Positions 1 through 64,000 of a stretch of 64,000 nt of DNA are shown here, piece by piece (position 1 is the stretch's first letter; every line of letters begins with the position of its first letter). The notes beneath the pieces are model-generated. The model saw only the letters and a list, made by a program, of their open reading frames with translations. It had not been told where the DNA came from and did no database searches. Source of the stretch: Sulfuriferula multivorans (lineage in GTDB: Bacteria; Pseudomonadota; Gammaproteobacteria; Burkholderiales; Sulfuriferulaceae); contig NZ_BGOW01000020.1 of the NCBI RefSeq assembly GCF_003851125.1, positions 1-64,000 of the forward strand, written 5' to 3'. The translations under genes were made by a program, and so were the position numbers.

Positions 1-94
1 CGGGCTGTACTACTTTGCGTTTGGTCATGGTTTTCCTTTGGAGGTGGCAGTCTCCTGCCTAATGACCGTTTACACAAAATTATTTACACCCTCT
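1..94 (-). mobile_element. End of an IS256-like insertion sequence, cut by the window edge
   Basis: An ATG on the minus strand at position 28 opens a reading frame beginning M-T-K-R-K-V-V-Q-P that runs off the window. It is preceded by a GGAGGT-like ribosome site at about 40-45. Outside it, positions 69-94 read inward as GAGGGTGTAAATAATTTTG and onward to TGTAAA, which resembles the GTGTAAA-type terminal inverted repeats of IS256-family elements. The element ends two or three bases from the stop codon of the neighbouring antitoxin, so it probably inserted at the end of that gene. The family call is from memory of the terminal sequence; too little of the transposase is present to test it. Confidence 0.5.
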
Positions 95-96
95 GG

Positions 97-732
97 TTAA
101 GTCCCGCTCAGTTCGAAGCGCATCTGTTTACCCAAAGCCGCTGCTGCGCTCGCCAGTGTGGTGAGCGTGAGGCTGGTGTCCGTTTCATCCAGTAAGCGAT
201 TCAGTGCAGCCCGGCTGGTGTGCATTTTTTTGGCCATCGCCGTTTTGGTCAGTTTCTGAGCGGCCATCTCCTGCGCGATTTGCCAGGCGATTACCCGCTT
301 CACGGCGACTGCCGTCGCTTCATCAAGCATCGCCTCTTCGGCAAGGAAGTCATCGAAGGCGCTACCGACGTGTGCATTACTCATTTCTGTCTCCCTTAAC
401 TGTTTCAATCGCTCTTGTGCGAGGTTCAACTCTGGCTTGGGTGTTTTCTGCTGCTTTTTGATGAAAGCGTGCAGCAGGATCATCATCCCGCCTTCTGTCA
501 CGAACAGCGTTCTGGCAATTCTGCCATCCAGGCGCGTTCGCACTTCCCAAATGCCACCTTCCACATGAGCTACCAAAGGCATCCCGAGTGTCCAGCCAAA
601 CTGCACCGTCTTGATGTCCTCGCCAATCGCTTTTTTGCCCGTGGCTGAAAGTGTTCGCAACCAATCCCGGACGGGCTCCGTACCGGCTTCAGTTCTGAAG
701 AACCGGACGTCGAGGCTGGGTTTTTGGCTCAT
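97..732 (-). CDS. higB-higA: HigB-like toxin and HigA-like antitoxin fused in one reading frame
   Basis: The first ~116 residues match the RelE/HigB fold of Gp49-like toxins: an N-terminal VRFFRTEAG strand, then IWEVRTRL, ARTLF and the HAFIKKQQKTP segment. The last 95 residues match HigA, an XRE helix-turn-helix antitoxin (LTKTAMAKKMHTSRAALNR), ending FELSG. In ordinary pairs the toxin gene stops before the antitoxin ATG. Here no stop occurs, so one 211-residue chain is predicted. The antitoxin still has its own start at 384-382 with AGGGAG upstream, so free HigA could be made by internal initiation. I chose the start at 732 because the longer frame to 789 overlaps a probable promoter with two TTTCGTAT repeats. 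HigB toxins cleave mRNA on the ribosome; whether the fusion is toxic is unknown. It has the same orientation as the integron cassettes to its right. Confidence 0.8.
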   Translation of the reverse strand: MSQKPSLDVRFFRTEAGTEPVRDWLRTLSATGKKAIGEDIKTVQFGWTLGMPLVAHVEGGIWEVRTRLDGRIARTLFVTEGGMMILLHAFIKKQQKTPKPELNLAQERLKQLRETEMSNAHVGSAFDDFLAEEAMLDEATAVAVKRVIAWQIAQEMAAQKLTKTAMAKKMHTSRAALNRLLDETDTSLTLTTLASAAAALGKQMRFELSGT

Positions 733-753
733 ACGAAAATGTACCATTATTGA

Positions 754-939
754 TACGAAATCACAAGGAAACGCGGCGGAGTAAAGCAAGCAACCGACAG
801 ACCGGATGCCTTACCTGAGCAAACACTACATTTCGGGCTGCGCAGCGATTCACCGGATGGCAACTCGTGCAGCAAATGCTATTACTTCGACAATGACACC
901 TGTAAACGCGGCCTACCCGCAGCCATCAGCACACATTAA
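754..939 (+). pseudogene. Coding-like relic with a cysteine-rich end, no start codon
   Basis: An open plus-strand frame follows a TGA at 751-753 and ends at TAA 937-939. It has no usable start. Its last ~40 residues (GLRSDSPDGNSCSKC, then YYFDNDTCKRGLP) look like real protein with a CxxC plus a later cysteine. It overlaps the likely toxin promoter on the other strand. I do not recognise the family; it may be the tail of a gene whose front was lost in rearrangement. Confidence 0.25.
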
Positions 940-1152
940 AAAGAGGCTAAACGCCCATTTTTTTGTACCTGTTATCTAAATCAGGATTTCGGCGAGAAGT
1001 AATCGCAGTAGCCATTCGGGCTGACCGGGCCGATTAGGATGGTTAATTTGTTGGAATGTTAGACCTGACAACGCCGTTCGCTGGCTTATGGTTAAGGCAA
1101 AAGTCAAGGCCTGACCCTGCGGTGCCTGCCTGTGCCATATGGCGTTGCTGTA
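940..1152. other. No gene seen; probable cassette debris
   Basis: A minus-strand frame crosses this stretch (976-1302), but it runs through the attC hairpin and out of phase with the cassette gene at 1227, so I treat it as chance. There is an RYYYAAC-like motif (GTCTAAC) on the minus strand near 1060, but no partner site could be paired with it. The sequence begins exactly where the third attC site loses its right end, which suggests a rearrangement boundary near 1152. Confidence 0.4.
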
Positions 1153-1211
1153 GTTTGAATTAACCGGCTGGCGCGCTTTTGCGCCAGTCCGGGTTGAATG
1201 ATTTGTTGGGC
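1153..1211 (-). repeat. attC recombination site, right end missing
   Basis: On the minus strand GCCCAAC (1211-1205) fits the RYYYAAC core and is the exact complement of GTTGGGC, which opens this same cassette at 2013-2007, as expected for an attC and its own cassette. An imperfect hairpin with an AAAA loop and one-base bulges follows (arms GACTGGCGC and GCGCGCCAG), then TTAATTCAAAC as in aadA-type attC sites. The GTTRRRY core that should follow is absent and the sequence reads TACAGCA instead. Confidence 0.75.
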
Positions 1212-1226
1212 ATAAATCTGATATGA

Positions 1227-1400
1227 CTAGCGTTTTTTGATTTCGCTCACACAGGCAGGACAAGCTGCTCCTTTCGGGTACCGTATGTTGTGAGTAGAGC
1301 ACAACATAAATGTATCTCGACTTTCAATGAGTCGCTCAGGGCGTTTCTTGATGTCGGTTGGTGCATTACCTTTCCCTTTATTGTCTTCATTGGTGGCCAT
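1227..1400 (-). CDS. Small cassette-encoded protein with a putative zinc knuckle
   Basis: A 57-residue protein starting at the ATG at 1400, which has AGAGGAG nine bases upstream. Its N-terminal half is charged and lysine-rich. The C-terminal half carries LCSTHNIRYPKGAACPACV, a C-x2-H...C-x2-C arrangement that could hold one zinc ion. It overlaps the last five codons of the membrane-protein gene before it (1387-1400), so the two are translationally coupled in one integron cassette. The longer frame starting at 1433 has no ribosome site. No family is recognised. Its stop lies 16 bases before the attC core, as in typical cassettes. Confidence 0.7.
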   Translation of the reverse strand: MATNEDNKGKGNAPTDIKKRPERLIESRDTFMLCSTHNIRYPKGAACPACVSEIKKR

Positions 1401-1998
1401 TTTTATATCTCCTCTTAGATGAAAGAAACTCAACCCACATACTCATTCGATGAAGAAAATCTATACTCCACATCAGAGTACAGACGGCAATTACGATAAA
1501 CTTAAGGCGATCTGAGAATTGAGATACCCACATAAGCGTAGCGATAGATGCCAATAAACTGAAACGACCAGCTTCCTCTAAGCCTAAACACAATTGCTGC
1601 TGCCACCGCCTGTGTTTGTAGGCCTCGATAGAGAATGCCCCGAATAATCCGACAGAGCTGATTAGCATGAAATATGTCGGCAATTCGATATCTATATGCT
1701 TATCTACGAATGTAGGGTTTGTGGCAATCAGCACAAAGAATGCAGAAACAGAAAATCCACAGAGTGTAAGGCTGAGAATCCTTCCAGACTCAGTGTCCCT
1801 TTCCCCCTCAGAAAGTACTTCGGACCAAAACTCATAAAACCACCAAAGCATAATAAGACGCAGAAACAGAGGAATGCTTGGCAGAGACCACAATATCCAT
1901 GTCTGATCAAGTTCTGGCATTTTTAGATCGAGGTAACCATTGGTTCCAAAATAAACGATGTTAAATGCAACGAGATAACTGATAAAACCTTGATGCAT
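1387..1998 (-). CDS. Cassette-encoded multi-pass membrane protein, family unknown
   Basis: A 203-residue protein with about five hydrophobic segments (roughly residues 5-22, 34-54, 74-94, 108-124 and 145-180 by eye). It ends in a basic tail (SSKRRYKNGHQ). The ATG at 1998 lies eight bases inside the cassette start, so the leader is almost absent and the ribosome site is weak. This is common in the first gene of a cassette read from an upstream promoter. It overlaps the small gene after it by 14 bases. Base composition is clearly more AT-rich than the chromosomal genes to the right. No enzyme motif is visible. A role beside the small zinc-knuckle protein is inferred only from coupling. Confidence 0.75.
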   Translation of the reverse strand: MHQGFISYLVAFNIVYFGTNGYLDLKMPELDQTWILWSLPSIPLFLRLIMLWWFYEFWSEVLSEGERDTESGRILSLTLCGFSVSAFFVLIATNPTFVDKHIDIELPTYFMLISSVGLFGAFSIEAYKHRRWQQQLCLGLEEAGRFSLLASIATLMWVSQFSDRLKFIVIAVCTLMWSIDFLHRMSMWVEFLSSKRRYKNGHQ

Positions 1999-2006
1999 TC
2001 TGTTAT

Positions 2007-2070
2007 GCCCAACGTAAAAGTAAGGGGCTGCGCGCTTTTGCGCAGTCCCGCTTGACTGACAGGTTAGAGC
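2007..2070 (-). repeat. attC recombination site between two cassettes
   Basis: A 64-bp site read on the minus strand. The left core GCTCTAAC (2070-2063) is the exact complement of GTTAGAGC, which opens the same cassette at 2913-2906. The right core GTTGGGC (2013-2007) fits GTTRRRY. Between them lies an imperfect hairpin with arms GACTGCGC and GCGCGCAG, an AAAA loop and unpaired bulge bases on one arm, which is the layout that lets integron integrase recognise the folded bottom strand. The gene stop codon (2072-2070) touches the left core. Confidence 0.9.
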
Positions 2071-2888
2071 TAGGCGACAAGATTGAACTCCTTTTCCAAC
2101 TCTTCAAGACTGAAAATTCGAACCTCAACTGGGAATGGGGTGATTCCAATGAGCGAGTGCAATCGTTTGACGAGTTCATCGTAATCAGAACTTGGTGCAT
2201 CGGTAGCCACTGCTAAAACTAATGTGAAGTTATTGCGCACCGAATCCGGCAGACGCTCTGCAGCATCAAGGATGCTATGAAATACCTCTCTAAATCTTGG
2301 TGAGATGGAGCGGGCACTTCTGAAGTACTTGACCTCGATGGCAGTGACTTTCTCGTCGTTCATTACAACGCCATCAAATATGAAAGTACGGCCAGGGGTG
2401 GGGAACCTCACATCTCGGCGCACTGACTGCCCGAACTCTTTGGAAAGTTTGTTAAGTACTAACTCCTCAGCCAACAGGTAGCGACCGCGAATGTCGCGCT
2501 GTGCATTTGTGGAGATTGCTGCGGCATCTCGCTCTGGGAGCAATGGTGCAGCATCTTTTGTTTCTTGTGCGGATTCGTTCTCAATCTCACGAACTTCATT
2601 CCTGAGTTTCTCAGCCTTCTCTGTGGGCGATGCATTGCTAAGCGATTTAAAGAAGTTTTCCTCGTTCTTAAAGTCGGAGGGTGCGTACAAAACCTTGTGA
2701 TTGAAATTTAAGGTGACAAAAAACAGAACTATCAACAGTAGTGGAAAGATCATGAGGAACCAAACGTAAGTTCCTTGATTCGCATCTGTGATGAACGGCA
2801 ATACGGCTGTACCGCTTATCTCTGCGATCGCCGCAAATATTGCAATGATAGTCAGAGGGTTTCGTATTGTTCCAATTTTCTCAACCAT
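2070..2888 (-). CDS. Cassette-encoded membrane-anchored PD-(D/E)XK nuclease-like protein
   Basis: A 272-residue protein. Two hydrophobic helices lie near residues 9-30 and 38-60, followed by a charged helix (~75-115, Glu/Lys rich), then a soluble domain. That domain contains FIFDGVVMND followed by TAIEVKYF (about residues 155-178). The spacing D...ExK with flanking hydrophobic strands is the metal-binding core of PD-(D/E)XK nucleases. The start at 2888 has GAGGAA at a good distance. The alternative GTG at 2933 would put the first codons inside the recombination site. Nuclease activity is inferred from the core motif only. Membrane-tethered restriction-endonuclease-fold proteins occur in anti-phage systems, and integron cassettes are a known reservoir of these, so defence is a reasonable guess, not shown. 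Confidence 0.75.
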   Translation of the reverse strand: MVEKIGTIRNPLTIIAIFAAIAEISGTAVLPFITDANQGTYVWFLMIFPLLLIVLFFVTLNFNHKVLYAPSDFKNEENFFKSLSNASPTEKAEKLRNEVREIENESAQETKDAAPLLPERDAAAISTNAQRDIRGRYLLAEELVLNKLSKEFGQSVRRDVRFPTPGRTFIFDGVVMNDEKVTAIEVKYFRSARSISPRFREVFHSILDAAERLPDSVRNNFTLVLAVATDAPSSDYDELVKRLHSLIGITPFPVEVRIFSLEELEKEFNLVA

Positions 2889-2905
2889 TCGTAACTTCCT
2901 CAAAA

Positions 2906-2951
2906 GCTCTAACGTGTTCGAGTTGAGCGACACCCCGAAGGGGCGTTAGCC
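2906..2951 (-). repeat. Integron recombination site (attI, or a short first attC)
   Basis: On the minus strand CGTTAGAGC (2914-2906) is the junction where the first cassette begins, recognised because its complement recurs as the left core of that cassette's own attC at 2063-2070. Upstream are GGCTAAC (2951-2945) and a short hairpin CGCCCC-TTC-GGGGTG. At about 46 bp the whole is shorter than usual attC sites. The integrase remnant lies 100-150 bp further on and points away, so this is the position where attI is expected. Confidence 0.6.
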
Positions 2952-3012
2952 GGGAGCGCAGCGAGCGGTGTGTAATTCAAAAAAATTATTGCAAATATTT
3001 GTTTTTAAATAG

Positions 3013-3162
3013 ATTAAAATAATTCCGCCCCCTAATTCTGTCGATAAAAACACCACAGGTCAGCCACCTCGACTGCTTGATCAAGTTCGAGGCAAGCTGC
3101 GGGTGAAACACTACAGCATTCGCATGTGGACTGAATCAATGAACGGGCTCAGGCACGATTAA
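3013..3162 (+). pseudogene. intI: Remnant of an integron integrase (intI), first codons only
   Basis: The plus-strand frame contains Q-P-P-R-L-L-D-Q-V-R-G-K-L-R-V-K-H-Y-S-I-R at 3061-3123. This matches the conserved start of IntI tyrosine recombinases (RLLDQVR...HYSIRTE). After SIR the similarity stops and the frame ends at TAA 3160-3162, so the catalytic part is gone. No ATG lies between the upstream stop (3010-3012) and the match. Orientation is opposite to the cassettes, as in real integrons. The array can therefore no longer be rearranged by its own integrase. Confidence 0.75.
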
Positions 3163-3205
3163 CTTCTTCCGATAATCGCCCCCAACCCTTCAACCAAAAT
3201 CAGCC

Positions 3206-4027
3206 TTAAATCCCCCGCAGCAACTCATTAATCCCCACCTTGCTGCGCGTCTTTTCATCCACTTTCTTCACAATCACCGCGCAGTAGAGGCTGTAGCTGC
3301 CATCCTTGGAAGGCAGGTTGCCGCTGACCACGACGGAGCCGGCGGGGACGCGGCCGTACATGACTTCGCCGGTTTCGCGGTCGTAGATCTTGGTGCTCTG
3401 GCCGATGTAGACGCCCATGGAAATCACCACGTTGTCTTCGACGATGACGCCTTCGACCACTTCGGAGCGCGCACCGATGAAGCAGTTGTCGCCGATGATG
3501 GTGGGGTTGGCCTGCACCGGTTCAAGTACGCCGCCGATGCCGACGCCGCCGGACAGGTGGACGTTCTTGCCGATCTGGGCGCAGGAGCCGACGGTGGCCC
3601 AGGTGTCGACCATGGTGCCTTCATCGACATACGCGCCGATGTTGATGTAGGACGGCATCAGCACGACGTTTTTGCCGATGAATGAGCCGCGCCGCGCAGC
3701 GGCGGGGGGCACCACGCGGAAGCCGCCGTCACGGAAATCGCGGCTGTTGTAGTCGGCGAACTTGGACGGCACTTTGTCGAAATAATTGGTGAAACCGCCC
3801 TTGATGAAGTAATTGTCTTCCAGGCGGAACGACAGCAGCACGGCTTTTTTCAGCCACTGGTGGGTGACCCATTCGCCGTTTTCCTTGGACGCAACGCGCA
3901 GGTGCCCCTTGTCGAGTTCTTCGATGACGTGGGCGACGGCGTCCTTGAGTTTGGCATCGGCGTTGCGCGGGTTGATGTCGGCGCGGCGCTCGAAGGCTTC
4001 TTCAATGAGTTGCTGGATTTCGGTCAT
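3206..4027 (-). CDS. dapD: 2,3,4,5-tetrahydropyridine-2,6-dicarboxylate N-succinyltransferase
   Basis: DapD transfers succinyl from succinyl-CoA to tetrahydrodipicolinate in the succinylase branch of lysine and meso-diaminopimelate synthesis, in the cytoplasm. The 273-residue length is standard. The N-terminal helical domain ([11 protein letters not shown]) is followed by a left-handed beta-helix of hexapeptide repeats at about 95-245 ([46 protein letters not shown]). It starts at the ATG at 4027 with AAAAGGAAA upstream. It lies 12 bases downstream of dapC on the same strand, so the two consecutive pathway steps are almost certainly co-transcribed. Confidence 0.96.
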
Positions 4028-4039
4028 TTTTGTTTCCTT

Positions 4040-5248
4040 TTAATTGGTTGAAGTGTGTTGTTCGAGTAGTTGATAAATTCTTTGTGCAGCGTCAATGCAC
4101 TCGGCCAGCGGGGCGACCAGGGCAATGCGGATGAAACCCTTGCCCGGATTTACCCCGGCAAAGTCGCGCGCCAGGTATGAACCCGGCAGCACGGTGACGT
4201 GGTAATCGCGGTACAGGCTGCGGGCGAAGGCGGTGTCGTCGCCACCCGGCACCTGTGCCCACAGGTAGAACGCAGCATCGGGCATCGGCGCCGGCATCAC
4301 TTGCGCCAGCAACGGTTGCACGGCGGCAAATTTTTCCGCGTACAGGCGGCGGTTCTCGATCACATGCGCCTCATCGTTCCACGCAGCCACGCTGGCCATC
4401 TGGATGGTCGGCGACATCGCCGAGCCGTGGTAGGTGCGGTAGAGCAGGAATTTGGCGAGCAGCGCCGCATCGCCCGCGACAAAGCCGGAACGCATGCCCG
4501 GCACGTTGGAGCGCTTGGATAGGCTGGAGAACACCACCAGATTTTTGTAGTCGCTGCGCCCCAGTTGCTGCGCGGCCTGGAGCGCGCCCAGCGGGGGCAG
4601 GGTTTCGTCAAAGTAGATTTCCGAATAACACTCGTCGGCGGCGATAATGAAACCGTGGCGGTCGGACAATTCGAACAGTTCGCGCCAATCGTCCAGGTCC
4701 ATTACCCGGCCGGTCGGGTTGTCGGGCGAACACACATAAACCAGCTGGGTGCGTGCCAGCACGGTTTCCGGCACGCTGGCGAAGTCCATGCGGTAACCAT
4801 TTTCCGGTAGTGTCGGCAGATAATGCGGTTGCGCGCCGGCCAGCAATGCCGCGCCTTCGTAAATCTGATAAAACGGGTTGGGCGAAATTACCACCGGGCT
4901 GGCGAAGCACGGGTTGATCACCGTCTGCGCAAACGCAAACAGCGCCTCGCGGCTGCCGTTCACCGGCAATATCTGGGTGCTGGCATCGGGTGCGGGAATG
5001 CCGTAACGACGGGCAATCCAGGCGGAAATCGCGTGACGCAAGGCTTCCACGCCCGCGGTGAGCGGGTAGCTCGCCAGTCCGTCCAGGTTGGCAATCAGCG
5101 CATCCTTGATAAACTGCGGCGTGGCATGCTTGGGCTCGCCGATGGAAAGATTGACCGGCGTATATTGCGGGTTCGGCGTGATGCCGTTGAACAGCTCGCG
5201 TAATTTCTGGAACGGATAAGGCTGGAGGCGGTCGAGGTATGGGTTCAT
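4040..5248 (-). CDS. dapC: Succinyldiaminopimelate transaminase
   Basis: A fold-type I PLP aminotransferase of 402 residues acting after DapD in lysine/diaminopimelate synthesis. The start is placed at MNPYLDRLQPYPFQKLREL, the usual DapC N-terminus; the longer frame to 5350 overlaps the divergent transporter gene. Visible motifs are NLSIGEPKHATP near the start, SREALFAF, CSPDNPTGRV (substrate loop), AADECYSEIYF, and SSLSKRSNVPGMRSGF, where the lysine binds PLP. The C-terminus holds the FIRIALV strand. It forms an operon with dapD. The start lies only about 30 bases from that of the divergent EamA gene, so promoters must overlap coding sequence. Confidence 0.93.
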   Translation of the reverse strand: MNPYLDRLQPYPFQKLRELFNGITPNPQYTPVNLSIGEPKHATPQFIKDALIANLDGLASYPLTAGVEALRHAISAWIARRYGIPAPDASTQILPVNGSREALFAFAQTVINPCFASPVVISPNPFYQIYEGAALLAGAQPHYLPTLPENGYRMDFASVPETVLARTQLVYVCSPDNPTGRVMDLDDWRELFELSDRHGFIIAADECYSEIYFDETLPPLGALQAAQQLGRSDYKNLVVFSSLSKRSNVPGMRSGFVAGDAALLAKFLLYRTYHGSAMSPTIQMASVAAWNDEAHVIENRRLYAEKFAAVQPLLAQVMPAPMPDAAFYLWAQVPGGDDTAFARSLYRDYHVTVLPGSYLARDFAGVNPGKGFIRIALVAPLAECIDAAQRIYQLLEQHTSTN

Positions 5249-5279
5249 GGCCGCAAACGATGGAAAAAGCGTAATTATA

Positions 5280-6185
5280 ATGCAGCACACAACCAAGCAC
5301 TCAAACAAAAACTCGTTTTTACCCGTTCTCGCGTTGCTTGCCAGCGCCACTTTGTGGGGATTGATCTGGTACCCCTACCGCCTGCTGAGCGAGGCGGGGG
5401 TGTCCGGCCTGATGGCGTCCTTCATCACTTACGGGCTGGCGCTGCTGATCGGTGTGCCATTTTATTTCAAGGCCTTGCGTACCTTGCGCGGCAGCATGGG
5501 GTTATGGCTGGCGATTGTGTTCAGTTCGGGCTGGACCAATATCGCGTATGTGCTGGCAGTCATCGACGGCGAGATCATGCGCGTGATGCTGCTGTTTTAC
5601 CTGGCGCCATTGTGGACCATCGTATTCTCACGGTTGATTCTGGGCGAGCGTCTGGGGCGCGTGGGTTACCTGATCATGCTGCTGTCGCTGGGGGGTGCCG
5701 TGATCATGCTCTGGCAGCCGGACGGGCGTTTGCCGCTGCCGGCGAATTGGGCAGAATGGATGGGGCTCTCCGCCGGTTTCAGTTTTGCTCTGACCAACGT
5801 GTTGTCGCGCCGCGCCAGCCATATCAGCATCGAGGCCAAATCGCTCGGTGTATGGCTGGGTGCAACCCTGATTTCGTTGCCGTTGCTGTTGCTCAAGCCG
5901 GATTCTTTTGCAGGCTTGACGCACTTGGGCCCGATGATCTGGGGCGGCCTGGTGCTGGTGGCTTTTGCCATGCTGGGCGTCACGTTGTTGATTCAGTATG
6001 GATTGATGCACGTGGCAGCCAACCGCGCCATTGTGATACTGCTGTTTGAACTGGTGGTAGCGGCGCTGTCTGCCTATTTTCTGGCGGGCGAATTGCTGCA
6101 CGGCAAGGAATGGCTGGGCGCCGCGATGATTGTGGTCGCCAGCCTGTTTTCCGGCCACATGGAACACAAGGAAGAAACGGTATGA
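5280..6185 (+). CDS. EamA-family (drug/metabolite) transporter
   Basis: A 301-residue inner-membrane protein with about ten hydrophobic helices arranged as two EamA repeats, for example LALLASATLWGLIWYPYRLL near the N-terminus and LLIQYGLMHVAANRAIVILLFELVV in the second half. This family exports amino acids and other metabolites; substrate is not predictable here. I take the ATG at 5280, since the ATG at 5247 would overlap dapC. Neither has a strong ribosome site. Its TGA overlaps the ATG of the VOC gene (ATGA), so the two are co-transcribed. Confidence 0.85.
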   Translation: MQHTTKHSNKNSFLPVLALLASATLWGLIWYPYRLLSEAGVSGLMASFITYGLALLIGVPFYFKALRTLRGSMGLWLAIVFSSGWTNIAYVLAVIDGEIMRVMLLFYLAPLWTIVFSRLILGERLGRVGYLIMLLSLGGAVIMLWQPDGRLPLPANWAEWMGLSAGFSFALTNVLSRRASHISIEAKSLGVWLGATLISLPLLLLKPDSFAGLTHLGPMIWGGLVLVAFAMLGVTLLIQYGLMHVAANRAIVILLFELVVAALSAYFLAGELLHGKEWLGAAMIVVASLFSGHMEHKEETV

Positions 6186-6553
6186 CGATTGTTACGCGCT
6201 TGCTGCATGCGTCGCTACTGGTCGATGACCTGAGCGACGCTCGGAATTTTTACGAAGGTGTGCTGGGGTTGAGCGCCAGTCCTCAGCGTCCGGAAATGAG
6301 TTTTACAGGGGTCTGGTACGACATCGGTGCATGTCAGATACATTTAATCTGCCTGCCCAACCCTGAGACGGGTCTGACGCGCCCCGAACATGGCGGGCGC
6401 GACCGCCACATCGCGCTTGCCGTCACAGATATTTCCCAACTCAAGGCACGTCTCGACAATGCCGGTGTGGCCTACACCACCAGTCAGTCCGGCCGGTCCG
6501 CGCTGTTTTGCCGCGACCCGGATGGCAATGCGCTGGAATTTGTCGAGAGCTGA
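6182..6553 (+). CDS. VOC (glyoxalase/bleomycin resistance-like) protein
   Basis: A 123-residue protein with two beta-alpha-beta-beta-beta modules of the vicinal oxygen chelate fold. The first begins LLHASLLVDDLSDARNFYEGVLGL and the second RHIALAVTDISQLKARL, ending FCRDPDGNALEFVE. The candidate metal ligands are H (HASLLV), H (RHIAL) and the final E (LEFVE), matching the family pattern. Members include glyoxalase I, dioxygenases and resistance proteins; the substrate cannot be told. It is translationally coupled to the transporter before it by a 4-base overlap. It ends 3 bases before the converging TPR gene. Confidence 0.85.
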   Translation: MTIVTRLLHASLLVDDLSDARNFYEGVLGLSASPQRPEMSFTGVWYDIGACQIHLICLPNPETGLTRPEHGGRDRHIALAVTDISQLKARLDNAGVAYTTSQSGRSALFCRDPDGNALEFVES

Positions 6554-6556
6554 GTT

Positions 6557-7237
6557 TCAGTGCGCGGCGATTTCCTGTTTATGCGCCATATTGATTTTGG
6601 CCAGCAGTTTGGTTGCTTCATCGCGACGCCCGCTATCGGCATCTTCACGGCCCGTGCGCGGCGGGGTTTGCAAAACCAGATGCAGATGAGAAATGGCCTG
6701 GGCATATTCGCCTTGATCGGCCAAAAAATCGGCGTAGAAATAATTCGCATCGATGCTGCCCGGATCAATTTTTAATGCCTTTTTCAGGTACTTGCGGGCT
6801 TTAGCCTTGTCGCCGAAGGAAATTGGCCAACCCGGTACCTTGGCGTACAAACTGCCCATACATGTGTAAACAGCGCCATCCAGTGCCTGCGGGTTGATTT
6901 TTTCTGCATGCAGCAGCAATTCACGCGCTTGCCTCACTTTGATCAGCGCATCCACACCGCCTTCGACTGCGGCTGTGCTGGACAGGATCAGTGCGTCCAT
7001 GATCATGGCTTCGGGTGCATCGGGATAGGTCTCGAGCAGGCTGTTTGCCTGACTGATCAGCGGCTGGAATGCGGCTGCCCGTGCCTTTTTCGGCGTTTGA
7101 TAATTGACTTTGGCCCAACCATGACTCAGCGCGTCAATGGCGTTCATCAGGCTGGCGTCGCTGGCAAGGGCCGGAGACGCCATGCCAGACAAGCAAAACA
7201 TGGCAATGATGAACCTGGTTTTCATATTGTTATTCAT
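6557..7237 (-). CDS. Periplasmic TPR-repeat protein
   Basis: 226 residues. A signal peptide is clear at 1-25 (MKTRFIIAMFCLSGMASPALA, cleavage after ALA). Helical TPR-like pairs run through the rest, best seen at about 135-185 (KARKYLKKALKIDPGSIDANYFYADFLADQGEYAQAISHLH). The AKVPGWPISFGDKAKA segment resembles the TRAP-transporter-associated/TPR proteins that lie next to such operons. It sits 38 bases after batD in the same direction and is probably the last gene of the bat operon, serving as a scaffold. Function is otherwise unknown. Confidence 0.75.
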   Translation of the reverse strand: MNNNMKTRFIIAMFCLSGMASPALASDASLMNAIDALSHGWAKVNYQTPKKARAAAFQPLISQANSLLETYPDAPEAMIMDALILSSTAAVEGGVDALIKVRQARELLLHAEKINPQALDGAVYTCMGSLYAKVPGWPISFGDKAKARKYLKKALKIDPGSIDANYFYADFLADQGEYAQAISHLHLVLQTPPRTGREDADSGRRDEATKLLAKINMAHKQEIAAH

Positions 7238-7274
7238 AGTCCGGGCACGAATTACTGGCTACGTTAACCCCTCA

Positions 7275-9017
7275 TTATGAATTTCTGTATAGCGGCTCCA
7301 GAGAATCGGTGTTTTTTGTTTTAACCGGTTTACCGCCCGGTTTGTGCTGGTTAAATAAACTCCACAAGACATCCCCATGCCACTGCGCCTGCGTTTTCGC
7401 ATATAGCGCACCATCCAGTTGGGTAATGGCATCGGCCAGTTCAGGCTCGCACAGGCGTGCCAGGGCGGTCAGACTGGCGGGTGGCGCCTGGCGCCAGCGC
7501 TGTTTTGCCCAGGCGAGCAATTGCGTTTTCGCCTGCGCTGCATTGTTCTCCATGCAGGCTTTCCTGAATTGTTTTTCCAGCTTGCCGAGCGTTTCTTCCG
7601 ATGCCGCATCGGCCCCGGCTGAAGGCGTTTTCTGGTGCGCCCGCCACCACCAAGCGAGCAGTGTGATCAGCCAGCCCAAACCGAGCAACAATGCCAGCCA
7701 CGGCCACCAGCGCTGAGAACCGCTGACGAGCGCGCCGGAAGATCGAGGGACATTGCTGGATAAAGTCGTTGATGCAGGTGCTTGAGTCACGAGGGGAGCC
7801 GGGGAGGGCGGCGGCGCGGATACCTGATTCGGGCTGCCGGGGAGAACGGTGATGCTGCGCGCAGGCAAACGTGCCACCTCCGCTTGATTGGTATTGACGT
7901 TCCACCATTTGATTTCGATGGCCGGCAGGGTGACATTGCCGGCACGCGTGGGAATGTAGGCGATTTTCTGCTCGCGCGTGCCGATGATGCCGTTGCCATC
8001 CTGACCGTTTTTCAGTGTGGGTTGATCCGGGTAGAGCTTGAGGCCGTCAATTTTTCCGCTATCCATTGCCGGCAATTGTGTCGCGGTCAGGCCGTTCGCT
8101 GTAATCGTCAGCGTGCGTGTGATCGGCTCGCCCACGGTAAATTTGGGCGGATTTTCCGACCATTGCTCGGTCAGTTGCAGATTGCTGGCCGGCAGCCATT
8201 GGCGAATGTCGTAGCCGGGAGGAACCGGTTTCACCGTGAACGCGACGGATTTGGAATCCAGGCGCAGCTGGCGCGTGCTCTGGCTGAAAGGGTTGAACAT
8301 GAAGCCGCCGCCATTCTGATTCGCTTCGACGACACTGCCGTCAAAGACGATTGGAGCACTGCTGAATTGCCCGCTCTTTTGCGGAAAAACAGCGTAACGC
8401 CGTTCAATCACCGAATAGGCCTGACCATTACGCATCACCTCAAACGGATGGTCGGCGCCCAGTCGTTCGACCACCGCATCCATGTTCGGGAAGGTGGGGT
8501 CGCTCAGGCTGCTGCCTTCCCCCAGACTGAGGGCGCTATACAGTCGTACGGTAAAGATGATCTGTTGCTGCACATGCACCGTCTGCGGGGTTGCGCTGAC
8601 TTCCAGAAACAGATCTCTGCTCTGTTGTGCGGTGCCAGCCTGATTGGCGGCGGAGACAGTGAGATTGATCGGTGCACTGGATTGTCCCCCGATGGGGATC
8701 GCCGGAATCTGTAGCTGTCCGGCATGTTTCGCCACGAGGCTGATCTGCCACTGGGTATTGTGAGAGATCTGGCCATTGATGATCTGAAAACTGCTGCTTT
8801 TACTTTGCCCGAGCACATCGAAGTCGCGCTTCAATGCGCTCAGATCGGGTTCTCCGCTACTGCTGTCACTGCTTAGCGTGAGGTTGAACGATTCATTCAT
8901 GGCGACCGGATTGCGGTCCACCTGGGCCTGTAATGAAGCCGATGCCGGTGTGCAGGACAGCACACACAATGCTGCGATCAGGAAAATCAGAAACTGATTA
9001 AAACGAGCTTTTACCAT
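7275..9017 (-). CDS. batD: BatD-type aerotolerance protein
   Basis: 580 residues. A signal peptide (~1-27) is followed by a large periplasmic part made of beta-sandwich repeats. It opens LQAQVDRNPVAMNESFNLTLS, the conserved BatD start, and continues with SLVAKHAGQLQIPAIPIGG. One membrane helix lies near 437-458 (WWPWLALLLGLGWLITLLAW), then a cytoplasmic tail of ~100 residues (EETLGKLEKQFRKACMENN). Bat proteins form a membrane complex with MoxR ATPases and are linked to stress and oxygen tolerance. The mechanism is unresolved. The start overlaps the end of batB by 7 bases. Confidence 0.9.
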   Translation of the reverse strand: MVKARFNQFLIFLIAALCVLSCTPASASLQAQVDRNPVAMNESFNLTLSSDSSSGEPDLSALKRDFDVLGQSKSSSFQIINGQISHNTQWQISLVAKHAGQLQIPAIPIGGQSSAPINLTVSAANQAGTAQQSRDLFLEVSATPQTVHVQQQIIFTVRLYSALSLGEGSSLSDPTFPNMDAVVERLGADHPFEVMRNGQAYSVIERRYAVFPQKSGQFSSAPIVFDGSVVEANQNGGGFMFNPFSQSTRQLRLDSKSVAFTVKPVPPGYDIRQWLPASNLQLTEQWSENPPKFTVGEPITRTLTITANGLTATQLPAMDSGKIDGLKLYPDQPTLKNGQDGNGIIGTREQKIAYIPTRAGNVTLPAIEIKWWNVNTNQAEVARLPARSITVLPGSPNQVSAPPPSPAPLVTQAPASTTLSSNVPRSSGALVSGSQRWWPWLALLLGLGWLITLLAWWWRAHQKTPSAGADAASEETLGKLEKQFRKACMENNAAQAKTQLLAWAKQRWRQAPPASLTALARLCEPELADAITQLDGALYAKTQAQWHGDVLWSLFNQHKPGGKPVKTKNTDSLEPLYRNS

Positions 9018-10888
9018 GGCTGTTTTTCACTCTGTTGAAATTGCTGGTGCTGTTTGTACTGATAAAGAAACTTGCGCCGCCACAAGCCGCCTGGGTCATC
9101 CGGGATACGCCGCAGCCATTGTTCGTCTGCCTGTTGCAATTGCTTGCGTTGCTGCGCATCGGTCGCGACTTGCGCATTGCCGGAAGACGCCGGGTTCTGG
9201 TCCGCCGCCTGCGGCAATGGCTGTGCCTGACCCTGAGCCTGTGCCGGTGCGGCCTGGTCCGGGCGCTGTGTTCCTGTCTGCCCGGATGTATTGTTCTGCT
9301 GCTGCCCGGCACCTGGCTTCTGTTTGTCCGTGTTGCCCTGATTCTGTCCGGACTGACCAGATTCATTTTTAGACTGCTGATTGCCCTGCGCCGATTGCGG
9401 CGATTGGCCTGAGGATTTTCCTTGCTGTCCGTTCTGCGAAGAGTGCTGCGGATTACCGGCGTTTTGCTGACTCTGTTGCTGGTTTTTCTGTTGGTTTTTT
9501 TGTTGTTGTGTTTTCAATAATTTTTCAACCAGATTGCGGTTGTAGCTGGCATCGCCCAGCTTGGGGTCGCGTTTCAAGGCTGCATCATAAGCTTGCAGCG
9601 CCTCGGGCAGGCGCCCCAGCTGCGCCAGCGCATTGCCGCGATTGTAATCAGCTTCGGCGGTGTCGATGCCTTTCAGGCTATCCAGCGCAGCCTGGTAATT
9701 GCCGGCGCGATAATCGGCCGCCGCACGCCACTGAGGATCATGGAAAAGTTTGGCGGCAAGTTGCGGTTGTTTGGCATCCATGGCCTGCTGCCCGCGCTGA
9801 TCGTCGCGCTGCCACAGGCTGCTCCATCCAGACGCATAAACCGGGTGCGTCTGCGGCAGGATGATCAGCAGCAACACAACGAGATAGCCACGGCGGAAAG
9901 CCAGCGCGCCGAGCAGCAGTAGCGGCAGCAGCAGCCACGGGCCTTCGTCGCGCCACTGATCGCTCATCAAGCCGTGGACCTTGATATCTTGCTGCTGGCC
10001 TAGTGGGAGCTTGAATGGCGCCAGTAATGCGTGAAAATCGCTGTCGTCGGGACTCAGACGCCGGTAGGCGCCGTGGCCCTGGTGTGCAAGCGTGGCCAGG
10101 CGGGCATCGTCCAGCCGGGGAATGACTATGGCACCGCTGTCGTTGGTCACAAATCCACCCGCAGGATTCGGGATCGGCGCGCCAGTAGGGGTGCCGACAC
10201 CCAATACCGACAGCCGGTGCCCGGCCTCGACCAGATGGCTGATGGCAGTTTTGAGCGAATCGGATTCGCTGCCGTTGAGGCCATCCGTAATCAGCAGCAC
10301 ACCGCCGTGGGCAACGCCGGCCTGCTTCAACAGTTTCTGCGCCAGGCCGATTGCACGACCGGGGTGAGAGCCCTGTGCCGGCATCAACGCGGGGGTGAGG
10401 ACCTCCAGCTGGCTGACGATGGTCTGTGCATCGGTGGTCAGCGGGCTGACCACAAACGGCGCGGCTGCATAGACGATCAGCGCCGTTTCACCTTCCTTTT
10501 GCTGGTTGAGAATATCGCGCAATTTCAGTTTTGCGCGTTCCAGGCGGCTGGGTTTGATATCGGTGGCGTCCATCGAGCGCGACAAGTCGAGCACCAGCAC
10601 CAGCGCCGACTGCTGGCGGAATACCGGTTGCGCCAGTTTCTGCCATGCCGGACCGGCCAGCGCAACAATCGCCAGCACGCCGCCGAGGCCGACAGCAACC
10701 ATGGCCCATGGGCCTTGCCGGGCATTTTTCCCGATCAGCAGATGCGCCAGCAAACGCGGATCGACCACACGCTGCCAGCTGCGGCTGACCAGGCGCCGAC
10801 GCCACATCAGCCAAAGCAACAGGATCAAGGGAAGCAGGGCGAGCAGCCACAGGGGACGCAAAAAGTGAAATGCCGAAATCATTTCCAT
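9011..10888 (-). CDS. batB: BatB-BatC fusion: VWA domain plus TPR domain
   Basis: 625 residues. Two N-terminal membrane helices (~10-29 and 62-80) frame the start. A von Willebrand A domain follows (~93-300) with the MIDAS metal site D-L-S-R-S at 101-105 and LLITDG. A further hydrophobic hairpin (~320-355) leads to a TPR region (~375-465; EADYNRGNALAQLGRLPEALQAYDAAL) and a Gln/Asn/Ser-rich low-complexity stretch (~465-590). In many bacteria the VWA part (BatB) and the TPR part (BatC) are separate genes. I chose ATG 10888, with AAGGAG eight bases upstream. It overlaps batD and lies 4 bases after batA. Confidence 0.9.
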   Translation of the reverse strand: MEMISAFHFLRPLWLLALLPLILLLWLMWRRRLVSRSWQRVVDPRLLAHLLIGKNARQGPWAMVAVGLGGVLAIVALAGPAWQKLAQPVFRQQSALVLVLDLSRSMDATDIKPSRLERAKLKLRDILNQQKEGETALIVYAAAPFVVSPLTTDAQTIVSQLEVLTPALMPAQGSHPGRAIGLAQKLLKQAGVAHGGVLLITDGLNGSESDSLKTAISHLVEAGHRLSVLGVGTPTGAPIPNPAGGFVTNDSGAIVIPRLDDARLATLAHQGHGAYRRLSPDDSDFHALLAPFKLPLGQQQDIKVHGLMSDQWRDEGPWLLLPLLLLGALAFRRGYLVVLLLIILPQTHPVYASGWSSLWQRDDQRGQQAMDAKQPQLAAKLFHDPQWRAAADYRAGNYQAALDSLKGIDTAEADYNRGNALAQLGRLPEALQAYDAALKRDPKLGDASYNRNLVEKLLKTQQQKNQQKNQQQSQQNAGNPQHSSQNGQQGKSSGQSPQSAQGNQQSKNESGQSGQNQGNTDKQKPGAGQQQNNTSGQTGTQRPDQAAPAQAQGQAQPLPQAADQNPASSGNAQVATDAQQRKQLQQADEQWLRRIPDDPGGLWRRKFLYQYKQHQQFQQSEKQPW

Positions 10889-10892
10889 GGCT

Positions 10893-11879
10893 TCATCTCC
10901 TTCGCGCAATTGGCAGCACGAGCAATCCGGCCAGCAATAGGCTGAAGGCCAGAGGCCAGTAGAACAATGTCTTGTGCGGACGGAAAGTCTGCTTCTGCTG
11001 ATCGAGCGGTTGCAGCTTATCCAGGATGCTGTAGATCTGGTTCAGCTGTTCGGTGTCGCGGGCACGAAAATAGCGCCCGCCGGTTTCCTTGGCGATAGCG
11101 CGCAGCGTATCTTCATCGAGGTCGCTGGACGGGTTGACGCTTTGCATGCCGAACAACGAAGGCACCTGCATCTCACTGGCACCGATGCCGATGGTATAGA
11201 TCGTGACGCCTTCCTTGGCAGCCAATTCTGCCGCCTTGAGCGGTGTCAATTCGCCCGTGTTGCTGACGCCGTCGGTGAGCAGGATCAGCACCTTGTTGCC
11301 CTGCTGCAGTTCGCGCAGGCGTTTTACCGCCAGGCCGATGGCATCGCCGATCGCCGTTTGCTCGCCGGCCAGACCGATGGCGGCCTCGTCAAGCATGTCG
11401 TGCACCGTCTTGCGGTCGAAAGTCAGCGGGGTTTGCAAATACGCTTGGGTGCCGAACAGGATCAATCCGATGCGGTCGCCGACGCGCCGGTCTATGAAGT
11501 CGCCGGCGATCTCCTTGATGGCATCGAGGCGGCTGACGCGCTGCCCGTTAATGGCGAAATCTGGGGTTTGCATGCTGCCGGAGAGGTCCACCGCCAGCAT
11601 CAGGTCGCGTCCGCCGACTGGCAAGTCGATGGGGTCGCCCACCCATACCGGCCGCGCTGCAGCTGTCACCAGCAGCAACCAGGCCAAGGCGCCGATCCAT
11701 GCACGGCCGCGCCACAGCGCCAGCCTGGCCGGTTTTGAAGCGCTTTCCAGGGCAAACGGATCAAGCCCGGGTACGCGCAGTGCGGCTTCCTTGACTGCAT
11801 CGGCGCGCGGCAGCAGAAAACGCACCAAAAGCGGCAGCGGTAAAACGAGAAAAAGCCACGGCCATTCGAAGCTGATCAT
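10893..11879 (-). CDS. batA: BatA-type VWA-domain membrane protein
   Basis: 328 residues. The order is a membrane helix at ~5-22 (WLFLVLPLPLLVRFLL), a second at ~58-76, a VWA domain (~90-290) with the MIDAS motif D-L-S-G-S-M at 98-103 and VLILLTDGVSNTG, and a C-terminal helix. The start is the ATG at 11879, which overlaps the stop of the DUF4381 gene (ATGA); longer starts would run through that gene. In Bat systems BatA and BatB pair through their VWA domains and are thought to be remodelled by MoxR. It is transcribed in the middle of the six-gene operon. Confidence 0.92.
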   Translation of the reverse strand: MISFEWPWLFLVLPLPLLVRFLLPRADAVKEAALRVPGLDPFALESASKPARLALWRGRAWIGALAWLLLVTAAARPVWVGDPIDLPVGGRDLMLAVDLSGSMQTPDFAINGQRVSRLDAIKEIAGDFIDRRVGDRIGLILFGTQAYLQTPLTFDRKTVHDMLDEAAIGLAGEQTAIGDAIGLAVKRLRELQQGNKVLILLTDGVSNTGELTPLKAAELAAKEGVTIYTIGIGASEMQVPSLFGMQSVNPSSDLDEDTLRAIAKETGGRYFRARDTEQLNQIYSILDKLQPLDQQKQTFRPHKTLFYWPLAFSLLLAGLLVLPIARRR

Positions 11880-12367
11880 TTCTTGCCTCTCGGCAGCTTC
11901 TTCAGCCAGCGCTCGGCCAGCGCAAACAAGGCGCTCAGCGTGCCCGAATCGATAGCCATTTCCGGGCGATACGGAATGCTGGTTAACAGACACCCGGCGT
12001 CCGATTGAAACGCGGCGTTTTCACCCAGGCCGCGATCTAGGAAGACAAGCCATGCATCACCGCTGAGTGCCGCCACCTCTGCGCGGGGAAACCGGCTCAC
12101 CGCTACACGGCGCAGCAGGATAGACAGTTCGCTCACCACGGCTCGATGCGTGGATTGTTGCGACGCATGCTGTTCACGCAGGCGGGTCAGTTCCATCAAT
12201 GCAAAACGGCGCCAGTGGTTGCGGTTACGCAGCCGATGCACGGCATATAAAATACCCGTCACCAGCAGGACAATCGCAAGCAGCAGCCACCATCCCGGTG
12301 CCGGCGGCCACCAGGAGATGCGCGCGGGCAGATGAATATCATGCAGCTGGCTCAATGCCGGATTCAT
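11876..12367 (-). CDS. DUF4381 membrane protein of the moxR-bat operon
   Basis: 163 residues starting MNPALSQLHDIHLPARISWWPPAPGWW, the hallmark DUF4381 opening. One membrane helix follows at ~30-50 (WWLLLAIVLLVTGILYAVHRL), then a cytoplasmic helical domain (LTRLREQHASQQSTHRAVVSELSILLRRVAVSRFPR...GDAWLVFLDR). It overlaps DUF58 upstream and batA downstream by 4 bases each. The family always accompanies MoxR/Bat genes and its biochemical role is unknown. Confidence 0.88.
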   Translation of the reverse strand: MNPALSQLHDIHLPARISWWPPAPGWWLLLAIVLLVTGILYAVHRLRNRNHWRRFALMELTRLREQHASQQSTHRAVVSELSILLRRVAVSRFPRAEVAALSGDAWLVFLDRGLGENAAFQSDAGCLLTSIPYRPEMAIDSGTLSALFALAERWLKKLPRGKK

Positions 12368-13359
12368 CTGCGCATCCCCAATCCGCCTCGAAGTGCTGCC
12401 AGCGGGTTTTCGGCGGTGGTCAGCGACAGCAGGGTCATGCCATAGCGGCGGCATAGCTGTTGCAGCACAGCCTGTTGCTGGATAAAACCCTCACGGTAGC
12501 GCTCGCGCAACTGCGTATCCTCGGTTGCCAGGGCCAGGAAACGCTCGCCATCGCTCACCCGGTAATGTCCGGGCGGCGGCAGCTCGGCCTCCAGCGGATC
12601 GTGGATGTCGGCGAGAATGAGATCGCTATGTCGGGATAGCCGGGCCAGATGCGCGCTTCCCTGTCCATTGAGGCGAGCAAAGTCACTGATCAGGATAATC
12701 AGGCTGCCCGGCTGCGCTACCCGGCGCAGCCGCACCAGCGTCTGGTTCAGGGCATTGGCAGCCGACAGTGCATCATTGGGAGCAGCGCGCTGTTGCCAGG
12801 CGGCATGCTTGGCAATCTGGCTCAGCACGTGCAGCAGGGCAGCTTTGCCGCGCTTGGGGCGCAGTTCGATATGCGTTGTTTCGGAGAACAGCAGGGCGCC
12901 GAGCCGGTCGCCCTGGCTCACGGCACGCCACCCCAGCAGGGCCGCCGCCTGGGCAGCGCGCACCGCCTTGAATGCGCCCTGGGTGGCAAAAAACATGGTG
13001 TGGCGCAAGTCAACCCAGAGCAGCACGGCACGCTCGCGTTCTTCGCGAAACAGCTTGGTATGCGGGCGGCCGGTACGAGCGGTGACGCGCCAATCGAGTA
13101 TCCTCACATCGTCGCCCTGCATGTAGGGGCGCACCTCATCGAACTCCATGCCGCGTCCCTTGAATGGTGAACGGTAGCCGCCGCTGACTGGGGAACGAAT
13201 CCGCCCGGGCTGGAGCACTAGGGATTCTGCATCGTGATGCAGGGCAATCAGGGAAGACAGGCTGACCCGTACCACGCCATCGTCTGGACTTGGCGTGCCT
13301 GCAGGAATGGAAGACCGATCAGCAAAGGCGGGCTGGTGGCGCCCGAACGCGGGAATCAT
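12364..13359 (-). CDS. DUF58 protein of the moxR-bat operon
   Basis: 331 residues. The conserved DUF58 block is present at ~65-105 (SPFKGRGMEFDEVRPY, GDDVRILDW, KLFREERER). A VWA-like half follows (VLLWVDLRHTMFF, then LIILISDFARLNG). It is soluble, with no signal peptide. DUF58 proteins are obligate partners of MoxR ATPases in chaperone-like systems. It overlaps moxR by 4 bases upstream and the DUF4381 gene by 4 bases downstream. Confidence 0.9.
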   Translation of the reverse strand: MIPAFGRHQPAFADRSSIPAGTPSPDDGVVRVSLSSLIALHHDAESLVLQPGRIRSPVSGGYRSPFKGRGMEFDEVRPYMQGDDVRILDWRVTARTGRPHTKLFREERERAVLLWVDLRHTMFFATQGAFKAVRAAQAAALLGWRAVSQGDRLGALLFSETTHIELRPKRGKAALLHVLSQIAKHAAWQQRAAPNDALSAANALNQTLVRLRRVAQPGSLIILISDFARLNGQGSAHLARLSRHSDLILADIHDPLEAELPPPGHYRVSDGERFLALATEDTQLRERYREGFIQQQAVLQQLCRRYGMTLLSLTTAENPLAALRGGLGMRR

Positions 13360-14336
13360 GGTACCGGAATCAGGTCGATCAGTTTCTCGATAAAGTGATC
13401 GGGGGTGTGACCGTCGGCCTCTGCCTCATAGCTCAATAAAACGCGATGGCGCAGCACATCGAAAGCCAGCGCCTGGATATCTTCGGGCCCCACATAGGTG
13501 CGTCCCGCCAGCCACGCATGGGCGCGCGCGCATCGGTCGAGGGCGATCGTGGCGCGCGGACTGGCCCCCCACTGCACCCAGCTGCCCAGGTCGGCGCTGT
13601 AGGATGAAGGGTTGCGGGTGGCCAGAATAATCTCGACCAGATAACGTTCCAGATTGTCGGCCATGTAAACCTCTAGCACCTCCTGGCGCGCAGCGAGCAG
13701 GGTTTGCTGACTGAGTCTGGTCACCGGAGGCGCTGTCTTGCGCAGTTGTTGCACTGCTTCAGCGCGCGCCAGTTGCAGTATCTGTCGTTCGGCTTCGGCC
13801 TTTGGATAATCGACCTTCACATGCAGCAGGAAACGGTCGAGTTGCGCTTCCGGCAGCGGGTAGGTGCCTTCCTGCTCGATGGGATTCTGGGTGGCCATGA
13901 CCAAAAAAAGTGTGGGCAACGGATAGGTCGTGGTACCCACGGTGATTTGCCGCTCCGCCATGGCTTCCAGCAGCGCCGATTGCACCTTTGCCGGCGCCCG
14001 GTTCACCTCGTCGGCCAGCACCAGATTGTGGAACAGCGGACCGCGCTGAAACTGGAACGAACCATCCTGCGGGCGAAAAATATCGGTGCCGGTGAGATCG
14101 GCGGGTAACAGATCGGGCGTGAATTGCACGCGATGAAAGTCAGCCTCAATCCCTTCACTCAGGACTTTAATGGCGCGCGTTTTGGCAAGACCGGGTGCAC
14201 CTTCGACCAATAGGTGACCATCGGCGAGCAGCGCTATCAGCAGCCGTTCCACCAGGATTTCCTGACCGATGATGTGTTGCGAAACATGTTGTTGCAGTGA
14301 CTGAAACGCCTGGTGAGCAAGTGAATTTCCCGACAT
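13356..14336 (-). CDS. moxR: MoxR-family AAA+ ATPase
   Basis: 326 residues. Walker A is GAPGLAKT (46-53), Walker B LVLADEVNRAP, sensor 1 ATQNPIEQEGTYPLPEAQLDRF, and a C-terminal AAA lid follows (YVGPEDIQALAFDVLRHRVLLSYEAEADG). MoxR ATPases act as chaperones that activate or insert cofactors into VWA-domain partners. It is the first gene of the operon that continues through batD. ATG 14336 (MSGNSLAHQ) is preferred to the TTG at 14351, though neither has a clear Shine-Dalgarno. The promoter must lie in 14352-14506, shared with the divergent kinase gene. Confidence 0.93.
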   Translation of the reverse strand: MSGNSLAHQAFQSLQQHVSQHIIGQEILVERLLIALLADGHLLVEGAPGLAKTRAIKVLSEGIEADFHRVQFTPDLLPADLTGTDIFRPQDGSFQFQRGPLFHNLVLADEVNRAPAKVQSALLEAMAERQITVGTTTYPLPTLFLVMATQNPIEQEGTYPLPEAQLDRFLLHVKVDYPKAEAERQILQLARAEAVQQLRKTAPPVTRLSQQTLLAARQEVLEVYMADNLERYLVEIILATRNPSSYSADLGSWVQWGASPRATIALDRCARAHAWLAGRTYVGPEDIQALAFDVLRHRVLLSYEAEADGHTPDHFIEKLIDLIPVP

Positions 14337-14506
14337 GGCAATGGTGTCCAATTTGGTGGTGGATGCTATGGATAGCAGGACTCACGAGTTTTTAGATAGT
14401 TCCGTAACCTCGATGCAATTCGATTGCCGTTAAAAAGCTCAAAGTCCATATTTATGGCTATTATTGGGATATTCAGGCGAAGCAGAATTTTAAAAGACAC
14501 TCACAA

Positions 14507-15316
14507 ATGAACACCAAACTCTACGAAATAAAACCCGGCAACAAATTCAAGCTGAGTCAGTTCGAATCCGACGACAAGTCGCTCATCAATGGCGACAAGG
14601 ATAACGCCAGGGAAGAGCTGGAAGCCTTGCGCGTCAGGCTCGAATCCCTGCAGGAATTGCTTTACGCGGAAAGCAAACACAAGTTGCTCATCGTGTTGCA
14701 GGCAATGGACACCGCAGGCAAGGATTCCACTATTCGCATGGTGTTCGATGGCGTCAATCCGCAAGGTGTCAAAGTCGCCAGTTTCAAAGCACCTACAGCG
14801 GAGGAGCTGGCGCATGACTTTTTGTGGCGCATCCACGCAAAAACACCCGCCAGGGGCGAAATCGTCATTTTTAATCGCAGCCACTATGAAGACGTGCTGA
14901 TTACCCGCGTCAACGGCTGGATTGACGCCGATACCTGCAAGGCGCGTTATCAACAGATCAATGAGTTCGAAAAATATCTTGTCGAAAATGGCACCACGAT
15001 ACTGAAGTTTTATCTGCATATATCCAAGGATGAACAGAAACAACGCCTGATCGAGCGCCGCGATACGCCGAGCAAACAATGGAAGTTCAATCCCAGCGAC
15101 CTCGCCAGCCGAGCCCAGTGGGGTGACTATATGGATGCCTATACCGATGCTATCTCCGCCACCAGCACCAGGCACGCGCCGTGGTTTATCGTGCCTGCCA
15201 ATTCGAAATTGCAGCGCAATCTGGTTATTTCCAATGTGATTTGCGATACGCTGGAAGGTCTGAAAATGGAATATCCGAAAGCTGCAGAGGGGCTGGAGAA
15301 AATCGTTGTGGCGTAA
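14507..15316 (+). CDS. ppk2: Polyphosphate:nucleotide phosphotransferase (PPK2 family)
   Basis: 269 residues with the PPK2 single-domain kinase fold. Walker A is A-M-D-T-A-G-K-D-S at 66-74. Walker B-region NRSHYEDVL lies at 123-131, and the lid module DTPSKQWKFNPSDLASR at about 182-198. PPK2 enzymes use polyphosphate to phosphorylate nucleoside mono- or diphosphates; the class (ADP- or AMP-using) cannot be settled by eye. It stands alone, divergent from moxR. No clear ribosome site precedes the ATG. Confidence 0.9.
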   Translation: MNTKLYEIKPGNKFKLSQFESDDKSLINGDKDNAREELEALRVRLESLQELLYAESKHKLLIVLQAMDTAGKDSTIRMVFDGVNPQGVKVASFKAPTAEELAHDFLWRIHAKTPARGEIVIFNRSHYEDVLITRVNGWIDADTCKARYQQINEFEKYLVENGTTILKFYLHISKDEQKQRLIERRDTPSKQWKFNPSDLASRAQWGDYMDAYTDAISATSTRHAPWFIVPANSKLQRNLVISNVICDTLEGLKMEYPKAAEGLEKIVVA

Positions 15317-15407
15317 CATCTGGATTTCGATGCCACCCAGCATGTAACTCCCCGCTCATTCATTTGAATGAAAATCGAAAACACCAATCTATCAATCAGG
15401 AGTACGC

Positions 15408-15980
15408 ATGACTTACAGCCGCACAACACGCATTCTGCATTCATTGATCGCTCTGACCATTACCTTTCAGCTTATTGTCAGCCTGGTGATGGAACATCCG
15501 GCAAACAAGCGACCGATGAGTCAGGCCGGCGCATTCTGGTTCGAATGGCATGAATGGGTGGGTCTGGCTGCAATGGCCGTCTTGCTGGTGAGCTGGATTT
15601 ACCGGCTGGCGAATTTCAAACGCGAAGGACAAGGACAGCTGTTTCCATGGACGAATGCTGCAGGTCGCAAGGCGTTGACGACCGAAACCGGCCATTTTCT
15701 GACGTTGAAATGGAAAGCACTGGCGGATACCGGGCCGCTGGCCGGAACGATACACGGTCTGGGACTGTTGATTGCCACGGCCATGGCAGTCACCGGCAGC
15801 ATCCTTTACATCGGCTTATGGCCTGATGATGTCGTGACCCCCAATGTGCACACTATGATGGAAGTTCATTCGACCCTGGCAACCGTCATGTGGATTTATC
15901 TGTATGGCCACGTGATCATAGCCTTATGGCATCAGTTCGCCGGTCATGCCAGCATCGCCAAAATGTTCAGCTGGCGTTGA
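15408..15980 (+). CDS. Cytochrome b561-type di-haem membrane protein
   Basis: 190 residues with four membrane helices. Candidate haem ligand histidines are H in TTRILHSLIAL (helix 1), HEWVG (helix 2), GTIHGLGLLIATA (helix 3), and EVHSTLATVMWIYLYGHVIIALWHQ (helix 4), the pattern of bacterial cytochrome b561 quinol:oxygen or ferredoxin-linked electron carriers. The ATG at 15408 has CAGGAG upstream. It is a single gene converging with the DUF255 gene. Confidence 0.88.
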   Translation: MTYSRTTRILHSLIALTITFQLIVSLVMEHPANKRPMSQAGAFWFEWHEWVGLAAMAVLLVSWIYRLANFKREGQGQLFPWTNAAGRKALTTETGHFLTLKWKALADTGPLAGTIHGLGLLIATAMAVTGSILYIGLWPDDVVTPNVHTMMEVHSTLATVMWIYLYGHVIIALWHQFAGHASIAKMFSWR

Positions 15981-16023
15981 GTCTTTTGTCGCATGGCTCA
16001 TGATCATGGCAAGCCCATTCTTT

Positions 16024-18468
16024 TCACTGGACCGGTACCGCCACGGTTGCCGGAGCCAGGCACACCTTGTCGTTGCAGGCCTGGATACGCAGGCTTGCGC
16101 TAACTGGTTGTCGAAGCGCTTTTTGCGGCAATTGTCCGAATAGCGTGATACGACCCTCGTACACCGCGATACCTTGCGGCGCAAACGGGGCCTTGAACAT
16201 CTGCGCTGCCGGGTATTTTATTTTCAGCTCCGGATATTCCGCGAGCAAAAATTGCGTGGGGATCAGATTGGGGTCGGAAGCCGGATTGGCATTGATGTGA
16301 TAGCCCGCTTCGATATCAATGGTCACAATCAGATCGGCGCCGGTACTGGATGGCACAAGACGCGCCGTGGTGCTTACATGATCGGCGGAATTCGGAAACC
16401 CCGGCGTCGCTGTTTTGGCTGTATCTGACGAAGCCGTTTTCTGCAGCGCAGTAATCAACGGCGGCTGGTTTAGCGGAGCCAGTAGAGCGCCCCAATTGAA
16501 GGGATCCGCAGCGACTTGCGCCGACAGCGATGAGAGTTCCCGGCGCGCGGCACCTGCATAACGAGCATCGCCGGTGGCGATGGACAACTCCAGTAGCAGC
16601 ACGATGGAAGAAGACTGCCCCGACGGCAGCACTGAATCCCCCTCCGCCGGAGGAGAGAGCAGTAAATCGCTCTGATCCTGGGTTTCTACAAACTGGCCAT
16701 CGGGCCGGGCAAAGCGTTGCAGCATGGCATCGGCAATCTGGCGGGAACGTGCCAGCCACACGGCATCGCCGGTTTGCTGGTGCAGCGTCAGGCAGGCCTG
16801 TCCTAGCAAGGCGTAGTCGTCCAGGAAGCCGCTGCCGCCGGGGCGGCCTGCAAAGAATTGATGCTTGAGATCGCCTGTTGCCGGATCGAAAGTGTGTTGC
16901 CAAAGCCAGTCGGCATTGTGCTGTGCAACCTTGGTCAGCGCAGGATCGTGCAGCCAGTGACCGGCTTGGGCAAAACCGATGATTGCCAGCGCATTGATGG
17001 CGGTGACGATCTTTTCGTCGCGGGCGGGTTGAGTACGTTTCTGGCGCGCGCTCAGCAGCTTGTCCCGCAGTGGCCGTAACATTTCGATGGCCGTTGCCAA
17101 TTGGTTTTTTTGTGCCAATTTCTGAGCCTGGTCGCGTTGCAGGCGCAGCACGTTACCCTCGGGCTGCTTATGTCCTGCTGGCGCCGGCGGCATCGGGACC
17201 AACTGATACAGCGTCAGGAAACGCTGCGTATCAGCGACCCCCAGTATCGCTTCGATCTGCTGATGCGTCCATATGTAACTGGCGCCTTCGCTGCCATCTA
17301 CTTCGGCATCCTGCGCGCTATAAAATCCGCCGCCCGGTGCTTGCATCTCAGTTGTCATGTAGTGTGCGGTGCGCAACGCAACCTGCCGGTACAGCGGGTT
17401 TTTGGTGATTGCATAGGCGTGTGCATACAGACCGAGTAGCTGCGCATTGTCGTAGAGCATTTTCTCGAAATGCGGAATGGACCAGCTCGGCTCGATGCTG
17501 TAGCGATGGAAGCCGCCTCCCAGCTGATCCATGACGCCGCCTTCAGCCATGGCCTCCAGCGTCTGCGTGGCCATGCCTTGCACTTTGGCATCACGATTGA
17601 GCGTGCCGGTACTCAATAGCATCGACAGCAGCGGCGATTGCGGGAACTTGCTGGCACGCACGCCGACACCCGCATCAAATACATCGAAGTTGCTTGCGGC
17701 CTCGGCAATCGCCCTATCCCGCCATTGCTGCGGCGCCAGGGCTACCGAGCCTGCCGTAGCGGAACCGCGCTCGGTTTGCTGCAAAGCCAGATAAACCTGA
17801 TCTGCCAGTGCCACAACTTCGGCGTGATCTTCAATCCAGGCATGGTGCATGCTTTTCAATAGCGCCGGGAACCCGGGCAGCTTGCCCTGATCCTGCGGCG
17901 GGAAATAGCTGCCCGCATAGAAGGGCTTGAGATCCGGGGTGAGAAATACATTATTGGGCCACCCGCCGCCACCGGTCATGATCTGAGTAGCCAGCATGTA
18001 GATGCGGTCGATGTCCGGACGCTGCTCGCGATCCACCTTGATGTTGATGAACCATTGATTCATCAGTTTGGCGATCTCCGGGTTGGAATAGATTTCACGC
18101 TCGGCCACATGGCACCAGTAGCAGGTGGAATAGCCGATAGAGACGAAGATCGGCTTGTTCTCGCGCCGGGCTGCTTCCAGCGCATCCGGCCCCCACGGGT
18201 ACCAATCCACCGGATTGTGCGCGTGCAGCAGCAGATACGGATCACGGCTGTGGATCAGGCAGTTGGTATAGGTCTTGCCGTCAAACGTTACAGCGGGGGT
18301 AGTGGGTGACGGCGATGCTGTCGGCGCCGCATTTGCGCGCGTCATCCAAACTCCTGTCCCAGTCAGCAGCATCGCTAACATGAACCCGAACAGCATCAAA
18401 CTGCGTCTCTGCCATATCAGTGAGCCTTGGTTATGCAACCGAACCGCATTCTGTAGGGCAAGTATCAT
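16024..18468 (-). CDS. DUF255 thioredoxin-domain protein (YyaL-like) fused to a DsbD-alpha-like domain
   Basis: 814 residues. A membrane/signal helix lies at ~25-45. The thioredoxin-like DUF255 domain follows with the CxxC motif C-Y-W-C at 116-119 ([13 protein letters not shown] before it, [10 protein letters not shown] after). Next is a six-hairpin glycosidase-like (alpha/alpha) domain to about 660 ([29 protein letters not shown]). The last ~115 residues ([41 protein letters not shown]) match the N-terminal periplasmic domain of DsbD. This extra domain suggests a periplasmic thiol-redox role. ATG 18468 has GAGGCG eight bases upstream. Confidence 0.85.
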
Positions 18469-18563
18469 TTTTCGCCTCGACCTGATTCTATTTATTAGCG
18501 ACAGCTTAGCAGCGTCAAATCCGCCTGTTAATTATTGAAGAGGCCGGTTAACAGATCCGATGA

Positions 18564-18989
18564 TCACCCATCCGATGGTCCCACTGACCTGCGTTGTTTT
18601 TTAGTATCGCCGTGCTTCTGCTTGCTTTCCAGCCGGCGTCTTTGCGAAGCCCGGGTCGGCTTGGTTGCGCGGCGCAGTTCGGGGACTTCGGTGGCGCGAC
18701 GGATGAGTTCAACCAGGCGCACCCGTGCGTCGTCGCGGTTGCGGCCCTGAGTGCGAAAACGCTGGGCTTCGATGGTGAGTATGCCTTCCTGATTGATGCG
18801 CCGGCCAGCCAGCACGGTCAGCCGGGCGCGCACCGCCTCGGGCAGAGAAGGGGAACGAGCGACATCGAAGCGCAACTGTACCGCCGACGATACTTTATTG
18901 ACGTTCTGACCGCCCGGGCCGGAGGCGCGGATAAATTGTTCCTGGATTTCGCTGTCAGGGATCGAGAGTGTGCGGGTAATGTGGATCAT
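18564..18989 (-). CDS. arfB: Alternative ribosome-rescue factor / peptidyl-tRNA hydrolase ArfB
   Basis: 141 residues. The release-factor GGQ motif is in RASGPGGQNVNKVSSAVQLRFD (~23-44). A basic C-terminal tail (KPTRASQRRRLESKQKHGDTKKQRRS) fits the part of ArfB/YaeJ that enters the empty mRNA channel of stalled ribosomes. The protein hydrolyses peptidyl-tRNA to free them. It overlaps the stop of the sugar kinase gene by 4 bases and is probably translated with it. Confidence 0.93.
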   Translation of the reverse strand: MIHITRTLSIPDSEIQEQFIRASGPGGQNVNKVSSAVQLRFDVARSPSLPEAVRARLTVLAGRRINQEGILTIEAQRFRTQGRNRDDARVRLVELIRRATEVPELRRATKPTRASQRRRLESKQKHGDTKKQRRSVGPSDG

Positions 18990-20212
18990 GGGAAGGATTT
19001 TACGCCTGCCTGGGCCAGCCTGGCCGCGCCGAATGCGGCCTCACCCTGTTGAGCCGTTTCGACGGGCACTCCCAGCTGCTTTTCGCGGATGTGGCGCCAG
19101 ACTTCATTTTTGCTACCACCCCCGGCGCTGATCACGCGCCGCAATGGCGTTGCACCCAATTCGGCCAGTCTGGCATAGCCCAGGGCTTCGATGCGTGCGA
19201 TGCCTTCCAGCATGCCGTGCAGGAATCGCACGTCGTCCACCGGGCGCGGTTCCAGGCGCGGCAGCAACGCCGGGGCGTGAACGGGAAAGCGCTCGCCGGG
19301 CCGGGGCAAGGGATAGTAGTCGAGCCCGCTTGGCTGGTCGGGATGGATTTTCATGCTCAGTTCTACCAGAGCGGCATCGGTGAAAAATTGGCGCAACACA
19401 CCACCGCCGCTATTGGATGCGCCGCCCGCCAGCCATAAATTGCCGAAGCGGTGGCTGTATACCCCATATTCGACGGATTCGACCCGCGTCGTCGAGAGCA
19501 GCTTCAGTACCAGGGTGGTGCCCAGCGAAGTGACGGCGTCACCGGGTTGTGCAACGCCAGTGGCAATGAAGGCGGCAATGCTGTCGGTGGTGCCTGCGCG
19601 CACGATGCAGGCAGGATTGACATTGAAATGGCGTGCCGGGTGGCGGTTGATGCGGGCTAGCGGGGTGCCGGGTGGGACCACGCGCGGCAACAGTTGCGCT
19701 ATCGGCAGCGCCTGTATCCAGGCCGGCCAGTCCAGGGTGCACGGGTCAAAACCGGTTTTGAGTGCGTTATGGTAATCGCTCATGCCGCCAACGCCAGTCA
19801 ACAGCGCGGCCAGCCAGTCGGCCTGGTGCAGGAAATAGCGTGCGTGAACCGTGCCTGCCTGTTGCATCAGCCACATGCCTTTGGCGAGGCTGCCTGGTAA
19901 TGGCACGCCATCCGTCCCCGCACTGGCACGCGTATCGTTATAGAGCAAAGCCGGTGCCAGCGGCTCCAGTGCGTCATCGGCCAGCAGCACGGTGCCGGAG
20001 GTGCCATCTACGGCAATGGCGGCCAGCGCTGCCCGTTGCGCACGTGGTATTTGCGCCAGCAGATCGAACAGGGCTGCGCGCCAGTCAGCAGTATCCTGTT
20101 GTTGCGGAACAACATATTTGACGCTTGCCTCGAAAGCCACGCCGCCGGCAGCATTGATGACACAGGCTCGCGCACCCGATGTGCCAAAATCCAGTCCAAG
20201 GTAAAACATCAA
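18986..20212 (-). CDS. FGGY-family carbohydrate kinase
   Basis: 408 residues, close to the shorter D-ribulose kinase-like FGGY proteins. The N-terminal ATPase core has LGLDFGTSGARA (phosphate 1 loop) and AVDGTSGTVLL. The C-terminal half has TTDSIAAFIATG, VTSLGTTLVLKLL, LAGGASNSGGGVL and the adenosine motif VISAGGGSKN. It phosphorylates a sugar or polyol with ATP; substrate is uncertain. Start is MMFYLGLDFG or the next Met. It is divergent from smc and coupled to arfB. Confidence 0.86.
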   Translation of the reverse strand: MMFYLGLDFGTSGARACVINAAGGVAFEASVKYVVPQQQDTADWRAALFDLLAQIPRAQRAALAAIAVDGTSGTVLLADDALEPLAPALLYNDTRASAGTDGVPLPGSLAKGMWLMQQAGTVHARYFLHQADWLAALLTGVGGMSDYHNALKTGFDPCTLDWPAWIQALPIAQLLPRVVPPGTPLARINRHPARHFNVNPACIVRAGTTDSIAAFIATGVAQPGDAVTSLGTTLVLKLLSTTRVESVEYGVYSHRFGNLWLAGGASNSGGGVLRQFFTDAALVELSMKIHPDQPSGLDYYPLPRPGERFPVHAPALLPRLEPRPVDDVRFLHGMLEGIARIEALGYARLAELGATPLRRVISAGGGSKNEVWRHIREKQLGVPVETAQQGEAAFGAARLAQAGVKSFP

Positions 20213-20275
20213 TCGCGTCCGATTCAGGTAAAATTACAAAAATATAAAAACCATTCTCGCATCACTTCGTAAAAA

Positions 20276-23200
20276 TTGCGTTTAACCGCCATCAAACTTG
20301 CCGGGTTCAAATCCTTTGTTGACCCCACTCACATCCCCATTGTCGGCCAGATGGTCGGTGTGGTGGGACCGAATGGCTGCGGCAAATCCAATGTGATCGA
20401 CGCGGTACGCTGGGTGCTGGGTGAATCGCAGGCCAAGCAGTTGCGCGGCGAATCCATGCAGGACGTGATTTTCAACGGCTCCGGCACGCGCAAGCCGGTG
20501 TCGCGGGCGTCCGTTGAACTGGTGTTCGACAACAGCTTGGGGCGCGCGGCCGGACAATGGACGCAGTATGCCGAAATATCGGTCAAGCGCGTGTTGAACC
20601 GCAACGGCGATTCCAGTTACTACGTCAATAACCAGCATGTGCGGCGCCGCGACCTGACCGATATTTTCCTCGGCACCGGCCTCGGCACCAAGACTTCCTA
20701 CGCCATTATCGAGCAAGGCATGATTTCGCGCATCATCGAAGCCAAGCCGGATGAGTTGCGCGGCTTTCTGGAAGAAGCGGCAGGCATCTCCAAATACAAG
20801 GAACGCCGCCGCGAGACCGAATCCCGGCTGAAGGACACACGCGAAAACCTGCTGCGCGTGGATGACATCCGGCGCGAACTCACCGAACAGATAGTCCGTC
20901 TGCAGACGCAGGCGCTGGTGGCGCAGCAATACCTTGCACTGCAAACCGAACTGAAAAACGCGCAGCAAATGCTGTGGCTGGTCAAAAAACGCGACGCGCA
21001 GGCCGCGCGCGAACGCTTTACGCGCCAGATCGAGGAGACGGGCAGGCAAATCGAGGCGCAAACTGCGCAATTGCGCCAGACCGAGCTGCAAATCGAGGAA
21101 ACCCGCACCGCGCACTATGCCGCCACCGATGCACTGAACACCGCGCAGGGTGATTTTTACGCTGCGTCTGCGGAAGTCTCGCGACTGGAGCAAAATTTGC
21201 GCCATCTCGCCGACACGCGTGCGCGCCTGGCTGCCCAAATCCATCATCTCACCGAACAGCGCGACAGCCTGGAAAAACAGCACAACGACATGGCTGCCAG
21301 CCTGACGCAATGGCAACAACGTTTGCAGGACACGGACGCCGCGCTGGCAGACGCCGAAATCGAATCTGCCGAGGCCAGCAACACGCTGCCCGAGGTGGAA
21401 AGCCTGCTTGCCGATACCCAACGGCGTGTTGCCGATTTGCAGCGCGAACTATCGCTCAGCGAACAATCGCACCAGATCGACGAAACTCATCACCAGCACA
21501 GCGCAAAAACCCTGCAGCAGCTGGAATCGCGCCATACTCGCCTGACTCACGAGCAGCGCGGCCTGCCTGAGCCCGACCGCGTGGCGCTGGGCACCGCCGA
21601 GGCTGAGCTCGAAACCATTACCGAGACATTGGAAAATCTGCGCGAACAGACTGACGCGGCCCAGCAGCATCTTCCAGCGCTGGAAGCTCAGCGCCAGCAA
21701 CTGCGCGCGCAACTGGAAAATGTCACGCGCCGCCTGCATCAGGCCGAAGGCCAACTTGCCGGCCTCAACAAGATTCAGGCGCATCTGGATGCCGATACCA
21801 AATTGGATGGTTGGCTCAATCGACACCAGCTCGCCTCGCTGCCGCGTCTGTGGCAACAAATCGAGGTGGAAACCGGCTGGGAAACCGCTCTGGAAGCGGT
21901 TCTGCGGGAACGCATCAATGCACTGGCGGAACCCGGCTCGAATGTATCCAGTGTCCTCAATGACATTCCTCCCAGCCGCGTGAGTTTTTATGATCCGCAC
22001 ACAGTGCCAGCCACTTCCGCCAGTACCCTGCTGCCCACACTTGTGGATAAAGTGCGATGGAAAACAGGGCAGGGCGGGGCACTGGCGGACTGGATAGGCG
22101 AAGTTTATGTGGCCGACACCGCAGCGGCAGCGCTGGCGTTACGCGATCAATTGCCTGCCCATGCTCAGCTGGTATGCCCGGAAGGCCACATATTCACGCG
22201 TCATACGCTGAGCTTTCATGCCGAACAGTCCGCCGTGCAAGGGGTGCTGGCAAGACAGAAGGATATCGAACGGCTAACCGTCGAGACGGAAGAATCGGCG
22301 CTGCAAAAGGAAGCACTGGCTGAACAACTGGCACAAAGCGAAGATGCGTTGCGCCATGCGCAACAAAATCTCAGCGTCTTGCGCAACCAGTTCAACCAGA
22401 CCCAGCAACGCCAGCATCAATTGCAGATGGACACAATGCGCGCGCAACAGGCGCTGGAGCGCGTCACCCAGCGCAGCGCACAAATTACCGCCGAACTGGC
22501 CGAAGTAGAAGCACTGATGGAACAGGAGCGTATTGAACAGCAGGCCGCCAGCGAACGCTTACACGAGCACCGCACCCAGGCTGGCTTTGTACGCGAGCAT
22601 CTGGATGATGCGCGACGCGCGCGCAGTGATGCTGAAAACCTGCTCAACCAGAAACGCGAAGCGCAGCGTTTAAGCGATCGTAAATTGCAGGAAATTCGCT
22701 TTACGCTGCAATCATGTGACAACAAAATCAATGACCTGAATAACGCAATTAAACTTAATTCAGAGAACAAAAACCGACTCAGCGAACAACTGGCTCAGCT
22801 TGGTATCGAGCAAGCCCGCATCGACGAATCGGACCAGCAAGCAGCCCTGCAACAAGCTATTGCCGAGCGCCAGGCACAAGAACATGCGCTGGCCTCGCGC
22901 CGCAATGAACTGGAAGCCGCCACCGCCCAATTGCGCACGCTGGAAGAAGCGCGCATGCGCCTCGAACAAGGCTTAACTCCCTTGCGTAACCGCATGGAGG
23001 AATTGCGTTTAAATGAGCAAGAGTCACGACTACTTGAAGTGCAATGTGAAGAACAACTGAGCGCTTTGCAGGCAGATGAAGCCAGCCTGCTTGCCAGTCT
23101 GGAAAAGGGTGCCAAAGTCAGCGGACTGAATGCAGAAATTGCGCGACTGGGCAGCGCGATCGAAGATCTGGGCGCTGTCAATCTGGCTGCACTGGATGAA

Positions 23201-23782
23201 CTACAACACGCGCAGGAGCGCGAAACCTATCTGATAGCGCAAGGTGACGATCTGAACCAGGCCATCGCTACTCTGGAATCAGCCATCCAGAAAATCGACG
23301 CTGAGACGCGCGAATTGCTCAAAACCACGTTTGATACCGTCAACCAGTCCATGTCCGAGTTATTTACCACGCTATTCGGCGGCGGCCAGGCGCAACTGAT
23401 TTTGACCGGAGAAGAATTGCTCGACGCCGGCGTGCAGGTGTTTGCCCAGCCGCCCGGCAAGAAAAACAGCTCGATACACCTTTTGTCGGGCGGCGAAAAA
23501 GCCCTGACTGCGCTGTCGCTGGTGTTCGCCCTGTTCAAGCTCACTCCGGCGCCATTCTGCCTGCTGGACGAAGTGGATGCCCCGCTGGACGACAGCAATA
23601 CGGAGCGTTACGCCCGCCTGGTCAAGCAGATGTCCGAGCACGTGCAGTTCCTGTTCATCACGCATAACCGCATCACCATGGAAGCCGCGCACCAGTTGAT
23701 CGGCGTCACCATGCAGGAATCCGGTGTTTCGCGCACAGTGACCGTGGATCTGGAACAGGCTGCCAATCTCGCCGCCGCTTGA
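20276..23782 (+). CDS. smc: Chromosome segregation ATPase SMC
   Basis: 1168 residues. The N-terminal ATPase head begins RLTAIKLAGFKSFVDPT with Walker A G-P-N-G-C-G-K-S (31-38). Long Glu/Gln/Arg-rich coiled coils (~170-500 and ~660-1010) flank a hinge (~500-640; LPRLWQQIEVETGWETALEAVLRERI). The C-terminal head has the ABC signature LLSGGEKALTAL and Walker B FCLLDEVDAPLDD. It loops DNA with ScpAB to fold and separate chromosomes. The start codon is TTG at 20276: the conserved N-terminus begins exactly there and no ATG is available. The ribosome site is weak. It lies about 380 bases from the dif site. Confidence 0.96.
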   Translation: MRLTAIKLAGFKSFVDPTHIPIVGQMVGVVGPNGCGKSNVIDAVRWVLGESQAKQLRGESMQDVIFNGSGTRKPVSRASVELVFDNSLGRAAGQWTQYAEISVKRVLNRNGDSSYYVNNQHVRRRDLTDIFLGTGLGTKTSYAIIEQGMISRIIEAKPDELRGFLEEAAGISKYKERRRETESRLKDTRENLLRVDDIRRELTEQIVRLQTQALVAQQYLALQTELKNAQQMLWLVKKRDAQAARERFTRQIEETGRQIEAQTAQLRQTELQIEETRTAHYAATDALNTAQGDFYAASAEVSRLEQNLRHLADTRARLAAQIHHLTEQRDSLEKQHNDMAASLTQWQQRLQDTDAALADAEIESAEASNTLPEVESLLADTQRRVADLQRELSLSEQSHQIDETHHQHSAKTLQQLESRHTRLTHEQRGLPEPDRVALGTAEAELETITETLENLREQTDAAQQHLPALEAQRQQLRAQLENVTRRLHQAEGQLAGLNKIQAHLDADTKLDGWLNRHQLASLPRLWQQIEVETGWETALEAVLRERINALAEPGSNVSSVLNDIPPSRVSFYDPHTVPATSASTLLPTLVDKVRWKTGQGGALADWIGEVYVADTAAAALALRDQLPAHAQLVCPEGHIFTRHTLSFHAEQSAVQGVLARQKDIERLTVETEESALQKEALAEQLAQSEDALRHAQQNLSVLRNQFNQTQQRQHQLQMDTMRAQQALERVTQRSAQITAELAEVEALMEQERIEQQAASERLHEHRTQAGFVREHLDDARRARSDAENLLNQKREAQRLSDRKLQEIRFTLQSCDNKINDLNNAIKLNSENKNRLSEQLAQLGIEQARIDESDQQAALQQAIAERQAQEHALASRRNELEAATAQLRTLEEARMRLEQGLTPLRNRMEELRLNEQESRLLEVQCEEQLSALQADEASLLASLEKGAKVSGLNAEIARLGSAIEDLGAVNLAALDELQHAQERETYLIAQGDDLNQAIATLESAIQKIDAETRELLKTTFDTVNQSMSELFTTLFGGGQAQLILTGEELLDAGVQVFAQPPGKKNSSIHLLSGGEKALTALSLVFALFKLTPAPFCLLDEVDAPLDDSNTERYARLVKQMSEHVQFLFITHNRITMEAAHQLIGVTMQESGVSRTVTVDLEQAANLAAA

Positions 23783-23802
23783 CCACCCTATGGAATTGAC
23801 GC

Positions 23803-24000
23803 ATGACCTATGAAGAGTACCTGGACGAAGTCACCACGCTGATTACTGAATTGTTCGGCCTGAGTGATGATGCGGCGATCAAGCTGGTCATGCAGGCTCA
23901 GGCGGATGATTTTTTCGTCCAGCACGATGAAGTCCCGGCGCTGCGCAACCAGGATCAAGCTCAGCGCGATGCAACATCCATTTTCAAGCGCAAGGTGTGA
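23803..24000 (+). CDS. Small acidic protein downstream of smc
   Basis: 65 residues starting MTYEEYLDEVTTLITELFGLSDDAAIKLVMQAQ, which looks like one or two amphipathic helices, followed by ADDFFVQHDEVP and a basic end (IFKRKV). It starts 20 bases after smc, so is likely cotranscribed. It is acidic and without membrane segments. The family is not recognised. Coding is supported by codon periodicity and position, not by a known domain. Confidence 0.6.
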   Translation: MTYEEYLDEVTTLITELFGLSDDAAIKLVMQAQADDFFVQHDEVPALRNQDQAQRDATSIFKRKV

Positions 24001-24161
24001 CAAGCAGCGGTACAAGGTGCGGTAACGCACAGATCACGCCGACTTAAAAAGATAAGCTTGCCAAAAGTTTCGCAAACGAATTTTAATATGCTGAGACAAG
24101 CATTGGCGGTATTGTTGAGCGCAGACGAGCCAGGAAAAAGCCGCCCTGTTCGCCATCCATA

Positions 24162-24189
24162 ACTTCGCATAATGTATATTATGTTAAAT
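24162..24189 (+). other. dif: dif site: XerCD recombination site of the replication terminus
   Basis: The 28-bp site consists of an 11-bp left arm ending CGCATAA (XerC side), the 6-bp centre TGTATA, and the 11-bp right arm TTATGTTAAAT (XerD side). From memory of the Escherichia coli dif sequence, the centre and XerD arm are identical and only three bases of the XerC arm differ. XerC and XerD resolve chromosome dimers here at FtsK. The site is intergenic, 162 bases after the last gene of the smc group and 50-80 bases from the Mu-like element's end. Confidence 0.9.
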
Positions 24190-24240
24190 AATGTAATTTA
24201 TTGAAGCGATGTGGATCCAGCGAGTAAAATGCGTGACGGC

Positions 24241-24282
24241 GGACACATGGTCTGAAACATCGGGACACATGGAATGAAACAT
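24241..24282 (-). repeat. Tandem end repeats, possible transposase-binding sites
   Basis: GGACACATGGTCTGAAACAT (24241-24260) and GGACACATGGAATGAAACAT (24263-24282) are direct repeats with a 22-base period, 18 of 20 bases equal. Read on the minus strand each is TGTTTCA..CCATGTGTCC. The MuA sites R1 and R2 at the right end of Mu are likewise adjacent ~22-bp repeats containing GTTTCA. Similar TGTTTCA motifs in inverted orientation lie at the other end (35238, 35279, 35362). An insertion-sequence end is the alternative. Confidence 0.5.
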
Positions 24283-24345
24283 TCCAAACCGTCTGTCCAT
24301 GTGCAAAGCTACTTAACACCCTGTGCCAAATAGCGCGCAAATAAC

Positions 24346-24368
24346 AAGGCCGAGAGATACTCGGCCTT
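24346..24368. terminator. Bidirectional terminator-like hairpin
   Basis: AAGGCCGAG (24346-24354) and CTCGGCCTT (24360-24368) pair perfectly over 9 bp with loop AGATA. TGTTTT follows on the plus strand. It would stop transcription leaving the tape-measure gene leftward and transcription from smc rightward. Confidence 0.8.
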
Positions 24369-24534
24369 TGTTTTACTGCTACCGCCTGCGCGGCTCTGTG
24401 GCCGTGGTTTGCGGTTTCCCCATGTGTGCCATATTGCGGGCGCATCCAAGGTTATGGCGCACTTCTCGCCTTGATTGCATAGCCCAGCGGACCCCAGTCC
24501 GCTTAAATTCGAATCATTGGTATCGGTTTAACAA

Positions 24535-26391
24535 TCAATGCCGCTTTGCCTGGCTGGCGTTGTGGCCGTTGACCACGGTAGCGACCTGCTTGCCGTCGAT
24601 GTGGATATTGATGGTTTGCTTGGCGTGCGCAATGCCATCGAGCACTTGCTTGAGCTGCTGAAAATCATAGCCCTTGGTGGCATTCACCAGCGAATCCCCG
24701 CCAAACGCGCGCAGCTGCTTGTCGATCTCGGCACGCTTCGCTTTGCGTGCCTCGTCATCCATGCGCTGCTGCTCCTGGAGCTTGGACAAGCGCTGGTATG
24801 CCTCATGTGCCTGATAGGCAGAATAGGCGACCGTCGCTGCAACCGCAACGGGTAGGCCAGCGGCCACCAATGGCAGCGCTTTGGCCGCCTTGGTTGCTGT
24901 ACCGCTGCCGCCAGGCACGCCTGGAATCGCAGGTACGCCGGCGGGCTTCGGCCCCGAAAATAGCCGCCCTATGCCAGCCGCCGCTGTGAATGCGCCAACT
25001 GCAACAGTTGCGGCATACAGCGCAGCAGTGAATCCAGGGAAGGCTTCAGCGCCTTTGTTAACGCCGTCCAGTAAAAAACCAAGCGGCTTATCGAGTGCGC
25101 CCAATGTATCCATCGCCGCCAAAGCTTTCTTATTGCCTACCTGCTCGGCTTTGTAATCCAGGGTGTCGGCAACCGTGCCAAAACTGGTTTCCCCTTCCTT
25201 GCCATTTTCAGCCGTTACCGTTTTTTTGATCTGTCCATACTTGTCTTTTTGCTGAATCATGGCGATCAAGGCCATAAGCGCCTGGCGATCCTGCACGGTG
25301 TTACCAATACCTTTTGCCATCATGAGATCGGCCATCGCACCATAAGTATCGCCTTGCTCTGTCCCCGTTTGCTTTTCGGATTTAGCCCGAAGCTCCAGAT
25401 ATTTCTTGTCTTTTTCACCAACGGTACTGACTAACGCGACAAATGCGTCGAGTGGGTTCATTCCTTTCGCACGTGCAGCAGCCAAGCTGCCGGATAGATC
25501 AATCCCGAGTTTTTTAAAATCTTTGGAAGTATCTTGGGAGTTGATCTTGGCCAGCAGATTAACCAAATTATTGCCCGCCTCATCAGCACTACCCGCAGTG
25601 ATGCGCGATACTTGATTGGCAGAAACAAGTGCTTCAAATCCCTTCATCCCCTTCATGCCCTGACCGCCAGCCAATGCCATCTCTTGAGGCAGCCATTTGG
25701 CCATGTCATTGAGCTCGAATCCGCCCTCCTGCCCGCCCTTGATTGCCTTTGATAACATCGCTGGAATTTGCGCATCTGTAATTCCCATGCTCTGCTTGGC
25801 AGCAATCACGATCTTGGCAAGGTCCTGGGGATCGGCCCCTGTTCCAGTAGCGTATTTTTGCAGCGTTGGCAGCAGGCTAAGCGAGCTGTTAATGCCAGCC
25901 TGGCCCTGACCCATCGCGCCCGAACCGATCAATTCATTCAGTGTTTCCGCCGCCTGTTCGGGCGTCCCGCCACCTTGCTTCACAGCACTGCGAATGGCCG
26001 CATCCATTTTGGATTTACCAGCAATCCTGCCAGCCACATCACGGTCGGAATAAGCAGTATTGGCCATAATCGCCAGGCGACGGTCATAAGCCATCGGACG
26101 TTCAGCGGCGCTTTTCAGTACATAGCCGCCTGCGAATGCAGCAGCACCAACCTGGCCCACTTTTTGTAACACCGAAATAGATGCCTTGGCAGCGCCCTGC
26201 ATGGAACGCAAGGCTGCTGTCATACGCTCGATCGCGGTGGGTTTGATCCGCCTCGTGGCGTTAGCAATCCTATCCATGGATTTCGCCACGTTGCTGGATT
26301 CCTGCTGCACGGATTTCATGGCGGACTTCAAGCCCACGCTCATCTGGTCATTGAGCTTGAGCAATAGCTGCAATTCCAGGTTATTTGACAC
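24535..26391 (-). CDS. Phage tail tape measure protein
   Basis: 618 residues. The start NLELQLLLKLNDQMSVGLKSAMKSVQQESSNVAKSMDRI is typical of Mu-like tape measures. A helical region and the TP901-type core follow (SAVKQGGGTPEQAAETLNEL, GAMGQGQAGINSSLSLL). Two hydrophobic helices lie at ~455-475 and ~505-530. A charged helix and the usual end (NIHIDGKQVATVVNGHNASQ) complete it, so the protein is full-length. Tape measures set tail length and help DNA entry. It starts with GTG at 26391, overlapping the frameshifted chaperone by 11 bases. In Mu it is followed by DNA circularisation and baseplate genes; here nothing follows. Confidence 0.9.
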   Translation of the reverse strand: MSNNLELQLLLKLNDQMSVGLKSAMKSVQQESSNVAKSMDRIANATRRIKPTAIERMTAALRSMQGAAKASISVLQKVGQVGAAAFAGGYVLKSAAERPMAYDRRLAIMANTAYSDRDVAGRIAGKSKMDAAIRSAVKQGGGTPEQAAETLNELIGSGAMGQGQAGINSSLSLLPTLQKYATGTGADPQDLAKIVIAAKQSMGITDAQIPAMLSKAIKGGQEGGFELNDMAKWLPQEMALAGGQGMKGMKGFEALVSANQVSRITAGSADEAGNNLVNLLAKINSQDTSKDFKKLGIDLSGSLAAARAKGMNPLDAFVALVSTVGEKDKKYLELRAKSEKQTGTEQGDTYGAMADLMMAKGIGNTVQDRQALMALIAMIQQKDKYGQIKKTVTAENGKEGETSFGTVADTLDYKAEQVGNKKALAAMDTLGALDKPLGFLLDGVNKGAEAFPGFTAALYAATVAVGAFTAAAGIGRLFSGPKPAGVPAIPGVPGGSGTATKAAKALPLVAAGLPVAVAATVAYSAYQAHEAYQRLSKLQEQQRMDDEARKAKRAEIDKQLRAFGGDSLVNATKGYDFQQLKQVLDGIAHAKQTINIHIDGKQVATVVNGHNASQAKRH

Positions 26392-26865
26392 GCTTTTTCC
26401 GCCTTGTACTGGTGTAGGTTTTAGTATTTCCGTCTGATGACGGATTGCTGCGCGGGCCCGACAGCACGTCTATGATCGCTGCCGCGTGAGCCTCGGTTAA
26501 CAGGTGTGGATCGGGATATCCATGATGACGCAGCACCATCTCTAACTCGGTGTAAGGCTTGAGCTTTGACTCAAGCCTTTCTGCTTTTTTCCAACCTCAT
26601 CCTGCGCGGCGAAGATCGGTTCGATGTCATCTTCTGGCAACGCCAGCAACAACTCGCCTGTAATCTCTTGCTTTTCCAGCGTACCGAGCGATTCAATCTG
26701 TGCGGCCGCCTTGAACATACGCAAGCGCAAATTGGATGATTCGGGTCCGGCGGTTTCGATAGCTTCAATAGCGTCGGCAATCGTCGGGGCACGCATCACA
26801 AAATCGCGATGCGTAACGCCGTCGCGCTCTACTCCAAAATTCAGCGAACCATTGACCGTAATCAT
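26381..26865 (-). CDS. Tail-assembly chaperone made as two products by -1 frameshifting
   Basis: In the zero frame the gene gives 107 residues (26542-26865; ITVNGSLNFGVERDGVTHRDFVMRAP), a Mu-like tail assembly protein. At 26590-26584 lies the slippery heptamer A-AAA-AAG in the right phase. A -1 slip after codon 94 continues through AERLESKLKPYTELEMVLRHHGYPDPHLLTEAHAA to TAA at 26383-26381, giving a 161-residue product. This mirrors lambda G/GT and the paired chaperones of Mu, which bind the tape measure before tube assembly. It is located immediately before the tape measure gene, as expected. Confidence 0.85.
26556..26590 (-). promoter_or_regulatory. Programmed -1 ribosomal frameshift signal
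   Basis: On the minus strand the heptamer AAAAAAG (26590-26584) is followed by a 6-base spacer (CAGAAA) and then a perfect 8-bp hairpin GGCTTGAG-TCAAAG-CTCAAGCC (26577-26556). Phase is ..GGA AAA AAG.., the arrangement that allows both tRNAs to re-pair after a -1 slip. Spacing of 5-8 bases to a stem is standard for efficient bacterial frameshift sites. Confidence 0.88.
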
Positions 26866-27113
26866 TCAATCACCTCGCGTAGCCCAGCCGGGCGAATCGT
26901 AAATTTCTTCATAGTTAAAGCCTCGCTTACCTTGTTGATGATTTCACAGCGAGTGGCCTTGGAATGCTCCACAGACGCCGCAAGACGATCAGCCAAGCTG
27001 GGCCCATCGCCATATAGAAACTTTGATAACGTGGGGTTCCCAAGCTCGGACAGCTGCTTTCCGAGTTGACCAACCGCCGCGAGCTCCAGGTGCAGTCTAC
27101 GGGTGCTGTTCAT
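26862..27113 (-). CDS. Small phage protein, function unknown
   Basis: 83 residues, starting MNSTRRLHLELAAVGQLGKQLSEL and containing LSKFLYGDGPSLADRLAASVEHSKATRCEI. It is probably all-helical, with no membrane segment and no recognised family. It overlaps both neighbours by 4 bases (ATGA at each junction), so it is a genuine link of the late operon just before the tail chaperone. Confidence 0.6.
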   Translation of the reverse strand: MNSTRRLHLELAAVGQLGKQLSELGNPTLSKFLYGDGPSLADRLAASVEHSKATRCEIINKVSEALTMKKFTIRPAGLREVIE

Positions 27114-27631
27114 GCGACAGCACCCACTGCTTCACAGAAGCTGCACCCAGCCACGGTTTGATAAAGGTGGATGCGTCGGAGATGCCCCAAAGCGTTTTGG
27201 CAGGCTTGCCATTCATGCTGCTGTGCCTGGTCAGTCGGCCCATTCATGCCCGCGAGAGATTCAGAGAAACTGGCGTCCCCTTTCGTGTATTCGGCCATAT
27301 GATCAGGATTCCGCTTGAGGTAATCGAATATGTGTCCCATCGCCTCTTTCACTGGCAATTTTTCATGCGCCGCATATTCGTAAACCCACTCCGCCAATTC
27401 AAGTTCTTCCGGCGTGAGTACAACACCATCGGGCAACTTCACGGTGCTCATGTTCCTGGAGCGGCCAAAGGCCCTTCCAATGGCTCTGTCACGTTCCCAT
27501 GCCGCGTCGATTTCGCTTGGCGAACGGCGTTGTACGGAGGCCAGCTTGTCAGCCAGGGCACCGAGTTTGTCTGCATGCTGGCCTGCCGTGAGTTTCTTCT
27601 GCTGGGTCGGCTGGGCAAAGGTCAAGACCAT
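27110..27631 (-). CDS. Phage protein, function unknown
   Basis: 173 residues with AAGGAG seven bases before ATG 27631. The N-terminal half is charged and helical (LADKLASVQRRSPSEIDAAWERDRAIG). The middle has STVKLPDGVVLTPEELELAEWVYEYAAHEKLPVKEAMGHIFDYLKRNP, a compact helical module with an EF-like acidic turn. The end contains two cysteines (GCSFCEAV). No family is recognised. It is coupled by ATGA overlap to the next gene and placed where Mu carries head-tail genes, but it does not resemble them. Confidence 0.6.
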   Translation of the reverse strand: MVLTFAQPTQQKKLTAGQHADKLGALADKLASVQRRSPSEIDAAWERDRAIGRAFGRSRNMSTVKLPDGVVLTPEELELAEWVYEYAAHEKLPVKEAMGHIFDYLKRNPDHMAEYTKGDASFSESLAGMNGPTDQAQQHEWQACQNALGHLRRIHLYQTVAGCSFCEAVGAVA

Positions 27632-27641
27632 GATCCACTCC

Positions 27642-28406
27642 TTAAATCAGCGTAACGCCGCTTGCCCGCAACTCTTCCAGCAAGTCATCAGCGGCTTGGT
27701 TGGTCGCGCCGCTGACGTATGCCAGGGAGTCGCTAAAAATGGAATCCGGCCAGTTCGGATTGAATTGCCCCTCACAAGCGGGAAGCTGAAACACAGGCAG
27801 GTTGATTGGCACGCCGCCACTGATGATTCCTGCCGGTTTCAAGCCCTTGCTCTTGAGCAGCCCATCCAGCGCGGTCAGGCGCAGATAAGCCGCTTTTACC
27901 GCAAGCGCTGCCTTAACATATTCACGGCAAGTGGTTTCAGCCTGGTTCATCACCACGGCGCGAAGAAGGCTCGTATCCCTGCTATGCAGGGCATGCAATT
28001 TCCCCTGGGCTTCTGCCAATTTGCGCTGGAGGCCGGCAACCGCTTGCGACGCTTCATTCGCAATGCGCTTTGCTGTTGCCAAAGCTTCTTGGTGAGCCTT
28101 TTTCTCGGCCTCGCTCTTCGTATCGAAAGCCTGTACCTCGCCGTGAGTTGCCTGGCCGACAGCTACGGCAGCCAATAGGTCTTCACGGGTGCGGGAGAGA
28201 TGCTCGATGCTCGGCACAGCGGCCGCCGCTTCGCGGACTTCTCGCTGCTTGGTGGCGATCAAGTCTTCGAGGTTGATGATGGTGTTGCCCAGGCATTCGA
28301 TATCTACCTGGTGAGCCAGCAGCAGGGAAAGCTCGGGCTGCTTGCTGGTGGCTTTCTGGCCGTTATTCCCGGCCGTTTTCGGTGTCATGTTCATGGGGAT
28401 TCTCAT
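27642..28406 (-). CDS. Coiled-coil phage protein, function unknown
   Basis: 254 residues. Residues ~30-165 are predicted by eye to form a long coiled coil (LIATKQREVREAAAAVPSIEHLSRTREDLL, EAEKKAHQEALATAKRIANEASQAVAGLQRKLAEAQGKL). A globular end follows (GIISGGVPINLPVFQLPACEGQFNPNWPDSIF). Its ATG overlaps the stop of the Mor gene (ATGA); an inner Met five codons on is also possible. No membrane part or enzyme motif is seen. It could be a structural or scaffold-like protein; this is a guess from shape. Confidence 0.6.
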   Translation of the reverse strand: MRIPMNMTPKTAGNNGQKATSKQPELSLLLAHQVDIECLGNTIINLEDLIATKQREVREAAAAVPSIEHLSRTREDLLAAVAVGQATHGEVQAFDTKSEAEKKAHQEALATAKRIANEASQAVAGLQRKLAEAQGKLHALHSRDTSLLRAVVMNQAETTCREYVKAALAVKAAYLRLTALDGLLKSKGLKPAGIISGGVPINLPVFQLPACEGQFNPNWPDSIFSDSLAYVSGATNQAADDLLEELRASGVTLI

Positions 28407-28804
28407 TTTGGTGATTGATTTAAAATCTCTCGGATGCTTCTTTCTGTCAGCCGATACTTGAGGGCAAGTTGGCGGTGCGATATGCCCAACGCGCGATCAG
28501 CAAAAATCAGCGTGTTACGCTGCCGGATAAGCAGCTTGACGCCACGGGGAATTTCCACGGACAAACCGCTAAATTCCCCTGCCAATTTTTGCGCGATTTC
28601 CTGCCCCAGCAATTGGCACAAGGGATGTTCTGGCTTGATCGTGGCCGGTAGGTACAGGCGTGTTCCGCCGTATTGCGTAACCAGCTTGGCGGTGGCTTCT
28701 TCGCCGATAAGCTGACAAACGTCCTGAAAGACGCCAATGTAATTAACTGCCCGGGCTCGGGGTAAAACAAAACTTCGCATGCCGTTCCCATCGCTTCGAT
28801 TCAT
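28403..28804 (-). CDS. mor: Mor-family transcription activator
   Basis: 133 residues. The YGGTRLYLPATI segment (~46-57) is the conserved Mor/C dimerisation strand. The C-terminal helix-turn-helix is RALGISHRQLALKYRLTERSIREIL. In Mu, Mor switches on the middle promoter that leads to late genes. Here it heads a run of overlapping genes (to the tape measure), so it probably sits within the transcript it influences or activates a promoter upstream in 28805-29057. Confidence 0.88.
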   Translation of the reverse strand: MNRSDGNGMRSFVLPRARAVNYIGVFQDVCQLIGEEATAKLVTQYGGTRLYLPATIKPEHPLCQLLGQEIAQKLAGEFSGLSVEIPRGVKLLIRQRNTLIFADRALGISHRQLALKYRLTERSIREILNQSPK

Positions 28805-29057
28805 GGCGGTATTGTTTCCGCATGAGGGCGTTGGGTTAAGGCGGAAATCCTACCGGGAAGGATTTCCGCCTATTGAGGCGGGGAGGATCGGGAAGAGAAT
28901 GAGGACTGGCGCGCCGTGTTTCTGTCTACCACCTACCCTTCCCGGAGGCAGAACCGTCAACGGCGCGCCTTCTCAAAGGCTGGTTTGGCGGGGCTACTGC
29001 TTCGTTAGATTTACTGGTCATCAATCAGAATATCAAGCAATCCCCCCCGCCGGGGGG
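28805..29057 (-). promoter_or_regulatory. Structured leader before the Mor gene
   Basis: 253 bases without a normal gene but with strong structure. A perfect 11-bp hairpin lies at 28840-28870 (GGCGGAAATCC and GGATTTCCGCC). Two GGCGCGCC boxes at 28909-28916 and 28961-28968 lie in partly complementary arms. A GC hairpin (C6/G6) lies at 29043-29057, directly after the stop of the gene before, probably its terminator. A 31-codon frame (28926-29021, minus; MTSKSNEAVAPPNQPLRRRA, ending GKGRW) lies between them and might be a leader peptide. The layout recalls the ash/icd control regions of P4-like prophages; this is a resemblance only. Confidence 0.45.
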
Positions 29058-29555
29058 TCACCGCTTCCCATCACTGTCACTTGCCATTTCCAGGGCACGC
29101 CCAAGATGGCCGTTCACAATTGCCAGCAGCGCATATAAATCATCCCGATTAACCATGTCCAGACCCGACTCATTAGCTGGCACGTACGCGGTCGGGACAA
29201 GCAGGCCCTTGATGGCATTCATCGCGCGGTGAGTTTCATGGGCTGCATCAATGGCGTCAATATGGCGTCTATCAGAGCTTTCCTGCATTTTTTTGCGTTC
29301 CTGCCACTCCAGGTCGGCTTCTGAATTCATCTCGACCAGTATCTCAAGAAGATCTTGTCGCGCTGCGGGATCTCCGTCCGGTATTGCGCTGGGCTGGATT
29401 GATTTGGCTCGCTGCTTGAATTCCAGCAGGTCAGCCAACCCGGTACGGTGGTTGCGGCTGCATTTGTCACCAGCATCTGTAATGCATTCTGGAGATTGGC
29501 TGGCAGAATAAACTGGGGCGTCTGTTTCGGGCGTTGTGGTGGTACGGTCAGTCAT
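29058..29555 (-). CDS. Phage early protein, function unknown
   Basis: 165 residues, Thr/Ser-rich at the start (MTDRTTTTPETDAPVYS), then mostly helical (LADLLEFKQRAKSIQ, LLEILVEMNSEADLEWQERKKMQE, NRDDLYALLAIVNGHLGRALEMA). There is no membrane segment or known motif. It lies between GemA-side early genes and Mor, a region of variable accessory genes in Mu-like phages. A strong GC hairpin follows its stop. Confidence 0.55.
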   Translation of the reverse strand: MTDRTTTTPETDAPVYSASQSPECITDAGDKCSRNHRTGLADLLEFKQRAKSIQPSAIPDGDPAARQDLLEILVEMNSEADLEWQERKKMQESSDRRHIDAIDAAHETHRAMNAIKGLLVPTAYVPANESGLDMVNRDDLYALLAIVNGHLGRALEMASDSDGKR

Positions 29556-29590
29556 GGATATTTACCTGGTAAGTGGTTGTATTTTCCGCT

Positions 29591-29713
29591 TCACGCTATA
29601 AAACGGGTGAACGGAACCGTGTAGGTTGGGTAGACCGGATACAGACCTTCCTCGCCTGTTGCGTTAAAAACGCCAGAAAAGCCCATTAAAGCGTTTTTAC
29701 TGTTCCAGACCAT
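29591..29713 (-). CDS. Possible 40-residue phage peptide
   Basis: A short frame beginning M-V-W-N-S-K-N-A-L-M-G-F-S-G-V-F and rich in aromatic residues (YPVYPTYTVPFTRF). GAGG lies six bases before its ATG. It fills most of an otherwise empty 209-base gap between two early genes on the same strand. There is no homologue I can name; it could be chance. Confidence 0.3.
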   Translation of the reverse strand: MVWNSKNALMGFSGVFNATGEEGLYPVYPTYTVPFTRFIA

Positions 29714-29764
29714 CTCGGCCTCAACCTGTAAAAACACCCCCGTTAACCACCCGTTAAATTGCGT

Positions 29765-30031
29765 CTAATGCGGTGTTTTATTGGCCTCTTGCCTTGGTCT
29801 GGCTATTTCCTTGTCAGCACCCAAACCATGGCCATCTAACACGGCATCAAAAAAGGGCTTGCTGAGGATTTCCAGCAGTTGCGCGATCCCGTCGAAGGTG
29901 CTCTCATCGAGATGATCTTTGTCAACGTTGCGCATTAGGTCGCCCAGTGCGGCCAGCCCAGCAGTGGCGTTTTCCATGCTATAGAACAGTTCGCTGTTGA
30001 TGGATACTTCGTTACGCTTTACTTCACTCAT
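29765..30031 (-). CDS. Small acidic phage protein, function unknown
   Basis: 88 residues from ATG 30031, which has AAGGAG nine bases upstream; the longer frame to 30097 has none. The body is helical and acidic (LFYSMENATAGLAALGDLMRNVDKDHLDESTFDGIAQLLEIL) with a Pro/Lys tail. Family not recognised. It lies 70 bases after GemA in the early operon. Confidence 0.6.
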   Translation of the reverse strand: MSEVKRNEVSINSELFYSMENATAGLAALGDLMRNVDKDHLDESTFDGIAQLLEILSKPFFDAVLDGHGLGADKEIARPRQEANKTPH

Positions 30032-30101
30032 CTTATTTCTCCTTGGTTGCACGTTCGTTTTTTCGTTCAATCCAGTTACCCAATGCTGCAATGACACGCT
30101 T

Positions 30102-30557
30102 TTACTTTTCGCGCTTGTTTTGCTTGTATCTCAGCCACCTTTCCAGTCCGTTCATGATGTTCGAAATGCCGTCACGCGTGAGAAAACGCGGGTTTTCCAC
30201 CTTGGCGATTCTCTTGCAGAAGGTGACAAAGGCGGGATCATCGGGCTTGCCGGTCAAGCCGCATTTTTTCGCCAGCCCCAGGGCGGCGCTCCATTGCCTT
30301 CGGGTGGGCCGATCCGGGCCGCTGCCGCCTGGCGGCGAGGTGACAGCCCCGGCTTGATCCAGTGCGCCCAGGTCGCGCAATTCATCAGCAAGGGCGGATA
30401 GTTCAGCCTCGCTGCAATCCTTGCAGCTGCGCTTGCCGGTGTGCCTTTCCAGCCAGGCGCGGTATAGATCATCCTCCCAGCCAAGGCGCTTTTGGCCGAT
30501 TTTGATAAGCTGGATCAGGCGGTTTTTCCCGGTTCGTTTCATTCCATTTGTCCGCAT
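30102..30557 (-). CDS. gemA: GemA-like early regulatory protein (Mu gp16 family)
   Basis: 151 residues. LIQLIKIGQKRLGWEDDLYRAWLERHTGKRSCKDCSEAEL is the conserved GemA N-terminal module with CxxC. TRRQWSAALGLAKKCGL and FVTFCKRIAKVENPRFLTRDGISNIMNGLERWL follow. In Mu, GemA alters host gene expression and DNA supercoiling. A low-complexity Pro/Gly linker (TSPPGGSGPDRP) separates the two modules. Confidence 0.85.
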   Translation of the reverse strand: MRTNGMKRTGKNRLIQLIKIGQKRLGWEDDLYRAWLERHTGKRSCKDCSEAELSALADELRDLGALDQAGAVTSPPGGSGPDRPTRRQWSAALGLAKKCGLTGKPDDPAFVTFCKRIAKVENPRFLTRDGISNIMNGLERWLRYKQNKREK

Positions 30558-30616
30558 GCTTACGCCCCCCTAACCTTTTCTCTTATCGATTAATGCCGAA
30601 AATTTAACTGGTGGCA

Positions 30617-31627
30617 TCACCAGCCCCTCAAGGTTGATATGTCGATAACGTCGAAATCAAGTAGCGAGCGCTTAAAGCCGGATACCATAGCGCGCAACTG
30701 GCCGGGCCCCGTTCCACGTTCCACGCACCATTCACGCTCTTCCTTGCCCGATACACCCCAGGCTGCCATGACAAGATCAATGTCGTGTTCGGTAACGCTT
30801 TTGACCTCCACGCGCCATTCCTTCATGCGGCTCAATAGCTGATCGTGTTTGCCGCCTGATATGCGCCGGTACACCTCGCCATTGTTGAGTAAGGCAATGC
30901 CGAATAACCCCTTGTCCACATAGCGGCGCAACCCATTCACGATACGAATGCCGTGCTCGAGCTTGGCGTCCGCGAGATGTTGTGCTTCATCAATAATCAG
31001 TATTCCGCCTAGGCCGCGCGTCTTTTCTTCTATGTGGAAATCGATCTCGAAGTCATTCCTTGACTTGTCATGGCGGTACTGACTATCCACATTTGCAGCA
31101 ATCATCGACAAAACAGCCCTGGTCGTCAGCCCGAATTCACTCAACCCAACAGACCAGACAGGGCAATCCAATCCTTCCTCCTTGCGACAGCGGTTTATAT
31201 ATTCATCCAACGCCTGTGTTTTACCCGCGCCAGCCGGTACGCATATATCGACCATCGCCGGTACGCGGCGCGCCATCTTGAAACCCTTGAAAACTGATTG
31301 CATGACACTAGTTTCGACTCGACCCGGATTACGTTTTTTTTCTTCCATGCGATCTGCATCAAGCCCTGCAAAGTATGTTTCCAGGACGCTTTCTATTTTG
31401 TCTGCCATAGACTGATCGCCAATGCGTCCGCGACTGCCATCGCGCCACCATTCGGGATTGGCTGCCCATTTTTCCAAGTGTCCTGCCACAAATGCTGGCC
31501 CGGCTTCATTCGCGATCCGTTCCAGCGTGAAGCCGTTTGATATTTCATCAATCATGCGGTTTTTAAGCCGCTCCCATCGTTCAAGGTCAATTTCCTGTTT
31601 GATCGGATCATCTATTTCAGATAGCAT
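30617..31627 (-). CDS. Mu B-like AAA ATPase, transposition target selector
   Basis: 336 residues from ATG 31627 (AGGAG upstream). An N-terminal helix-turn-helix region (FTLERIANEAGPAFVAGHLEKW) precedes an AAA+ core with Walker A V-P-A-G-A-G-K-T (~residue 135), Walker B LIIDEAQHL (~212) and sensor GIALLNNGEV. The C-terminal domain (MVSGFKRSLLDFD) is small. MuB forms ATP-dependent filaments on DNA, delivers targets to MuA and keeps the element from inserting into itself. It follows A by 84 bases. Confidence 0.9.
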   Translation of the reverse strand: MLSEIDDPIKQEIDLERWERLKNRMIDEISNGFTLERIANEAGPAFVAGHLEKWAANPEWWRDGSRGRIGDQSMADKIESVLETYFAGLDADRMEEKKRNPGRVETSVMQSVFKGFKMARRVPAMVDICVPAGAGKTQALDEYINRCRKEEGLDCPVWSVGLSEFGLTTRAVLSMIAANVDSQYRHDKSRNDFEIDFHIEEKTRGLGGILIIDEAQHLADAKLEHGIRIVNGLRRYVDKGLFGIALLNNGEVYRRISGGKHDQLLSRMKEWRVEVKSVTEHDIDLVMAAWGVSGKEEREWCVERGTGPGQLRAMVSGFKRSLLDFDVIDISTLRGW

Positions 31628-31711
31628 TTGAACTCCTCTCTGTTTCACCAGCGCCAGCGGGTTTCCGTCCCGCAAAACGCACCAAAAAGCACTGCCAACG
31701 CCGTCCAGGTT

Positions 31712-33877
31712 TCAGCCTGTACGGCGTTTTCTCTCGCCTTCCTCCTTTCTTGCATCGTTTTCTTCCTTGATCCGTTGCAACTCTTCGCGGCGGCCTTTCT
31801 CGGCTTCACGCTTGCGCGACGCCTCCTTTTCCGCGGCTTCGCGCCTTTCCGCTACAGCGCGCGCCAAGGCTTCCCGACGTTCCGAAGTCGCGGCATCCGG
31901 CCCGGCGCCTTTCAGCTCAGGAGGCGCGCGCCGGGCTTCGATCAACGGTGCGGACTGCGGGATACCCAAGGGGTTAAATGCTGATCCAGGCGCGGGAAGT
32001 GCCAGTGGCGATGCGGCATTGATGGCCTTTAGGGTGCCCTTGACGGGTTTCATGTACCCATTTTTTGCCTGAACGTGCGCTGCCGCTTGCTCGCTTGCCC
32101 CGGTAAACGGTAGGGCATCAATCGGCTTGCAGTCACATACATGGACATCGCCGTCATACACGGAGACCTGTGCAGCGGGGTTATCCGGGTGATACCAGAC
32201 AGCATATTTTTTATCACGAGCAGCCAGAGACAGGGCCGCGAATTGCTCGCTCCAAAATCGCTTCTTCCCGTATCCCTCAATCTGGAATTCAAATGTCGCT
32301 TCGGCCTTGTCCGGTTTCACCATCTTGACGGCCATCAACAGCAGGCGCATATGGGCAGGATCGGGCTTGCGGATATCGGCGGTCGGCAGCATTTCCGCGT
32401 AAACTTCGGCCGGGGTGCGATTGTTCATGCCGTTGCCACGGTGCTTCTTTTCCATGTTGAAGTGGTGGAGCGCCTCTGCCAGCAAGGCACCAAGCAGCGC
32501 AATCGGCGCGGGCTTTTTCCCGTTGCAGTCTTCCGGTTTGGAAACCGTGTCCTTGCCAACGTAAGTGCCTTGAAACTCCTGGCGCTTGTCGAGATTGTCG
32601 GCAACCCACCTCCAAAATGATTCAATCGGCTTATCTCGCCCCCTGCCCGGTGGCGACCATTCCATTTTTACGCCCATTTGTGTTGCCACGCCCACAGGCT
32701 CAAACGGTTTCACGCCCCAGCGATAGCGGGTTTTCTGTTGACCGGTAAAAGTCTTGTTCGCATACTCCCGGCCGTTGTCGATCTTACATTTTCTCGGCAC
32801 GGCGCCGCAGTTTTCAACCGCATCGCGGAAGCAGGCCATTACTAGTTCACCGCACGGGTCTTTGTAGCCCTTGGCCGATAGCACCAAACGGGTTCGCACC
32901 TCCCGCCATACCACGACAAACGGGCGGCCTGTGCTGCCATCTGGCCATTCACACCTTACGTCCATCCGGCGACCGTCCGATTCCCACATTTCATGCAACG
33001 CAAGGCTGCTGTAATCCCGCTCTACCGTCGGAAAACTCGCCTCTAGCGCCTTTGGTCCCTGCCTGCCCAGGATCACCAGCGGGGCCGGTTCGGCTGCCAA
33101 GCGGCGCGATACCGTTTTGTTACTGGGGATCATCCACCCCTTACCCTCGCCTTCCTTGCGCGCTAGGCGGACAAGAACAGAGGTTTTGGTTTCGCTCGTT
33201 GTCAGGTGCCGTGCCAGAATCCATTCGTAAGCCTCCTCGGTGAATTCCGCGTCCTTACCCTGCCCCACATAGCGCGGGGCCAACAGCGGCAACCAGTTTT
33301 CACGCGGATGCCCATCAACCCGGACGCGATAGCGCCAAAGCGTGGCCTTGGACGCGCCGAATTGCGCCTTGATTGAAGCTACCGCCATTTCAACGGAAAC
33401 CCCTGAATCACGCATTTCATAAAATGAGTCAACGGCAGCCAGTGCTGCTTCGGCGCGGCGCTTAATCTTGCTGCCGTGCTTTTCGTAGGCAGCCCACAAC
33501 AGGCTGTATTCCTCGGCAGACTCGACGATGTTCGGGTTACGGTGGGTTTGCTTCCTCACCAGCGTGGCCACCGGGCCAGATTGCAACGAAACTATGCTGT
33601 TCGGATTGATAAAAGGATTGACCTTCAAAGCTTCGATTGCCTGGCTGGGCGTGCTGGCCTGTTGTTTTGCCCATTCCTGTTGCGCTTTTTTGGTCAGACT
33701 GGAAAGGAGGATTTGGTAACTGCCGCGCCCGTCGGACTCGTCTTTTCTGGCGGTGTATTTGCCGGCTTTGACGTGACGTTGTAGAGTTTTCTTGGAAATG
33801 CCAGAAAGTGAGGCGACTTCACTTGTGGCAAGCCAAACCTCATTACCCTGAATATTTGCGTTATCCATATGATTCAT
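31712..33877 (-). CDS. Mu A-like DDE transposase
   Basis: 721 residues. An N-terminal winged helix (LATSEVASLSGISKKTLQRHVKAG) binds DNA. The RNase H-like core carries acidic residues in ESDGRRMDV (~300), KIDNGREYANK (~366) and DKPIESFWRW (~420), the DDE triad. A beta-barrel follows, then a Glu/Arg-rich C-terminal helix (~650-720) of the kind that contacts MuB and ClpX. The family opens ends and joins them to target DNA. Length and motifs look intact, so the element may still transpose. Confidence 0.93.
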   Translation of the reverse strand: MNHMDNANIQGNEVWLATSEVASLSGISKKTLQRHVKAGKYTARKDESDGRGSYQILLSSLTKKAQQEWAKQQASTPSQAIEALKVNPFINPNSIVSLQSGPVATLVRKQTHRNPNIVESAEEYSLLWAAYEKHGSKIKRRAEAALAAVDSFYEMRDSGVSVEMAVASIKAQFGASKATLWRYRVRVDGHPRENWLPLLAPRYVGQGKDAEFTEEAYEWILARHLTTSETKTSVLVRLARKEGEGKGWMIPSNKTVSRRLAAEPAPLVILGRQGPKALEASFPTVERDYSSLALHEMWESDGRRMDVRCEWPDGSTGRPFVVVWREVRTRLVLSAKGYKDPCGELVMACFRDAVENCGAVPRKCKIDNGREYANKTFTGQQKTRYRWGVKPFEPVGVATQMGVKMEWSPPGRGRDKPIESFWRWVADNLDKRQEFQGTYVGKDTVSKPEDCNGKKPAPIALLGALLAEALHHFNMEKKHRGNGMNNRTPAEVYAEMLPTADIRKPDPAHMRLLLMAVKMVKPDKAEATFEFQIEGYGKKRFWSEQFAALSLAARDKKYAVWYHPDNPAAQVSVYDGDVHVCDCKPIDALPFTGASEQAAAHVQAKNGYMKPVKGTLKAINAASPLALPAPGSAFNPLGIPQSAPLIEARRAPPELKGAGPDAATSERREALARAVAERREAAEKEASRKREAEKGRREELQRIKEENDARKEEGERKRRTG

Positions 33878-33898
33878 TGTGTTTTTTTGTATGTCGCC

Positions 33899-34195
33899 TC
33901 ACTGAGGCGATTGAGGCGACATTAGGGTTGTGGATTTCGCCTCAAGTCGCCTCACGTCGTGGCATGCTTTTCCGGCTTCTGTTTTCCCCTCGTTGAAGCG
34001 TCGCCAAATTTGCCAACCGCGATCATTGCCTGAAAAATAGGCATCGAATTCGACTGTCCCAGCCCGGTAAGGAACGTGGATACGGCGGCCTTCAATCTTG
34101 AACAGCAACACGTCAATAGCCCCCTGGCGATACACGATGCTTCGCTTGTCTCCATGAGCAAGGGCGGCATCCACAATTGCTTCGGCGCGGCTCAT
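33899..34195 (-). CDS. Small phage early protein, function unknown
   Basis: 98 residues: helix AEAIVDAALAHGDKRSIVYRQG, beta-like VLLFKIEGRRIHVPYRAG, and a helical end (GWQIWRRFNEGKTEAGKA). Its ATG overlaps the Ner stop by 4 bases and the gene ends 21 bases before the transposase start. Its place between ner and A is used by small accessory genes in several Mu-like phages. Family not recognised. Confidence 0.6.
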   Translation of the reverse strand: MSRAEAIVDAALAHGDKRSIVYRQGAIDVLLFKIEGRRIHVPYRAGTVEFDAYFSGNDRGWQIWRRFNEGKTEAGKACHDVRRLEAKSTTLMSPQSPQ

Positions 34196-34410
34196 GATTG
34201 CGGCCCCTCGACAATCTCGCCATGTTTGATACCCAGCAAAACTGCGGCTTTGTGACTAACACCAATGCGCGCTTTCCGCCGATCGTTTAGCACTCCGTAA
34301 ACCACGCTAGGCGGTAAGCCGTGATCTTTCGACCACTTTGAAATGCTAATTCCTTTGCTGGCGAAATCTGCCAGCACGTCTTCGCGGGTTTTAAGCTGTT
34401 TCGTTTCCAT
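34192..34410 (-). CDS. ner: Ner-like DNA-binding regulator
   Basis: 72 residues with AGGAGG five bases before the ATG. The helix-turn-helix is GISISKWSKDHGLPPSVVYGVLNDRRKARIG, as in Ner/Cro-type phage proteins. In Mu, Ner shuts down early transcription and represses the repressor gene. It is first in the leftward early operon and diverges from the repressor across the operator region. Confidence 0.85.
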   Translation of the reverse strand: METKQLKTREDVLADFASKGISISKWSKDHGLPPSVVYGVLNDRRKARIGVSHKAAVLLGIKHGEIVEGPQS

Positions 34411-34442
34411 ATAGCCTCCTGTTATGATGGGTAATCACATAA

Positions 34443-34488
34443 TACGCATATGCGTACATTATGTACGAAATGTACGCATATGCGCACA
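34443..34488. promoter_or_regulatory. Paired palindromic operators between ner and the repressor gene
   Basis: TACGCATATGCGTA (34443-34456) is a perfect 14-bp palindrome. A second copy of the core, ACGCATATGCGC within TGTACGCATATGCGCACA (34471-34488), lies about 30 bases away, near three helical turns, on the same face of the helix. The element lies between two divergent regulators, where the phage repressor and Ner should bind. AT-rich -10-like sequence (CATAAT) overlaps the first copy. Confidence 0.7.
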
Positions 34489-34506
34489 TTCGGTCAAGAG
34501 GTTTTT

Positions 34507-35094
34507 ATGCCTGATTTTGGTAAACGGCTAAGGCAAGAGAGGCTGCGCCTTGGCTTCAGCCAAGCAATGTTTGCTGAAGCTTGCGGAATTAAAAGGACAG
34601 CTCAAACAACTTACGAGTCCGGGAAGCGCTCCCCGGATGTGGATTACCTTGAAGCGGCCGGAAATCTTGGCATTGATATTGATTACGTTATATTCGGTAT
34701 TCCAAATCCAGAAACGCCTGTGGATTGTCCGTTTGTTCAGGAACAGCATCTTGATTTGCAATACGTTTTTACGCTACAACATTGCCGGGATCATGCGGCG
34801 GGGGAAGGTTTAACAAGCTCACCTATGGCCGTTCGATGGTGGAAGGCGTGCGATGAATGTCCGAAAAACCCGATTAAGCACGGCCTTCCTATTGCACAGA
34901 CACCAGCGGATATAGACTGGCCTTTGCTCCTGGCATTACTAGAAGGGCTGGAAACGGCATTGCTAAGGGCGGGGCTGGCGATGGTGCCAGCGAAGAAAGC
35001 CCATGCCGTTGTAATGCTCTATCGCGCCTTCAAGGCCAGCGGCAAGGTCGATCAGAAGATCATTGAAGAAGCGGTCCAATTGGCAGCAGGCTGA
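34507..35094 (+). CDS. Phage repressor, XRE-type
   Basis: 195 residues. The N-terminal helix-turn-helix is GKRLRQERLRLGFSQAMFAEACGIKRTAQTTYESGKRSPD, then DYLEAAGNLGIDIDYVIFG, a classic XRE repressor layout. The C-terminal half is an oligomerisation region with a CDECP segment. ATG 34507 has AAGAGG upstream; the frame back to 34450 crosses the operators. It diverges from ner and would hold the element silent. Confidence 0.88.
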   Translation: MPDFGKRLRQERLRLGFSQAMFAEACGIKRTAQTTYESGKRSPDVDYLEAAGNLGIDIDYVIFGIPNPETPVDCPFVQEQHLDLQYVFTLQHCRDHAAGEGLTSSPMAVRWWKACDECPKNPIKHGLPIAQTPADIDWPLLLALLEGLETALLRAGLAMVPAKKAHAVVMLYRAFKASGKVDQKIIEEAVQLAAG

Positions 35095-35441
35095 GAGTTG
35101 CACCAGGTGGTTGTTTGCGTGGTGGTCGAATATGTCATTGCATAGCCAGGCGAACCGCCAGCCGTGCTTAACGGTCACTCTTTGTGGGGTATTTGGCACA
35201 ACCAATAGCAGCAAGCTACCATTTTCATGCTATTTTTTGTTTCATACCGTCTGACTATTTAACCGAAAACCGCTAAAATGTTTCAAACCTTAAAATGCGC
35301 TTACCTTGGGCTGAACTCAATATCCACGGACATCCCGGCTTATCCCTAGTCTTCCCACTTTTGTTTCAAATGATATGTCCCCCCCCAAACACCTGTCTGC
35401 TCTACTGCTTCCGACACTTACACATTACGATTCTTAATACT
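35095..35441. other. Intergenic region: element end and leader of the pigment operon
   Basis: No gene is supported over 347 bases. Three TGTTTCA motifs on the plus strand (35238, 35279, 35362) are inverted relative to those at the other end of the element; the last reads TGTTTCAAATGATATGTCC, close to the right-end repeats. The 9-mer TAAAATGCG at 35291 repeats the one at 24225. A run of eight C (35379-35386) lies 55 bases before the ACP start. The promoter of the aryl polyene operon should be here but I cannot point to it. Confidence 0.5.
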
Positions 35442-35732
35442 ATGCAAGATAATCATAAACCACCTGTATCCAGTACCGCCGAGTTGCAACATGAAGTTGC
35501 TGAACTGATGATTGAATGCTTGAACCTTGAAGTCGCTGCAGATCAAATCTCCGCTGATGCCCCCTTGTACGGTGAGGGCCTGGGTCTGGACTCCATTGAC
35601 GTGCTGGAAGTCGCGCTGATGGTATCCAAGCGTTATGGTCTCCAGCTGCGTGCTGACAGTGCCGACAATCAGCATATTTTCAGCTCGCTGCGCAGTCTTG
35701 CAGACTATATCGCAACGCAGAGAACCCGCTAA
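35442..35732 (+). CDS. Acyl carrier protein of the aryl polyene cluster
   Basis: 96 residues. The phosphopantetheine site is in GLGLDSIDVLEVAL (the Ser ~residue 50). The rest is the acidic four-helix ACP fold (LQHEVAELMIECLNLEVAADQISADAPLYGEG before it). It carries the growing polyene as a thioester. The longer frame to 35295 contains non-protein-like sequence, so ATG 35442 is chosen. It is first gene of the plus-strand operon and abuts the next gene with no gap. Confidence 0.9.
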   Translation: MQDNHKPPVSSTAELQHEVAELMIECLNLEVAADQISADAPLYGEGLGLDSIDVLEVALMVSKRYGLQLRADSADNQHIFSSLRSLADYIATQRTR

Positions 35733-36371
35733 ATGATGTTCCGCGTCCTGCGCTGGCTGGGCATTGCTGCGCTGGTGATCGGCTATTCGGTATTGGCTCA
35801 TTACACCAATGAATCCGCAAGCAACCCTAATTTGGGTGCATTGGTAGCCATTGCTCCGGTAGCCTTGATTGCACTGATCCTGGCCTGGCGCTCATCTCGG
35901 CGTATCGTGATGCTGGGCGTGCTGGTACTGGCGTGTGCCGCGTTGTGGTTTGGCTGGTCGACGCTGGAACACCATTTCGGCCTGGTTTACTGGCTGCAAT
36001 ATATGGCTATGCAGCTCATCCTGTTCATGACTTTTGCCCGCACTTTGATTGCCGGACGTCAACCGCTGTGTACCCGTTTTGCAGAAGCCGTGCATGCGCC
36101 CTTGACCCCACAGCACGAAAATTATGCACGCCAGGTGACCGTAGCCTGGACCCTGTTTTTTGCCATGATGGCGTTGATTTCGACTTTGCTGTTTTTTCTG
36201 GCGCCGCTGGCCGTATGGTCGGTTTTTTCCAATTTTCTGACCATCCCGCTGGTTGCGTTGATGTTCATTGCCGAATACTGGGTGCGCAGATGGGTATTAC
36301 CCGATTCTCAGAATATGCGCATCCTTGATGCGGTGCGTGCATTCCGGAATCACTCGGCGCGCCCACGCTAG
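35733..36371 (+). CDS. Aryl polyene cluster membrane protein (COG4648-like)
   Basis: 212 residues with five or six membrane helices (WLGIAALVIGYSVLAHY, LGALVAIAPVALIALILAW, IVMLGVLVLACAALWF, VAWTLFFAMMALISTLLFFLAPLAVWSVF). ENYARQVTVAW and a basic end stand between helices. Such proteins occur between the ACP and AMP-ligase genes of aryl polyene clusters; their role is unknown. ATG follows the ACP stop directly. Confidence 0.75.
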   Translation: MMFRVLRWLGIAALVIGYSVLAHYTNESASNPNLGALVAIAPVALIALILAWRSSRRIVMLGVLVLACAALWFGWSTLEHHFGLVYWLQYMAMQLILFMTFARTLIAGRQPLCTRFAEAVHAPLTPQHENYARQVTVAWTLFFAMMALISTLLFFLAPLAVWSVFSNFLTIPLVALMFIAEYWVRRWVLPDSQNMRILDAVRAFRNHSARPR

Positions 36372-36389
36372 TCTGACGTAGCCTTGATC

Positions 36390-37733
36390 ATGTCACGATT
36401 TCCGCTGGTATCTCACGTCTCCCCTGACAGCATTATCGCCTGGCGCACCGAGGGTGCCGTCACGCTGCGGCAGTTCCTCACCGAAGTCAGCCAGCTTGCC
36501 GCCCGGTTTCCCGCGAGGGGGCATCTGCTCAATATGTGCAGCGACCGTTACCGCTTCAGCGTGGGTCTGGCGGCCGCTATTGTGACCGGCAAAGTCAGTC
36601 TGTTGCCGTCAACCCACACACCGGAAACCGTGCGCCAGATCAAGGTTTTTGCCCCGGATGTGTTTTGTTTGACGGATAGCGATCTCTGCACGGTGGACCT
36701 GCCGTTACTGCGCTACCCGGTCATGAGCGGGAGTCAGGCTGAAGCATTTGCCATTCCGCAAATTGACGCCAGCCAGCGCATTGCGGTGGTATTCACTTCA
36801 GGCTCCACCGGTACGCCGCAACCGCATCCCAAAACCTGGGGTGCGCTGGTCAGCAGCGTGCAGGCCGAGGCAGCGCGACTGGGACTGCTGCACAATATCC
36901 CTCACACACTGATTGGTACCGTACCGCCGCAACACATGTACGGATTTGAATCCACGGTACTGATGGCATGGCATAGCGGCAACGCCCTCAGCCATGCGCA
37001 GCCGTTTTACCCGGCCGACATTTGTCAGGCGCTGGCGGCTGTGCCCACACCGCGCGTGCTGGTCTCTTCGCCCGTGCATCTGCGCGCCTTGCTGGATGCG
37101 GAGTTGGCATTGCCGGAGCTGGCACTGGTGGTATCCGCCACTGCTCCGCTGTCTGCCCAGCTGGCGCAGGACGTCGAGGCGCGTTGCCATGCGCCGCTCA
37201 TGGAAATCTATGGCAGCACCGAAACCGGCCTGATTGCCACCCGCCGCCCTGCCCAAAGCGAGGAATGGCGCCTGCTTCCCGGCATAAAATTGATTGCGGA
37301 TGGCGACAGCGTGTGCGCTTGCGGGGGTCACATCGAGACCATGATTGCGATGGGCGACATGCTGGAACCGGTCTCGGACGAGCATTTTTTACTGCACGGG
37401 CGCCTGGCCGATCTGGTCAATATCGCCGGCAAACGCCATTCGCTGACCAGCCTCAATCACCTGCTCAATTCCATTCCCGGTGTCGTGGACGGCGCCTTTT
37501 ACATGCCGGATGAATCCGGCAATGGCCACATTACGCGGCTGGCGGCTTTCGTGGTGGCGCCGGGGCTGCAGGCGCCCCGTCTACTCGCAGCCTTGCGCGA
37601 ACATATCGACCCGGTTTTCCTGCCGCGGCCATTATTGTTTGTCGAGGAATTGCCGCGCAACCGCACCGGGAAACTGCCGCGCGCAGCATTGCAGGCTCTG
37701 TTTCAGGCACATGCCGCACAAAAATCCGCATGA
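36390..37733 (+). CDS. AMP-dependent acyl-ACP/CoA ligase of the aryl polyene cluster
   Basis: 447 residues of the ANL superfamily. The A3 motif is VVFTSGSTGTPQPHPKTW, A5 is MEIYGSTETGLIATR, A7-like LHGRLADLVNIAGKR, and the final lysine loop RNRTGKLPR. It is shorter than usual at the start, as is normal for aryl polyene ligases. It should activate the aromatic starter acid (here probably 3- or 4-hydroxybenzoate from the chorismatase at 53066) and load it on the ACP. Overlaps the next gene by 4 bases. Confidence 0.88.
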   Translation: MSRFPLVSHVSPDSIIAWRTEGAVTLRQFLTEVSQLAARFPARGHLLNMCSDRYRFSVGLAAAIVTGKVSLLPSTHTPETVRQIKVFAPDVFCLTDSDLCTVDLPLLRYPVMSGSQAEAFAIPQIDASQRIAVVFTSGSTGTPQPHPKTWGALVSSVQAEAARLGLLHNIPHTLIGTVPPQHMYGFESTVLMAWHSGNALSHAQPFYPADICQALAAVPTPRVLVSSPVHLRALLDAELALPELALVVSATAPLSAQLAQDVEARCHAPLMEIYGSTETGLIATRRPAQSEEWRLLPGIKLIADGDSVCACGGHIETMIAMGDMLEPVSDEHFLLHGRLADLVNIAGKRHSLTSLNHLLNSIPGVVDGAFYMPDESGNGHITRLAAFVVAPGLQAPRLLAALREHIDPVFLPRPLLFVEELPRNRTGKLPRAALQALFQAHAAQKSA

Positions 37734-38035
37734 ATAACGCCATTCACTGGACCGTCCCGCTCGATCATCCCGCCTTTGCCGGCCATTTTCCAGGTACGCC
37801 CATCCTGCCCGGCGTGGTGCTGCTGGACACAGCGCTGCACGCCATTTCTGAGACGAGTGGAATCGAATTAAATGATTGCGAGATCAGCTTGGTCAAATTT
37901 CTAAGCCCAGCAAATCCGGGCGATGAGCTGGTGCTCCAGCACATCGTTTCAGCCGGCGGCGTCATCCGTTTCGAAATCGCCGCCGGTACACGCAAAATAG
38001 CCAGCGGAAGTATTGTGGCAAAATCGTCTGCATGA
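37730..38035 (+). CDS. Hotdog-fold 3-hydroxyacyl-ACP dehydratase (FabZ-like)
   Basis: 101 residues with DHPAFAGHFPGTPILPGVVLLD, the FabA/FabZ catalytic motif (H of GHFPG). The second half forms the beta strands of a hotdog fold (EISLVKFLSPANPGDELVLQ). It removes water from 3-hydroxyacyl-ACP to make the conjugated double bonds. Shorter than FabZ (about 150), as aryl polyene versions often are. Coupled on both sides by 4-base overlaps. Confidence 0.85.
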   Translation: MNNAIHWTVPLDHPAFAGHFPGTPILPGVVLLDTALHAISETSGIELNDCEISLVKFLSPANPGDELVLQHIVSAGGVIRFEIAAGTRKIASGSIVAKSSA

Positions 38036-38973
38036 CCACTCGCTCGACTACCGACCACACGACCTGGGCGCACACACCGGAGCGCAGCAATATGCTGATG
38101 CTGCGGATCATGACGTGGATTTCCCTGCGGCTGGGGCGGCGTATTGCACGCGGGGTATTGCACCTGATCGCCAGCTATTTTGTGCTGTTTTCCCCCGGCA
38201 GTCGGCGCGCTTCCAGGAATTACCTGCAGCGCGCACTCGACCGCCCGGTCCGCTGGACGGATATGTACCGGCATTTTTTTACTTTTGCCGCCACCATCCA
38301 TGACCGCGTCTATCTGGTCAACCGCCGCTTCGACCTGTTCGATTTTGAGGTGCATGGCGAAGACACGCTGCGTCGCCTGATCGCCGACGGCAATGGCGTG
38401 TTCCTGATGGGGGCACACCTGGGCAGCTTTGAAGTGATCCGCGCGCTTGGCCGGAAAGATACGGATTTGCGCGTCGCCATGGTCATGCACGAAGATAACG
38501 CCCAAAAAATCAATGCCATGCTGGCGGCTATCAACCCTGAAGCGGTACAGGATATCATCGGCCTGGGCCACATCGATTCCATGCTCCAGGTGCGCGAGCG
38601 GCTGGATGAAGGCTGTGTCGTCGGCATGCTCGCCGATCGCACTCCAGGCAATGACACCCTGTACCCGGTGAATATTCTCGGCGCCCGCGCAAACTTGCCC
38701 ATCGGACCGTTTCGCATGGCGGCGTTGCTGCAACGGCCGGTGGTCTTCATGACCGGCCTGTATCTGGGCGGCAACCGTTACGCCATCCATTTCGATACGC
38801 TGGCGGATTTTTCGGACGTTCCTCGAGGTCAACGGGACGCTGCCCTACAGACGGCCATCTGTCGTTACGCAGCACTGCTCGATCAATATTGCCGCAAGAC
38901 TCCCTATAACTGGTTTAACTTTTTCGATTTCTGGCAGACCGCACCCACAACCATGCCTCCAAAGTCATCATGA
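38032..38973 (+). CDS. Lipid A-type acyltransferase (LpxL/HtrB family) of the cluster
   Basis: 313 residues. An N-terminal membrane helix region (MLRIMTWISLRLGRRIARGVLHLIASYFVLF) precedes the LpxL-like fold. The catalytic motif is G-A-H-L-G-S-F-E (H-x4-E), with GMLADRTPGND and LPIGPFRMAALLQRPVVFM further on. In aryl polyene clusters this enzyme probably joins the polyene to its lipid anchor at the inner membrane. Overlaps both neighbours by 4 bases. Confidence 0.88.
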   Translation: MTTRSTTDHTTWAHTPERSNMLMLRIMTWISLRLGRRIARGVLHLIASYFVLFSPGSRRASRNYLQRALDRPVRWTDMYRHFFTFAATIHDRVYLVNRRFDLFDFEVHGEDTLRRLIADGNGVFLMGAHLGSFEVIRALGRKDTDLRVAMVMHEDNAQKINAMLAAINPEAVQDIIGLGHIDSMLQVRERLDEGCVVGMLADRTPGNDTLYPVNILGARANLPIGPFRMAALLQRPVVFMTGLYLGGNRYAIHFDTLADFSDVPRGQRDAALQTAICRYAALLDQYCRKTPYNWFNFFDFWQTAPTTMPPKSS

Positions 38974-39578
38974 TTACAACACCGCCCTCCTCCCTTTCAC
39001 TGACTGCCTCCACTCGCCTGCTCGTGGTGCTGGCCATGATGTTATTGCCTGCGATAAGTCACGCCGCCAACTGGGATATCGACCAACTGATGCAGGGGTT
39101 GGCGCAAATTCGCACCGGCCAGGCCAGTTTTGTCGAAAAGAAAACCATCGCCATGCTCGACCGGCCGGTGGAATCGTCCGGCGAACTGTTTTACAGGGCG
39201 CCTGACCATCTGGAAAAACGCACCCTCAAACCCAAACCTGAATCCATGATTGTGGATGGCGGCAAGCTCGTCATCGAACGCGGACAAAAGAAATATCGCC
39301 TGCAACTGGAGGATTACCCTGAGCTGGCTGCTTTTATCGACAGCATACGCGGCACGCTGGCGGGTGACCGCAAGGCGCTGGAGCGTAATTATCGACTCAG
39401 CCTGGACGGCACTGCCGAACACTGGACGCTGCAACTTGTACCCATCGATGAAAAAATGCAGGCAGTGGTAAAACGCATCCAGATCGCCGGGGTGCGGGAC
39501 GCAGTGCGCAGCATGGAAATCACCCAGGCCGACGGCGACAGCTCGCAGATGCTGATCGAAAAAATGGCTACGCCGTGA
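38970..39578 (+). CDS. LolA-like periplasmic lipoprotein carrier
   Basis: 202 residues. A signal peptide ends at ISHA-A (~33). The mature part (LMQGLAQIRTGQASFVEKKTIAMLDRPVESSGELFYRAPDHLEKRT) is the LolA beta-barrel start. It may carry the pigment lipid through the periplasm to the outer membrane. Its stop overlaps the GTG start of the exporter. Confidence 0.82.
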   Translation: MITTPPSSLSLTASTRLLVVLAMMLLPAISHAANWDIDQLMQGLAQIRTGQASFVEKKTIAMLDRPVESSGELFYRAPDHLEKRTLKPKPESMIVDGGKLVIERGQKKYRLQLEDYPELAAFIDSIRGTLAGDRKALERNYRLSLDGTAEHWTLQLVPIDEKMQAVVKRIQIAGVRDAVRSMEITQADGDSSQMLIEKMATP

Positions 39579-41950
39579 AGCGCACGCGGATAGCAATAGC
39601 CCTGTGGCTGGCGTTTATCCTCGCCTGCGGCATCATCATCAGCCGCACCCAGTTCACCACCGATCTATCGGCATTTTTGCCGCGCAGTCCCACCCCGGAA
39701 CAACAATTGCTGCTGGAGCAGATACGTGACGGCCTCGCCTCGCGCCTGATTCTGGTGGGCATTGAAGGTGCCGATGCGCCCACCCGTGCCCGGCTTTCCA
39801 AACAGATCGCGCAGCGTCTGCGCGCTGATCCTGCCTTTGTCAGCGTCAATAACGGCGAGCCGGTCAGCGCCGAGCGCGACCGGGCTTATCTGTTCAACCA
39901 TCGCTACCTGCTGAGCCCGGCCGTGACGCCCGCGCGCTTCAGCGTGGAAGGCCTGCATGCCGCGCTGAGCGACAGCATCGACCTGCTCGCTTCGCCCGCA
40001 GGCTTGCTGGTCAAATCCATATTGCCGCGCGACCCGACCGGTGAAATGGTGCAATTGCTCGACCAGCTCAACAGCGGCACGCATCCTCAACTGGTCGATG
40101 GGGCATGGGCATCCCGTGACGGGAAACGTGCCCTGCTGCTGATGCAAACGCGCGCTTCGGGTTCCGATACCGATGCACAGCAACGCGACATGGCCGCCAT
40201 CCGCCAGGCGTTTGACGCGGCGCCCAGCGCAACCCCGGCCGCCAGATTGCTGATGACCGGGCCTGGCGTATTTTCGGTCACGTCGCGCGATACCATCAAA
40301 AGCCAGGTCACCCGTCTGTCCATCATCAGCGTCGTGCTAATCGCGACGCTGCTGTTACTGGTCTATCGTTCTTTCACCGCGCTGGCACTGGGCTTTTTGC
40401 CTGTCATCAGCGGCGCGCTGGCAGGCATCGCTGCCGTCAGCCTGGGCTTCGGAACGGTGCACGGCATCACCCTGGGATTTGGTACCGCCCTGATCGGTGA
40501 GGCGGTGGATTATTCCATCTATCTGTTTGTGCAATCAGAACGGGGCGGTTCCGGCCAGCAGGACTGGATCAAGCGTTTCTGGCCCACCATCCGTCTCGGC
40601 GTGCTGACTTCGATATTCGGCTTTGCTTCGCTGTTGCTGTCCGGCTTTCCGGGTCTGGCACAACTCGGCCTGTATGCGATAGCCGGTCTGATCGCGGCCG
40701 CTACGGTGACCCGTTTCGTGTTGCCGCATCTGCTGCCGAAAAACTTTCGCATCCATGATGTATCGGCCATCGGCGTCGGCCTGTCCCGTCTGGTACAGCG
40801 TGCCGCTGCACTGCGCTGGCCGGCCGTGCTACTGCTTCTGGTTGCCTGTGCCGTTCTCTTTGCGCACCACAACAGTTTATGGAATGACAAAATATCCGCG
40901 TTAAGCCCGGTATCGCAAGCCGATGTGGCGCTGGATGCCAGCCTGCGCGCCGACATGGGTGCACCCGATGTGCGATATCTGGTGGTGGTGTCCGGCGCGA
41001 GCCGCGAAGCTGTATTGCGCTCCGCCGAACAGGTTTCCACCGTGCTGCAAAAGCAGGTCGATCAAGGCGCTCTCGCCGGATTTGAAAGCCCCAGCCGCTA
41101 TCTGCCCAGCACGGCAACGCAACGTGCGCGACAGGCCAGCCTGCCCGCCTCTGCCGTGCTGGAAACGCGCCTTGCCCAGGCAGTTCAGGGATTACCGGTG
41201 CATGCGCAACTGTTTGCGCCGTTTCTTGCCGATGTCGCAGCCGCGCGCAGCCAGCCTTTGCTGCAAGCGTCCGATCTTGAACACACCTCGATGGCCATGG
41301 CGGTGGATGCCCTGCTCATTCGCCAGGACCGCCACTGGAGTGCCTTATTGCCGCTTACTGCAGCCAAGGATACCGGCATCAATGCCGACCGAATTCGCGC
41401 CGCGCTGGCCGCCACCGGCTTGCCCAATGTCCTGTTTGTGGACATGAAAGCCGAGTCCGACCGCCTGTATTCCGGCTATCTGCATGAAGCCATCCTGTTA
41501 TCGCTCGGCGGTCTGGTCGCCATTATCGGACTGCTGCTATTTGTTTTCCGCTCGCCCATGCGCGTGTTGCGCATCATCGTTCCGCTGGCGGCCGCAGTCA
41601 TCACCGTCACGGCGGGATTGGCCGTACTGGGTCAGCAGCTGATTATTCTGCATCTGGTGGGGTTGCTGCTGGTGGTTGCGGTCGGCTCCAATTACGCCCT
41701 GTTTTTTGACCGGCCCGATGACCCGCTTCCTGCGCAGACGGGTGCCTCGTCTGAACAACCGATAACCCACACCATCTCGCCGCGCACCCTTGCCTCGATG
41801 TTGTTCGCCAACCTGACTACCGTCGCAGGCTTCGGCCTGCTGGCGTTTTCCAACGTGTCGATATTGCAAGCCATGGGTGCAACCGTGGCGCCGGGCGTCA
41901 TCCTTGCGCTGATCTACTCCGCGATTTTTGCCAGGAAAGCCCATGCCTGA
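39575..41950 (+). CDS. MMPL/RND-family exporter of the cluster
   Basis: 791 residues, about 12 membrane helices in two sets (helix 1 IAIALWLAFILACGIII; 2-6 at ~245-385; 7 at ~410; 8-12 at ~630-785). Periplasmic domains (~30-240 and ~430-620) lie between. TGEAVDYSIYLFVQ-like GEAVDYSIYLF carries the membrane acidic residue for proton coupling. It probably moves the completed pigment lipid out of the inner membrane. Starts with GTG 39575, overlapping the LolA-like gene. Confidence 0.86.
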   Translation: MKRTRIAIALWLAFILACGIIISRTQFTTDLSAFLPRSPTPEQQLLLEQIRDGLASRLILVGIEGADAPTRARLSKQIAQRLRADPAFVSVNNGEPVSAERDRAYLFNHRYLLSPAVTPARFSVEGLHAALSDSIDLLASPAGLLVKSILPRDPTGEMVQLLDQLNSGTHPQLVDGAWASRDGKRALLLMQTRASGSDTDAQQRDMAAIRQAFDAAPSATPAARLLMTGPGVFSVTSRDTIKSQVTRLSIISVVLIATLLLLVYRSFTALALGFLPVISGALAGIAAVSLGFGTVHGITLGFGTALIGEAVDYSIYLFVQSERGGSGQQDWIKRFWPTIRLGVLTSIFGFASLLLSGFPGLAQLGLYAIAGLIAAATVTRFVLPHLLPKNFRIHDVSAIGVGLSRLVQRAAALRWPAVLLLLVACAVLFAHHNSLWNDKISALSPVSQADVALDASLRADMGAPDVRYLVVVSGASREAVLRSAEQVSTVLQKQVDQGALAGFESPSRYLPSTATQRARQASLPASAVLETRLAQAVQGLPVHAQLFAPFLADVAAARSQPLLQASDLEHTSMAMAVDALLIRQDRHWSALLPLTAAKDTGINADRIRAALAATGLPNVLFVDMKAESDRLYSGYLHEAILLSLGGLVAIIGLLLFVFRSPMRVLRIIVPLAAAVITVTAGLAVLGQQLIILHLVGLLLVVAVGSNYALFFDRPDDPLPAQTGASSEQPITHTISPRTLASMLFANLTTVAGFGLLAFSNVSILQAMGATVAPGVILALIYSAIFARKAHA

Positions 41951-42746
41951 TACACGCTGGCGCCCGACACCACTGATCCGCGCGACCCTCGTGCTGCATG
42001 CGCTGGCCCTGCTGGCAGTGCTTGTGGAACCGGGCCAATGGCGCTGGGCGTTGGGAGCCGTACTGGCCAATCACGCGCTGCTTACGCTGCTCGGGTTGTG
42101 GCCGCGCAGCCACTGGCTGGGGCAGAACTGGACACGGCTGCCTGCCGCCGCCATGGCCAGAAATGAAATTGCCTTGACCATCGACGACGGCCCCGATCCG
42201 GTCGTCACGCCGCAGGTACTGGACATGCTGGATCGCTATGCCATCCAGGCCACTTTTTTCTGCGTCGGAGAAAAAGCCACACTCTACCCGGACTTGTGCC
42301 GGGATATCGTGCGGCGCGGCCATGCTGTGGAAAACCACAGCCAGCATCACCGTCATCACTTTGCGCTGCTGGGGCGTTCCGGTTTCACGCGTGAATTGCA
42401 GGCCGCGCAGGATACGCTCACCACGATTACCGGCCAGCGCCCACTGTTCTTCCGCGCGCCAGCTGGCTTGCGCAATCCATTTCTCGACCCGGTGCTTGCC
42501 CGGTTGGAGCTGCGTCTTGCCAGCTGGTCGGCACGGGGTTTCGACACCCGGATCAGCGACATCGAGCGCGTTAAAAACAAGCTATCACGCGGTCTGCGTG
42601 CGGGTGCTATTTTACTGGTGCACGATGGCAACGCTGCACACACATCCGATGGCGTCCCTGTTATTCTTGCAGTGCTTCCCGCTGTCGTGGCTACCGCCGC
42701 AGCTGCCAATCTGCGTTTTGTCACCTTGCGCAAAGCGCTTGCATGA
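41943..42746 (+). CDS. Membrane-bound polysaccharide deacetylase-like protein
   Basis: 267 residues. Two membrane helices lie at ~10-50, then a NodB domain: IALTIDDGPDPVVTPQ (motif 1, catalytic D), HAVENHSQHH (motif 2, metal histidines), FRAPAGLRNP (motif 3), and ILLVHDGNAAH (motif 5 His). The family removes N-acetyl groups from sugars. In this pigment cluster the substrate may be the glycosyl part added by the GT2 at 51282; not proven. Overlaps the exporter by 8 bases and the next gene by 4. Confidence 0.83.
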   Translation: MPDTRWRPTPLIRATLVLHALALLAVLVEPGQWRWALGAVLANHALLTLLGLWPRSHWLGQNWTRLPAAAMARNEIALTIDDGPDPVVTPQVLDMLDRYAIQATFFCVGEKATLYPDLCRDIVRRGHAVENHSQHHRHHFALLGRSGFTRELQAAQDTLTTITGQRPLFFRAPAGLRNPFLDPVLARLELRLASWSARGFDTRISDIERVKNKLSRGLRAGAILLVHDGNAAHTSDGVPVILAVLPAVVATAAAANLRFVTLRKALA

Positions 42747-43474
42747 ATCGCGCCCATATTGGAGCAGCCGATGGAGAACAAACCTTGAGCGCAAGTAAGC
42801 AGATGCCCTGGTACCGCCAGGCGGCAGCGGTTTTCCCCAGGCATGCATTTCTCAAAGCTATCGGAACGACGCTTTTCATCGGCGTGTTTTTCGGCGCTTA
42901 TTTCTATCTGCTCAAAGATCCGGCCTACCCAACCACGGTAATGCCCGTCATCTGGCTGGATCAGCTGATTCCCTTTCAGCCCGGGACTTTGTCCGTGTAT
43001 ATATCACTGTGGGTGTATGTTTCCATCCCCCCGGCATTCCTGGCAACGCGGCGCGAACTGTATGGTTACGGCATGGCGATGGCCGCAACCTGCCTTGCCG
43101 GGCTGATCGTTTTCTATTTCTGGCCCACGGCAGTGCCCGCGGCCAATATCGACTGGGCCCGCTATCCCGACGTGGATTTCCTTAAAAGCATGGATGCTGC
43201 GGGCAATGCCTGCCCTTCGCTGCACGTCACCACTGCGGTTTTTTCGGGTATCTGGCTTCATCACCTGTTGCGCCGCTTTGGCGCACCGCTGTGGGTACTC
43301 AGCATCAACTGGATATGGTGTATCGGCATTGTCTATTCCACCATGGCCACGCGCCAGCATGTGGCGGTGGATGTGTTGGCCGGACTTGCGCTGGGGGTGC
43401 TGGCTGCTTACCTGTCATTGCGACAGCGCGCGGACGCGGGCGTCATCGGTAAAGTCAGCCGCCCATCCATTTGA
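42743..43474 (+). CDS. PAP2-family membrane phosphatase
   Basis: 243 residues with five or six membrane helices. The PAP2 catalytic motifs are GNACPSLHVTTA and STMATRQHVAVDVLAG (His and Asp of the nucleophile pair). A possible N-terminal KX6RP motif is not clear. It removes phosphate from a lipid, such as a polyprenyl or phosphatidyl phosphate. It is the last gene before the operon is broken by the AAA-DUF4435 insertion. Confidence 0.84.
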   Translation: MNRAHIGAADGEQTLSASKQMPWYRQAAAVFPRHAFLKAIGTTLFIGVFFGAYFYLLKDPAYPTTVMPVIWLDQLIPFQPGTLSVYISLWVYVSIPPAFLATRRELYGYGMAMAATCLAGLIVFYFWPTAVPAANIDWARYPDVDFLKSMDAAGNACPSLHVTTAVFSGIWLHHLLRRFGAPLWVLSINWIWCIGIVYSTMATRQHVAVDVLAGLALGVLAAYLSLRQRADAGVIGKVSRPSI

Positions 43475-43493
43475 TCCGAACCAACCACTGAAA

Positions 43494-43524
43494 TTTGTTA
43501 AAATCCTCCTTTACTTGCTGATAG
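43494..43524 (+). repeat. Left copy of an imperfect direct repeat flanking the inserted ATPase gene
   Basis: TTTGTTAA at 43494, CTTTACTT at 43509 and GATAG at 43520 recur with almost the same spacing at 45982, 45997 and 46007. Aligned, 25 of 31 positions agree with one gap. The copies bracket the ATPase gene exactly, between the PAP2 and ketosynthase genes. They may be old target or attachment duplications; a shared regulatory sequence is the other explanation. Confidence 0.5.
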
Positions 43525-43631
43525 ATTGCTAACCCATGTATCCGTTGCCCCGTGTTACATGAACGGGTGGATATTACCTAATAGGCTGAGAGTGGTTTTC
43601 GAAGAAAAATAACGATGATATCGAGGTCGAC

Positions 43632-45701
43632 ATGCACATAAAAGCGTTACACATAAAAAATTTCCGCGCAATCGAAGATATAAATGTCGATTTCGATAAC
43701 CGTGTAAATATCATTGTCGGACCAAATGCCGTAGGAAAGACAACTGTCTTAGAGGCAATTAGATTAGTCAAAGCATTACTTTTCCCACGTACTCAGAACG
43801 AAAGCATGCAAGCACTTTTCGCTCTAGGTGCAGCCTCGCCACACCTTCCTCAACAGATCACAATTCCAGCCTTGGCTCGGAATCCAAGTACTCCAGTAGT
43901 AATTAGTATTCGATTTGAATTGAGCAAAGACGAAATCACGTGGCTAGAAAACTCTGTCCCCATAATTGCAAGAGGAATTATTCAAGGAAGGATGGGACAA
44001 GCCTTCTCAAACCCAACGACGCTGATTAACTTCCTTGGAACTCCTCAAGGGCAACAGGCAATAGAGGCGGCGCAAAAGGAAGTAAATTCAGCAATAAACG
44101 ATTCCAAAAACGATGGTAGACAATGTCGAGTTGAATTAACGATCTCGCCAATGACAGGTCCACAGTCGACTGATAACCCCGTTTGGCCAACGCTCTTAGC
44201 TATGCTCGATCAGCGCCATCCGCCGGGTTTGACTAGTTTTAGCTACTTTCCCGCCGACAGAGCATTACCCCAAGGTGAGCAGCCCGTCCAATTAGGCATG
44301 GCGGATGCTCAAGCACAATTGGAATCTCATAGTTCTCAGCCGCAAACGAAATATACAAGGCTAAAGAATACAATATTTAGCGCGATGATTATGAGTGAAA
44401 GTGGGCGAGAAGAGCTGACTGCGGAATTTGAACGCATATTTCAGGGCATTTTAAAGGGGCGGCGCCTCAAAGGATTTGGGCTTAATCATATTGGCTTACT
44501 TTCTATACTGGTCGAAGATACTGAAACAGGCCGGACCTTTGAGATCGATGGAATGAGTAGTGGAGAAAAAGGCCTTATCCTCACCTTTCTTCTCATCGAA
44601 AGATCGGTTGCTCAAGACGGCTTGATATTACTAGATGAGCCGGAATTGCACCTTAACCCTGCGGTATGTAAGGACCTTTTATCTTTCCTCGTTGATGGTT
44701 ATGCAGTTCGGAAGAATTTACAGGTGTTTGTGTGCTCTCATTCGCCAGAAATTCTGGCAGGAGCTTTCGATAATGACGAATGTTCGCTTTACCACCTTGA
44801 ATCTGAGCTGATGCTCACTAAGGTCCGTCGTCAAGATCACACAGTAATTGCCGAAGCACTGCGACGTCTAGGGACTTCAGAAAGCGAAGGGCTTTTATTT
44901 AACGGCACAATTTTCGTCGAAGGAATCGATGACGTAAGCCTATTAGAGGCTGGATTCAGCTCTATTCTACGCAGGTATAAAATTAAGGATCTTGGTGGAC
45001 GGCGCGAGATCGAGAAGGAAATTAAACAGCTTCAAGATGCTGAGAATAGGGGCACAGAATTATCATCTCGCTATTTTATTTTTGATCGAGACGAATTACC
45101 AACTGATCTCAAAAACACCAAGTCAACAAAGATACTTCAATGGGAGCGTAGATGTTTAGAAAATTATTTACTCGACATCGACATACTTACTGATTTATTT
45201 ATGAATAGTGAAGTCGTTAAGAACCCACTAAATAACTTAGGCGAAGTACAAAAAAAGCTTCGCGAATTGGCATTTGGGCAGCTAGATGATTTCGTCGCCA
45301 AGCAGATTTATTCGAGATACCAATATATTGATCCTGGTATCCGTGCAACGGAAATCCAAGGGAAAAGTTTGAACAATATCGCCGAGTTACTTCATGAGCG
45401 TCTGCTTAAAATAATGAACCAATACTCGACAATTGATGAGAGCAATTGGACGAGCGACTTTCTAAAAAAATGTTCAGAAGAACGTCAAAACTTGACCTCT
45501 GTTTGGGAGGCCAAGTGGTTGAACGAGTGTGATGGAAAAAGACTTTTTAACGAGATTTGTCAGAAAGTTCAACCAAAAATGGGGCCAAAAAAGTTCAAAA
45601 TCCGAGTCATGAACGAAATGCGATTGAAACCGTCTGAAAATTGGCGTGCTATCAATAGTCTTCTCAGCGACCTACTGGCCAAAAATAGCGAAACCAAGTG
45701 A
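43632..45701 (+). CDS. AAA ATPase fused to a DUF4435/TOPRIM-like domain, PARIS-like defence candidate
   Basis: 689 residues. The N-terminal SMC/ABC-type ATPase has Walker A G-P-N-A-V-G-K-T (30-37), signature MSSGEKGLIL (~306), Walker B LILLDEPELHLNP (~330) and switch His VCSHSPEIL (~369). The C-terminal part begins TIFVEGIDDVSLLEAG (~425), contains FIFDRDE (~483) and ERRCLENYLLD (~510). The E...DxD pattern plus ENYLL is the signature of DUF4435, a TOPRIM-like domain. This is the architecture of merged AriA-AriB in PARIS anti-phage systems; an OLD-type ATPase-nuclease is the alternative. Base composition is visibly more AT-rich than the pigment genes around it, so it is an import. Confidence 0.8.
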   Translation: MHIKALHIKNFRAIEDINVDFDNRVNIIVGPNAVGKTTVLEAIRLVKALLFPRTQNESMQALFALGAASPHLPQQITIPALARNPSTPVVISIRFELSKDEITWLENSVPIIARGIIQGRMGQAFSNPTTLINFLGTPQGQQAIEAAQKEVNSAINDSKNDGRQCRVELTISPMTGPQSTDNPVWPTLLAMLDQRHPPGLTSFSYFPADRALPQGEQPVQLGMADAQAQLESHSSQPQTKYTRLKNTIFSAMIMSESGREELTAEFERIFQGILKGRRLKGFGLNHIGLLSILVEDTETGRTFEIDGMSSGEKGLILTFLLIERSVAQDGLILLDEPELHLNPAVCKDLLSFLVDGYAVRKNLQVFVCSHSPEILAGAFDNDECSLYHLESELMLTKVRRQDHTVIAEALRRLGTSESEGLLFNGTIFVEGIDDVSLLEAGFSSILRRYKIKDLGGRREIEKEIKQLQDAENRGTELSSRYFIFDRDELPTDLKNTKSTKILQWERRCLENYLLDIDILTDLFMNSEVVKNPLNNLGEVQKKLRELAFGQLDDFVAKQIYSRYQYIDPGIRATEIQGKSLNNIAELLHERLLKIMNQYSTIDESNWTSDFLKKCSEERQNLTSVWEAKWLNECDGKRLFNEICQKVQPKMGPKKFKIRVMNEMRLKPSENWRAINSLLSDLLAKNSETK

Positions 45702-46023
45702 CGTTTGTCGTACTCATTAAGCGGTTCTGTATTTGCTATTCGCTTTCGGAAGACTTGCTTGGCTTTCCCCTGAGCAATTGAACGTTTCCCTCGGGTATAT
45801 GATAAGTCAAATAGAAATTTGGAATTGCCAGTGCCTAGATTTGTCTGAACCGGCGAGCCAACCACAATTCGAAAGCTGGGCGTCTGCTGTTAGCAACAGT
45901 CACCGTCCGCAAGAGGCCGCAACTAGTCGTTGGAGTGAAGGTTTTTACCCCCAACGCCCCAAGCTCCCACCTTCAACTTTTTTTGTTAACAGCTTGCTTT
46001 ACTTACGATAGGCTTATTTTTCA
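45702..46023. other. Right flank of the insertion; no gene seen
   Basis: 322 bases with frames on both strands but none that looks like protein. The first half is AT-rich like the ATPase gene. A T7 run lies at 45978-45984. The right copy of the direct repeat (45982-46011) ends only 12 bases before the TTG start of the ketosynthase gene. Confidence 0.55.
45982..46011 (+). repeat. Right copy of the imperfect direct repeat
   Basis: Partner of 43494-43524: TTTGTTAA (45982-45989), CTTTACTT (45997-46004), GATAG (46007-46011). If these are insertion duplications, the imported segment is about 2.49 kb and contains the ATPase gene alone. Confidence 0.5.
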
Positions 46024-47223
46024 TTGAACTCGCTTTGGCTTTCCCATTTCACCGCGACCAGCAGCATCGGTCGTGGCCTCGGCCAGACACTCGCCGCGCT
46101 GCACCAGCGCCGCGCCGGACTGACGCCGTGCGCTTTTGATACGGTGGATCTGGAGACATTCATTGGCGAGGTCGCGGGCGTGGATGAAGTACAACTTCCC
46201 GCGCACCTGGCTGACTATGATTGCCGCAACAACCGCCTCGCGTTGCTGGGATTGATGCAGGACGGCTTTGCCGATGCGGTGCATGCTGCCATCGCAAAAT
46301 ACGGCGCGCAACGCATTGGCGTGTTTCTCGGCACCAGCACTTCCGGCATTCTGCAAACCGAACTGGCTTACCGGCATCGCGATGCGACGACCGGTGCATT
46401 CCCCGCTGATTTTATTTATGGCACGACGCACAATACCTTTTCCGTTGCCGATTTCACGCGCCATTATTTTGGCTTGTCCGGCCCGGCGGTGGTGGTGTCA
46501 TCGGCGTGTTCGTCGAGTGCCAAAGTATTTGCATCGGCGCGCCGCATGATGGCAGCCGGGCTGATCGATGCAGCGCTTGTGGGCGGTGTGGATTCGTTAT
46601 GCCTGACAACGCTGTATGGCTTCAACTCGCTCGGCCTGATTTCCGAACAGGCATGTCGCCCATTCGATGCGCAACGCAATGGCATCTCGATTGGCGAAGC
46701 GGCTGCCTTCGCGCTTCTGGAGCGCACCCCGGAATATCTGGATGCCGATGCTGTGCTGCTGCTCGGAACAGGCGAATCCAGCGATGCCTATCACATGTCG
46801 TCACCGCACCCGGAGGGTCTGGGCGCGCGCATGGCGATGCAGGATGCGCTGAAAATGGCGGGTTTGAAACCGGCTGACATCGACTATATCAATCTGCACG
46901 GCACCGCGACCCAAAGCAATGATGCTGCGGAAGGCAAGGCTGTGACTGCCATATTCGGCGCGGGCACGCTGTGCAGTTCCACCAAGGGTGCAACCGGCCA
47001 CACCCTGGGCGCTGCCGGCGGCGTGGAGGCGGTGATTTGTGCGCTGGCGTTGCAACACGGCTTGCTGCCCGCCGGGTTGAACACCCGGCAACTCGATCCC
47101 ACGCTGGATCTCGATTACCTGCTGGAGAATCGTGAGCAGCCGGTGAAGCATGTGCTCAGCAATTCGTTTGGATTCGGTGGCACCAATTGCAGCCTGATTT
47201 TTGGTCGGGCGGACAATTCATGA
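46024..47223 (+). CDS. Beta-ketoacyl-ACP synthase of the aryl polyene cluster
   Basis: 399 residues of the KAS I/II fold. Catalytic Cys is in VVVSSACSSSAKVF (~161) and histidines in INLHGTATQSND (~291) and TKGATGHTLGAAGG (~324); the end is NSFGFGGTNCSLIFG. It extends the polyene two carbons at a time, as a dimer with the chain-length factor that follows. Start is TTG 46024, because a TAG lies 12 bases upstream in frame. The ribosome site is poor. The insertion just upstream may have replaced the original leader. Confidence 0.9.
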   Translation: MNSLWLSHFTATSSIGRGLGQTLAALHQRRAGLTPCAFDTVDLETFIGEVAGVDEVQLPAHLADYDCRNNRLALLGLMQDGFADAVHAAIAKYGAQRIGVFLGTSTSGILQTELAYRHRDATTGAFPADFIYGTTHNTFSVADFTRHYFGLSGPAVVVSSACSSSAKVFASARRMMAAGLIDAALVGGVDSLCLTTLYGFNSLGLISEQACRPFDAQRNGISIGEAAAFALLERTPEYLDADAVLLLGTGESSDAYHMSSPHPEGLGARMAMQDALKMAGLKPADIDYINLHGTATQSNDAAEGKAVTAIFGAGTLCSSTKGATGHTLGAAGGVEAVICALALQHGLLPAGLNTRQLDPTLDLDYLLENREQPVKHVLSNSFGFGGTNCSLIFGRADNS

Positions 47224-48014
47224 TACTGACTGCATACATCGAAGGTATCGGCCTGCTCGGCCCTGGCCTGGACAACTGGCCAGACAGTCAGGCTGTGTTG
47301 GCCGGGCAAGCTCCCTATCAGCCGCACAAGACAGTCCTGCCACCCCCTGCTTTGCTGCCGGCGGCAGAACGCCGGCGCAGCGGTGCGATTGTCAAACTTA
47401 CCCTGGCGACCGGACTGGAAGCGATCTCAGCCGCTGGTCTTGATGCGGCCAGTCTGCCCAGCGTGTTTTCTTCATCGGGCGGCGATGGGGAAAACTGCCA
47501 CGCCATCTGCGAGATGCTCGCCTCGGATGATCGGCAAATCTCCCCGACGCGCTTTCATAATTCGGTGCATAACGCTGCGGCCGGGTACTGGAGTATCGCC
47601 ACCGGTGCGATGACCACCTCATCGGTGCTGTGCGCTTTCGATGCCTGCTTCGGCGCGGGCCTGCTGGAGGCGATCACCCAGGTGGTGGTGGATAACACGC
47701 ACAGCGTTTTGCTGGCGTGTGACACCTCTTACCCGGAGCCGCTGTACAGCGCCCGCCCCATCCCCGATGCATTTGGCATTGCACTGGTGCTGGCGCCGCA
47801 ACGCAGCGCACAGGCATTGGCGCAAATCAGCGTCAGCCTGACGGATGCCAGCGCAGACCGGCTCGACGACGCCGCGCTTGAAAGCCTGCGCAGAGCCATT
47901 CCCGCCGCGCGTGGCTTGCCACTGTTGCGCGCTATCGCATTAGGGCAAGACCGGCATGTAGTGCTAGATTACCTCGATAACACGCGCCTCGACGTGGCAA
48001 TTACCTTATGCTGA
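47220..48014 (+). CDS. Ketosynthase-like chain-length factor
   Basis: 264 residues of the short beta-ketoacyl synthase N-terminal-domain family found beside KS in aryl polyene clusters. It starts ILTAYIEGIGLLGPGL. The position of the active Cys is replaced (ALCAFDACFGAGLLEAI, with C but no SSAC context), and the C-terminal half of the KS fold is absent. It would pair with the KS at 46024 to set chain length. Its ATG overlaps the KS stop (ATGA). Confidence 0.85.
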   Translation: MILTAYIEGIGLLGPGLDNWPDSQAVLAGQAPYQPHKTVLPPPALLPAAERRRSGAIVKLTLATGLEAISAAGLDAASLPSVFSSSGGDGENCHAICEMLASDDRQISPTRFHNSVHNAAAGYWSIATGAMTTSSVLCAFDACFGAGLLEAITQVVVDNTHSVLLACDTSYPEPLYSARPIPDAFGIALVLAPQRSAQALAQISVSLTDASADRLDDAALESLRRAIPAARGLPLLRAIALGQDRHVVLDYLDNTRLDVAITLC

Positions 48015-48481
48015 ATCAAGTCCTGGACCACGCCTGGATTGCCAGCCATATTCCGCACCAGGGCAGCATGTGCCTGCTGGATTGCGTGGAGGCATGGGAT
48101 CAGCAGCGTATTCAGTGCCGCGCCTTTAGCCATCGCGCTGCCGACAATCCGTTGCGTGCTGAGGGCCAGCTCGGTGCCGCTTGCGGTATCGAATACGCGG
48201 CCCAGGCCATGGCCGTACACGGTGTCTTGCTGGCGCCGCCAGACAGCAGCCGCGCGCGGGCCGGCTATCTGGTCAGCGTGCGCGGCACACAGTTGTATGT
48301 GCCGCGGCTGGACGACATCGCCGCCGATCTGTGGGTGGAGGCCACCTGCATCACGCGCAGCGAAAACAATATTCTTTACCAATTCAGCGTCAGCGCAGCA
48401 GGCCGCCTGCTGCTGGATGGGCGCGCCGCCGTCGTACTCGATGCTGACGCACTCACATCCACTTCAGGAGATGTACCATGA
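48008..48481 (+). CDS. Hotdog-fold dehydratase (ApeP-like)
   Basis: 157 residues. WIASHIPHQGSMCLLDCVEAW is the ApeP-type active-site opening (H...G.M), and LGAACGIEYAAQAMAVHG is the second catalytic helix with Glu. It partners or alternates with the small FabZ-like gene at 37730 in removing water during polyene formation. Overlaps both neighbours. Confidence 0.85.
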   Translation: MLNQVLDHAWIASHIPHQGSMCLLDCVEAWDQQRIQCRAFSHRAADNPLRAEGQLGAACGIEYAAQAMAVHGVLLAPPDSSRARAGYLVSVRGTQLYVPRLDDIAADLWVEATCITRSENNILYQFSVSAAGRLLLDGRAAVVLDADALTSTSGDVP

Positions 48482-49197
48482 AAAACGCTCTGGTTACCGG
48501 CGGCAGCGGCGGCATAGGCGCGGCCATCTGCCGCCGCCTCGCTGCCGATGGCTGCCATGTCTACATTCATGCCCATCATGGACTGCAAGCCGCACAGATG
48601 CTGGCCGATGACATTTGTGCCGGCGGTGGCAGTGCTCAGGCGCTGGCATTTGATGTGACTGACAGCACAGCGGTAGCCGATGTACTGACCCCGCTCGTCG
48701 AACACCAGCCGATCCAGATTCTGGTCAACAATGCCGGCATCCATGACGACGCCGTGTTCCCCGGCATGCGCGCCGAGCAGTGGCACCGGGTGATCGACGT
48801 ATCCGTCAACGGTTTTTTCAACGTCACCCAGCCGCTGATGATGCCGATGATCCGCAGCCGCTGGGGACGCATTATCAATGTATCTTCCATCGCCGCGCTG
48901 ACCGGCAACGCGGGCCAGGTCAACTATTCTGCCGCCAAGGGCGCGCTGAATTCGGCGACCAAATCGCTGGCCCGGGAAGTCGCCAGCCGCGGCATCACCG
49001 TCAACGCGGTGGCTCCCGGTATTATCGACACCCCGATGAGCGAATCCGCGTTCGACGCCCAGGACATCGCACGCCTGGTGCCGATGAAACGCGCGGGTAC
49101 CCCCGACGAAGTTGCCGACCTGATCGGCTTTCTCGCCACGACGCAGGCGGCTTATATCACCGGGCAGATTATCTCCATCAACGGCGGCATGATTTAA
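48478..49197 (+). CDS. 3-oxoacyl-ACP reductase (FabG-like SDR)
   Basis: 239 residues. The Rossmann fold has TGGSGGIGAAIC (cofactor loop), NNAGIHDD, the catalytic S in NVSSIAALTG with Y-x3-K in VNYSAAKGAL, and INGGMI at the end. It reduces the 3-keto group using NADPH in each polyene round. The upstream AGGAG serves its ATG. Complete. Confidence 0.92.
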   Translation: MKNALVTGGSGGIGAAICRRLAADGCHVYIHAHHGLQAAQMLADDICAGGGSAQALAFDVTDSTAVADVLTPLVEHQPIQILVNNAGIHDDAVFPGMRAEQWHRVIDVSVNGFFNVTQPLMMPMIRSRWGRIINVSSIAALTGNAGQVNYSAAKGALNSATKSLAREVASRGITVNAVAPGIIDTPMSESAFDAQDIARLVPMKRAGTPDEVADLIGFLATTQAAYITGQIISINGGMI

Positions 49198-49211
49198 CGG
49201 TGAATGACGAC

Positions 49212-49985
49212 ATGAATACACCCACCCCAGCCCCGGTGCATGCACCGCACATCCCGCTCACCGATTACTACCAGACCGAGCAGGACCGGCAAGCTTATCT
49301 GCGCCAGATTTTTGACAACACCGCGCCGGATTACGACCGTATCGAGGCGATGCTGGCGTGGGGTTCCGGTTCCCGCTACCGGCGCCAGGCGCTGATTCGC
49401 GGCGGCTTGAAGCCCGGCATGAGGGTGCTCGACGTCGGCGTCGGCACCGGCCTGGTTGCAGCACAAGCCTGTATGCTGGCCGGTGATCCCGCCCTGGTTA
49501 CCGGAGTCGATCCCAGCCCCGGCATGATGGCAGCCAGCAAGCTGCCCAAGACCATGGTGCTGATGGAAGGCCGGGCGGAATCCCTGCCTTTTCCCGACAA
49601 TCATTTTGATTTCCTGAGCATGGGCTATGCACTGCGCCATATCAGCGACCTGGGCGTAGCGTTTACGGAGTTTGAACGGGTACTGAAGCCGGGTGGCCGT
49701 CTATGCCTGCTCGAAATCACCCAGGCGCAAAGCCGTGTTGGGCAATGGCTGCTCAAAACCTACATGCGCGGCGTAATACCGCTGCTCACGCGATTCATTT
49801 CCAGACAGAAGGATACCGCGACGATCTGGCGTTATTACTGGGATAGCATCGAAGCCTGCGTTCCCCCCGAACAAGTCATGGCAACGCTAAGCGCGGCAGG
49901 ACTGACCCAGGTTAAGCGCCATCTGGAGGTCGGCATATTTTCAGAATATCAGGCGATCAAGATCAATCCCGGCCAGCCTGGCTGA
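49212..49985 (+). CDS. SAM-dependent methyltransferase of the pigment cluster
   Basis: 257 residues, UbiE-like class I fold. VLDVGVGTGLVAAQA is the SAM loop, GVDPSPGMMAASK the acidic loop, and ERVLKPGGRLCLLEI the post-motif III strand. It probably methylates the aryl head group, as seen in other aryl polyenes. ATG 49212 is preferred; GTG 49200 is also in frame. The longer frame back to 48780 lies inside the reductase gene and is not real. Confidence 0.87.
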   Translation: MNTPTPAPVHAPHIPLTDYYQTEQDRQAYLRQIFDNTAPDYDRIEAMLAWGSGSRYRRQALIRGGLKPGMRVLDVGVGTGLVAAQACMLAGDPALVTGVDPSPGMMAASKLPKTMVLMEGRAESLPFPDNHFDFLSMGYALRHISDLGVAFTEFERVLKPGGRLCLLEITQAQSRVGQWLLKTYMRGVIPLLTRFISRQKDTATIWRYYWDSIEACVPPEQVMATLSAAGLTQVKRHLEVGIFSEYQAIKINPGQPG

Positions 49986-50000
49986 TTGCCCGCAAAAACC

Positions 50001-51323
50001 ATGACGACAGCCGCTCACATCGCCGCGCATAAAACCGAAGCACTGTTGTTTTTCACCCTGCTGCAACTCACCGTGATCGTGCTCGCTGCGCGCATCGGCG
50101 GTGGCATTGCGTTGCGCATCGGGCAATCAGCGGTGGTCGGTGAAATCGTGATCGGCATCCTGCTCGGGCCTTCGCTGTTCGGGCTGCTTGCACCCGACGT
50201 ATTTCAGTATGTATTTCACTCCGGCGCACCGGAGCCGATGCAGATGCTGTCGCAAATCGGCCTGGTGCTGCTGATGTTTCAGATCGGCCTGGAATTCGAT
50301 TTTTCGCACCTGGGCGAAAGCCGCAACCGCAGCGCCGTGATGTGGGTGGCGGGCGCCAGCCTGGTTGCACCGTTTGCCCTGGGTTTTGCGGTCGGCCAGA
50401 TCAGCGCGCCGATACTGTCCCCCGGCGCACATGCGTTGGGGTCTGCGCTGTTTGTAGCGACAGCTTTCTCTATCACGGCACTGCCGATACTCGGGCGCAT
50501 CATGATGGAATTCGACATGACGCGCACACCGATTGGCGTTATCGCCATCAGCGCGGCGGCGATCAACGACGTCATCGGCTGGCTGCTGCTGGCGCTCATC
50601 ACCACACTCACACTGTCCGATTTCGTTGCTGCCAGTTTTGCCCTCAAAGTGGTACTGGTACTGGGATTTTTCCTGCTCAGCTGGTTTGGCGTACGCCCGA
50701 TCATGAAGCGCATCCTGCATCGCTGCGATGCACGCTCGGGCGCGCTCTCGCACAACCTGCTCGGCATCGTGCTGGCGGCCATTTTCCTGTCGGCGATGAC
50801 CACTTACCAGCTCGGCATTTTCGCCATCTTTGGCGGGTTCATGATGGGTGTGTTGCTGCATGACGAACACGCTTTTGTACGCACCTGGAAGGCGCGCATC
50901 AGCCCGTTCGTGATGGTGTTTTTCCTGCCCATCTTTTTTACCTATACCGGCCTGCGCACCAATATCGGCAGCCTCGACAGCGCAGCGGCCTGGGGCTGGT
51001 GCGCGCTCATCGTGTTCCTCGCCACGCTGGGCAAGTACGGCGGCGCCTACCTGGCAGCACGTATAGCGGGGATGAGTCATCAGGAAGGCAAAGTCATGGG
51101 CATCATGATGAACACCCGCGCGCTGATGGAATTGATCGTGATTAACGTCGGCTACGACCTCGGGGTGATCTCGCAGCAGATGTTCACCATACTGGTGATC
51201 ATGGCGATTTTCAGTACCGTGATTACCAGCCCGCTATTGCGGCGCTGGCTGCCGCGTATCGGTATCCCGGTGCCATCGCGTTCAAATGCGGCCGAGCGCA
51301 CGGCGCATGAGCAACACGGGTAA
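50001..51323 (+). CDS. Kef/CPA2-type cation:proton antiporter
   Basis: 440 residues with about 12 membrane helices (LLQLTVIVLAARIGGGIALRI, VVGEIVIGILLGPSLFGLL, LMFQIGLEFD, INDVIGWLLLALIT holding the DD/ND ion site, FLPIFFTYTGLRTNIG). It lacks a C-terminal RCK/TrkA domain. Members exchange Na+ or K+ for H+. Why it is in the pigment operon is unclear; related antiporters appear in other polyketide clusters. Its last 42 bases overlap the converging GT2 gene. Confidence 0.85.
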   Translation: MTTAAHIAAHKTEALLFFTLLQLTVIVLAARIGGGIALRIGQSAVVGEIVIGILLGPSLFGLLAPDVFQYVFHSGAPEPMQMLSQIGLVLLMFQIGLEFDFSHLGESRNRSAVMWVAGASLVAPFALGFAVGQISAPILSPGAHALGSALFVATAFSITALPILGRIMMEFDMTRTPIGVIAISAAAINDVIGWLLLALITTLTLSDFVAASFALKVVLVLGFFLLSWFGVRPIMKRILHRCDARSGALSHNLLGIVLAAIFLSAMTTYQLGIFAIFGGFMMGVLLHDEHAFVRTWKARISPFVMVFFLPIFFTYTGLRTNIGSLDSAAAWGWCALIVFLATLGKYGGAYLAARIAGMSHQEGKVMGIMMNTRALMELIVINVGYDLGVISQQMFTILVIMAIFSTVITSPLLRRWLPRIGIPVPSRSNAAERTAHEQHG

Positions 51324-52046
51324 GCGCAGCACGAAGCCCAGAAACAGTCGCGTGTGCATCCAACTCAATAATACGTTGTCGCGCAGGTAGCGGAAATGCG
51401 ACACGCCGCCCTCCTCCGCGCGGTAGTAGCGCACCGGGGCAGGCAGATTAACCGGCCTGACCCCACGCCAGCATAAGCGCACCACCGCCTCGGGATCAAA
51501 GTCGAAGTGGCGCATCCATGGCTGATGGCGCATCACCTGCCGCAATGCTGCAACCGGATACACGCGAAACCCGAACAGCGAGTCGCCAATGCCTGCCCAC
51601 AGCGTTTCCAGATTGGCCCACCAGTTGGAAACACGCCGCCCTTTCACACGCAAGCCCGGTGCACTGGCATCGAATACCGGCACGCCCAATATCATCGCGG
51701 CTGGCTGGCGCGCGGATTCCGCCATGAACGCCGGGATACGCTCGGGCGGATGCTGGCCGTCCGAATCCATGGTTAATACGTGACTGAATCCCGCCGCAGC
51801 CGCCTGCTCCAGGCCATGCAGCACCGCCGCGCCCTTGCCCTGGTTGCGCGGCAAAATGATCACGTGCAGGCCGGCATCCGCTGCTGCCATCGCCAGCAAT
51901 CCCTCGGCGCTGCCATCGTTGCTGCCATCCACCACCACCCACACCGGGGTCCAGTATTGGCGTGCCGCGCGCACGGTTTCATAGACTTTGGCACCGGGGT
52001 TATAACTGGGAATGAGGACGAGATGCGTGGTCGAGGCAGCAATCAT
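51282..52046 (-). CDS. Family 2 glycosyltransferase
   Basis: 254 residues. HLVLIPSYNPGAKVYETV begins the GT-A fold; VVDGSNDGSAEGL and LTMDSDGQHPPE carry the DxD-type metal site (DSDG). A hydrophobic end (RLFLGFVLRLPVLLMRRAL) suggests membrane contact. It may add a sugar to the aryl polyene lipid, later trimmed by the deacetylase at 41943. It overlaps the antiporter tail-to-tail. Confidence 0.86.
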   Translation of the reverse strand: MIAASTTHLVLIPSYNPGAKVYETVRAARQYWTPVWVVVDGSNDGSAEGLLAMAAADAGLHVIILPRNQGKGAAVLHGLEQAAAAGFSHVLTMDSDGQHPPERIPAFMAESARQPAAMILGVPVFDASAPGLRVKGRRVSNWWANLETLWAGIGDSLFGFRVYPVAALRQVMRHQPWMRHFDFDPEAVVRLCWRGVRPVNLPAPVRYYRAEEGGVSHFRYLRDNVLLSWMHTRLFLGFVLRLPVLLMRRALGRI

Positions 52047-52073
52047 GGCGGCGAATAAACCTAGAAAAAGTCA

Positions 52074-52244
52074 GCCACAGAGAACACAGAGTTCACAGAG
52101 GGAAAAAATCGGCTACCGTAAATATCAGCCTTACCCATCCGGTGATCGGGAAACGGGGTAGGCAGGGATGGGCAGTTTTATCGCCCAACTCGCAAAAATA
52201 CGCAGAACCAGTATTCTCTCTGTGTTCTCTGTGAACTCCGTGGC
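52074..52244. repeat. Palindromic intergenic element with CACAGAG end repeats
   Basis: GCCACAGAGAACACAGAG and onward (52074-52100) and the reverse-oriented CTCTGTGTTCTCTGTGAAC up to GTGGC (52216-52244) form long, imperfect inverted ends built of ACAGAG/TCACAGAG units. The centre is about 115 bases, itself with GTAGGCAGGGATGGGCAG. It fits in the 218-base gap between two converging-to-leftward genes. The same CACAGAG-type palindromes are scattered through many proteobacterial genomes and look like a miniature mobile or REP-like element. Confidence 0.55.
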
Positions 52245-52265
52245 TTGCATCTGTAATTTTTAGGA

Positions 52266-53063
52266 TTAGAGCTTACGGTCAGCCTGCGCGGGCAGCGAGT
52301 TGGTCGGGTAAAACGCCGAGCCTTGTACCAGCTCATGCGCAAAGTAGTGTTCCAGTTCAGCCATGAAATTCTGGGTATGCTGCGGTGGATCAAAGCGCCG
52401 CCCCAGGCGCACCCGGTAATGGATCGGCATCGGCGGTTTGCGGAACAGCGGCCAGCCTTTGCTCAGATACGCCGAATCGGTTTCTATCAATACCGTCTGT
52501 ACGGGCACCTGTGCATGATGCGCGATCAGGCCGATACTACCCTTGAGCGGATTGACCGGGCACGAGATGGTGCGGGTACCTTCCGGGAACAGCAGCAGAT
52601 GGCTGCCGCTGTCAAAGTCCTGCACTGCCTGCTGCACCATGCGCCGCACCGGCTCATTGCGGATGTAGCGCGCCAGCCGTGCACCTGCGCCGAGAAAAAT
52701 ATTGTTCATCAGATCGGCCTTAAGCACGCAGGCGACATTCGGCAAGCGCGAAATCACCATCACCGCGTCCAGCAGGCACGGATGATTGGGCGCAATAATC
52801 AGCGACGGTTCATCGCGCAGCGCATCCAGCGCCTCCAGGTCGAAGCTGCAGCGGCGCGACACGCTCAGACTGGCAAGATACAAGCGAAATCCTGCCATGA
52901 TGACGTAACGCCCCAGCGCCTGGCCTCTGCGCGCAGACAGTAATGGGTAAACAATTATCGCTATAGGTGTCCATGCCAGACACACCACCCCCAGCCAGGC
53001 CAGACCGAGATACAGCACCAGGTAATCGTAGGCATTCAGCAACACACGCAATACGGCGCGCAT
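52266..53063 (-). CDS. 1-acyl-sn-glycerol-3-phosphate-type acyltransferase (PlsC)
   Basis: 265 residues. Two N-terminal membrane helices lie at ~10-45. The acyltransferase core has APNHPCLLD (NHx4D) and FPEGTRT (motif III), with PVQTVLIETDS in motif IV. It adds an acyl chain to a lipid phosphate. In this cluster it could be building the lipid anchor. It follows the chorismatase by 2 bases. Confidence 0.86.
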   Translation of the reverse strand: MRAVLRVLLNAYDYLVLYLGLAWLGVVCLAWTPIAIIVYPLLSARRGQALGRYVIMAGFRLYLASLSVSRRCSFDLEALDALRDEPSLIIAPNHPCLLDAVMVISRLPNVACVLKADLMNNIFLGAGARLARYIRNEPVRRMVQQAVQDFDSGSHLLLFPEGTRTISCPVNPLKGSIGLIAHHAQVPVQTVLIETDSAYLSKGWPLFRKPPMPIHYRVRLGRRFDPPQHTQNFMAELEHYFAHELVQGSAFYPTNSLPAQADRKL

Positions 53064-53065
53064 GA

Positions 53066-54127
53066 TCAGTCCCGGTTGCCGGGCATGAACACAAACGGAT
53101 GCCCTGCCGTGGCCTCGATTTCCACCAGCAGATCCTGGCGGCAGACATCAGCCTGCAGGTAGATTGCATGGGGTGCAGTACCGACTATGCGCTCAAGTTC
53201 GTTGCGAATCTGCGCCAGGTCGGCGGCGTGGCGTACATATACCTTGTAATGTAGGCTGGCCAGATCGAACTTCGGCTGGCTCGCACGACGGTTGGCCTGC
53301 GCCAGCACGGCCTCGATATTGGCCATGGTTTCGCGGGTTTGTGCCACGACATCGGTAGGGTGCAGGGTGGCATGGCCGACAATGCTGGCGGTGCCGGATA
53401 CAAACAACACCTCGGCTTGTCCCAGCCGTACCAGACTGGCACGCGAGAATGTCGGGCTGCGCGGGCCATATTCCTGCGGATATTGATAGGCGCTGATCTG
53501 GCGCGGGTTTTCAATGTTCAGCGGCGCCACGCGTCCGGCCAAAAAGGCGATGGTCAACGGTCCCTGCGCCGAACCCAGCGCACACGCGGCAGGAACATTC
53601 CCCACCACATCGCGTCCGTGAGCCAGGAAAGCATCCTGCCGTCCCTGGTTGAACTGGCGATAGCGCTCCAGCCCGAAGCTGTGGGCGTTGATGTCGGCAA
53701 TGTAATTCCAGAAGCGAAACAGATACGGGTAACGCAGCGTGTCGAGCAGCGCAAACACCTGGCGATAGGCCGACTCGGTGGCCTGCTGCAGCGGCGTTTT
53801 GTCAGCGCCGGTTGCAAACATGGTTTCGGGCAAAACAATCACGCCGAACAACACATCATCGTCGTGGCGATAATGGATGGCGCCACATTGGCCCTGGGTC
53901 AGCTGACCGCTGCCGTGCCAGACTTCGCAGATGGAATCGCCGTCATCCAGTCTCTGCATGGGTACGCGCATGCATGGAACATCCATGCCCGCTTGCATTG
54001 GGCTCTCGCCAGCATCCGCAGAAAAGCAGAGCGCGCCCAGCACGCTGTTTTTCCACTGTGCCGGTTGTTTCAAAAACGCTGCAATGGACAGGTTTGCGCC
54101 ATGCAGGGGCGATACCGTATCGCGCAT
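53066..54127 (-). CDS. Chorismatase (FkbO/Hyg5/XanB2-like), source of hydroxybenzoate starter
   Basis: 353 residues in two RidA-like halves. TLRYPYLFRFWNYIADINAHSFGLERYRQFNQGRQDAF and YGPRSPTFSRASLV, then VSGTASIVGHATLHPTDVVAQTRETMANIEAVL are the diagnostic chorismatase blocks. Such enzymes hydrolyse chorismate to hydroxybenzoates or dienes; XanB2 in Xanthomonas makes 3- and 4-hydroxybenzoate for xanthomonadin. This explains the starter here without an ammonia lyase. Its ATG overlaps the halogenase stop by 1 base (TGATG), so the two are coupled. Confidence 0.85.
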   Translation of the reverse strand: MRDTVSPLHGANLSIAAFLKQPAQWKNSVLGALCFSADAGESPMQAGMDVPCMRVPMQRLDDGDSICEVWHGSGQLTQGQCGAIHYRHDDDVLFGVIVLPETMFATGADKTPLQQATESAYRQVFALLDTLRYPYLFRFWNYIADINAHSFGLERYRQFNQGRQDAFLAHGRDVVGNVPAACALGSAQGPLTIAFLAGRVAPLNIENPRQISAYQYPQEYGPRSPTFSRASLVRLGQAEVLFVSGTASIVGHATLHPTDVVAQTRETMANIEAVLAQANRRASQPKFDLASLHYKVYVRHAADLAQIRNELERIVGTAPHAIYLQADVCRQDLLVEIEATAGHPFVFMPGNRD

Positions 54128-55470
54128 CAGTTCACCACTGCACCAGTTTCATCCATCGCCCGGATATTGTGTTTGCGCATCCGCCATGCATGCAACGTGC
54201 GCCTGAAATTGAGCAAGGATGCCGTGTAATACAGTCCCTTGAAGATCAGCAACGGGCCATGAATCGGGGTCTTGCCAAACACGTCGCCGGCCAGCACCGA
54301 GAGCAGCGCTTCCTTTACGCGGAAAATGTTGCGCGGCCCCATGAACATATTGCGCATGGTGGGGTTGGTCACCCGGTAAATAAACCAGGAAAACGCCTGC
54401 GGACCAATCCGCATCGTGCGGTCGAATTTCTTCAATGCAGCCGCCGCCTGCCGCGGATGGCGCAGGCAGGTGTCCACGGTATCGGCACCGACAAAGGCGC
54501 TGTGCATGGCCAGCATCACGCCGGAAGAAAACACCGGGTCGATAAAGGTGTAGGCATCGCCGAGCAGCAGATAATTGCTGCCGTGGGTATGGTCACATAC
54601 GTAGGAAAAATTGCCCGTGGCTTCAACCGGCGAGGTTAGCTGCGCGTGTTGCAGCCGCTCGCTTAACGGCGCACACAGGGCGATGGTTTCCTGCAAAAAC
54701 TGTTCGAGCGGTTTTTTGTTGCGGGTTTTCAGATAATACGGCCAGGTCACCGCACCGACGCTGGTCGTGCCGTCGGCCAGCGGAATAAACCAGAACCAGC
54801 CATGCTCGAACCAGAAAATGGTGATATTGCCCTCTGCCTTGCCAGCGTTGCGCTCGGCGCCTGAAAAGTAGCCGTAAATCGCAGTACTGTTGTGTTTCTT
54901 GTTGCGCTGCTTGGCTTTGAAGCGATTGCCGAGAAAGGTATCGCGGCCCGATGCATCCAGCACAAAACGCGCATGCACGGTTTCAACACTGCCGTCATCA
55001 TGGCGTGCCTGTATCAGCGCACCTGCGTTATCAGGCAGGAAATCGACGTCCTCCACCTGGCAGCCTTCCACCACCCGGGCGTTTTTGCTGCTGGCGTTGC
55101 GGATCAGGATTTCGTCAAACTCGGCACGCCTTACCTGGTAAGCCATGGGCATGGATTTGTCCATGGCATCGGCGAATTCGAAAGTCTGCTTGTGGTCATG
55201 CCAGGGCGAGACGAATTCCGCGCCCCATTTTTCCATGCCGATGGCCTTCACCGCATCGGCCACGCCCAGCTTTTCCAGCAGCGGCAAATTGGCAGGCAGG
55301 AGTGATTCACCGATGTGGAAACGCGGATGGTGCGCCTTTTCCAGCAGGGTCACGCGATGGCCGCGCTCGGCCAGCAGTGCAGCGGCTGTCGAGCCCGCCG
55401 GACCACCGCCGATGACCAGTACATCGCAATCTGAAGTACACCTGACGGATGCCGGGGAGGAAGTGTTCAT
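54127..55470 (-). CDS. Flavin-dependent halogenase-like oxidoreductase
   Basis: 447 residues. The FAD-binding GGGPAGSTAAALLAERGH is at ~21-38, then LEKAHHPRFHIGESLLP, a phenolic/ACP-type halogenase hallmark. WFWFIPLADG includes the W-x-W-x-I-P motif that keeps halogenases from acting as monooxygenases. GDAYTFIDPVFSSGV completes the FAD site. It would brominate or chlorinate the aryl ring, as in xanthomonadins. A simple monooxygenase is less likely given the WxWxIP. First gene of the minus-strand half. Confidence 0.85.
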   Translation of the reverse strand: MNTSSPASVRCTSDCDVLVIGGGPAGSTAAALLAERGHRVTLLEKAHHPRFHIGESLLPANLPLLEKLGVADAVKAIGMEKWGAEFVSPWHDHKQTFEFADAMDKSMPMAYQVRRAEFDEILIRNASSKNARVVEGCQVEDVDFLPDNAGALIQARHDDGSVETVHARFVLDASGRDTFLGNRFKAKQRNKKHNSTAIYGYFSGAERNAGKAEGNITIFWFEHGWFWFIPLADGTTSVGAVTWPYYLKTRNKKPLEQFLQETIALCAPLSERLQHAQLTSPVEATGNFSYVCDHTHGSNYLLLGDAYTFIDPVFSSGVMLAMHSAFVGADTVDTCLRHPRQAAAALKKFDRTMRIGPQAFSWFIYRVTNPTMRNMFMGPRNIFRVKEALLSVLAGDVFGKTPIHGPLLIFKGLYYTASLLNFRRTLHAWRMRKHNIRAMDETGAVVN

Positions 55471-55552
55471 GGTTTAACCTGGCTTGCTATTCATCTCCCC
55501 GAATTGTATCGCATCGCCCTGCTAATCATGTGATTTAGTCATGCTCAGGTAA

Positions 55553-55726
55553 GGGGGCTGGTATATCCGCGATGAAAGATTGCGAGAATGGCTGGTGTCC
55601 GGTTGTGGCGGAACAAATCAGCGCGATGGCTTACCGCATTATGTATATCCCGATCCCGGCATGACACTGAGGCTACATTTTGGCAAAGATTTTTACGCTG
55701 CCAGTTCAGGAATGAAGGCAAAGTAG
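55553..55726 (+). pseudogene. Coding-like relic without a start
   Basis: Open plus frame after TAA 55550-55552, beginning GGWYIRDERLREWLVSGCG and continuing through GLPHYVYPDPGMTLRLHF. It reads like protein but lacks ATG/GTG near the front, and its end overlaps another fragment in antisense. It may be the leftover of a displaced gene. Not recognised. Confidence 0.2.
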
Positions 55727-56059
55727 GCGTTAAGCATATAAATACCGGAGAGGATTAACAATGCAGCCCCCACGATCTCGAATGCATGCTGGGACTGGCG
55801 CAACGATTTCAGGCTCTCCAGCCAACCGATCTCCCAAGCGCCCAGGGTGATCGCTGGAAAAGGGAGTTTGATCCATCCGGCCACATCAAACCCAGTGAGC
55901 ATGTTTGATGAAACGAATACGCTGCAAGGCGCTGTCGTTATAAAGCCGATATCCTGCAGGGGTTTTAGCTGCCGGCGTGATTAAACTTTCTTTTTCATAG
56001 TAACGCAGCGTGTCGACGCTGAAGCCAATTTATTTGGCCACTTTACCGATGGTGTACAT
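55693..56059 (-). pseudogene. MerR-type metal regulator fragment joined to a membrane-protein tail
   Basis: From ATG 56059 the minus strand reads MYTIGKVAK, then an in-frame TAA at codon 10, and then [42 protein letters not shown], the DNA-binding half of a ZntR/CueR-like regulator. After KHA the reading changes frame into a 69-residue sequence from 55902 (GWIKLPFPAITLGAWEIGWL...HAFEIVGAALLILSGIYMLNAYFAF), a C-terminal membrane segment like those of CcdA/DsbD-type proteins. So two broken genes are joined here. Confidence 0.7.
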
Positions 56060-56089
56060 GAGACTCTCCATTCCCCGTAGCCAATATAA

Positions 56090-56102
56090 ACCTTGGAAAG
56101 GT
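56090..56102 (-). promoter_or_regulatory. MerR-type operator palindrome
   Basis: ACCTT-GGA-AAGGT is a perfect inverted repeat, 31 bases upstream of the MerR fragment start, of the length and type seen between the -35 and -10 boxes of metal-responsive MerR promoters. TTGACC precedes it on the minus strand. The regulator is broken, so it is presumably unused unless another MerR protein binds. Confidence 0.5.
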
Positions 56103-56114
56103 CAAGCCATGGCT

Positions 56115-56138
56115 AAAGCCGCAATTCCATGCGGCTTT
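56115..56138. terminator. Terminator hairpin after cusF
   Basis: AAAGCCGC and GCGGCTTT pair perfectly over 8 bp with an 8-base loop, 16 bases beyond the cusF stop. It ends the leftward copper operon. Confidence 0.75.
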
Positions 56139-56154
56139 CTTGTGTCTTAACCAA

Positions 56155-56511
56155 TTATTTGGCGGGCGTTATCTTGGTAATGACGTACTGCCCTTTGTTG
56201 CTCTCGGATAGTTCGAAGTCGACATGCTGTCCCGGTTTTAGCATCGCCAGGCCCTGCTTGTCGCTGACCTTGAAGCTCATGGTCATCCTGGGCCAGTTGA
56301 GGCTGGGTATTGCTTCATGGGACAGGTTTACCTTGGCTTCTTTTATATCCACGCTGTTTACTATGCCTTTGGCTTTATGGGCTTTGCCAGCGGTGGCTGG
56401 AGGTGCATCCATCTTCATGCCGGCCATATTGGGTTTATCGGCGGCAACCGCTGGCATCGTGATCAATGCGGCCAATGCAGCAGGAACGAGTATGAAATGC
56501 AGTTTTTTCAT
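56155..56511 (-). CDS. cusF: CusF-like periplasmic copper chaperone
   Basis: 118 residues. Signal peptide 1-23 (MKKLHFILVPAALAALITMPAVA). The Met-rich lead NMAGMKMDAPP and the OB-like domain with H (LSHEAI), W (NWPRM) and M-x-M (MTMSF) give the Cu(I)/Ag(I) site of CusF. It hands metal to CusB. Last gene of the operon, 108 bases after cusA, followed by a terminator. Confidence 0.9.
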   Translation of the reverse strand: MKKLHFILVPAALAALITMPAVAADKPNMAGMKMDAPPATAGKAHKAKGIVNSVDIKEAKVNLSHEAIPSLNWPRMTMSFKVSDKQGLAMLKPGQHVDFELSESNKGQYVITKITPAK

Positions 56512-56619
56512 GATGATTTCCTTTTGAGTGAATGAACTTTAAAACCCAAGCGCTTCATTTTCTTCTTTCTACAACAGGTACACCAGTACAGCAAACATGC
56601 ACGAACACCCCTATCCGGA

Positions 56620-59600
56620 TCAAGGCTTGCTACGGCGACGGCGCATCAGGCTGTATGCCGCGGGGATGACGAACAGGGACAACAGCGGGGCAGTCACCAT
56701 CCCGCCCAGCATGGGCGCGGCGATACGGCTCATGATCTCGCTACCCGTGCCGGTAGCCAGAAGTATGGGCAACAGGCCGGCTATGATGACTGCCACCGTC
56801 ATGGCTTTGGGGCGTATGCGCAATACCGCACCTTCGCGGATTGCATCGAGCAACCCGACGTCATCGCCTTGCCCTGCCTCACGCCGGGCATCCCAGGCGT
56901 TCTTCAGGTAGAGCAGCATGATCACGCCGAATTCGGCAGACACGCCGGCCAGCGCGATGAACCCCACGCCGGTTGCCACCGACAGGTTGTAGCCCATCAG
57001 ATAGAGAAACCACAGACCACCGGTGAGTGCAAACGGCAACGTGACCATAATTAAACCGGCTTCATCAAAACGCTTGAAGATGAAATAAAGCAGCACAAAG
57101 ATGATCAGCAAGGTCGCCGGCACCACCAGCTTGAGGCGTGCGTTGGCGCGTTCCAGATACTCGAACTGGCCGCTGTATGCCACGCTCATGCCGGGTTCCA
57201 GCTTGACCTGACGTGCCACCGCCTGGCGCAGATCGGCCACGGTCGAGGCTAGGTCGCGGCCCTTGACGTCCACATAGACCCAGCCGGTGGGGCGCGCATT
57301 TTCGCTCTTGAGCATGGGCGGGCCGTCGCTGATACTGACTTTGGCCACGGTGCCCAGGGTGATTTGCTCACCGGTGGGGGTGAGGATGGGCAAACGCGTA
57401 AGCGCCTCGGGCGAACTGCGCCAGGAACGGTCGTAGCGCACGTTGATCGGGAAACGCGCCAGCCCTTCCACCGTCTCTCCGACATTCTCGCCGCCGATCA
57501 GACTCGCCACCACCGACTGCACGTCGTTCACATTCAAGCCATAGCGGGCAGCGGCGCGGCGATCAATGTCGACATTGATATAGCGCCCGCCCGTGAGGCG
57601 CTCCGCCAATGCAGAACTGATCCCCGGCACGGTTTTGGCAACCCGTTCAATCGCCTGGGTAACCCGGTCGATCTGCTCCAGATTGTTGCCAGCCACTTTC
57701 ACCCCGATCGGGCTTTTGATGCCGGTGGCGAGCATGTCGATGCGATTGCGAATGGGCGGTACCCATAAATTGGTCAGCCCCGGTACCTGGACTGCTTTAT
57801 CCAGCGCCTTGACCAGCAATTCGGGTGTCATGCCGGGACGCCATTGATCGCGGGGCTTGAACTGGATGGTAGTTTCAAACATTTCCAGCGGTGCCGGATC
57901 GGTCGCAGTCTCGGCCCGTCCCGCCTTGCCGAATACACTTGCGACTTCGGGCACGGATTTAATCATGCGGTCAGTCTGCTGCAACAGCTGCGTGGCTTTC
58001 TGTACAGACAAGCCGGGCAACGCAGTCGGCATATACAACAGGTCGCCTTCGTCCATGGCCGGCAAAAACTCGCCACCCAGCTGGCTCACCGGCCAGGCGC
58101 TGGTGAGGAAGACCAGAAATGCAATCAGCAAGGTCAATTTGGGCCGGCGCAGCACCGCATTTAGCGCTGGCCGGTAAAGACCGATCAGCAGGCGGTTGAG
58201 CGGGTTGCTGCGCTCGTCGGGAATGCGCCCGCGTATCCAGTACCCCATCAGCACCGGCACCAGCGTGACCGACAGACCAGCCGCGGCCGCCATGGCGTAG
58301 CTCTTGGTAAAGGCCAGCGGGCCGAACAGCCGCCCCTCCTGCGCCTCGAGCGTGAACACCGGAATGAACGACAGGGTAATCACCAGAAGGCTGAAAAACA
58401 GCGCCGGGCCGACCTCAACGGCAGCTGCAGTAATCACTTGCCAGTGCGCCTCGCCCTGTAACGTCTCGCCCGGATGCCCATGCTGCCAGGCCTCGATCTT
58501 CTTGTGCGCGTTCTCGATCATCACCACGGCAGCGTCGACCATCGCACCGATGGCGATGGCAATACCGCCCAGCGACATGATGTTGGCGTTAATCCCCTGA
58601 TGGCGCATGACGATAAAGGCGATCAGCACCCCCAACGGCAACGACACGATGGCCACCAGCGAGGAGCGCAGATGCCAGAGGAATATCGCGCATACCAGCG
58701 CGACGACGATGAATTCCTCGATCAGCTTGTGGCTGAGGTTCTCCACTGCGCTGTCGATGAGCTGGCTGCGATCATAGGTGGGAACGATCTCCACTCCCGG
58801 CGGCAGGCTTTTTTTCAATTCCGCCAGCTTGGCTTTGACTGCCTCAATCGTGGTGCGCGCGTTTTTACCTGAGCGCAAAATCACCACACCGCCGACGACT
58901 TCACCCTGCCCGTCGAGCTCGGCAACGCCGCGGCGCATTTCCGGGCCGAGCTGAATATGCGCCACCTCGCCCAAGGTGATCGGCACGCCGCCCTGCCCCA
59001 CTTTCAGTGGTATTTCGCGGAAGTCATCCAGCGTTTTCAGATAACCCGAGGCCCGCACCATGTATTCGGATTCCGACATGTCCACCACACCGCCACCGGT
59101 TTCCTGATTCGCGTTGCGGATGGCGTCGATGACCTGCTGGTGCGTCACGCCAAAGCTGGCCAGCTTCACCGGATCGAGAACCACCTGATACTGCTTGACC
59201 ATGCCGCCGATGGTGGCGACCTCGGCAACGTTGGGCAGGCTTTTCAGCTCGTACTTGAGAAACCAGTCCTGCAGGGCGCGTAGCTGGGCGAGATCATGCT
59301 GGCCGGTGCGATCCACCAGCGCATATTCGTAAATCCAGCCCACCCCGGTCGCGTCCGGGCCGAGCGACGGCTTGGCGCCAGCCGGCAGCTTGCCCTGTAA
59401 CTGGCTGAGATATTCGAGCACCCGCGAGCGTGCCCAGTACAGATCGGTACCATCCTCGAACAGCACATAGACGAAGGAGTCGCCGAAAAACGAATAGCCG
59501 CGTACCGTCTTCGCGCCGGGTACCGACATCATCGTGGTCGCCAATGGATAGGTCACCTGGTTTTCCACGATCTGCGGCGCTTGTCCCGCGTAAGGCGTGC

Positions 59601-59748
59601 GGATGATTACCTGCACATCGGATAAATCCGGCAGCGCGTCGATGGGCGTGCTCATCACCGCCCACACCCCCCAGGCTGTGGCAAACAGGGTTGCCAGCAG
59701 CACCAGGAAGCGGTTGTTGACCGACCATTCGATGACGCGCCGGATCAT
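56620..59748 (-). CDS. cusA: CusA-type heavy-metal RND efflux pump
   Basis: 1042 residues, 12 membrane helices in the RND pattern with two large periplasmic loops. It starts [57 protein letters not shown] and [19 protein letters not shown] are typical of HME pumps. [16 protein letters not shown] lies in helix 4 with the proton-relay acids. Cu(I)/Ag(I)-type export is favoured by the CusF domain on the partner. It overlaps cusB by 4 bases. Confidence 0.92.
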
Positions 59749-61250
59749 TTGGTGCCTCCGATTTTTTCGAGGCGTTCGATCACCAGGCTGCTATCGGTTT
59801 GGCGCTCGCCGATGCGTACCTTGTCGCCTACCTTGATACCCTGGACGAGTTGCGGGCGTGCCAGTGCAAAGTCCATGGTCATGGCGGGCATGCCCATGAG
59901 CGGGCCGCTGGCGATGGTAACTTCGCCTTTACCGAAGCTGATGATACGGCCTTCCGCCTCGTGCAGCGCCACTGGTGCTGGTGCTGGTGCTGGTGCGGCG
60001 CCGGTGCTGGTGTCAGGTGCGTCGGCAGCGGCGAAAATACCCTGCAGACTCGCATCCGAATCGATCAGGAACTGGCCGGAAGTGACCACCTTCTGGCCTT
60101 CACTCAAACCGTTCAGCACCGCTGTTTGTCCGCCTGCCTCGGCACCGGTTTGCACTTCCACCGGCCGGTAATGGCCGCCGCTTTCGGCCACCATGACCAT
60201 GGCGCCCTTGCCGGTGCGAATAATCGCCTCGGTCGGTACCAGCAGCATGCTTTGCTTGTCGCTTTCTGCCAGTTGTACCTGTGCAGTCAGCCCCGGGCGC
60301 AGATGGCCATGTTTATTCGGCAGCTCCACTCGCACCTTCAGGGTGCGGGTATCGAGGTTGGCCTCCGGCAGGATATCCGTCACGCGTCCCTGAATGACTT
60401 CTCCCGGCAGTGCAGGCAGCCGCGCCTGCGCGCTTTGTCCGACCTGTATCTGCTGGGCCAGTGCCTCGGGCACCGCCACATCGAGCCAGACCGTGCCTAG
60501 GCCATTCACCTTGGCCAGGGTCTGGCCGCTGGTTACCGTCATGCCGGCGCGCACATCGAGCTCGCGGATCACGCCACTCATCGGGAAGCTCACGGTCACC
60601 ACCGGATGCGGCACGCCGCTGCGCTCCACCTGCTGGATCAGTTGGGACGGCATACCCAGCACTTGCATGCGTTGCCGTGCGACGTCCATCAGTCCCGCAT
60701 CGCCGCTTTTTTTCAGAACCAGAAATTCCTGTTGAGCGCCACTCCATTCCGGCACCAGCAGGCTGACCAGCGGGCTGCCCGCAGCGACCACATCACCCGG
60801 CGCCCGAGCGAATACCCGTTCCACGAACCCTGCCGCACGCGCCTGCACGATAGACACATCGCGCTCGTTGAAAGCCAGCACACCGGTGGCTTCCAGCTTC
60901 GGCGTCAAATTACCCCGGGTTACGCTGGCGGTGCGCATGCCCAGATTTTGCACGACTCGCGGATCGATCTTGACCGACCCGGCCTCCGCTTTGTTGCCAC
61001 TGTCATCGGCATATTTCGGTACCAGCGCCATGTCCATGAACGGCGATTTACCCGGCTTGTCGAAATGCTGCTGGGGCACCATCGGGTCATACCAGTACAG
61101 CGGCTTGCGCTCGGCCGGGGCTTGCGAAGACGTTGTCATTGCCGGGCCTGGGCTTATCTGGGCATGGTTTGCCCACCAATAGCCACCCGCCGCACCGGCG
61201 GCCAAAATTATCAGCATCAGCACGGCCAGTTTCAGGTGTTTTGCATTCAT
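59745..61250 (-). CDS. cusB: CusB-type periplasmic adaptor with N-terminal metal site and C-terminal CusF domain
   Basis: 501 residues. An N-terminal membrane anchor ([19 protein letters not shown]) is followed by a heavy-metal-binding module ([29 protein letters not shown]). Then comes the membrane-fusion part: barrel-sandwich, helical hairpin and beta barrel (~70-400). An Ala/Pro linker (APAPAPAP) leads to a CusF-like domain at ~425-495 ([35 protein letters not shown]). It links CusA and CusC and passes metal. It overlaps cusA by 4 bases. Confidence 0.92.
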
Positions 61251-62503
61251 TATTTATTCTCCCCGTAGGCATAGTGGAGGCGTGCGGCGACCAGTGCGCG
61301 CTGGCCTTCAAGATCGATGGCCTTGAGGCGGGCATCAATCCATTCGCTGCGTGCGGCAATCACCGTCGCCAGATCGGTTTGGCCGCCACGGTAGGCCGCG
61401 AGCGCCAATTGGACCTTCTCCTGCGCCAGTGGCATCAGGCTATCGTGCTGGCGCTGCACGGCACGGTCGAGTTGCTGATAGGCAGCCAGGTCAGTCGCCA
61501 GCATCTGTGCGTGCTCACGCAGAGTGTTTTCGCGCTCGGCGTCTATACGTACCAGCTCTGCACGTTTGGCGGCAATTTGTGGATCCTGGCGGCGTGAGGC
61601 AAACACCGGCAAGTCAAAGGTGAACTGGATGGAGGCCATGTTGCTGAAGTCCGGACCGCGCTGCTGGTAGGCGAGCTCCACTGCCCAGTCGGGTTTTTTC
61701 ATGGATTCGGCTTCGCGCACTTCGGCTTCGGCCTGATTCGTCTTCGAGTCATAAACAGCGAGTTCGGGGTGGTGATGCAGATGGTCTGCGAGCGTGGTTG
61801 GCATAATCGGCCAGGTCGGCGCTTCGCCCATCAGCGGCTCTCCTCCCTCCGGACCTATCCAGCGCTTGAGGGCGGCTTCGGCATCGCTGCGTTCGCGCTC
61901 CAGCTGGTCGTGGCGATCCGCCAGTGCAGCCGTTTCCTGGCGTGGCAGGATAGCGTCCATTGCCAGGCCGCGGCCGGCGGCAATGCGGGAGCGCACCGCC
62001 TCCGCCAGCAACCGGTTTTCGCGATATAACTCGTCGAACAATGCCAGCTTGCGTTCCGCGGTGTAGCGGGCGATCCAGGCCAGTGCGACTTCGCGCCGCA
62101 CCTTGAGCCGTTCGATGCGGCGCTCGGCGACGGCCACCGCTATGCTGCTCTGCGCCACGTCGACACGTGCCTGACGCTTGTCTGAATTGGGCACTTCCTG
62201 ACTGACCCCGATGCGCCGCATGGTCATGAAATCACGGTTGAGGTTAAAGCGATCCGGTCCATTGATGGGTAAATTGTCGATACCGAGCATCAGTTTCGGG
62301 TCGGGCAGTTCTCCGGCAGGAATGGCGGCCTGACGCGCCGCTTCGATCCGTGCGTTGTCCACGGCTAGCGAAGGCGCGGTACGCTCGGCCAGTTGCAGGG
62401 CCTTTTCAAAACTCAGAGGTGCGGCGACGGCGGGCACGGCAATAATTGCCACGGTAATAGCCAGCACATTTCGCTGCCATGTAGGCAACAGGAATGTATT
62501 CAT
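61250..62503 (-). CDS. cusC: CusC-type outer-membrane efflux channel
   Basis: 417 residues from ATG 62503. A signal peptide covers ~1-28 (VLAITVAIIAVPAVAA). TolC-type repeats follow: LSFEKALQLAERTAPSLAVDNARIEAARQAAIPAGELPDPKLMLGIDN and the second repeat near 230-330, with long helices. It forms a trimeric channel through the outer membrane. Its stop overlaps the cusB start by 1 base. Confidence 0.9.
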   Translation of the reverse strand: MNTFLLPTWQRNVLAITVAIIAVPAVAAPLSFEKALQLAERTAPSLAVDNARIEAARQAAIPAGELPDPKLMLGIDNLPINGPDRFNLNRDFMTMRRIGVSQEVPNSDKRQARVDVAQSSIAVAVAERRIERLKVRREVALAWIARYTAERKLALFDELYRENRLLAEAVRSRIAAGRGLAMDAILPRQETAALADRHDQLERERSDAEAALKRWIGPEGGEPLMGEAPTWPIMPTTLADHLHHHPELAVYDSKTNQAEAEVREAESMKKPDWAVELAYQQRGPDFSNMASIQFTFDLPVFASRRQDPQIAAKRAELVRIDAERENTLREHAQMLATDLAAYQQLDRAVQRQHDSLMPLAQEKVQLALAAYRGGQTDLATVIAARSEWIDARLKAIDLEGQRALVAARLHYAYGENK

Positions 62504-62581
62504 GCTCAAAACTCCCAGGATGAGCGCGCTCATAGGCGCACAACCCCTCACACCAGGTGAGGGAACAACCAGATCAGAGAA

Positions 62582-62950
62582 TCAAAGCAAGCGTGGCGGA
62601 CGCCAGACGCCGGATGCGTCGGAGGAAATGATGCGGGCAGATAGTGGTGGCAAGGATAGCCACTGGGGTAAGGCGAAAGGAACAAATTTCACGGACAGTG
62701 CCGGAAATGGATTGGCCGTTTTGTACATTTGTGCACATTGGTTTTGGTCGCATTTGCCTGGTGCACTGTGCTTGTCTCCGCTATCGTTGCAGTGGCAGCA
62801 ACATGACTGATCATTCGACATCGAAGCCATATTCTGATCTTGCGACATGGGGCAGGAGCAAGAGGGAAGCACAGCCGCCAGCGCCGCATAGCCGTTTAAC
62901 GGCAATGTGAGGCTAAAAAGCAGAATAAGCAGCTGACGTAGCACTTTCAT
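62582..62950 (-). CDS. Secreted Cys/Met-rich protein of the copper operon
   Basis: 122 residues. Signal peptide 1-23 (MKVLRQLLILLFSLTLPLNGYAA). Next is a dense metal-binding stretch: CSCPMSQDQNMASMSNDQSCCCHCNDSGDKHSAPGKCDQNQC, with eight Cys and several Met/His. Such proteins often lead copper-resistance operons and may buffer metal in the periplasm. It is first of the cus set, 78 bases before cusC. Confidence 0.75.
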   Translation of the reverse strand: MKVLRQLLILLFSLTLPLNGYAALAAVLPSCSCPMSQDQNMASMSNDQSCCCHCNDSGDKHSAPGKCDQNQCAQMYKTANPFPALSVKFVPFALPQWLSLPPLSARIISSDASGVWRPPRLL

Positions 62951-63051
62951 AACCGGATCATATTAGCTTTATGGCCTTTTGCGCAAATACCTGCATTCAA
63001 TATGCAATTATTCAAGCCGCTTGCCCCGTTTGTCACCCGCGCATCAGTGTC

Positions 63052-63447
63052 TCAGTTTGCCTCCAGCATACGCTTGAGGCGCGTTTCGTTCAGACCTCCC
63101 AGATGCACCTGACGTATCGTATTGTCTTCCACCAAAACGAAACTGGGCGTAGCAGCTATCCCAAACGCCCGTGCCAGGACCATGGATTGCGCCACATCCA
63201 CCTTCACCAGATTGCGATGCGTTTGCTGCAATCGAGCGACCAGCGGTGCCATGGCCCGGCACGGCCCACAATTCTCGGCGAAGAAATAATAAACACGGCG
63301 GCGTTCACTGGCGGCGATCCCATCCACGCTACTGGTATCGGGCGCGGCACTGCCCACAATGCGCCGGGCGCGCCAGTAAGCCGACAATTGCATCGCCAAT
63401 ACGAGGCCAACAAATATGACAAAGCCTATGAATACCAGGGTTTGCAT
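63052..63447 (-). CDS. Membrane-anchored thioredoxin-like protein
   Basis: 131 residues. One N-terminal helix (TLVFIGFVIFVGLVLAMQLSAYW) anchors the protein. The thioredoxin domain follows: RRVYYFFAENCGPCRAMAPLVARLQ with the CGPC active site (~61-64), VKVDVAQ, then the cis-Pro region FGIAATPSFVLVED. It probably reduces or transfers disulfides of a partner in the periplasm. It lies 101 bases upstream of the Cys-rich gene on the same strand. Confidence 0.88.
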   Translation of the reverse strand: MQTLVFIGFVIFVGLVLAMQLSAYWRARRIVGSAAPDTSSVDGIAASERRRVYYFFAENCGPCRAMAPLVARLQQTHRNLVKVDVAQSMVLARAFGIAATPSFVLVEDNTIRQVHLGGLNETRLKRMLEAN

Positions 63448-63537
63448 GGAATCTCACCGCAGGAATGACAACGAAACCAAAGGTACAGATAAGTCGAATC
63501 TGCCTTTGGTTCCTTACTGATTGAGTACTGTGCTTAT

Positions 63538-64000
63538 TTAGCCGCCTGTTTCCAGTCCGATGAAAGCGACCATGCTATGTGAGGTATCCGCCGCAATGGT
63601 TACGCACGCATCACCCGCATTGACCGTTTCTACACACAGCATTTCCTGATACTCGTCCGCAGCCATATCAGCAAAACCTTTCTCTTTTTCTATCCAGGGA
63701 TTCCACACCACTGTGGAAGTACTGCCCGATTTTGCTACACGAATTTTTCGGTTCAGTTTTGCGTCATCGATCACGCAATCGGTAATGGTGTCGATATATA
63801 CGCGATCGGTTTCTCCACTGAAACTGACTGCTCCGATTTGGGTGTCACGGGCGAAATCCCGCACTTTATCCAGATACTCGGTATTTTCCAGACCCAGTAC
63901 CTGCGTTTGATGGATGTTCCCTACATGAAAATAAGTATGCAATCCTTCGCTGATCTCAAATGCTGTCGCGCCCTTATTACGCGTCACCAGTTCCATCTTG
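63538..64000 (-). CDS. D-hexose-6-phosphate mutarotase (YeaD-like), N-terminus beyond the window
   Basis: The last 152 residues or more of a galactose-mutarotase-like protein. Seen are GLHTYFHVGNIHQTQVLGLENTEYLDK, ETDRVYID and VVWNPWIEKEKGFADMAADEYQEMLCVE, which carry the conserved His and Glu of glucose-6-phosphate 1-epimerases. The frame continues past the window edge before an apparent internal ATG at 63996, so the true start is outside. Confidence 0.88.
   Translation of the reverse strand, partial: KMELVTRNKGATAFEISEGLHTYFHVGNIHQTQVLGLENTEYLDKVRDFARDTQIGAVSFSGETDRVYIDTITDCVIDDAKLNRKIRVAKSGSTSTVVWNPWIEKEKGFADMAADEYQEMLCVETVNAGDACVTIAADTSHSMVAFIGLETGG

Follow-up and report, generated by a model that had tools for sequence, protein, structure and literature searches.

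Chromosome dimers of bacteria are resolved by XerC and XerD at the dif site, where linked chromosomes are separated. Phage Mu is the textbook example of a near-random transposon, and the habit of targeting a recombination site is so far known from Tn5053-type elements. These Tn5053/Tn402 res-site hunters insert in or near a site-specific recombination site and do so in a typical orientation (PMC7765201). In the open-access papers we found no report of Mu-type insertion at dif, of Mu-type satellites or of the compact class of elements described here.

We analysed a 64,000-nucleotide stretch of DNA from Sulfuriferula multivorans (contig NZ_BGOW01000020.1, positions 1 to 64,000), which we call the window. 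Beside its dif site lies an element that is very probably a capsid-less, Mu-derived transposon of 11.2 kb, from a betaproteobacterial family that inserts next to dif.

Gene content of the element

The original prediction described a compact Mu-like element without capsid genes, in which the transposition, control and Mor genes look intact. Profile searches agree with this. Read from right to left, the genes are a divergent repressor, Ner, a small ORF, MuA, MuB, GemA, two small ORFs and Mor (Table 1). As in Mu-like phages, a MuA-type DDE transposase is accompanied by a MuB-type AAA+ partner; D301, D367 and E419 of MuA are invariant in our alignment (A1), and the Walker A motif of MuB, read by eye, is GAGKT. 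Mor is followed by a coiled-coil protein, two proteins without family match, a tail assembly chaperone and a tape measure protein. Several of these late genes are joined by ATGA overlaps, which had been noted before and are real at three junctions (28406/28403, 27113/27110 and 26865/26862).

Table 1. Features of the element and of the adjoining host DNA in the window
Feature	Position	Strand	Basis
dif (host DNA, outside the element)	24162..24189	+	perfect match to ACTTCGCATAATGTATATTATGTTAAAT; XerD arm faces the element; also in element-free G001 with the same spacer
Host spacer between dif and element, 44 bp, ends ATGCG	24190..24233		comparison with G001
Late (dif-side) end	24234..24300	-	TGACGGCGGACACATGG and repeated TGAAAC-type sites; end sequence common to L041, L044, L061, L066 and L067
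Tape measure protein, 618 aa, full length	24535..26391	-	phrog_794 E 8e-130; end-to-end alignment with phage homologues
Tail assembly chaperone, 107 aa	26542..26865	-	phrog_508 E 5e-19
Protein, 83 aa	26862..27113	-	no family match in profile searches
Protein, 173 aa	27110..27631	-	no family match in profile searches
Coiled-coil protein, 254 aa, first gene after Mor	27642..28406	-	26%-identity relative next to gpI domain in L047; coiled-coil proteins at the same place in relatives
Mor, late/middle transcription activator	28403..28804	-	PF08765, phrog_836
ORF, 165 aa	29058..29555	-	no family match in profile searches
ORF, 110 aa from GTG	29765..30097	-	no family match (96-aa form searched)
GemA (Mu gp16-like)	30102..30557	-	PF06252, phrog_286
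MuB-type AAA+ ATPase, target selection partner of the transposase	30617..31675	-	phrog_296, PF13401
MuA-type DDE transposase	31712..33877	-	phrog_310 E 9e-93; catalytic residues kept; tree
ORF, 98 aa	33899..34195	-	no family match in profile searches
Ner-like regulator	34192..34410	-	phrog_925, TIGR04111 BcepMu gp16 family
Repressor, divergent from Ner	34450..35094	+	HTH repressor families
Repressor-side end	35265..35387	+	TTTCAAA-type sites, terminates TGTCCCCCCCCA; very end probably damaged

Between the element ends, profile searches recognised no capsid, portal, terminase, sheath, tube, baseplate, fibre or lysis genes, and the unnamed ORFs matched no virion-structure family. The three proteins encoded at 26862-28406, which had been noted as lacking a known family, gave no match to head families in these searches. 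Since the virion genes are absent, with only the chaperone and tape measure in the window and only a gpI domain in relatives, the element is not a complete Mu-like phage. RNA-family searches of the window gave nothing informative.

The tape measure had been described as full, and this is the case. At 618 aa it falls within the range of four tail clusters from related bacteria (581-692 aa), and the protein of phage KS10 has 811 aa. Its N and C termini match those of the homologues, and the alignment has no large internal gap. In the full tail cluster of a genome of the same genus (G011), a tape measure of 620 aa aligns with it end to end. We therefore rejected a shortened tape measure on the basis of its length and the end-to-end alignment. 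The late-operon frames are open at about 40% identity to their phage homologues, and throughout the element we likewise saw open frames and no broken genes.

Compact relatives and selection on their late genes

MuA searches, by which all clade members were found, gave related loci in Gallionella, Ferrigenium, Nitrosomonas, Methylophilaceae, Oxalobacteraceae and one viral contig. In the tree, 11 MuA proteins form a clade of their own with 100/100 support, separate from Mu and other full-length phages. The relatives with enough DNA have repressor, Ner, MuA, MuB, GemA and Mor and then a coiled-coil protein, and this compact gene order recurs in several host families. In L041, L061, L064 and L069 the gene after the coiled coil encodes the Mu head protease gpI reduced to its protease domain (203-229 aa), identified by PF10123/phrog_328 in L041 and by alignment in the other three; after it the element or contig ends, or host or unrelated genes follow. 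L066 gives a weak gpI match, L067 has only the coiled coil after Mor, and in L044 the coiled coil is accompanied by a 100-aa protein. L068 has a broken MuA, and no Mor was found in it. A capsid gene was found in none of the clade members, several of which lie on short contigs.

In phage KS10, gpI comes directly after Mor, but there it retains its scaffold part and precedes a complete set of head and tail genes. We found no full-length relative with matching deletion points from which the window element would arise by deletion. L047 is a further compact element with a different transposase, in which Mor and a gpI domain are accompanied by a coiled-coil protein related to that of the window (26% identity). 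Since the compact gene order recurs, the MuA proteins form their own clade and L047 combines such an order with another transposase, the compact state characterises a lineage and may have had more than one origin. The window element is not a one-off deletion. The distinct element class that had been proposed is thus found again at other loci in the same gene order, with matching ends and, in two of them, exact 5-bp duplications.

Scans of viral contigs for the end patterns, or with the window's coiled coil and tape measure as queries, gave nothing useful, and neither did the comparison of the coiled coils with phage records. The plasmid search with the transposase returned distant MuA only, and the two examined sit in larger Mu-like regions. 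The predicted structure of the relatives' coiled-coil family has a mean pLDDT of 61, and a profile search of this family against the PDB gave nothing significant.

The coiled-coil and protease genes of the relatives are under purifying selection as strong as that on the transposase. The comparison of L041 with L061 gave dN/dS estimates of about 0.08 (gpI), 0.18 (coiled coil), 0.19 (MuA) and 0.14 (MuB), which are rough because dS is high. Between L064 and L069, pN/pS is 0.32-0.34 for gpI and the coiled coil and 0.38 for MuB, with synonymous sites saturated. The post-Mor genes of the compared relatives show no sign of decay. Selection was measured in protease-type members, and the window operon is of the tape-measure type.

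An element of this kind could, as had been suggested before, be a helper-dependent satellite. On infection by a phage it would replicate, Mor would turn on the late genes and their products, a coiled coil with a protease or a chaperone with a tape measure, would redirect the assembly of the helper for packaging of the element. This reading would account for the absence of virion genes from an element whose Mor-led morphogenesis operon is nevertheless kept under selection in relatives, and for the recurrence of such an operon in L047, which has another transposase type. However, a Mu-type major capsid gene (PF10124) was found in none of the nine genomes carrying clade members, with G132 as positive control, which means that no resident Mu-type helper was at hand there. 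No packaging site or helper is known, and the normal length of the tape measure gives no sign of tail resizing. We take the satellite as a serious contender, and still lean against it. It is compatible with dif targeting, and both can hold together.

Ends and junctions

Comparison of end sequences showed that the Mu-type element spans 24234 to about 35387 (11,154 bp). The left end predicted at 24234 stands and is corroborated by the empty site in the sister genome G001, while the right end, previously set at 35290, had to be moved to about 35387. The window copy terminates in TGACGGCGGACA on the left and in TGTCCCCCCCCA on the right, the latter with one mismatch to the TGTCCCCCCTCA of relatives. 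Across the members, late ends start with TGACGGCGGACA, usually followed by CATGG and TGAAA-type repeats, and repressor ends have TTTCAAA-type sites and finish with TGTCCCCCGTAA or TGTCCCCCCTCA. The two element ends form an imperfect inverted repeat.

Exact 5-bp target duplications are present at the defined ends of L041 (TACCC) and L061 (GCTTC). At the right junction of the window copy such a duplication is not recognisable. Since about 12 bases of the right flank, including any copy of ATGCG, are gone when compared with the sister genome, this junction probably suffered a small deletion. The ends of L044 and L066 have no matching duplications, which is consistent with rearrangement after insertion. 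A 9-bp repeat, TAAAATGCG, lies beside the left end of the window copy and again near 35290; it was rejected as a target duplication because its right copy is inside the element.

Position beside dif

The position beside dif, absent from the original prediction, is the trait that most distinguishes the class. The late end lies 44 bp from dif in the window, 56 bp in L041, 39 bp in L044 and 53 bp in L061, and dif is single-copy in the genomes of the last three. L067 lies 60 bp from a diverged dif-like site with 6 mismatches and L066 lies 57 bp from a half dif-like site, and these two are the weaker dif cases. All six members with a located late end (the window copy, L041, L044, L061, L066 and L067, leaving out L060, L064, L065, L068 and L069) are therefore found 39-60 bp from the XerD arm of a dif or dif-like site in one orientation, with the element on the XerD side and the late end facing dif. 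As in Tn5053-type hunters, position and orientation relative to a recombination site are kept. No evident sequence is common to the spacers, whose lengths differ by about 20 bp. For the four canonical cases the chance is about 2e-20, and the association is not circular because the members were found by MuA and not by dif. In 369 genomes from the wider class, the dif-plus-end pattern was found in the window only. In L064, the flank of about 1.6 kb before mraZ has no dif-like site, and the late end could not be located.

In the sister genome G001 the site is empty: dif and the 44-bp spacer are the same, and the right flank comes next. In the genome of L066 the 57-bp flank occurs once more, next to a full dif; this copy continues without the element and diverges from L066 exactly at the insertion point. 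The insertion beside dif is of the transposition type.

Other mobile DNA is found around some members. An inovirus lies across dif from the element in L044, with a left half-site at 825-852. L068 and L069 adjoin inovirus genes; no dif-like site was found in either, and there is a scaffold gap at the L069 join. L066 adjoins genes which, recognised by eye, we take to be of conjugative-element type.

We considered whether the element was integrated at dif by the host XerCD, like many filamentous phages, and carries its Mu genes incidentally. It does adjoin dif in a fixed orientation, and inovirus genes are next to the elements in L044, L068 and L069. However, the locus has one dif and not two flanking copies, the junction is 39-60 bp outside dif, L041 and L061 have the 5-bp duplications of Mu type, and the empty site marks dif and the spacer as host DNA. 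The single dif, the spacer and the duplications in two members led us to reject XerCD integration, which we regard as extremely improbable.

It could also be that insertion occurs anywhere and only dif-adjacent copies are tolerated or last. Terminus regions gather mobile elements, and about a quarter of dif sites adjoin mobility genes (PMC2731167), but tolerance would not fix the side, the orientation or the 39-60 bp distance in all six members, which makes survival without targeting quite improbable. We also hardly expect the element to be a decaying Mu-like prophage, produced by internal deletions and situated at dif by chance or because the spot is tolerant. Its gene set is indeed a subset of that of a KS10-type phage, in which gpI directly follows Mor, and the right end of the window copy appears damaged. 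Decay does not agree with the open frames throughout, the same compact order in several host families, the separate MuA clade, the purifying selection, or the nucleotide-scale position and fixed orientation at dif.

Discussion

We favour targeted transposition, in which proteins bound as a complex at dif (XerD, XerCD-FtsK or a partner) would recruit MuB and/or MuA. We infer recruitment by a dif-bound complex because side and orientation are constant and the distance is almost constant, whereas the spacer sequence is not conserved. Such recruitment would be analogous to the way Tn5053-type elements are drawn to the res sites of resolvases. The dif site may provide a harmless chromosomal home, and since insertion 39-60 bp away leaves dif whole, dimer resolution should continue. 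Because dif sites also serve filamentous phages and certain other mobile elements, the location offers a chance for hitch-hiking on dif users, which we consider possible. A protease domain that lacks scaffold and capsid, or a chaperone with a tape measure that lacks tube and sheath, otherwise has no evident use, which points to action on the proteins of another phage. Our best guess is that the post-Mor operon acts on how an infecting phage assembles its particles, either for transfer of the element itself or to block the phage.

These steps can be put together into a satellite-like Mu family which finds XerCD-dif by protein contact, exploits or sabotages invading phages with its Mor-led operon and travels on dif-using phages and conjugative elements; this whole picture is speculative and we hold it for rather doubtful. 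A Mu clade with a fixed side, fixed orientation and near-fixed distance to dif would mean that a recombination complex of the host can direct Mu-type transposition, much as Tn5053 is directed to res. It would also give access, in a small system of two proteins, to the long-open question of how an AAA+ partner recognises DNA with bound protein as its target. The operon, selected and without capsid genes, further hints at a satellite or anti-phage module of a kind not yet described.

Comparison with known systems

The compact class resembles the Mu-like phages Mu, KS10 and BcepMu in having repressor, Ner, MuA, MuB, GemA and Mor in the same order, and likewise in the 5-bp target duplications seen in two members. 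KS10 has the head protease directly after Mor, and compact relatives carry the gpI protease domain after the coiled coil. In contrast to these phages, the class has no capsid, packaging, baseplate or lysis genes and only one or few late proteins, and it inserts beside dif whereas Mu inserts almost anywhere.

With the Tn5053/Tn402 elements it shares a DDE transposase with an AAA+ partner, 5-bp duplications and oriented insertion near a recombination site (PMC7765201). However, the target is the dif of XerCD and not the res site of a serine resolvase, and the genes are of the MuA/MuB/Mor type; profile searches recognised no tniQ or tniR in the window element. A Tn5053-type res-site hunter proper was therefore rejected on the gene set (tniABQR) and the target.

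The phage satellites P4, PICI and PLE are similarly small and have a late activator with one or few morphogenesis genes. In the compact class, no integrase or known satellite marker was recognised and no helper was identified, and transposition is of the Mu type. The elements integrated by XerCD, such as CTX-type filamentous phages and Xer-using islands, have the location at dif in common with the compact class. Here, however, dif is not the crossover site: the ends lie 39-60 bp away from it and the element has its own transposase.

Mobile elements at dif and beside filamentous-phage genes

The 57-bp flank of the L066 element occurs in two places in the same genome: beside a half dif site in L066 and, on another contig (L082), beside a full dif. 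The Mu-type element is present at the half-dif copy and absent at the full-dif copy. Near both copies we also noticed genes that look like those of a conjugative element.

In L044, an inovirus prophage lies on the XerC side of the dif that the Mu-type element also adjoins, and its far boundary is a half dif site. One dif is therefore common to two kinds of mobile element. Filamentous-phage genes for a replication initiator and a Zot-type protein abut the Mu-type genes in L068 and L069. This arrangement could be a hybrid element or an inovirus with a Mu-type insertion; the L069 join spans a scaffold gap.

C4 antisense RNA, an ATPase gene and a further compact element

Four relatives carry a C4 antisense RNA (RF01695) after MuB/GemA, upstream of Mor in those that have Mor; none was found in the window. 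By eye, cargo ORFs in L064 and L069 are flanked by C4 look-alike copies.

The ATPase gene at 43632-45701 in the window has a GC content of 42-50%, compared with ~60% in its surroundings, and is possibly an acquired defence gene.

The compact element L047 possibly represents an independent compaction. Its transposase is unlike the MuA of the window's element and by eye appears BcepMu-like.

Features of the window and of the compared loci
Feature	Locus	Positions	Remarks
Half dif	L066	17471-17498	
Inovirus prophage	L044	825-9577	rolling-circle initiator, Zot-type protein
Half dif	L044	825-852	
Mu-type control and transposition genes joined to filamentous-phage genes	L068	2072-13487	
Same	L069	147-12942	scaffold gap at join
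C4 antisense RNA	L041	12558-12639	
C4 antisense RNA	L061	14240-14322	
C4 antisense RNA	L067	8378-8459	
C4 antisense RNA	L068	7172-7253	
ATPase gene	window	43632-45701	689 aa; OLD-type by eye
Compact element	L047	213-7334	Mor, gpI protease domain, coiled-coil protein

Follow-up and report, generated by a model that had tools for sequence, protein, structure and literature searches.

The tail assembly chaperone gene of a Mu-like element in the window, by which the whole 64,000-nucleotide stretch of DNA analysed here is meant, very probably carries a programmed -1 ribosomal frameshift site of the lambda G/GT type. The chaperone gene lies on the minus strand, directly upstream of the tail tape measure gene, as genes of the lambda G/GT type do (Table 1). 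Its 107 codons open with an ATG at 26865 and close with a TAG at 26544-26542, and this zero frame was found to belong to a chaperone family, with a profile match to phrog_508 (tail assembly chaperone) at E 5.4e-19. The heptamer is read there as GGA AAA AAG, which gives the phase X_XXY_YYZ and fits tandem -1 slippage. In translation, a -1 shift at this point joins 94 residues to 67 further ones in a fused product of 161 residues, and the TAA that ends the extension (26383-26381) falls within the tape measure ORF, which starts with a GTG at 26391. The tape measure itself, intact at 618 aa, matched phrog_794 (E 8.3e-130) and the Pfam family PF10145 (PhageMin_Tail), and it aligned over its full length with the tape measure of a related locus, L020. 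An earlier, sequence-only reading had placed A-AAA-AAG in the right phase of a tail assembly chaperone gene and had derived from it a 67-codon extension, a 161-residue product and an end inside the tape measure start; all of these points were borne out.

Table 1. Features of the chaperone frameshift region and of the element in which it lies (positions in the window; a dot marks a feature to which no strand is assigned).
Feature	Coordinates	Strand	Basis or remark
Zero-frame tail assembly chaperone ORF ('G'-like product), 107 aa	26542..26865	-	phrog_508; homologues adjoin tape measure genes in relatives
Slippery heptamer A_AAA_AAG	26584..26590	-	In phase, as it is in all 17 loci with this chaperone type
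-1 frame extension ('T'-like domain), 67 codons and TAA	26381..26584	-	Matches the profile of the relatives' extensions
Hairpin, possible 3' stimulator, loop 4-6 nt	26554..26579	-	Folding; not conserved in relatives
Tail tape measure protein (618 aa), which overlaps the extension end with its GTG start	24535..26391	-	phrog_794 and PF10145; aligns with L020
Reduced Mu-like element, about 11.1 kb, approximate extent	24241..35381	.	MuA, MuB, GemA, Mor and Ner-like genes; end repeats
Ner-like regulator	34410-34192	-	Within the Mu-like element
MuA	33877-31712	-	Within the Mu-like element
MuB	31675-30617	-	Within the Mu-like element
GemA	30557-30102	-	Within the Mu-like element
Mor	28804-28403	-	Within the Mu-like element

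In the proposed mechanism, most ribosomes would stop at TAG 26542 and release the 107-residue chaperone, while some would slip one base back on the Lys-Lys codons of A_AAA_AAG and read 67 more codons to complete the 161-residue fusion, perhaps aided by a hairpin 4-6 nt downstream. If lambda is a guide, the role of the short form would be to coat the tape measure, and that of the fusion to bring in the tail tube protein. We infer the occurrence and rate of slippage, any stimulation by the hairpin and these roles in assembly from sequence anatomy and from comparison with relatives. Frameshifting by -1 in tail chaperone genes, by -2 in that of Mu and by +1 in some, has long been established (PMC5009743; PMC2628397), and the lambda G/GT frameshift and its conserved counterparts were described by Xu, Hendrix and Duda in 2004, as that work is cited in the same two papers. 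Compared with lambda G/GT, the window differs in its heptamer A_AAA_AAG, its family phrog_508 and its reduced host element. The chaperone gene of phage Mu holds the same functional position in a Mu-type phage, but Mu shifts by -2 and the window would shift by -1 (PMC2628397, PMC5009743). A_AAA_AAG is also the frameshift site of E. coli dnaX (PMC5009743), and a 3' stem-loop is common to both; the dnaX gene is unrelated, and its shift leads to a shorter product (PMC3711429), unlike the longer fusion predicted here. The window thus holds a well-supported yet ordinary example of a known device, and with it a further phage group joins those with conserved frameshifting at A_AAA_AAG in the chaperone gene.

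Homologues were sought in 300 genomes of the host's order and were found in eight other genomes; viral contigs contributed six further loci, and the phage records SuMu, 3927AP2 and ST405-OXA48phi1.1 were related through the tape measure. Read with this chaperone type were 17 loci, namely the window, seven of the other bacterial genomes, the six viral contigs and the three phages, and every one of them (17/17) carries A_AAA_AAG in phase, followed by a homologous -1 extension of 67-94 codons that in most cases has a basic, RRKK-like end. Lys-Lys in these genes could be encoded otherwise, yet AAA-AAG was kept in all 17; the naive independent-codon chance of this is 3.5e-13, an overstated figure, as descent is shared among the loci. 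Fused proteins from eight loci could be aligned over their whole length, and KKA at the junction was invariant in all of them. Among the eight genomes, only G121 (L008/L050), which belongs to the same genus, is without the heptamer. In L050 (1740-1990, reverse complement) the +1 (equivalently -2) frame holds a homologous extension after CTA AAA ACC, an arrangement that suggests either a sequence error or a shift that has changed direction. A_AAA_AAG is likewise missing from more distant members of phrog_508 (L011, L012, L014-L016), some of which have other slippery-like sites. Relatives lacking both heptamer and extension, which had been named beforehand as the finding that would speak against the site, were not encountered.

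In Haemophilus phage SuMu (SuMu_40/SuMu_41; L033, 2880-3460), Mannheimia phage 3927AP2 (genes 39/40; L035, 2864-3450) and Klebsiella phage ST405-OXA48phi1.1 (L034, 2997-3505), the same in-phase A_AAA_AAG and -1 extension stand before a homologous tape measure and join two annotated hypothetical proteins. Judged by their sequences, these pairs are likely single frameshifted genes that were annotated as two; the phages differ from the window in this annotation and in having no strong hairpin. In two further phages, KS10 (L032, 2903-3500) and TJ1 (L036, 2992-3650), an open +1/-2 frame, similar in sequence in both, accompanies the final part of the chaperone gene. The KS10 paper reports no frameshift.

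The comparison bears on two other ways in which the two frames could have come about. Since the element is strongly reduced, the frames might be what is left of one degraded ORF in a dead prophage instead of marking a programmed site; because the relatives, among them more complete Mu-like prophages as well as SuMu, 3927AP2 and ST405-OXA48phi1.1, share the same two-frame layout, this reading is contradicted, and we consider its probability negligible. Transcriptional slippage on the A-run would produce mRNAs that read into the extension, and in some relatives the run does reach 8-9 A's. The window has only six, which is short for such slippage, L003, L005, L009 and L035 are the same or nearly so, and the invariant element is a phased heptamer ending in G, which renders transcriptional slippage extremely unlikely.

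Constraint on the -1 frame was evident in four relatives (L007, L065, L066 and L068), whose 91-nt overlap showed 17/7/38 substitutions at -1-frame positions 1/2/3; the counts are summed over the six pairs of the four, which are not independent, and no p-value is attached to them. Position 3 (wobble) of the -1 frame is position 2 of the zero frame, and because so many of the -1 position-3 changes hit this zero-frame position, the -1 frame is constrained immediately after the heptamer. The extension of the window is, furthermore, homologous to those of the relatives: a profile built from the relatives' extensions only scored it at 25.1 bits, the best of 1000 shuffles reaching 6.1, and a second profile, which includes the window itself, found it at E 7e-18.

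The sequence-only reading had also argued that the extension lacks any start of its own, and for the window this was wrong, as an ATG at 26539 (52 codons) and a GTG at 26536 are present in the extension just after the zero-frame stop; 5' of the heptamer, no -1-frame start was found in the window. The same argument holds in relatives, for no ATG, GTG or TTG occurs in the 71-codon extension of L007, L065, L066 and L068, and in a fifth relative the first start codon comes only at codon 62. Given that ATG 26539 sits in the -1 frame 2 nt past TAG 26542, the window's extension could be imagined as a small gene in its own right, with re-initiation there coupled to termination at the zero-frame stop. 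Such a gene is very unlikely, since its ribosome-binding context is weak, four of the relatives named above have no start codon for one, and the constraint on the -1 frame begins right after the heptamer. In addition, the 15 residues preceding the ATG are homologous to the relatives' extensions, the profile score from ATG 26539 onward being 16.1 bits, to which those residues add 9. For the family, an independent small ORF was rejected on the substitution pattern, the start-less relatives and the profile score. Frameshifting, the explanation given in the sequence-only reading, is instead supported by the heptamer, phase and extension of 16 other loci and by the relatives without a start.

The hairpin that follows the heptamer in the window is AAGGCUUGAGU-CAAA-GCUCAAGCCUU, with 10 Watson-Crick pairs and a closing U-G. 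A perfect 8-bp hairpin after a 6-base spacer had been described before; the hairpin is present and slightly longer than that, and the spacer is indeed 6 nt if measured to the first G-C pair, or 4 nt when two basal A-U pairs are counted. A 64-nt stretch folds at -21.1 kcal/mol, with 5 of 200 shuffles as good, and the 45 nt that follow the heptamer reach -16.9 kcal/mol (z -4.3 against shuffles). Within the 64 kb, only about 11 distinct stems pair perfectly over at least 8 bp (loop 3-8), the hairpin being one of them, and none of the 13 A6G sites in the window has a more stable fold after it. In the corresponding 45 nt elsewhere, z was -2.2 in L003 and between -1.5 and +1.0 in the other 15 loci. 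A conserved 3' stimulatory stem was rejected for the 17 loci, as the fold stands out in the window and little among relatives, and owing to the values of those 15 loci the stem is not part of the conserved signal. Conservation of heptamer and stem in relatives had been proposed as a check, and it held for the heptamer and not for the stem. Close relatives of the window's own chaperone were not found in phage records or viral contigs, and genome contigs gave one weak match.

The hairpin may still raise the shift rate in the window. Read on the plus strand it resembles an intrinsic terminator, the stem being followed by TCTGCTTTTTT, and it was picked as such by a terminator scan. It is accordingly conceivable, although we hold it doubtful, that the hairpin is incidental or serves as an antisense intrinsic terminator and has no effect on the shift. 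An incidental hairpin agrees with the lack of conservation of the stem among relatives, whereas its distance of 4-6 nt from the heptamer is as expected of a stimulator; against a terminator it counts that the T-run is merely the complement of the heptamer, and that no likely plus-strand gene lies upstream there within the element. Because the relatives seem to do without a hairpin, the window provides a small and clean test case of whether the heptamer gains from a strong hairpin.

The element that carries the site is bounded by TGTTTCAnnCCATgTGTCC-like (TGTTTCA-type) repeats at 24241-24282 and 35238-35381. No target-site duplication was seen by eye around it, and an Rfam search of the element gave no match. 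Head, sheath, tube and baseplate genes were not recognisable in the element, which in this respect falls short of a complete Mu-like prophage. When proteins from the tail region and neighbourhood of 13 related loci were compared with 24000-35500, only the chaperone and the tape measure matched, and the other ORFs of the element had no PHROG or Pfam structural match. In related phages the chaperone gene is preceded by sheath and tube genes, and the tape measure gene is followed by baseplate genes; a major tail tube gene upstream of the chaperone, which is the usual and not a strictly defining context, is present in relatives and absent in the element of the window. The missing tube and sheath genes are read as lost by deletion, so that the chaperone gene is a member of the lambda G/GT type within an incomplete module, and the simplest reading of the element is a prophage stripped of most late genes. 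Because the element is without a recognisable tube gene, the site may by now be vestigial and yield no working product, and frameshifting here may have ceased to contribute to a virion.

It was also considered that the 11-kb element is a small transposing Mu-like satellite, which would redirect the tail assembly of a helper phage by its own chaperone pair, made through hairpin-stimulated frameshifting, and its own tape measure; we regard this as very improbable. A search of the window's own genome for the sheath protein of a same-genus relative, made without a positive control, found none and so gave no sign of a helper.

Beyond the genes in Table 1, the element has three minus-strand ORFs without assigned function between Mor and the chaperone (27642-28406, 27110-27631 and 26862-27113). 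The second, the third and the chaperone gene are linked by start/stop overlaps of 4 nt. For ORF 27642-28406 only weak coiled-coil relatives were found, and orf254 and orf173 had no relatives in phages. Between the repressor and the Ner-like gene, a perfect 16-bp inverted repeat at 34445-34484 is probably an operator.

Follow-up and report, generated by a model that had tools for sequence, protein, structure and literature searches.

PARIS is known in two forms. In the two-gene form, the phage anti-restriction protein Ocr acts as the trigger (PMC9122126), and AriB is a TOPRIM tRNase (PMC12409363). The single-gene form, in which both parts are fused (AriAB; PADLOC PDLC02981), was described in 2022 by Rousset et al., whose original detection of PARIS used a "loner" rule for the stand-alone fused gene (PMC9122126). 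In this work, PARIS is read as a second line of defence behind restriction. The genome of Sulfuriferula multivorans analysed here carries type I restriction genes, the sort that PARIS backs up.

The window, a stretch of 64,000 nt of this genome, contains a pigment cluster with a GC content of approximately 60%. A first-pass annotation had pointed to an AT-richer single gene between the PAP2 gene and the β-ketoacyl-ACP synthase (KS) gene of this cluster, and had described it as an ATPase fused to a DUF4435 domain, as in a merged AriA-AriB. These descriptions were all borne out (Table 1). The gene is one intact ORF of 689 aa without internal stops, its ATG start is common to its relatives, and its GC content ranges from 0.38 to 0.47, compared with 0.55 to 0.64 in the flanks. 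Residues 1 to 680 match the PADLOC model of the fused form with 873 bits (E 6e-263), while the second-best PADLOC model reaches 93 bits. In Pfam, AAA_15 (88 bits, cut-off 32, E 9e-25) and AAA_21 (68 bits, cut-off 27) are matched. DUF4435 scores 27.0 bits in the whole protein, exactly the gathering cut-off, and 29.0 bits against the cut-off of 27 when the C-terminal part is scanned alone; this part is also matched by the AriB profile (E 8e-9).

Seventeen full-length relatives were found by an alignment-based profile search of genome contigs; the single window protein as query retrieved none from the same contigs. An alignment of 19 sequences, in which the relatives are 36–58% identical to the window protein, shows that the catalytic positions of the ATPase half are invariant in 19 of 19. 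These are the Walker A motif GPNAVGK (residues 30–36), the signature SSGEK (309–313), the Walker B residues DE (335–336), and the switch residue His370. In the C-terminal half, the TOPRIM acidic residues E430, D485 and D487 are intact and invariant in all aligned relatives, with the invariant set comprising E430-G431..D434, D485xD487, E510-N511-Y512 and K636. The identity of the window gene as a fused AriA-AriB (PARIS) is thus supported by profile, conserved residues and, as described below, fold. As a full explanation, it is very probable that ariAB is a one-polypeptide PARIS acquired by insertion after the split from the sister species.

Table 1. Features of the ariAB insertion and its surroundings in the window.
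Feature	Position	Strand	Basis
PAP2 gene, last of the upstream block	42743..43474	+	domain match
TTTGTTAAAATCCTC, extended -10-like motif (TGTTAAAAT) of the KS block	43494..43508	+	similar in KS leaders of other species
Left copy of CTTTACTT, target-site-duplication-like	43509..43516	+	empty-site comparison
Inserted segment with only ariAB inside; its 2,488 bp include one copy of the 8-bp repeat	43517..46004	+	comparison with the empty site of G002 (L020)
Fused ariAB (PARIS), 689 aa	43632..45701	+	PADLOC AriAB, Pfam AAA_15 and DUF4435, AlphaFold2 models, fold matches
ATPase half (AriA-like ABC/SMC-type, residues ~1–400)	43632..44843	+	alignment; PtuA/SMC-head fold match, Z 19–26
TOPRIM/DUF4435 half (AriB-like, residues ~405–689)	44844..45698	+	alignment; best fold match AriB
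Right arm of the insert, ~295 bp, non-coding	45702..45996	+	no homologue found, no attC-like hairpin
Right copy of CTTTACTT	45997..46004	+	empty-site comparison
β-ketoacyl-ACP synthase (KS), TTG start, first of the downstream block	46024..47223	+	NF006618, 575 bits

The closest cluster-bearing congener (G002, locus L020), whose KS is 91% identical, served as the empty-site reference. Its PAP2-KS joint lacks ariAB, and 61 nt, among them AATCCTCCTTTACTTACGATTGGC, separate the stop from the start. The left flank AATCCTCCTTTACTT in the window is followed across the junction by GCTGATAG, and at the right end GTTAACAGCTTG is followed by CTTTACTTACGATAGGC. The 61-nt spacer is kept as 42 + 19 nt, and the whole interval is exactly 2,488 bp longer than in G002. 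The empty site has a single copy of the 8-bp direct repeat CTTTACTT, and the filled site has one at each junction. The insert comprises 115 bp before ariAB and about 300 bp after it. A second uninterrupted PAP2-KS site is found in G014. The gene is not a constant part of the cluster, as a protein search of 17 congeners did not detect ariAB in any of them, and the AriAB profile gave only partial matches there, mostly to the ATPase, with no full-length gene. Judged from this comparison, the location of ariAB is an acquired insertion. The acquisition would have followed the split from the sister species, when a 2,488-bp segment carrying only ariAB would have entered the natural spacer that separates the PAP2 block from the KS block in the xanthomonadin/aryl-polyene-like cluster with duplication of an 8-bp target. 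The inserting enzyme would have been encoded outside the insert.

The insert encodes only ariAB and no transposase, and an Rfam search of it returned no non-coding RNA. Its ends (left GCTGATAGATTG, right reverse complement CAAGCTGTTAAC) show no recognisable terminal inverted repeats. Of the features of a classical insertion sequence or unit transposon, the target-site duplication (8 bp, CTTTACTT) is present, and the transposase and inverted repeats are absent. No further copies of either arm beyond chance were found in the host genome, and a search for the right arm in plasmids and in 369 genomes from the class had the same outcome. Two proposals for the mode of entry are compatible with the preferred reading of an acquired one-polypeptide PARIS. 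The first, which is possible but should be regarded as tentative, is a non-autonomous, transposase-less transposable element moved in trans by a transposase that duplicates 8 bp. It is in line with the exact duplication of CTTTACTT around a 2.48-kb insert and with a 61-nt spacer whose length is otherwise kept to the base; the lack of clear terminal inverted repeats and of a second copy of the insert ends in the genome speaks against it. The second is a tyrosine-type site-specific recombinase acting in trans, with CTTTACTT as the crossover core common to chromosome and element. This is likewise possible but tentative. The repeat does extend imperfectly to 23 nt (TTTGTTAAAATCCTCCTTTACTT / TTTGTTAACAGCTTGCTTTACTT, 19 of 23 identical), and the 11 of 15 matches outside the CTTTACTT core are seen in 0.07% of other offset pairs. 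However, the similarity beyond the core is short and one-sided, the insert contains no integrase, and no other integrated copy was found. The 23-nt imperfect repeat is suggestive of a recombinase core, but the 8-bp duplication is accounted for just as well by a transposase acting in trans.

Full-length fused relatives were found in Acidithiobacillus, Polaromonas, Burkholderia, Rhizobium, Sinorhizobium, Acidobacteria, Nostoc and others. They are almost always AT-richer than their own flanks and are mostly lone genes, often with unrelated ordinary genes as neighbours, such as TetR and epimerase genes in Rhizobium, DUF924 and ABC permease genes in Sinorhizobium, and queA and polA in an acidobacterium. 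A restriction gene (GmrSD, Mrr) lies near some of them. The loner habit is common in the fused ariAB group. The Rhizobium relative is inserted with a TetR gene on one side and a terminator-like hairpin on the other, its exact ends being hidden by divergence of the spacer, and the relative in Burkholderia stagnalis is part of a variable interval of 4 kb with more than one gene. Regarding the latter, a small variable site (L039 7635-11889, L120 3286-7329) is located between genes for a DAO-type oxidoreductase and an aminotransferase. It is filled with approximately 4 kb including fused ariAB in B. stagnalis, with a different 4 kb in B. multivorans, and with almost nothing in Paraburkholderia. 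No relative was found in phage and viral collections, where the viral scan used exact peptide patterns and could miss distant relatives.

A wider proposal is that fused ariAB travels as cargo on a minimal mobile unit that lacks a recombinase and enters, by insertion in trans, those intergenic spacers that adjoin the promoters of core or biosynthetic genes. We consider this generalisation unlikely. If true, it would explain why single-gene PARIS systems are found as low-GC loners that lie neither in defence islands nor in phages.

A second AriAB signal was detected on the same contig as the window (C20:129442-129597). It lies within an ORF of 124 aa (G000 C20:129277-129651; L146 5278-5652) that is AT-richer, resembles the C-terminal end of AriAB (profile E 5e-7), and is truncated beside an IS3-type transposase. 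The fragment shows no DNA similarity to the ariAB insert. It is possibly a second, decayed PARIS-like gene.

As the insert consists of one gene, has little DNA on either side of it and lacks a recombinase, ariAB might also have moved as an integron gene cassette that the host's own integron integrase captured at a non-canonical site in the chromosome. The host genome does encode such an enzyme (TIGR02249, 487 bits), with a real attC-bearing cassette adjoining. This origin is nevertheless very unlikely. No attC hairpin above shuffles was found at the 3' end of ariAB, and the bottom-strand fold of the insert ends is no better than that of shuffles (z -0.9 to 0.06), in contrast to the host attC that served as positive control (z -6.25). 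In addition, the junctions lie at the 8-bp duplication CTTTACTT and not at a G|TT crossover. An integron cassette origin is thus disfavoured by the missing attC and the junction position. The chromosomal integron itself is located at G000 contig C46:45756-46700 (L142 3754-4734, minus strand) and L142 ~4857-5335. Its integrase exceeds the curated cut-off, and the first cassette has a clear attC (bottom-strand z -6.25). The contig ends approximately 80 bp past this attC, so that the cassette array is not assembled there.

Structure prediction adds to the assignment of the protein as a fused PARIS. The full-length AlphaFold2 model, built from 18 sequences, has a pLDDT of 83 and a pTM of 0.60, which gives only moderate confidence in the domain packing. 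Residues 1–417 of this model match PtuA and SMC heads with Z 19–26. Predicted alone, residues 405–689 reach a pLDDT of 89 and a pTM of 0.81. The two solved PARIS complexes, 8v46 and 8ux9, provide the best fold matches for this part, with their AriB ranking first over 221–222 residues (8v46_D, Z 13.5; 8ux9_A, Z 13.4) at a low identity of 13%.

The arrangement of an ATPase followed by a TOPRIM domain is also common to OLD and GajA, and a Gabija GajA-type or OLD-type nuclease would cut DNA rather than tRNA. GajA profiles do match the window protein (E 5e-24), with their best stretches on the ATPase. The OLD-like TOPRIM (PF20469) is matched weakly in 3 of 18 sequences (best E 0.0036) and is not reported for the window protein; its fold is related, with a much weaker match than AriB. 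OLD C-terminal domains reach Z 7–7.5 and GajA Z 5–5.6 on the C-terminal model, where AriB is ahead of every other match by at least 5 Z units. DUF4435, in turn, is matched in the C-terminal domains of all 18 aligned sequences, and AriAB is almost 800 bits ahead of the highest-scoring GajA model. A GajB-type (UvrD-like) helicase gene does not adjoin ariAB, whose neighbours are the PAP2 and KS pigment genes. With profiles and fold both disfavouring it, an OLD/GajA identity is highly improbable, and the C-terminal half is assigned to the DUF4435/AriB type.

Besides PAP2 and KS, the cluster encodes an AMP-ligase, an LpxL-like acyltransferase, LolA, an MMPL exporter, a polysaccharide deacetylase, a second KS, FabG, a UbiE-type methyltransferase and a CPA2 antiporter. 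An acyltransferase, a chorismatase (FkbO/Hyg5-like) and an FAD halogenase are encoded on the minus strand. From established pathway knowledge, we take this gene set to point to a xanthomonadin-like, brominated aryl-polyene pathway. The TTG start codon of KS is shared by the window and the sister genome. The methyltransferase ORF as listed (48780-49985) overlaps fabG. As its matched domain begins only at residue ~167, the actual start probably lies close to 49280.

The cluster had been called a tightly overlapping operon in the first-pass annotation. This holds for the genes on either side, which overlap by a few bases, and not for the PAP2-KS joint, where 61 nt separate the genes even in the relative with the empty site. 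An extended -10-like motif precedes the KS block, and similar motifs are found in the KS leaders of other species (TGCTAAAATCC in G014, TGCTATAATCC in G012, TGGTAAAATGCC in G007); among the KS leaders of several species, the motif is also given as TGTTAAAATCC. The motif is a putative promoter; a simple consensus scan listed no promoter at its position. The insertion sits immediately downstream of it, with ariAB in the same direction, and ariAB could probably be transcribed along with the cluster. The joint is a natural gap where two gene blocks border on each other, and not a defence hotspot.

The PAP2-KS interval in congeners (L021 6047-9236, L023 6654-11216, L024 8780-9568, L025 7345-13896) holds varying pigment genes (halogenase-, chorismatase- and acyltransferase-like genes, an antiporter) and, in a single congener, an ABC transporter pair. 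Rearrangement of the two cluster halves is seen between species. That ariAB is a pigment pathway gene, or part of a fixed defence hotspot at the joint, is barely credible: other congeners do carry one to five extra genes there, but these are mostly pigment genes plus the one transporter pair, none of them for defence, and ariAB is absent in 17 of 17. The pigment cluster is one loner site among others and does not point to a dedicated integration platform. The view of this location as unusual is accordingly only partly upheld, as the fused form is already in the catalogues and it is common for related genes to stand alone among unrelated ones; the pigment-cluster site and the resolved insertion are particular.

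By analogy with the E. coli system, the AriA part, an N-terminal ABC/SMC-type ATPase, would sense a phage-encoded trigger, which may be a DNA-mimicking anti-restriction protein such as Ocr. The triggered ATPase would then license the TOPRIM of the AriB part to cleave tRNA, and the resulting stop of translation would halt phage growth in an abortive outcome. Trigger, tRNA target and outcome of the window protein are thus predicted from the family. Since the identity to AriA and AriB of the experimentally studied two-gene PARIS is low, with the AriA of 8ux9 matching along one short stretch only, the trigger and the tRNA specificity may differ.

Fused PARIS is already known, and what is new here is a modest detail, namely the landing site and the exact, machinery-free insertion. 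The single-gene PARIS identity is confirmed by sequence, conservation and fold. Moreover, the locus offers a base-resolved example of the entry of a defence gene, in which a one-gene insertion of 2.49 kb with an 8-bp duplication lies in a biosynthetic cluster without a mobility gene. The question of how single defence genes can move when no machinery is visible is made concrete by this junction.

Among the known systems, Septu PtuA and the PtuA of retron Ec78/Eco7 are structurally closest to the ATPase half (Z ~25). However, ariAB has no neighbouring HNH partner PtuB, and its NCBIfam PtuA score is 67 against a cut-off of 500. OLD, Gabija GajA and the retron Eco8 effector likewise combine an ATPase and then a TOPRIM domain in a single chain, whereas the TOPRIM half of ariAB is of the DUF4435/AriB type, and their fold matches lie at least 6 Z units below AriB. 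With two-gene E. coli PARIS (8ux9, 8v46), the window protein shares the AriB-like TOPRIM fold (Z 13.5 over 222 aa) and an AriA-like ATPase, but it is one polypeptide instead of two, and the AriB match is 13% identical. The closest likeness is to the catalogued fused AriAB (PDLC02981), with which the window gene agrees in both domains, the single polypeptide, the catalytic motifs and the stand-alone habit. Compared with this form, it is particular only in its position within a pigment cluster and in its resolved insertion junctions.
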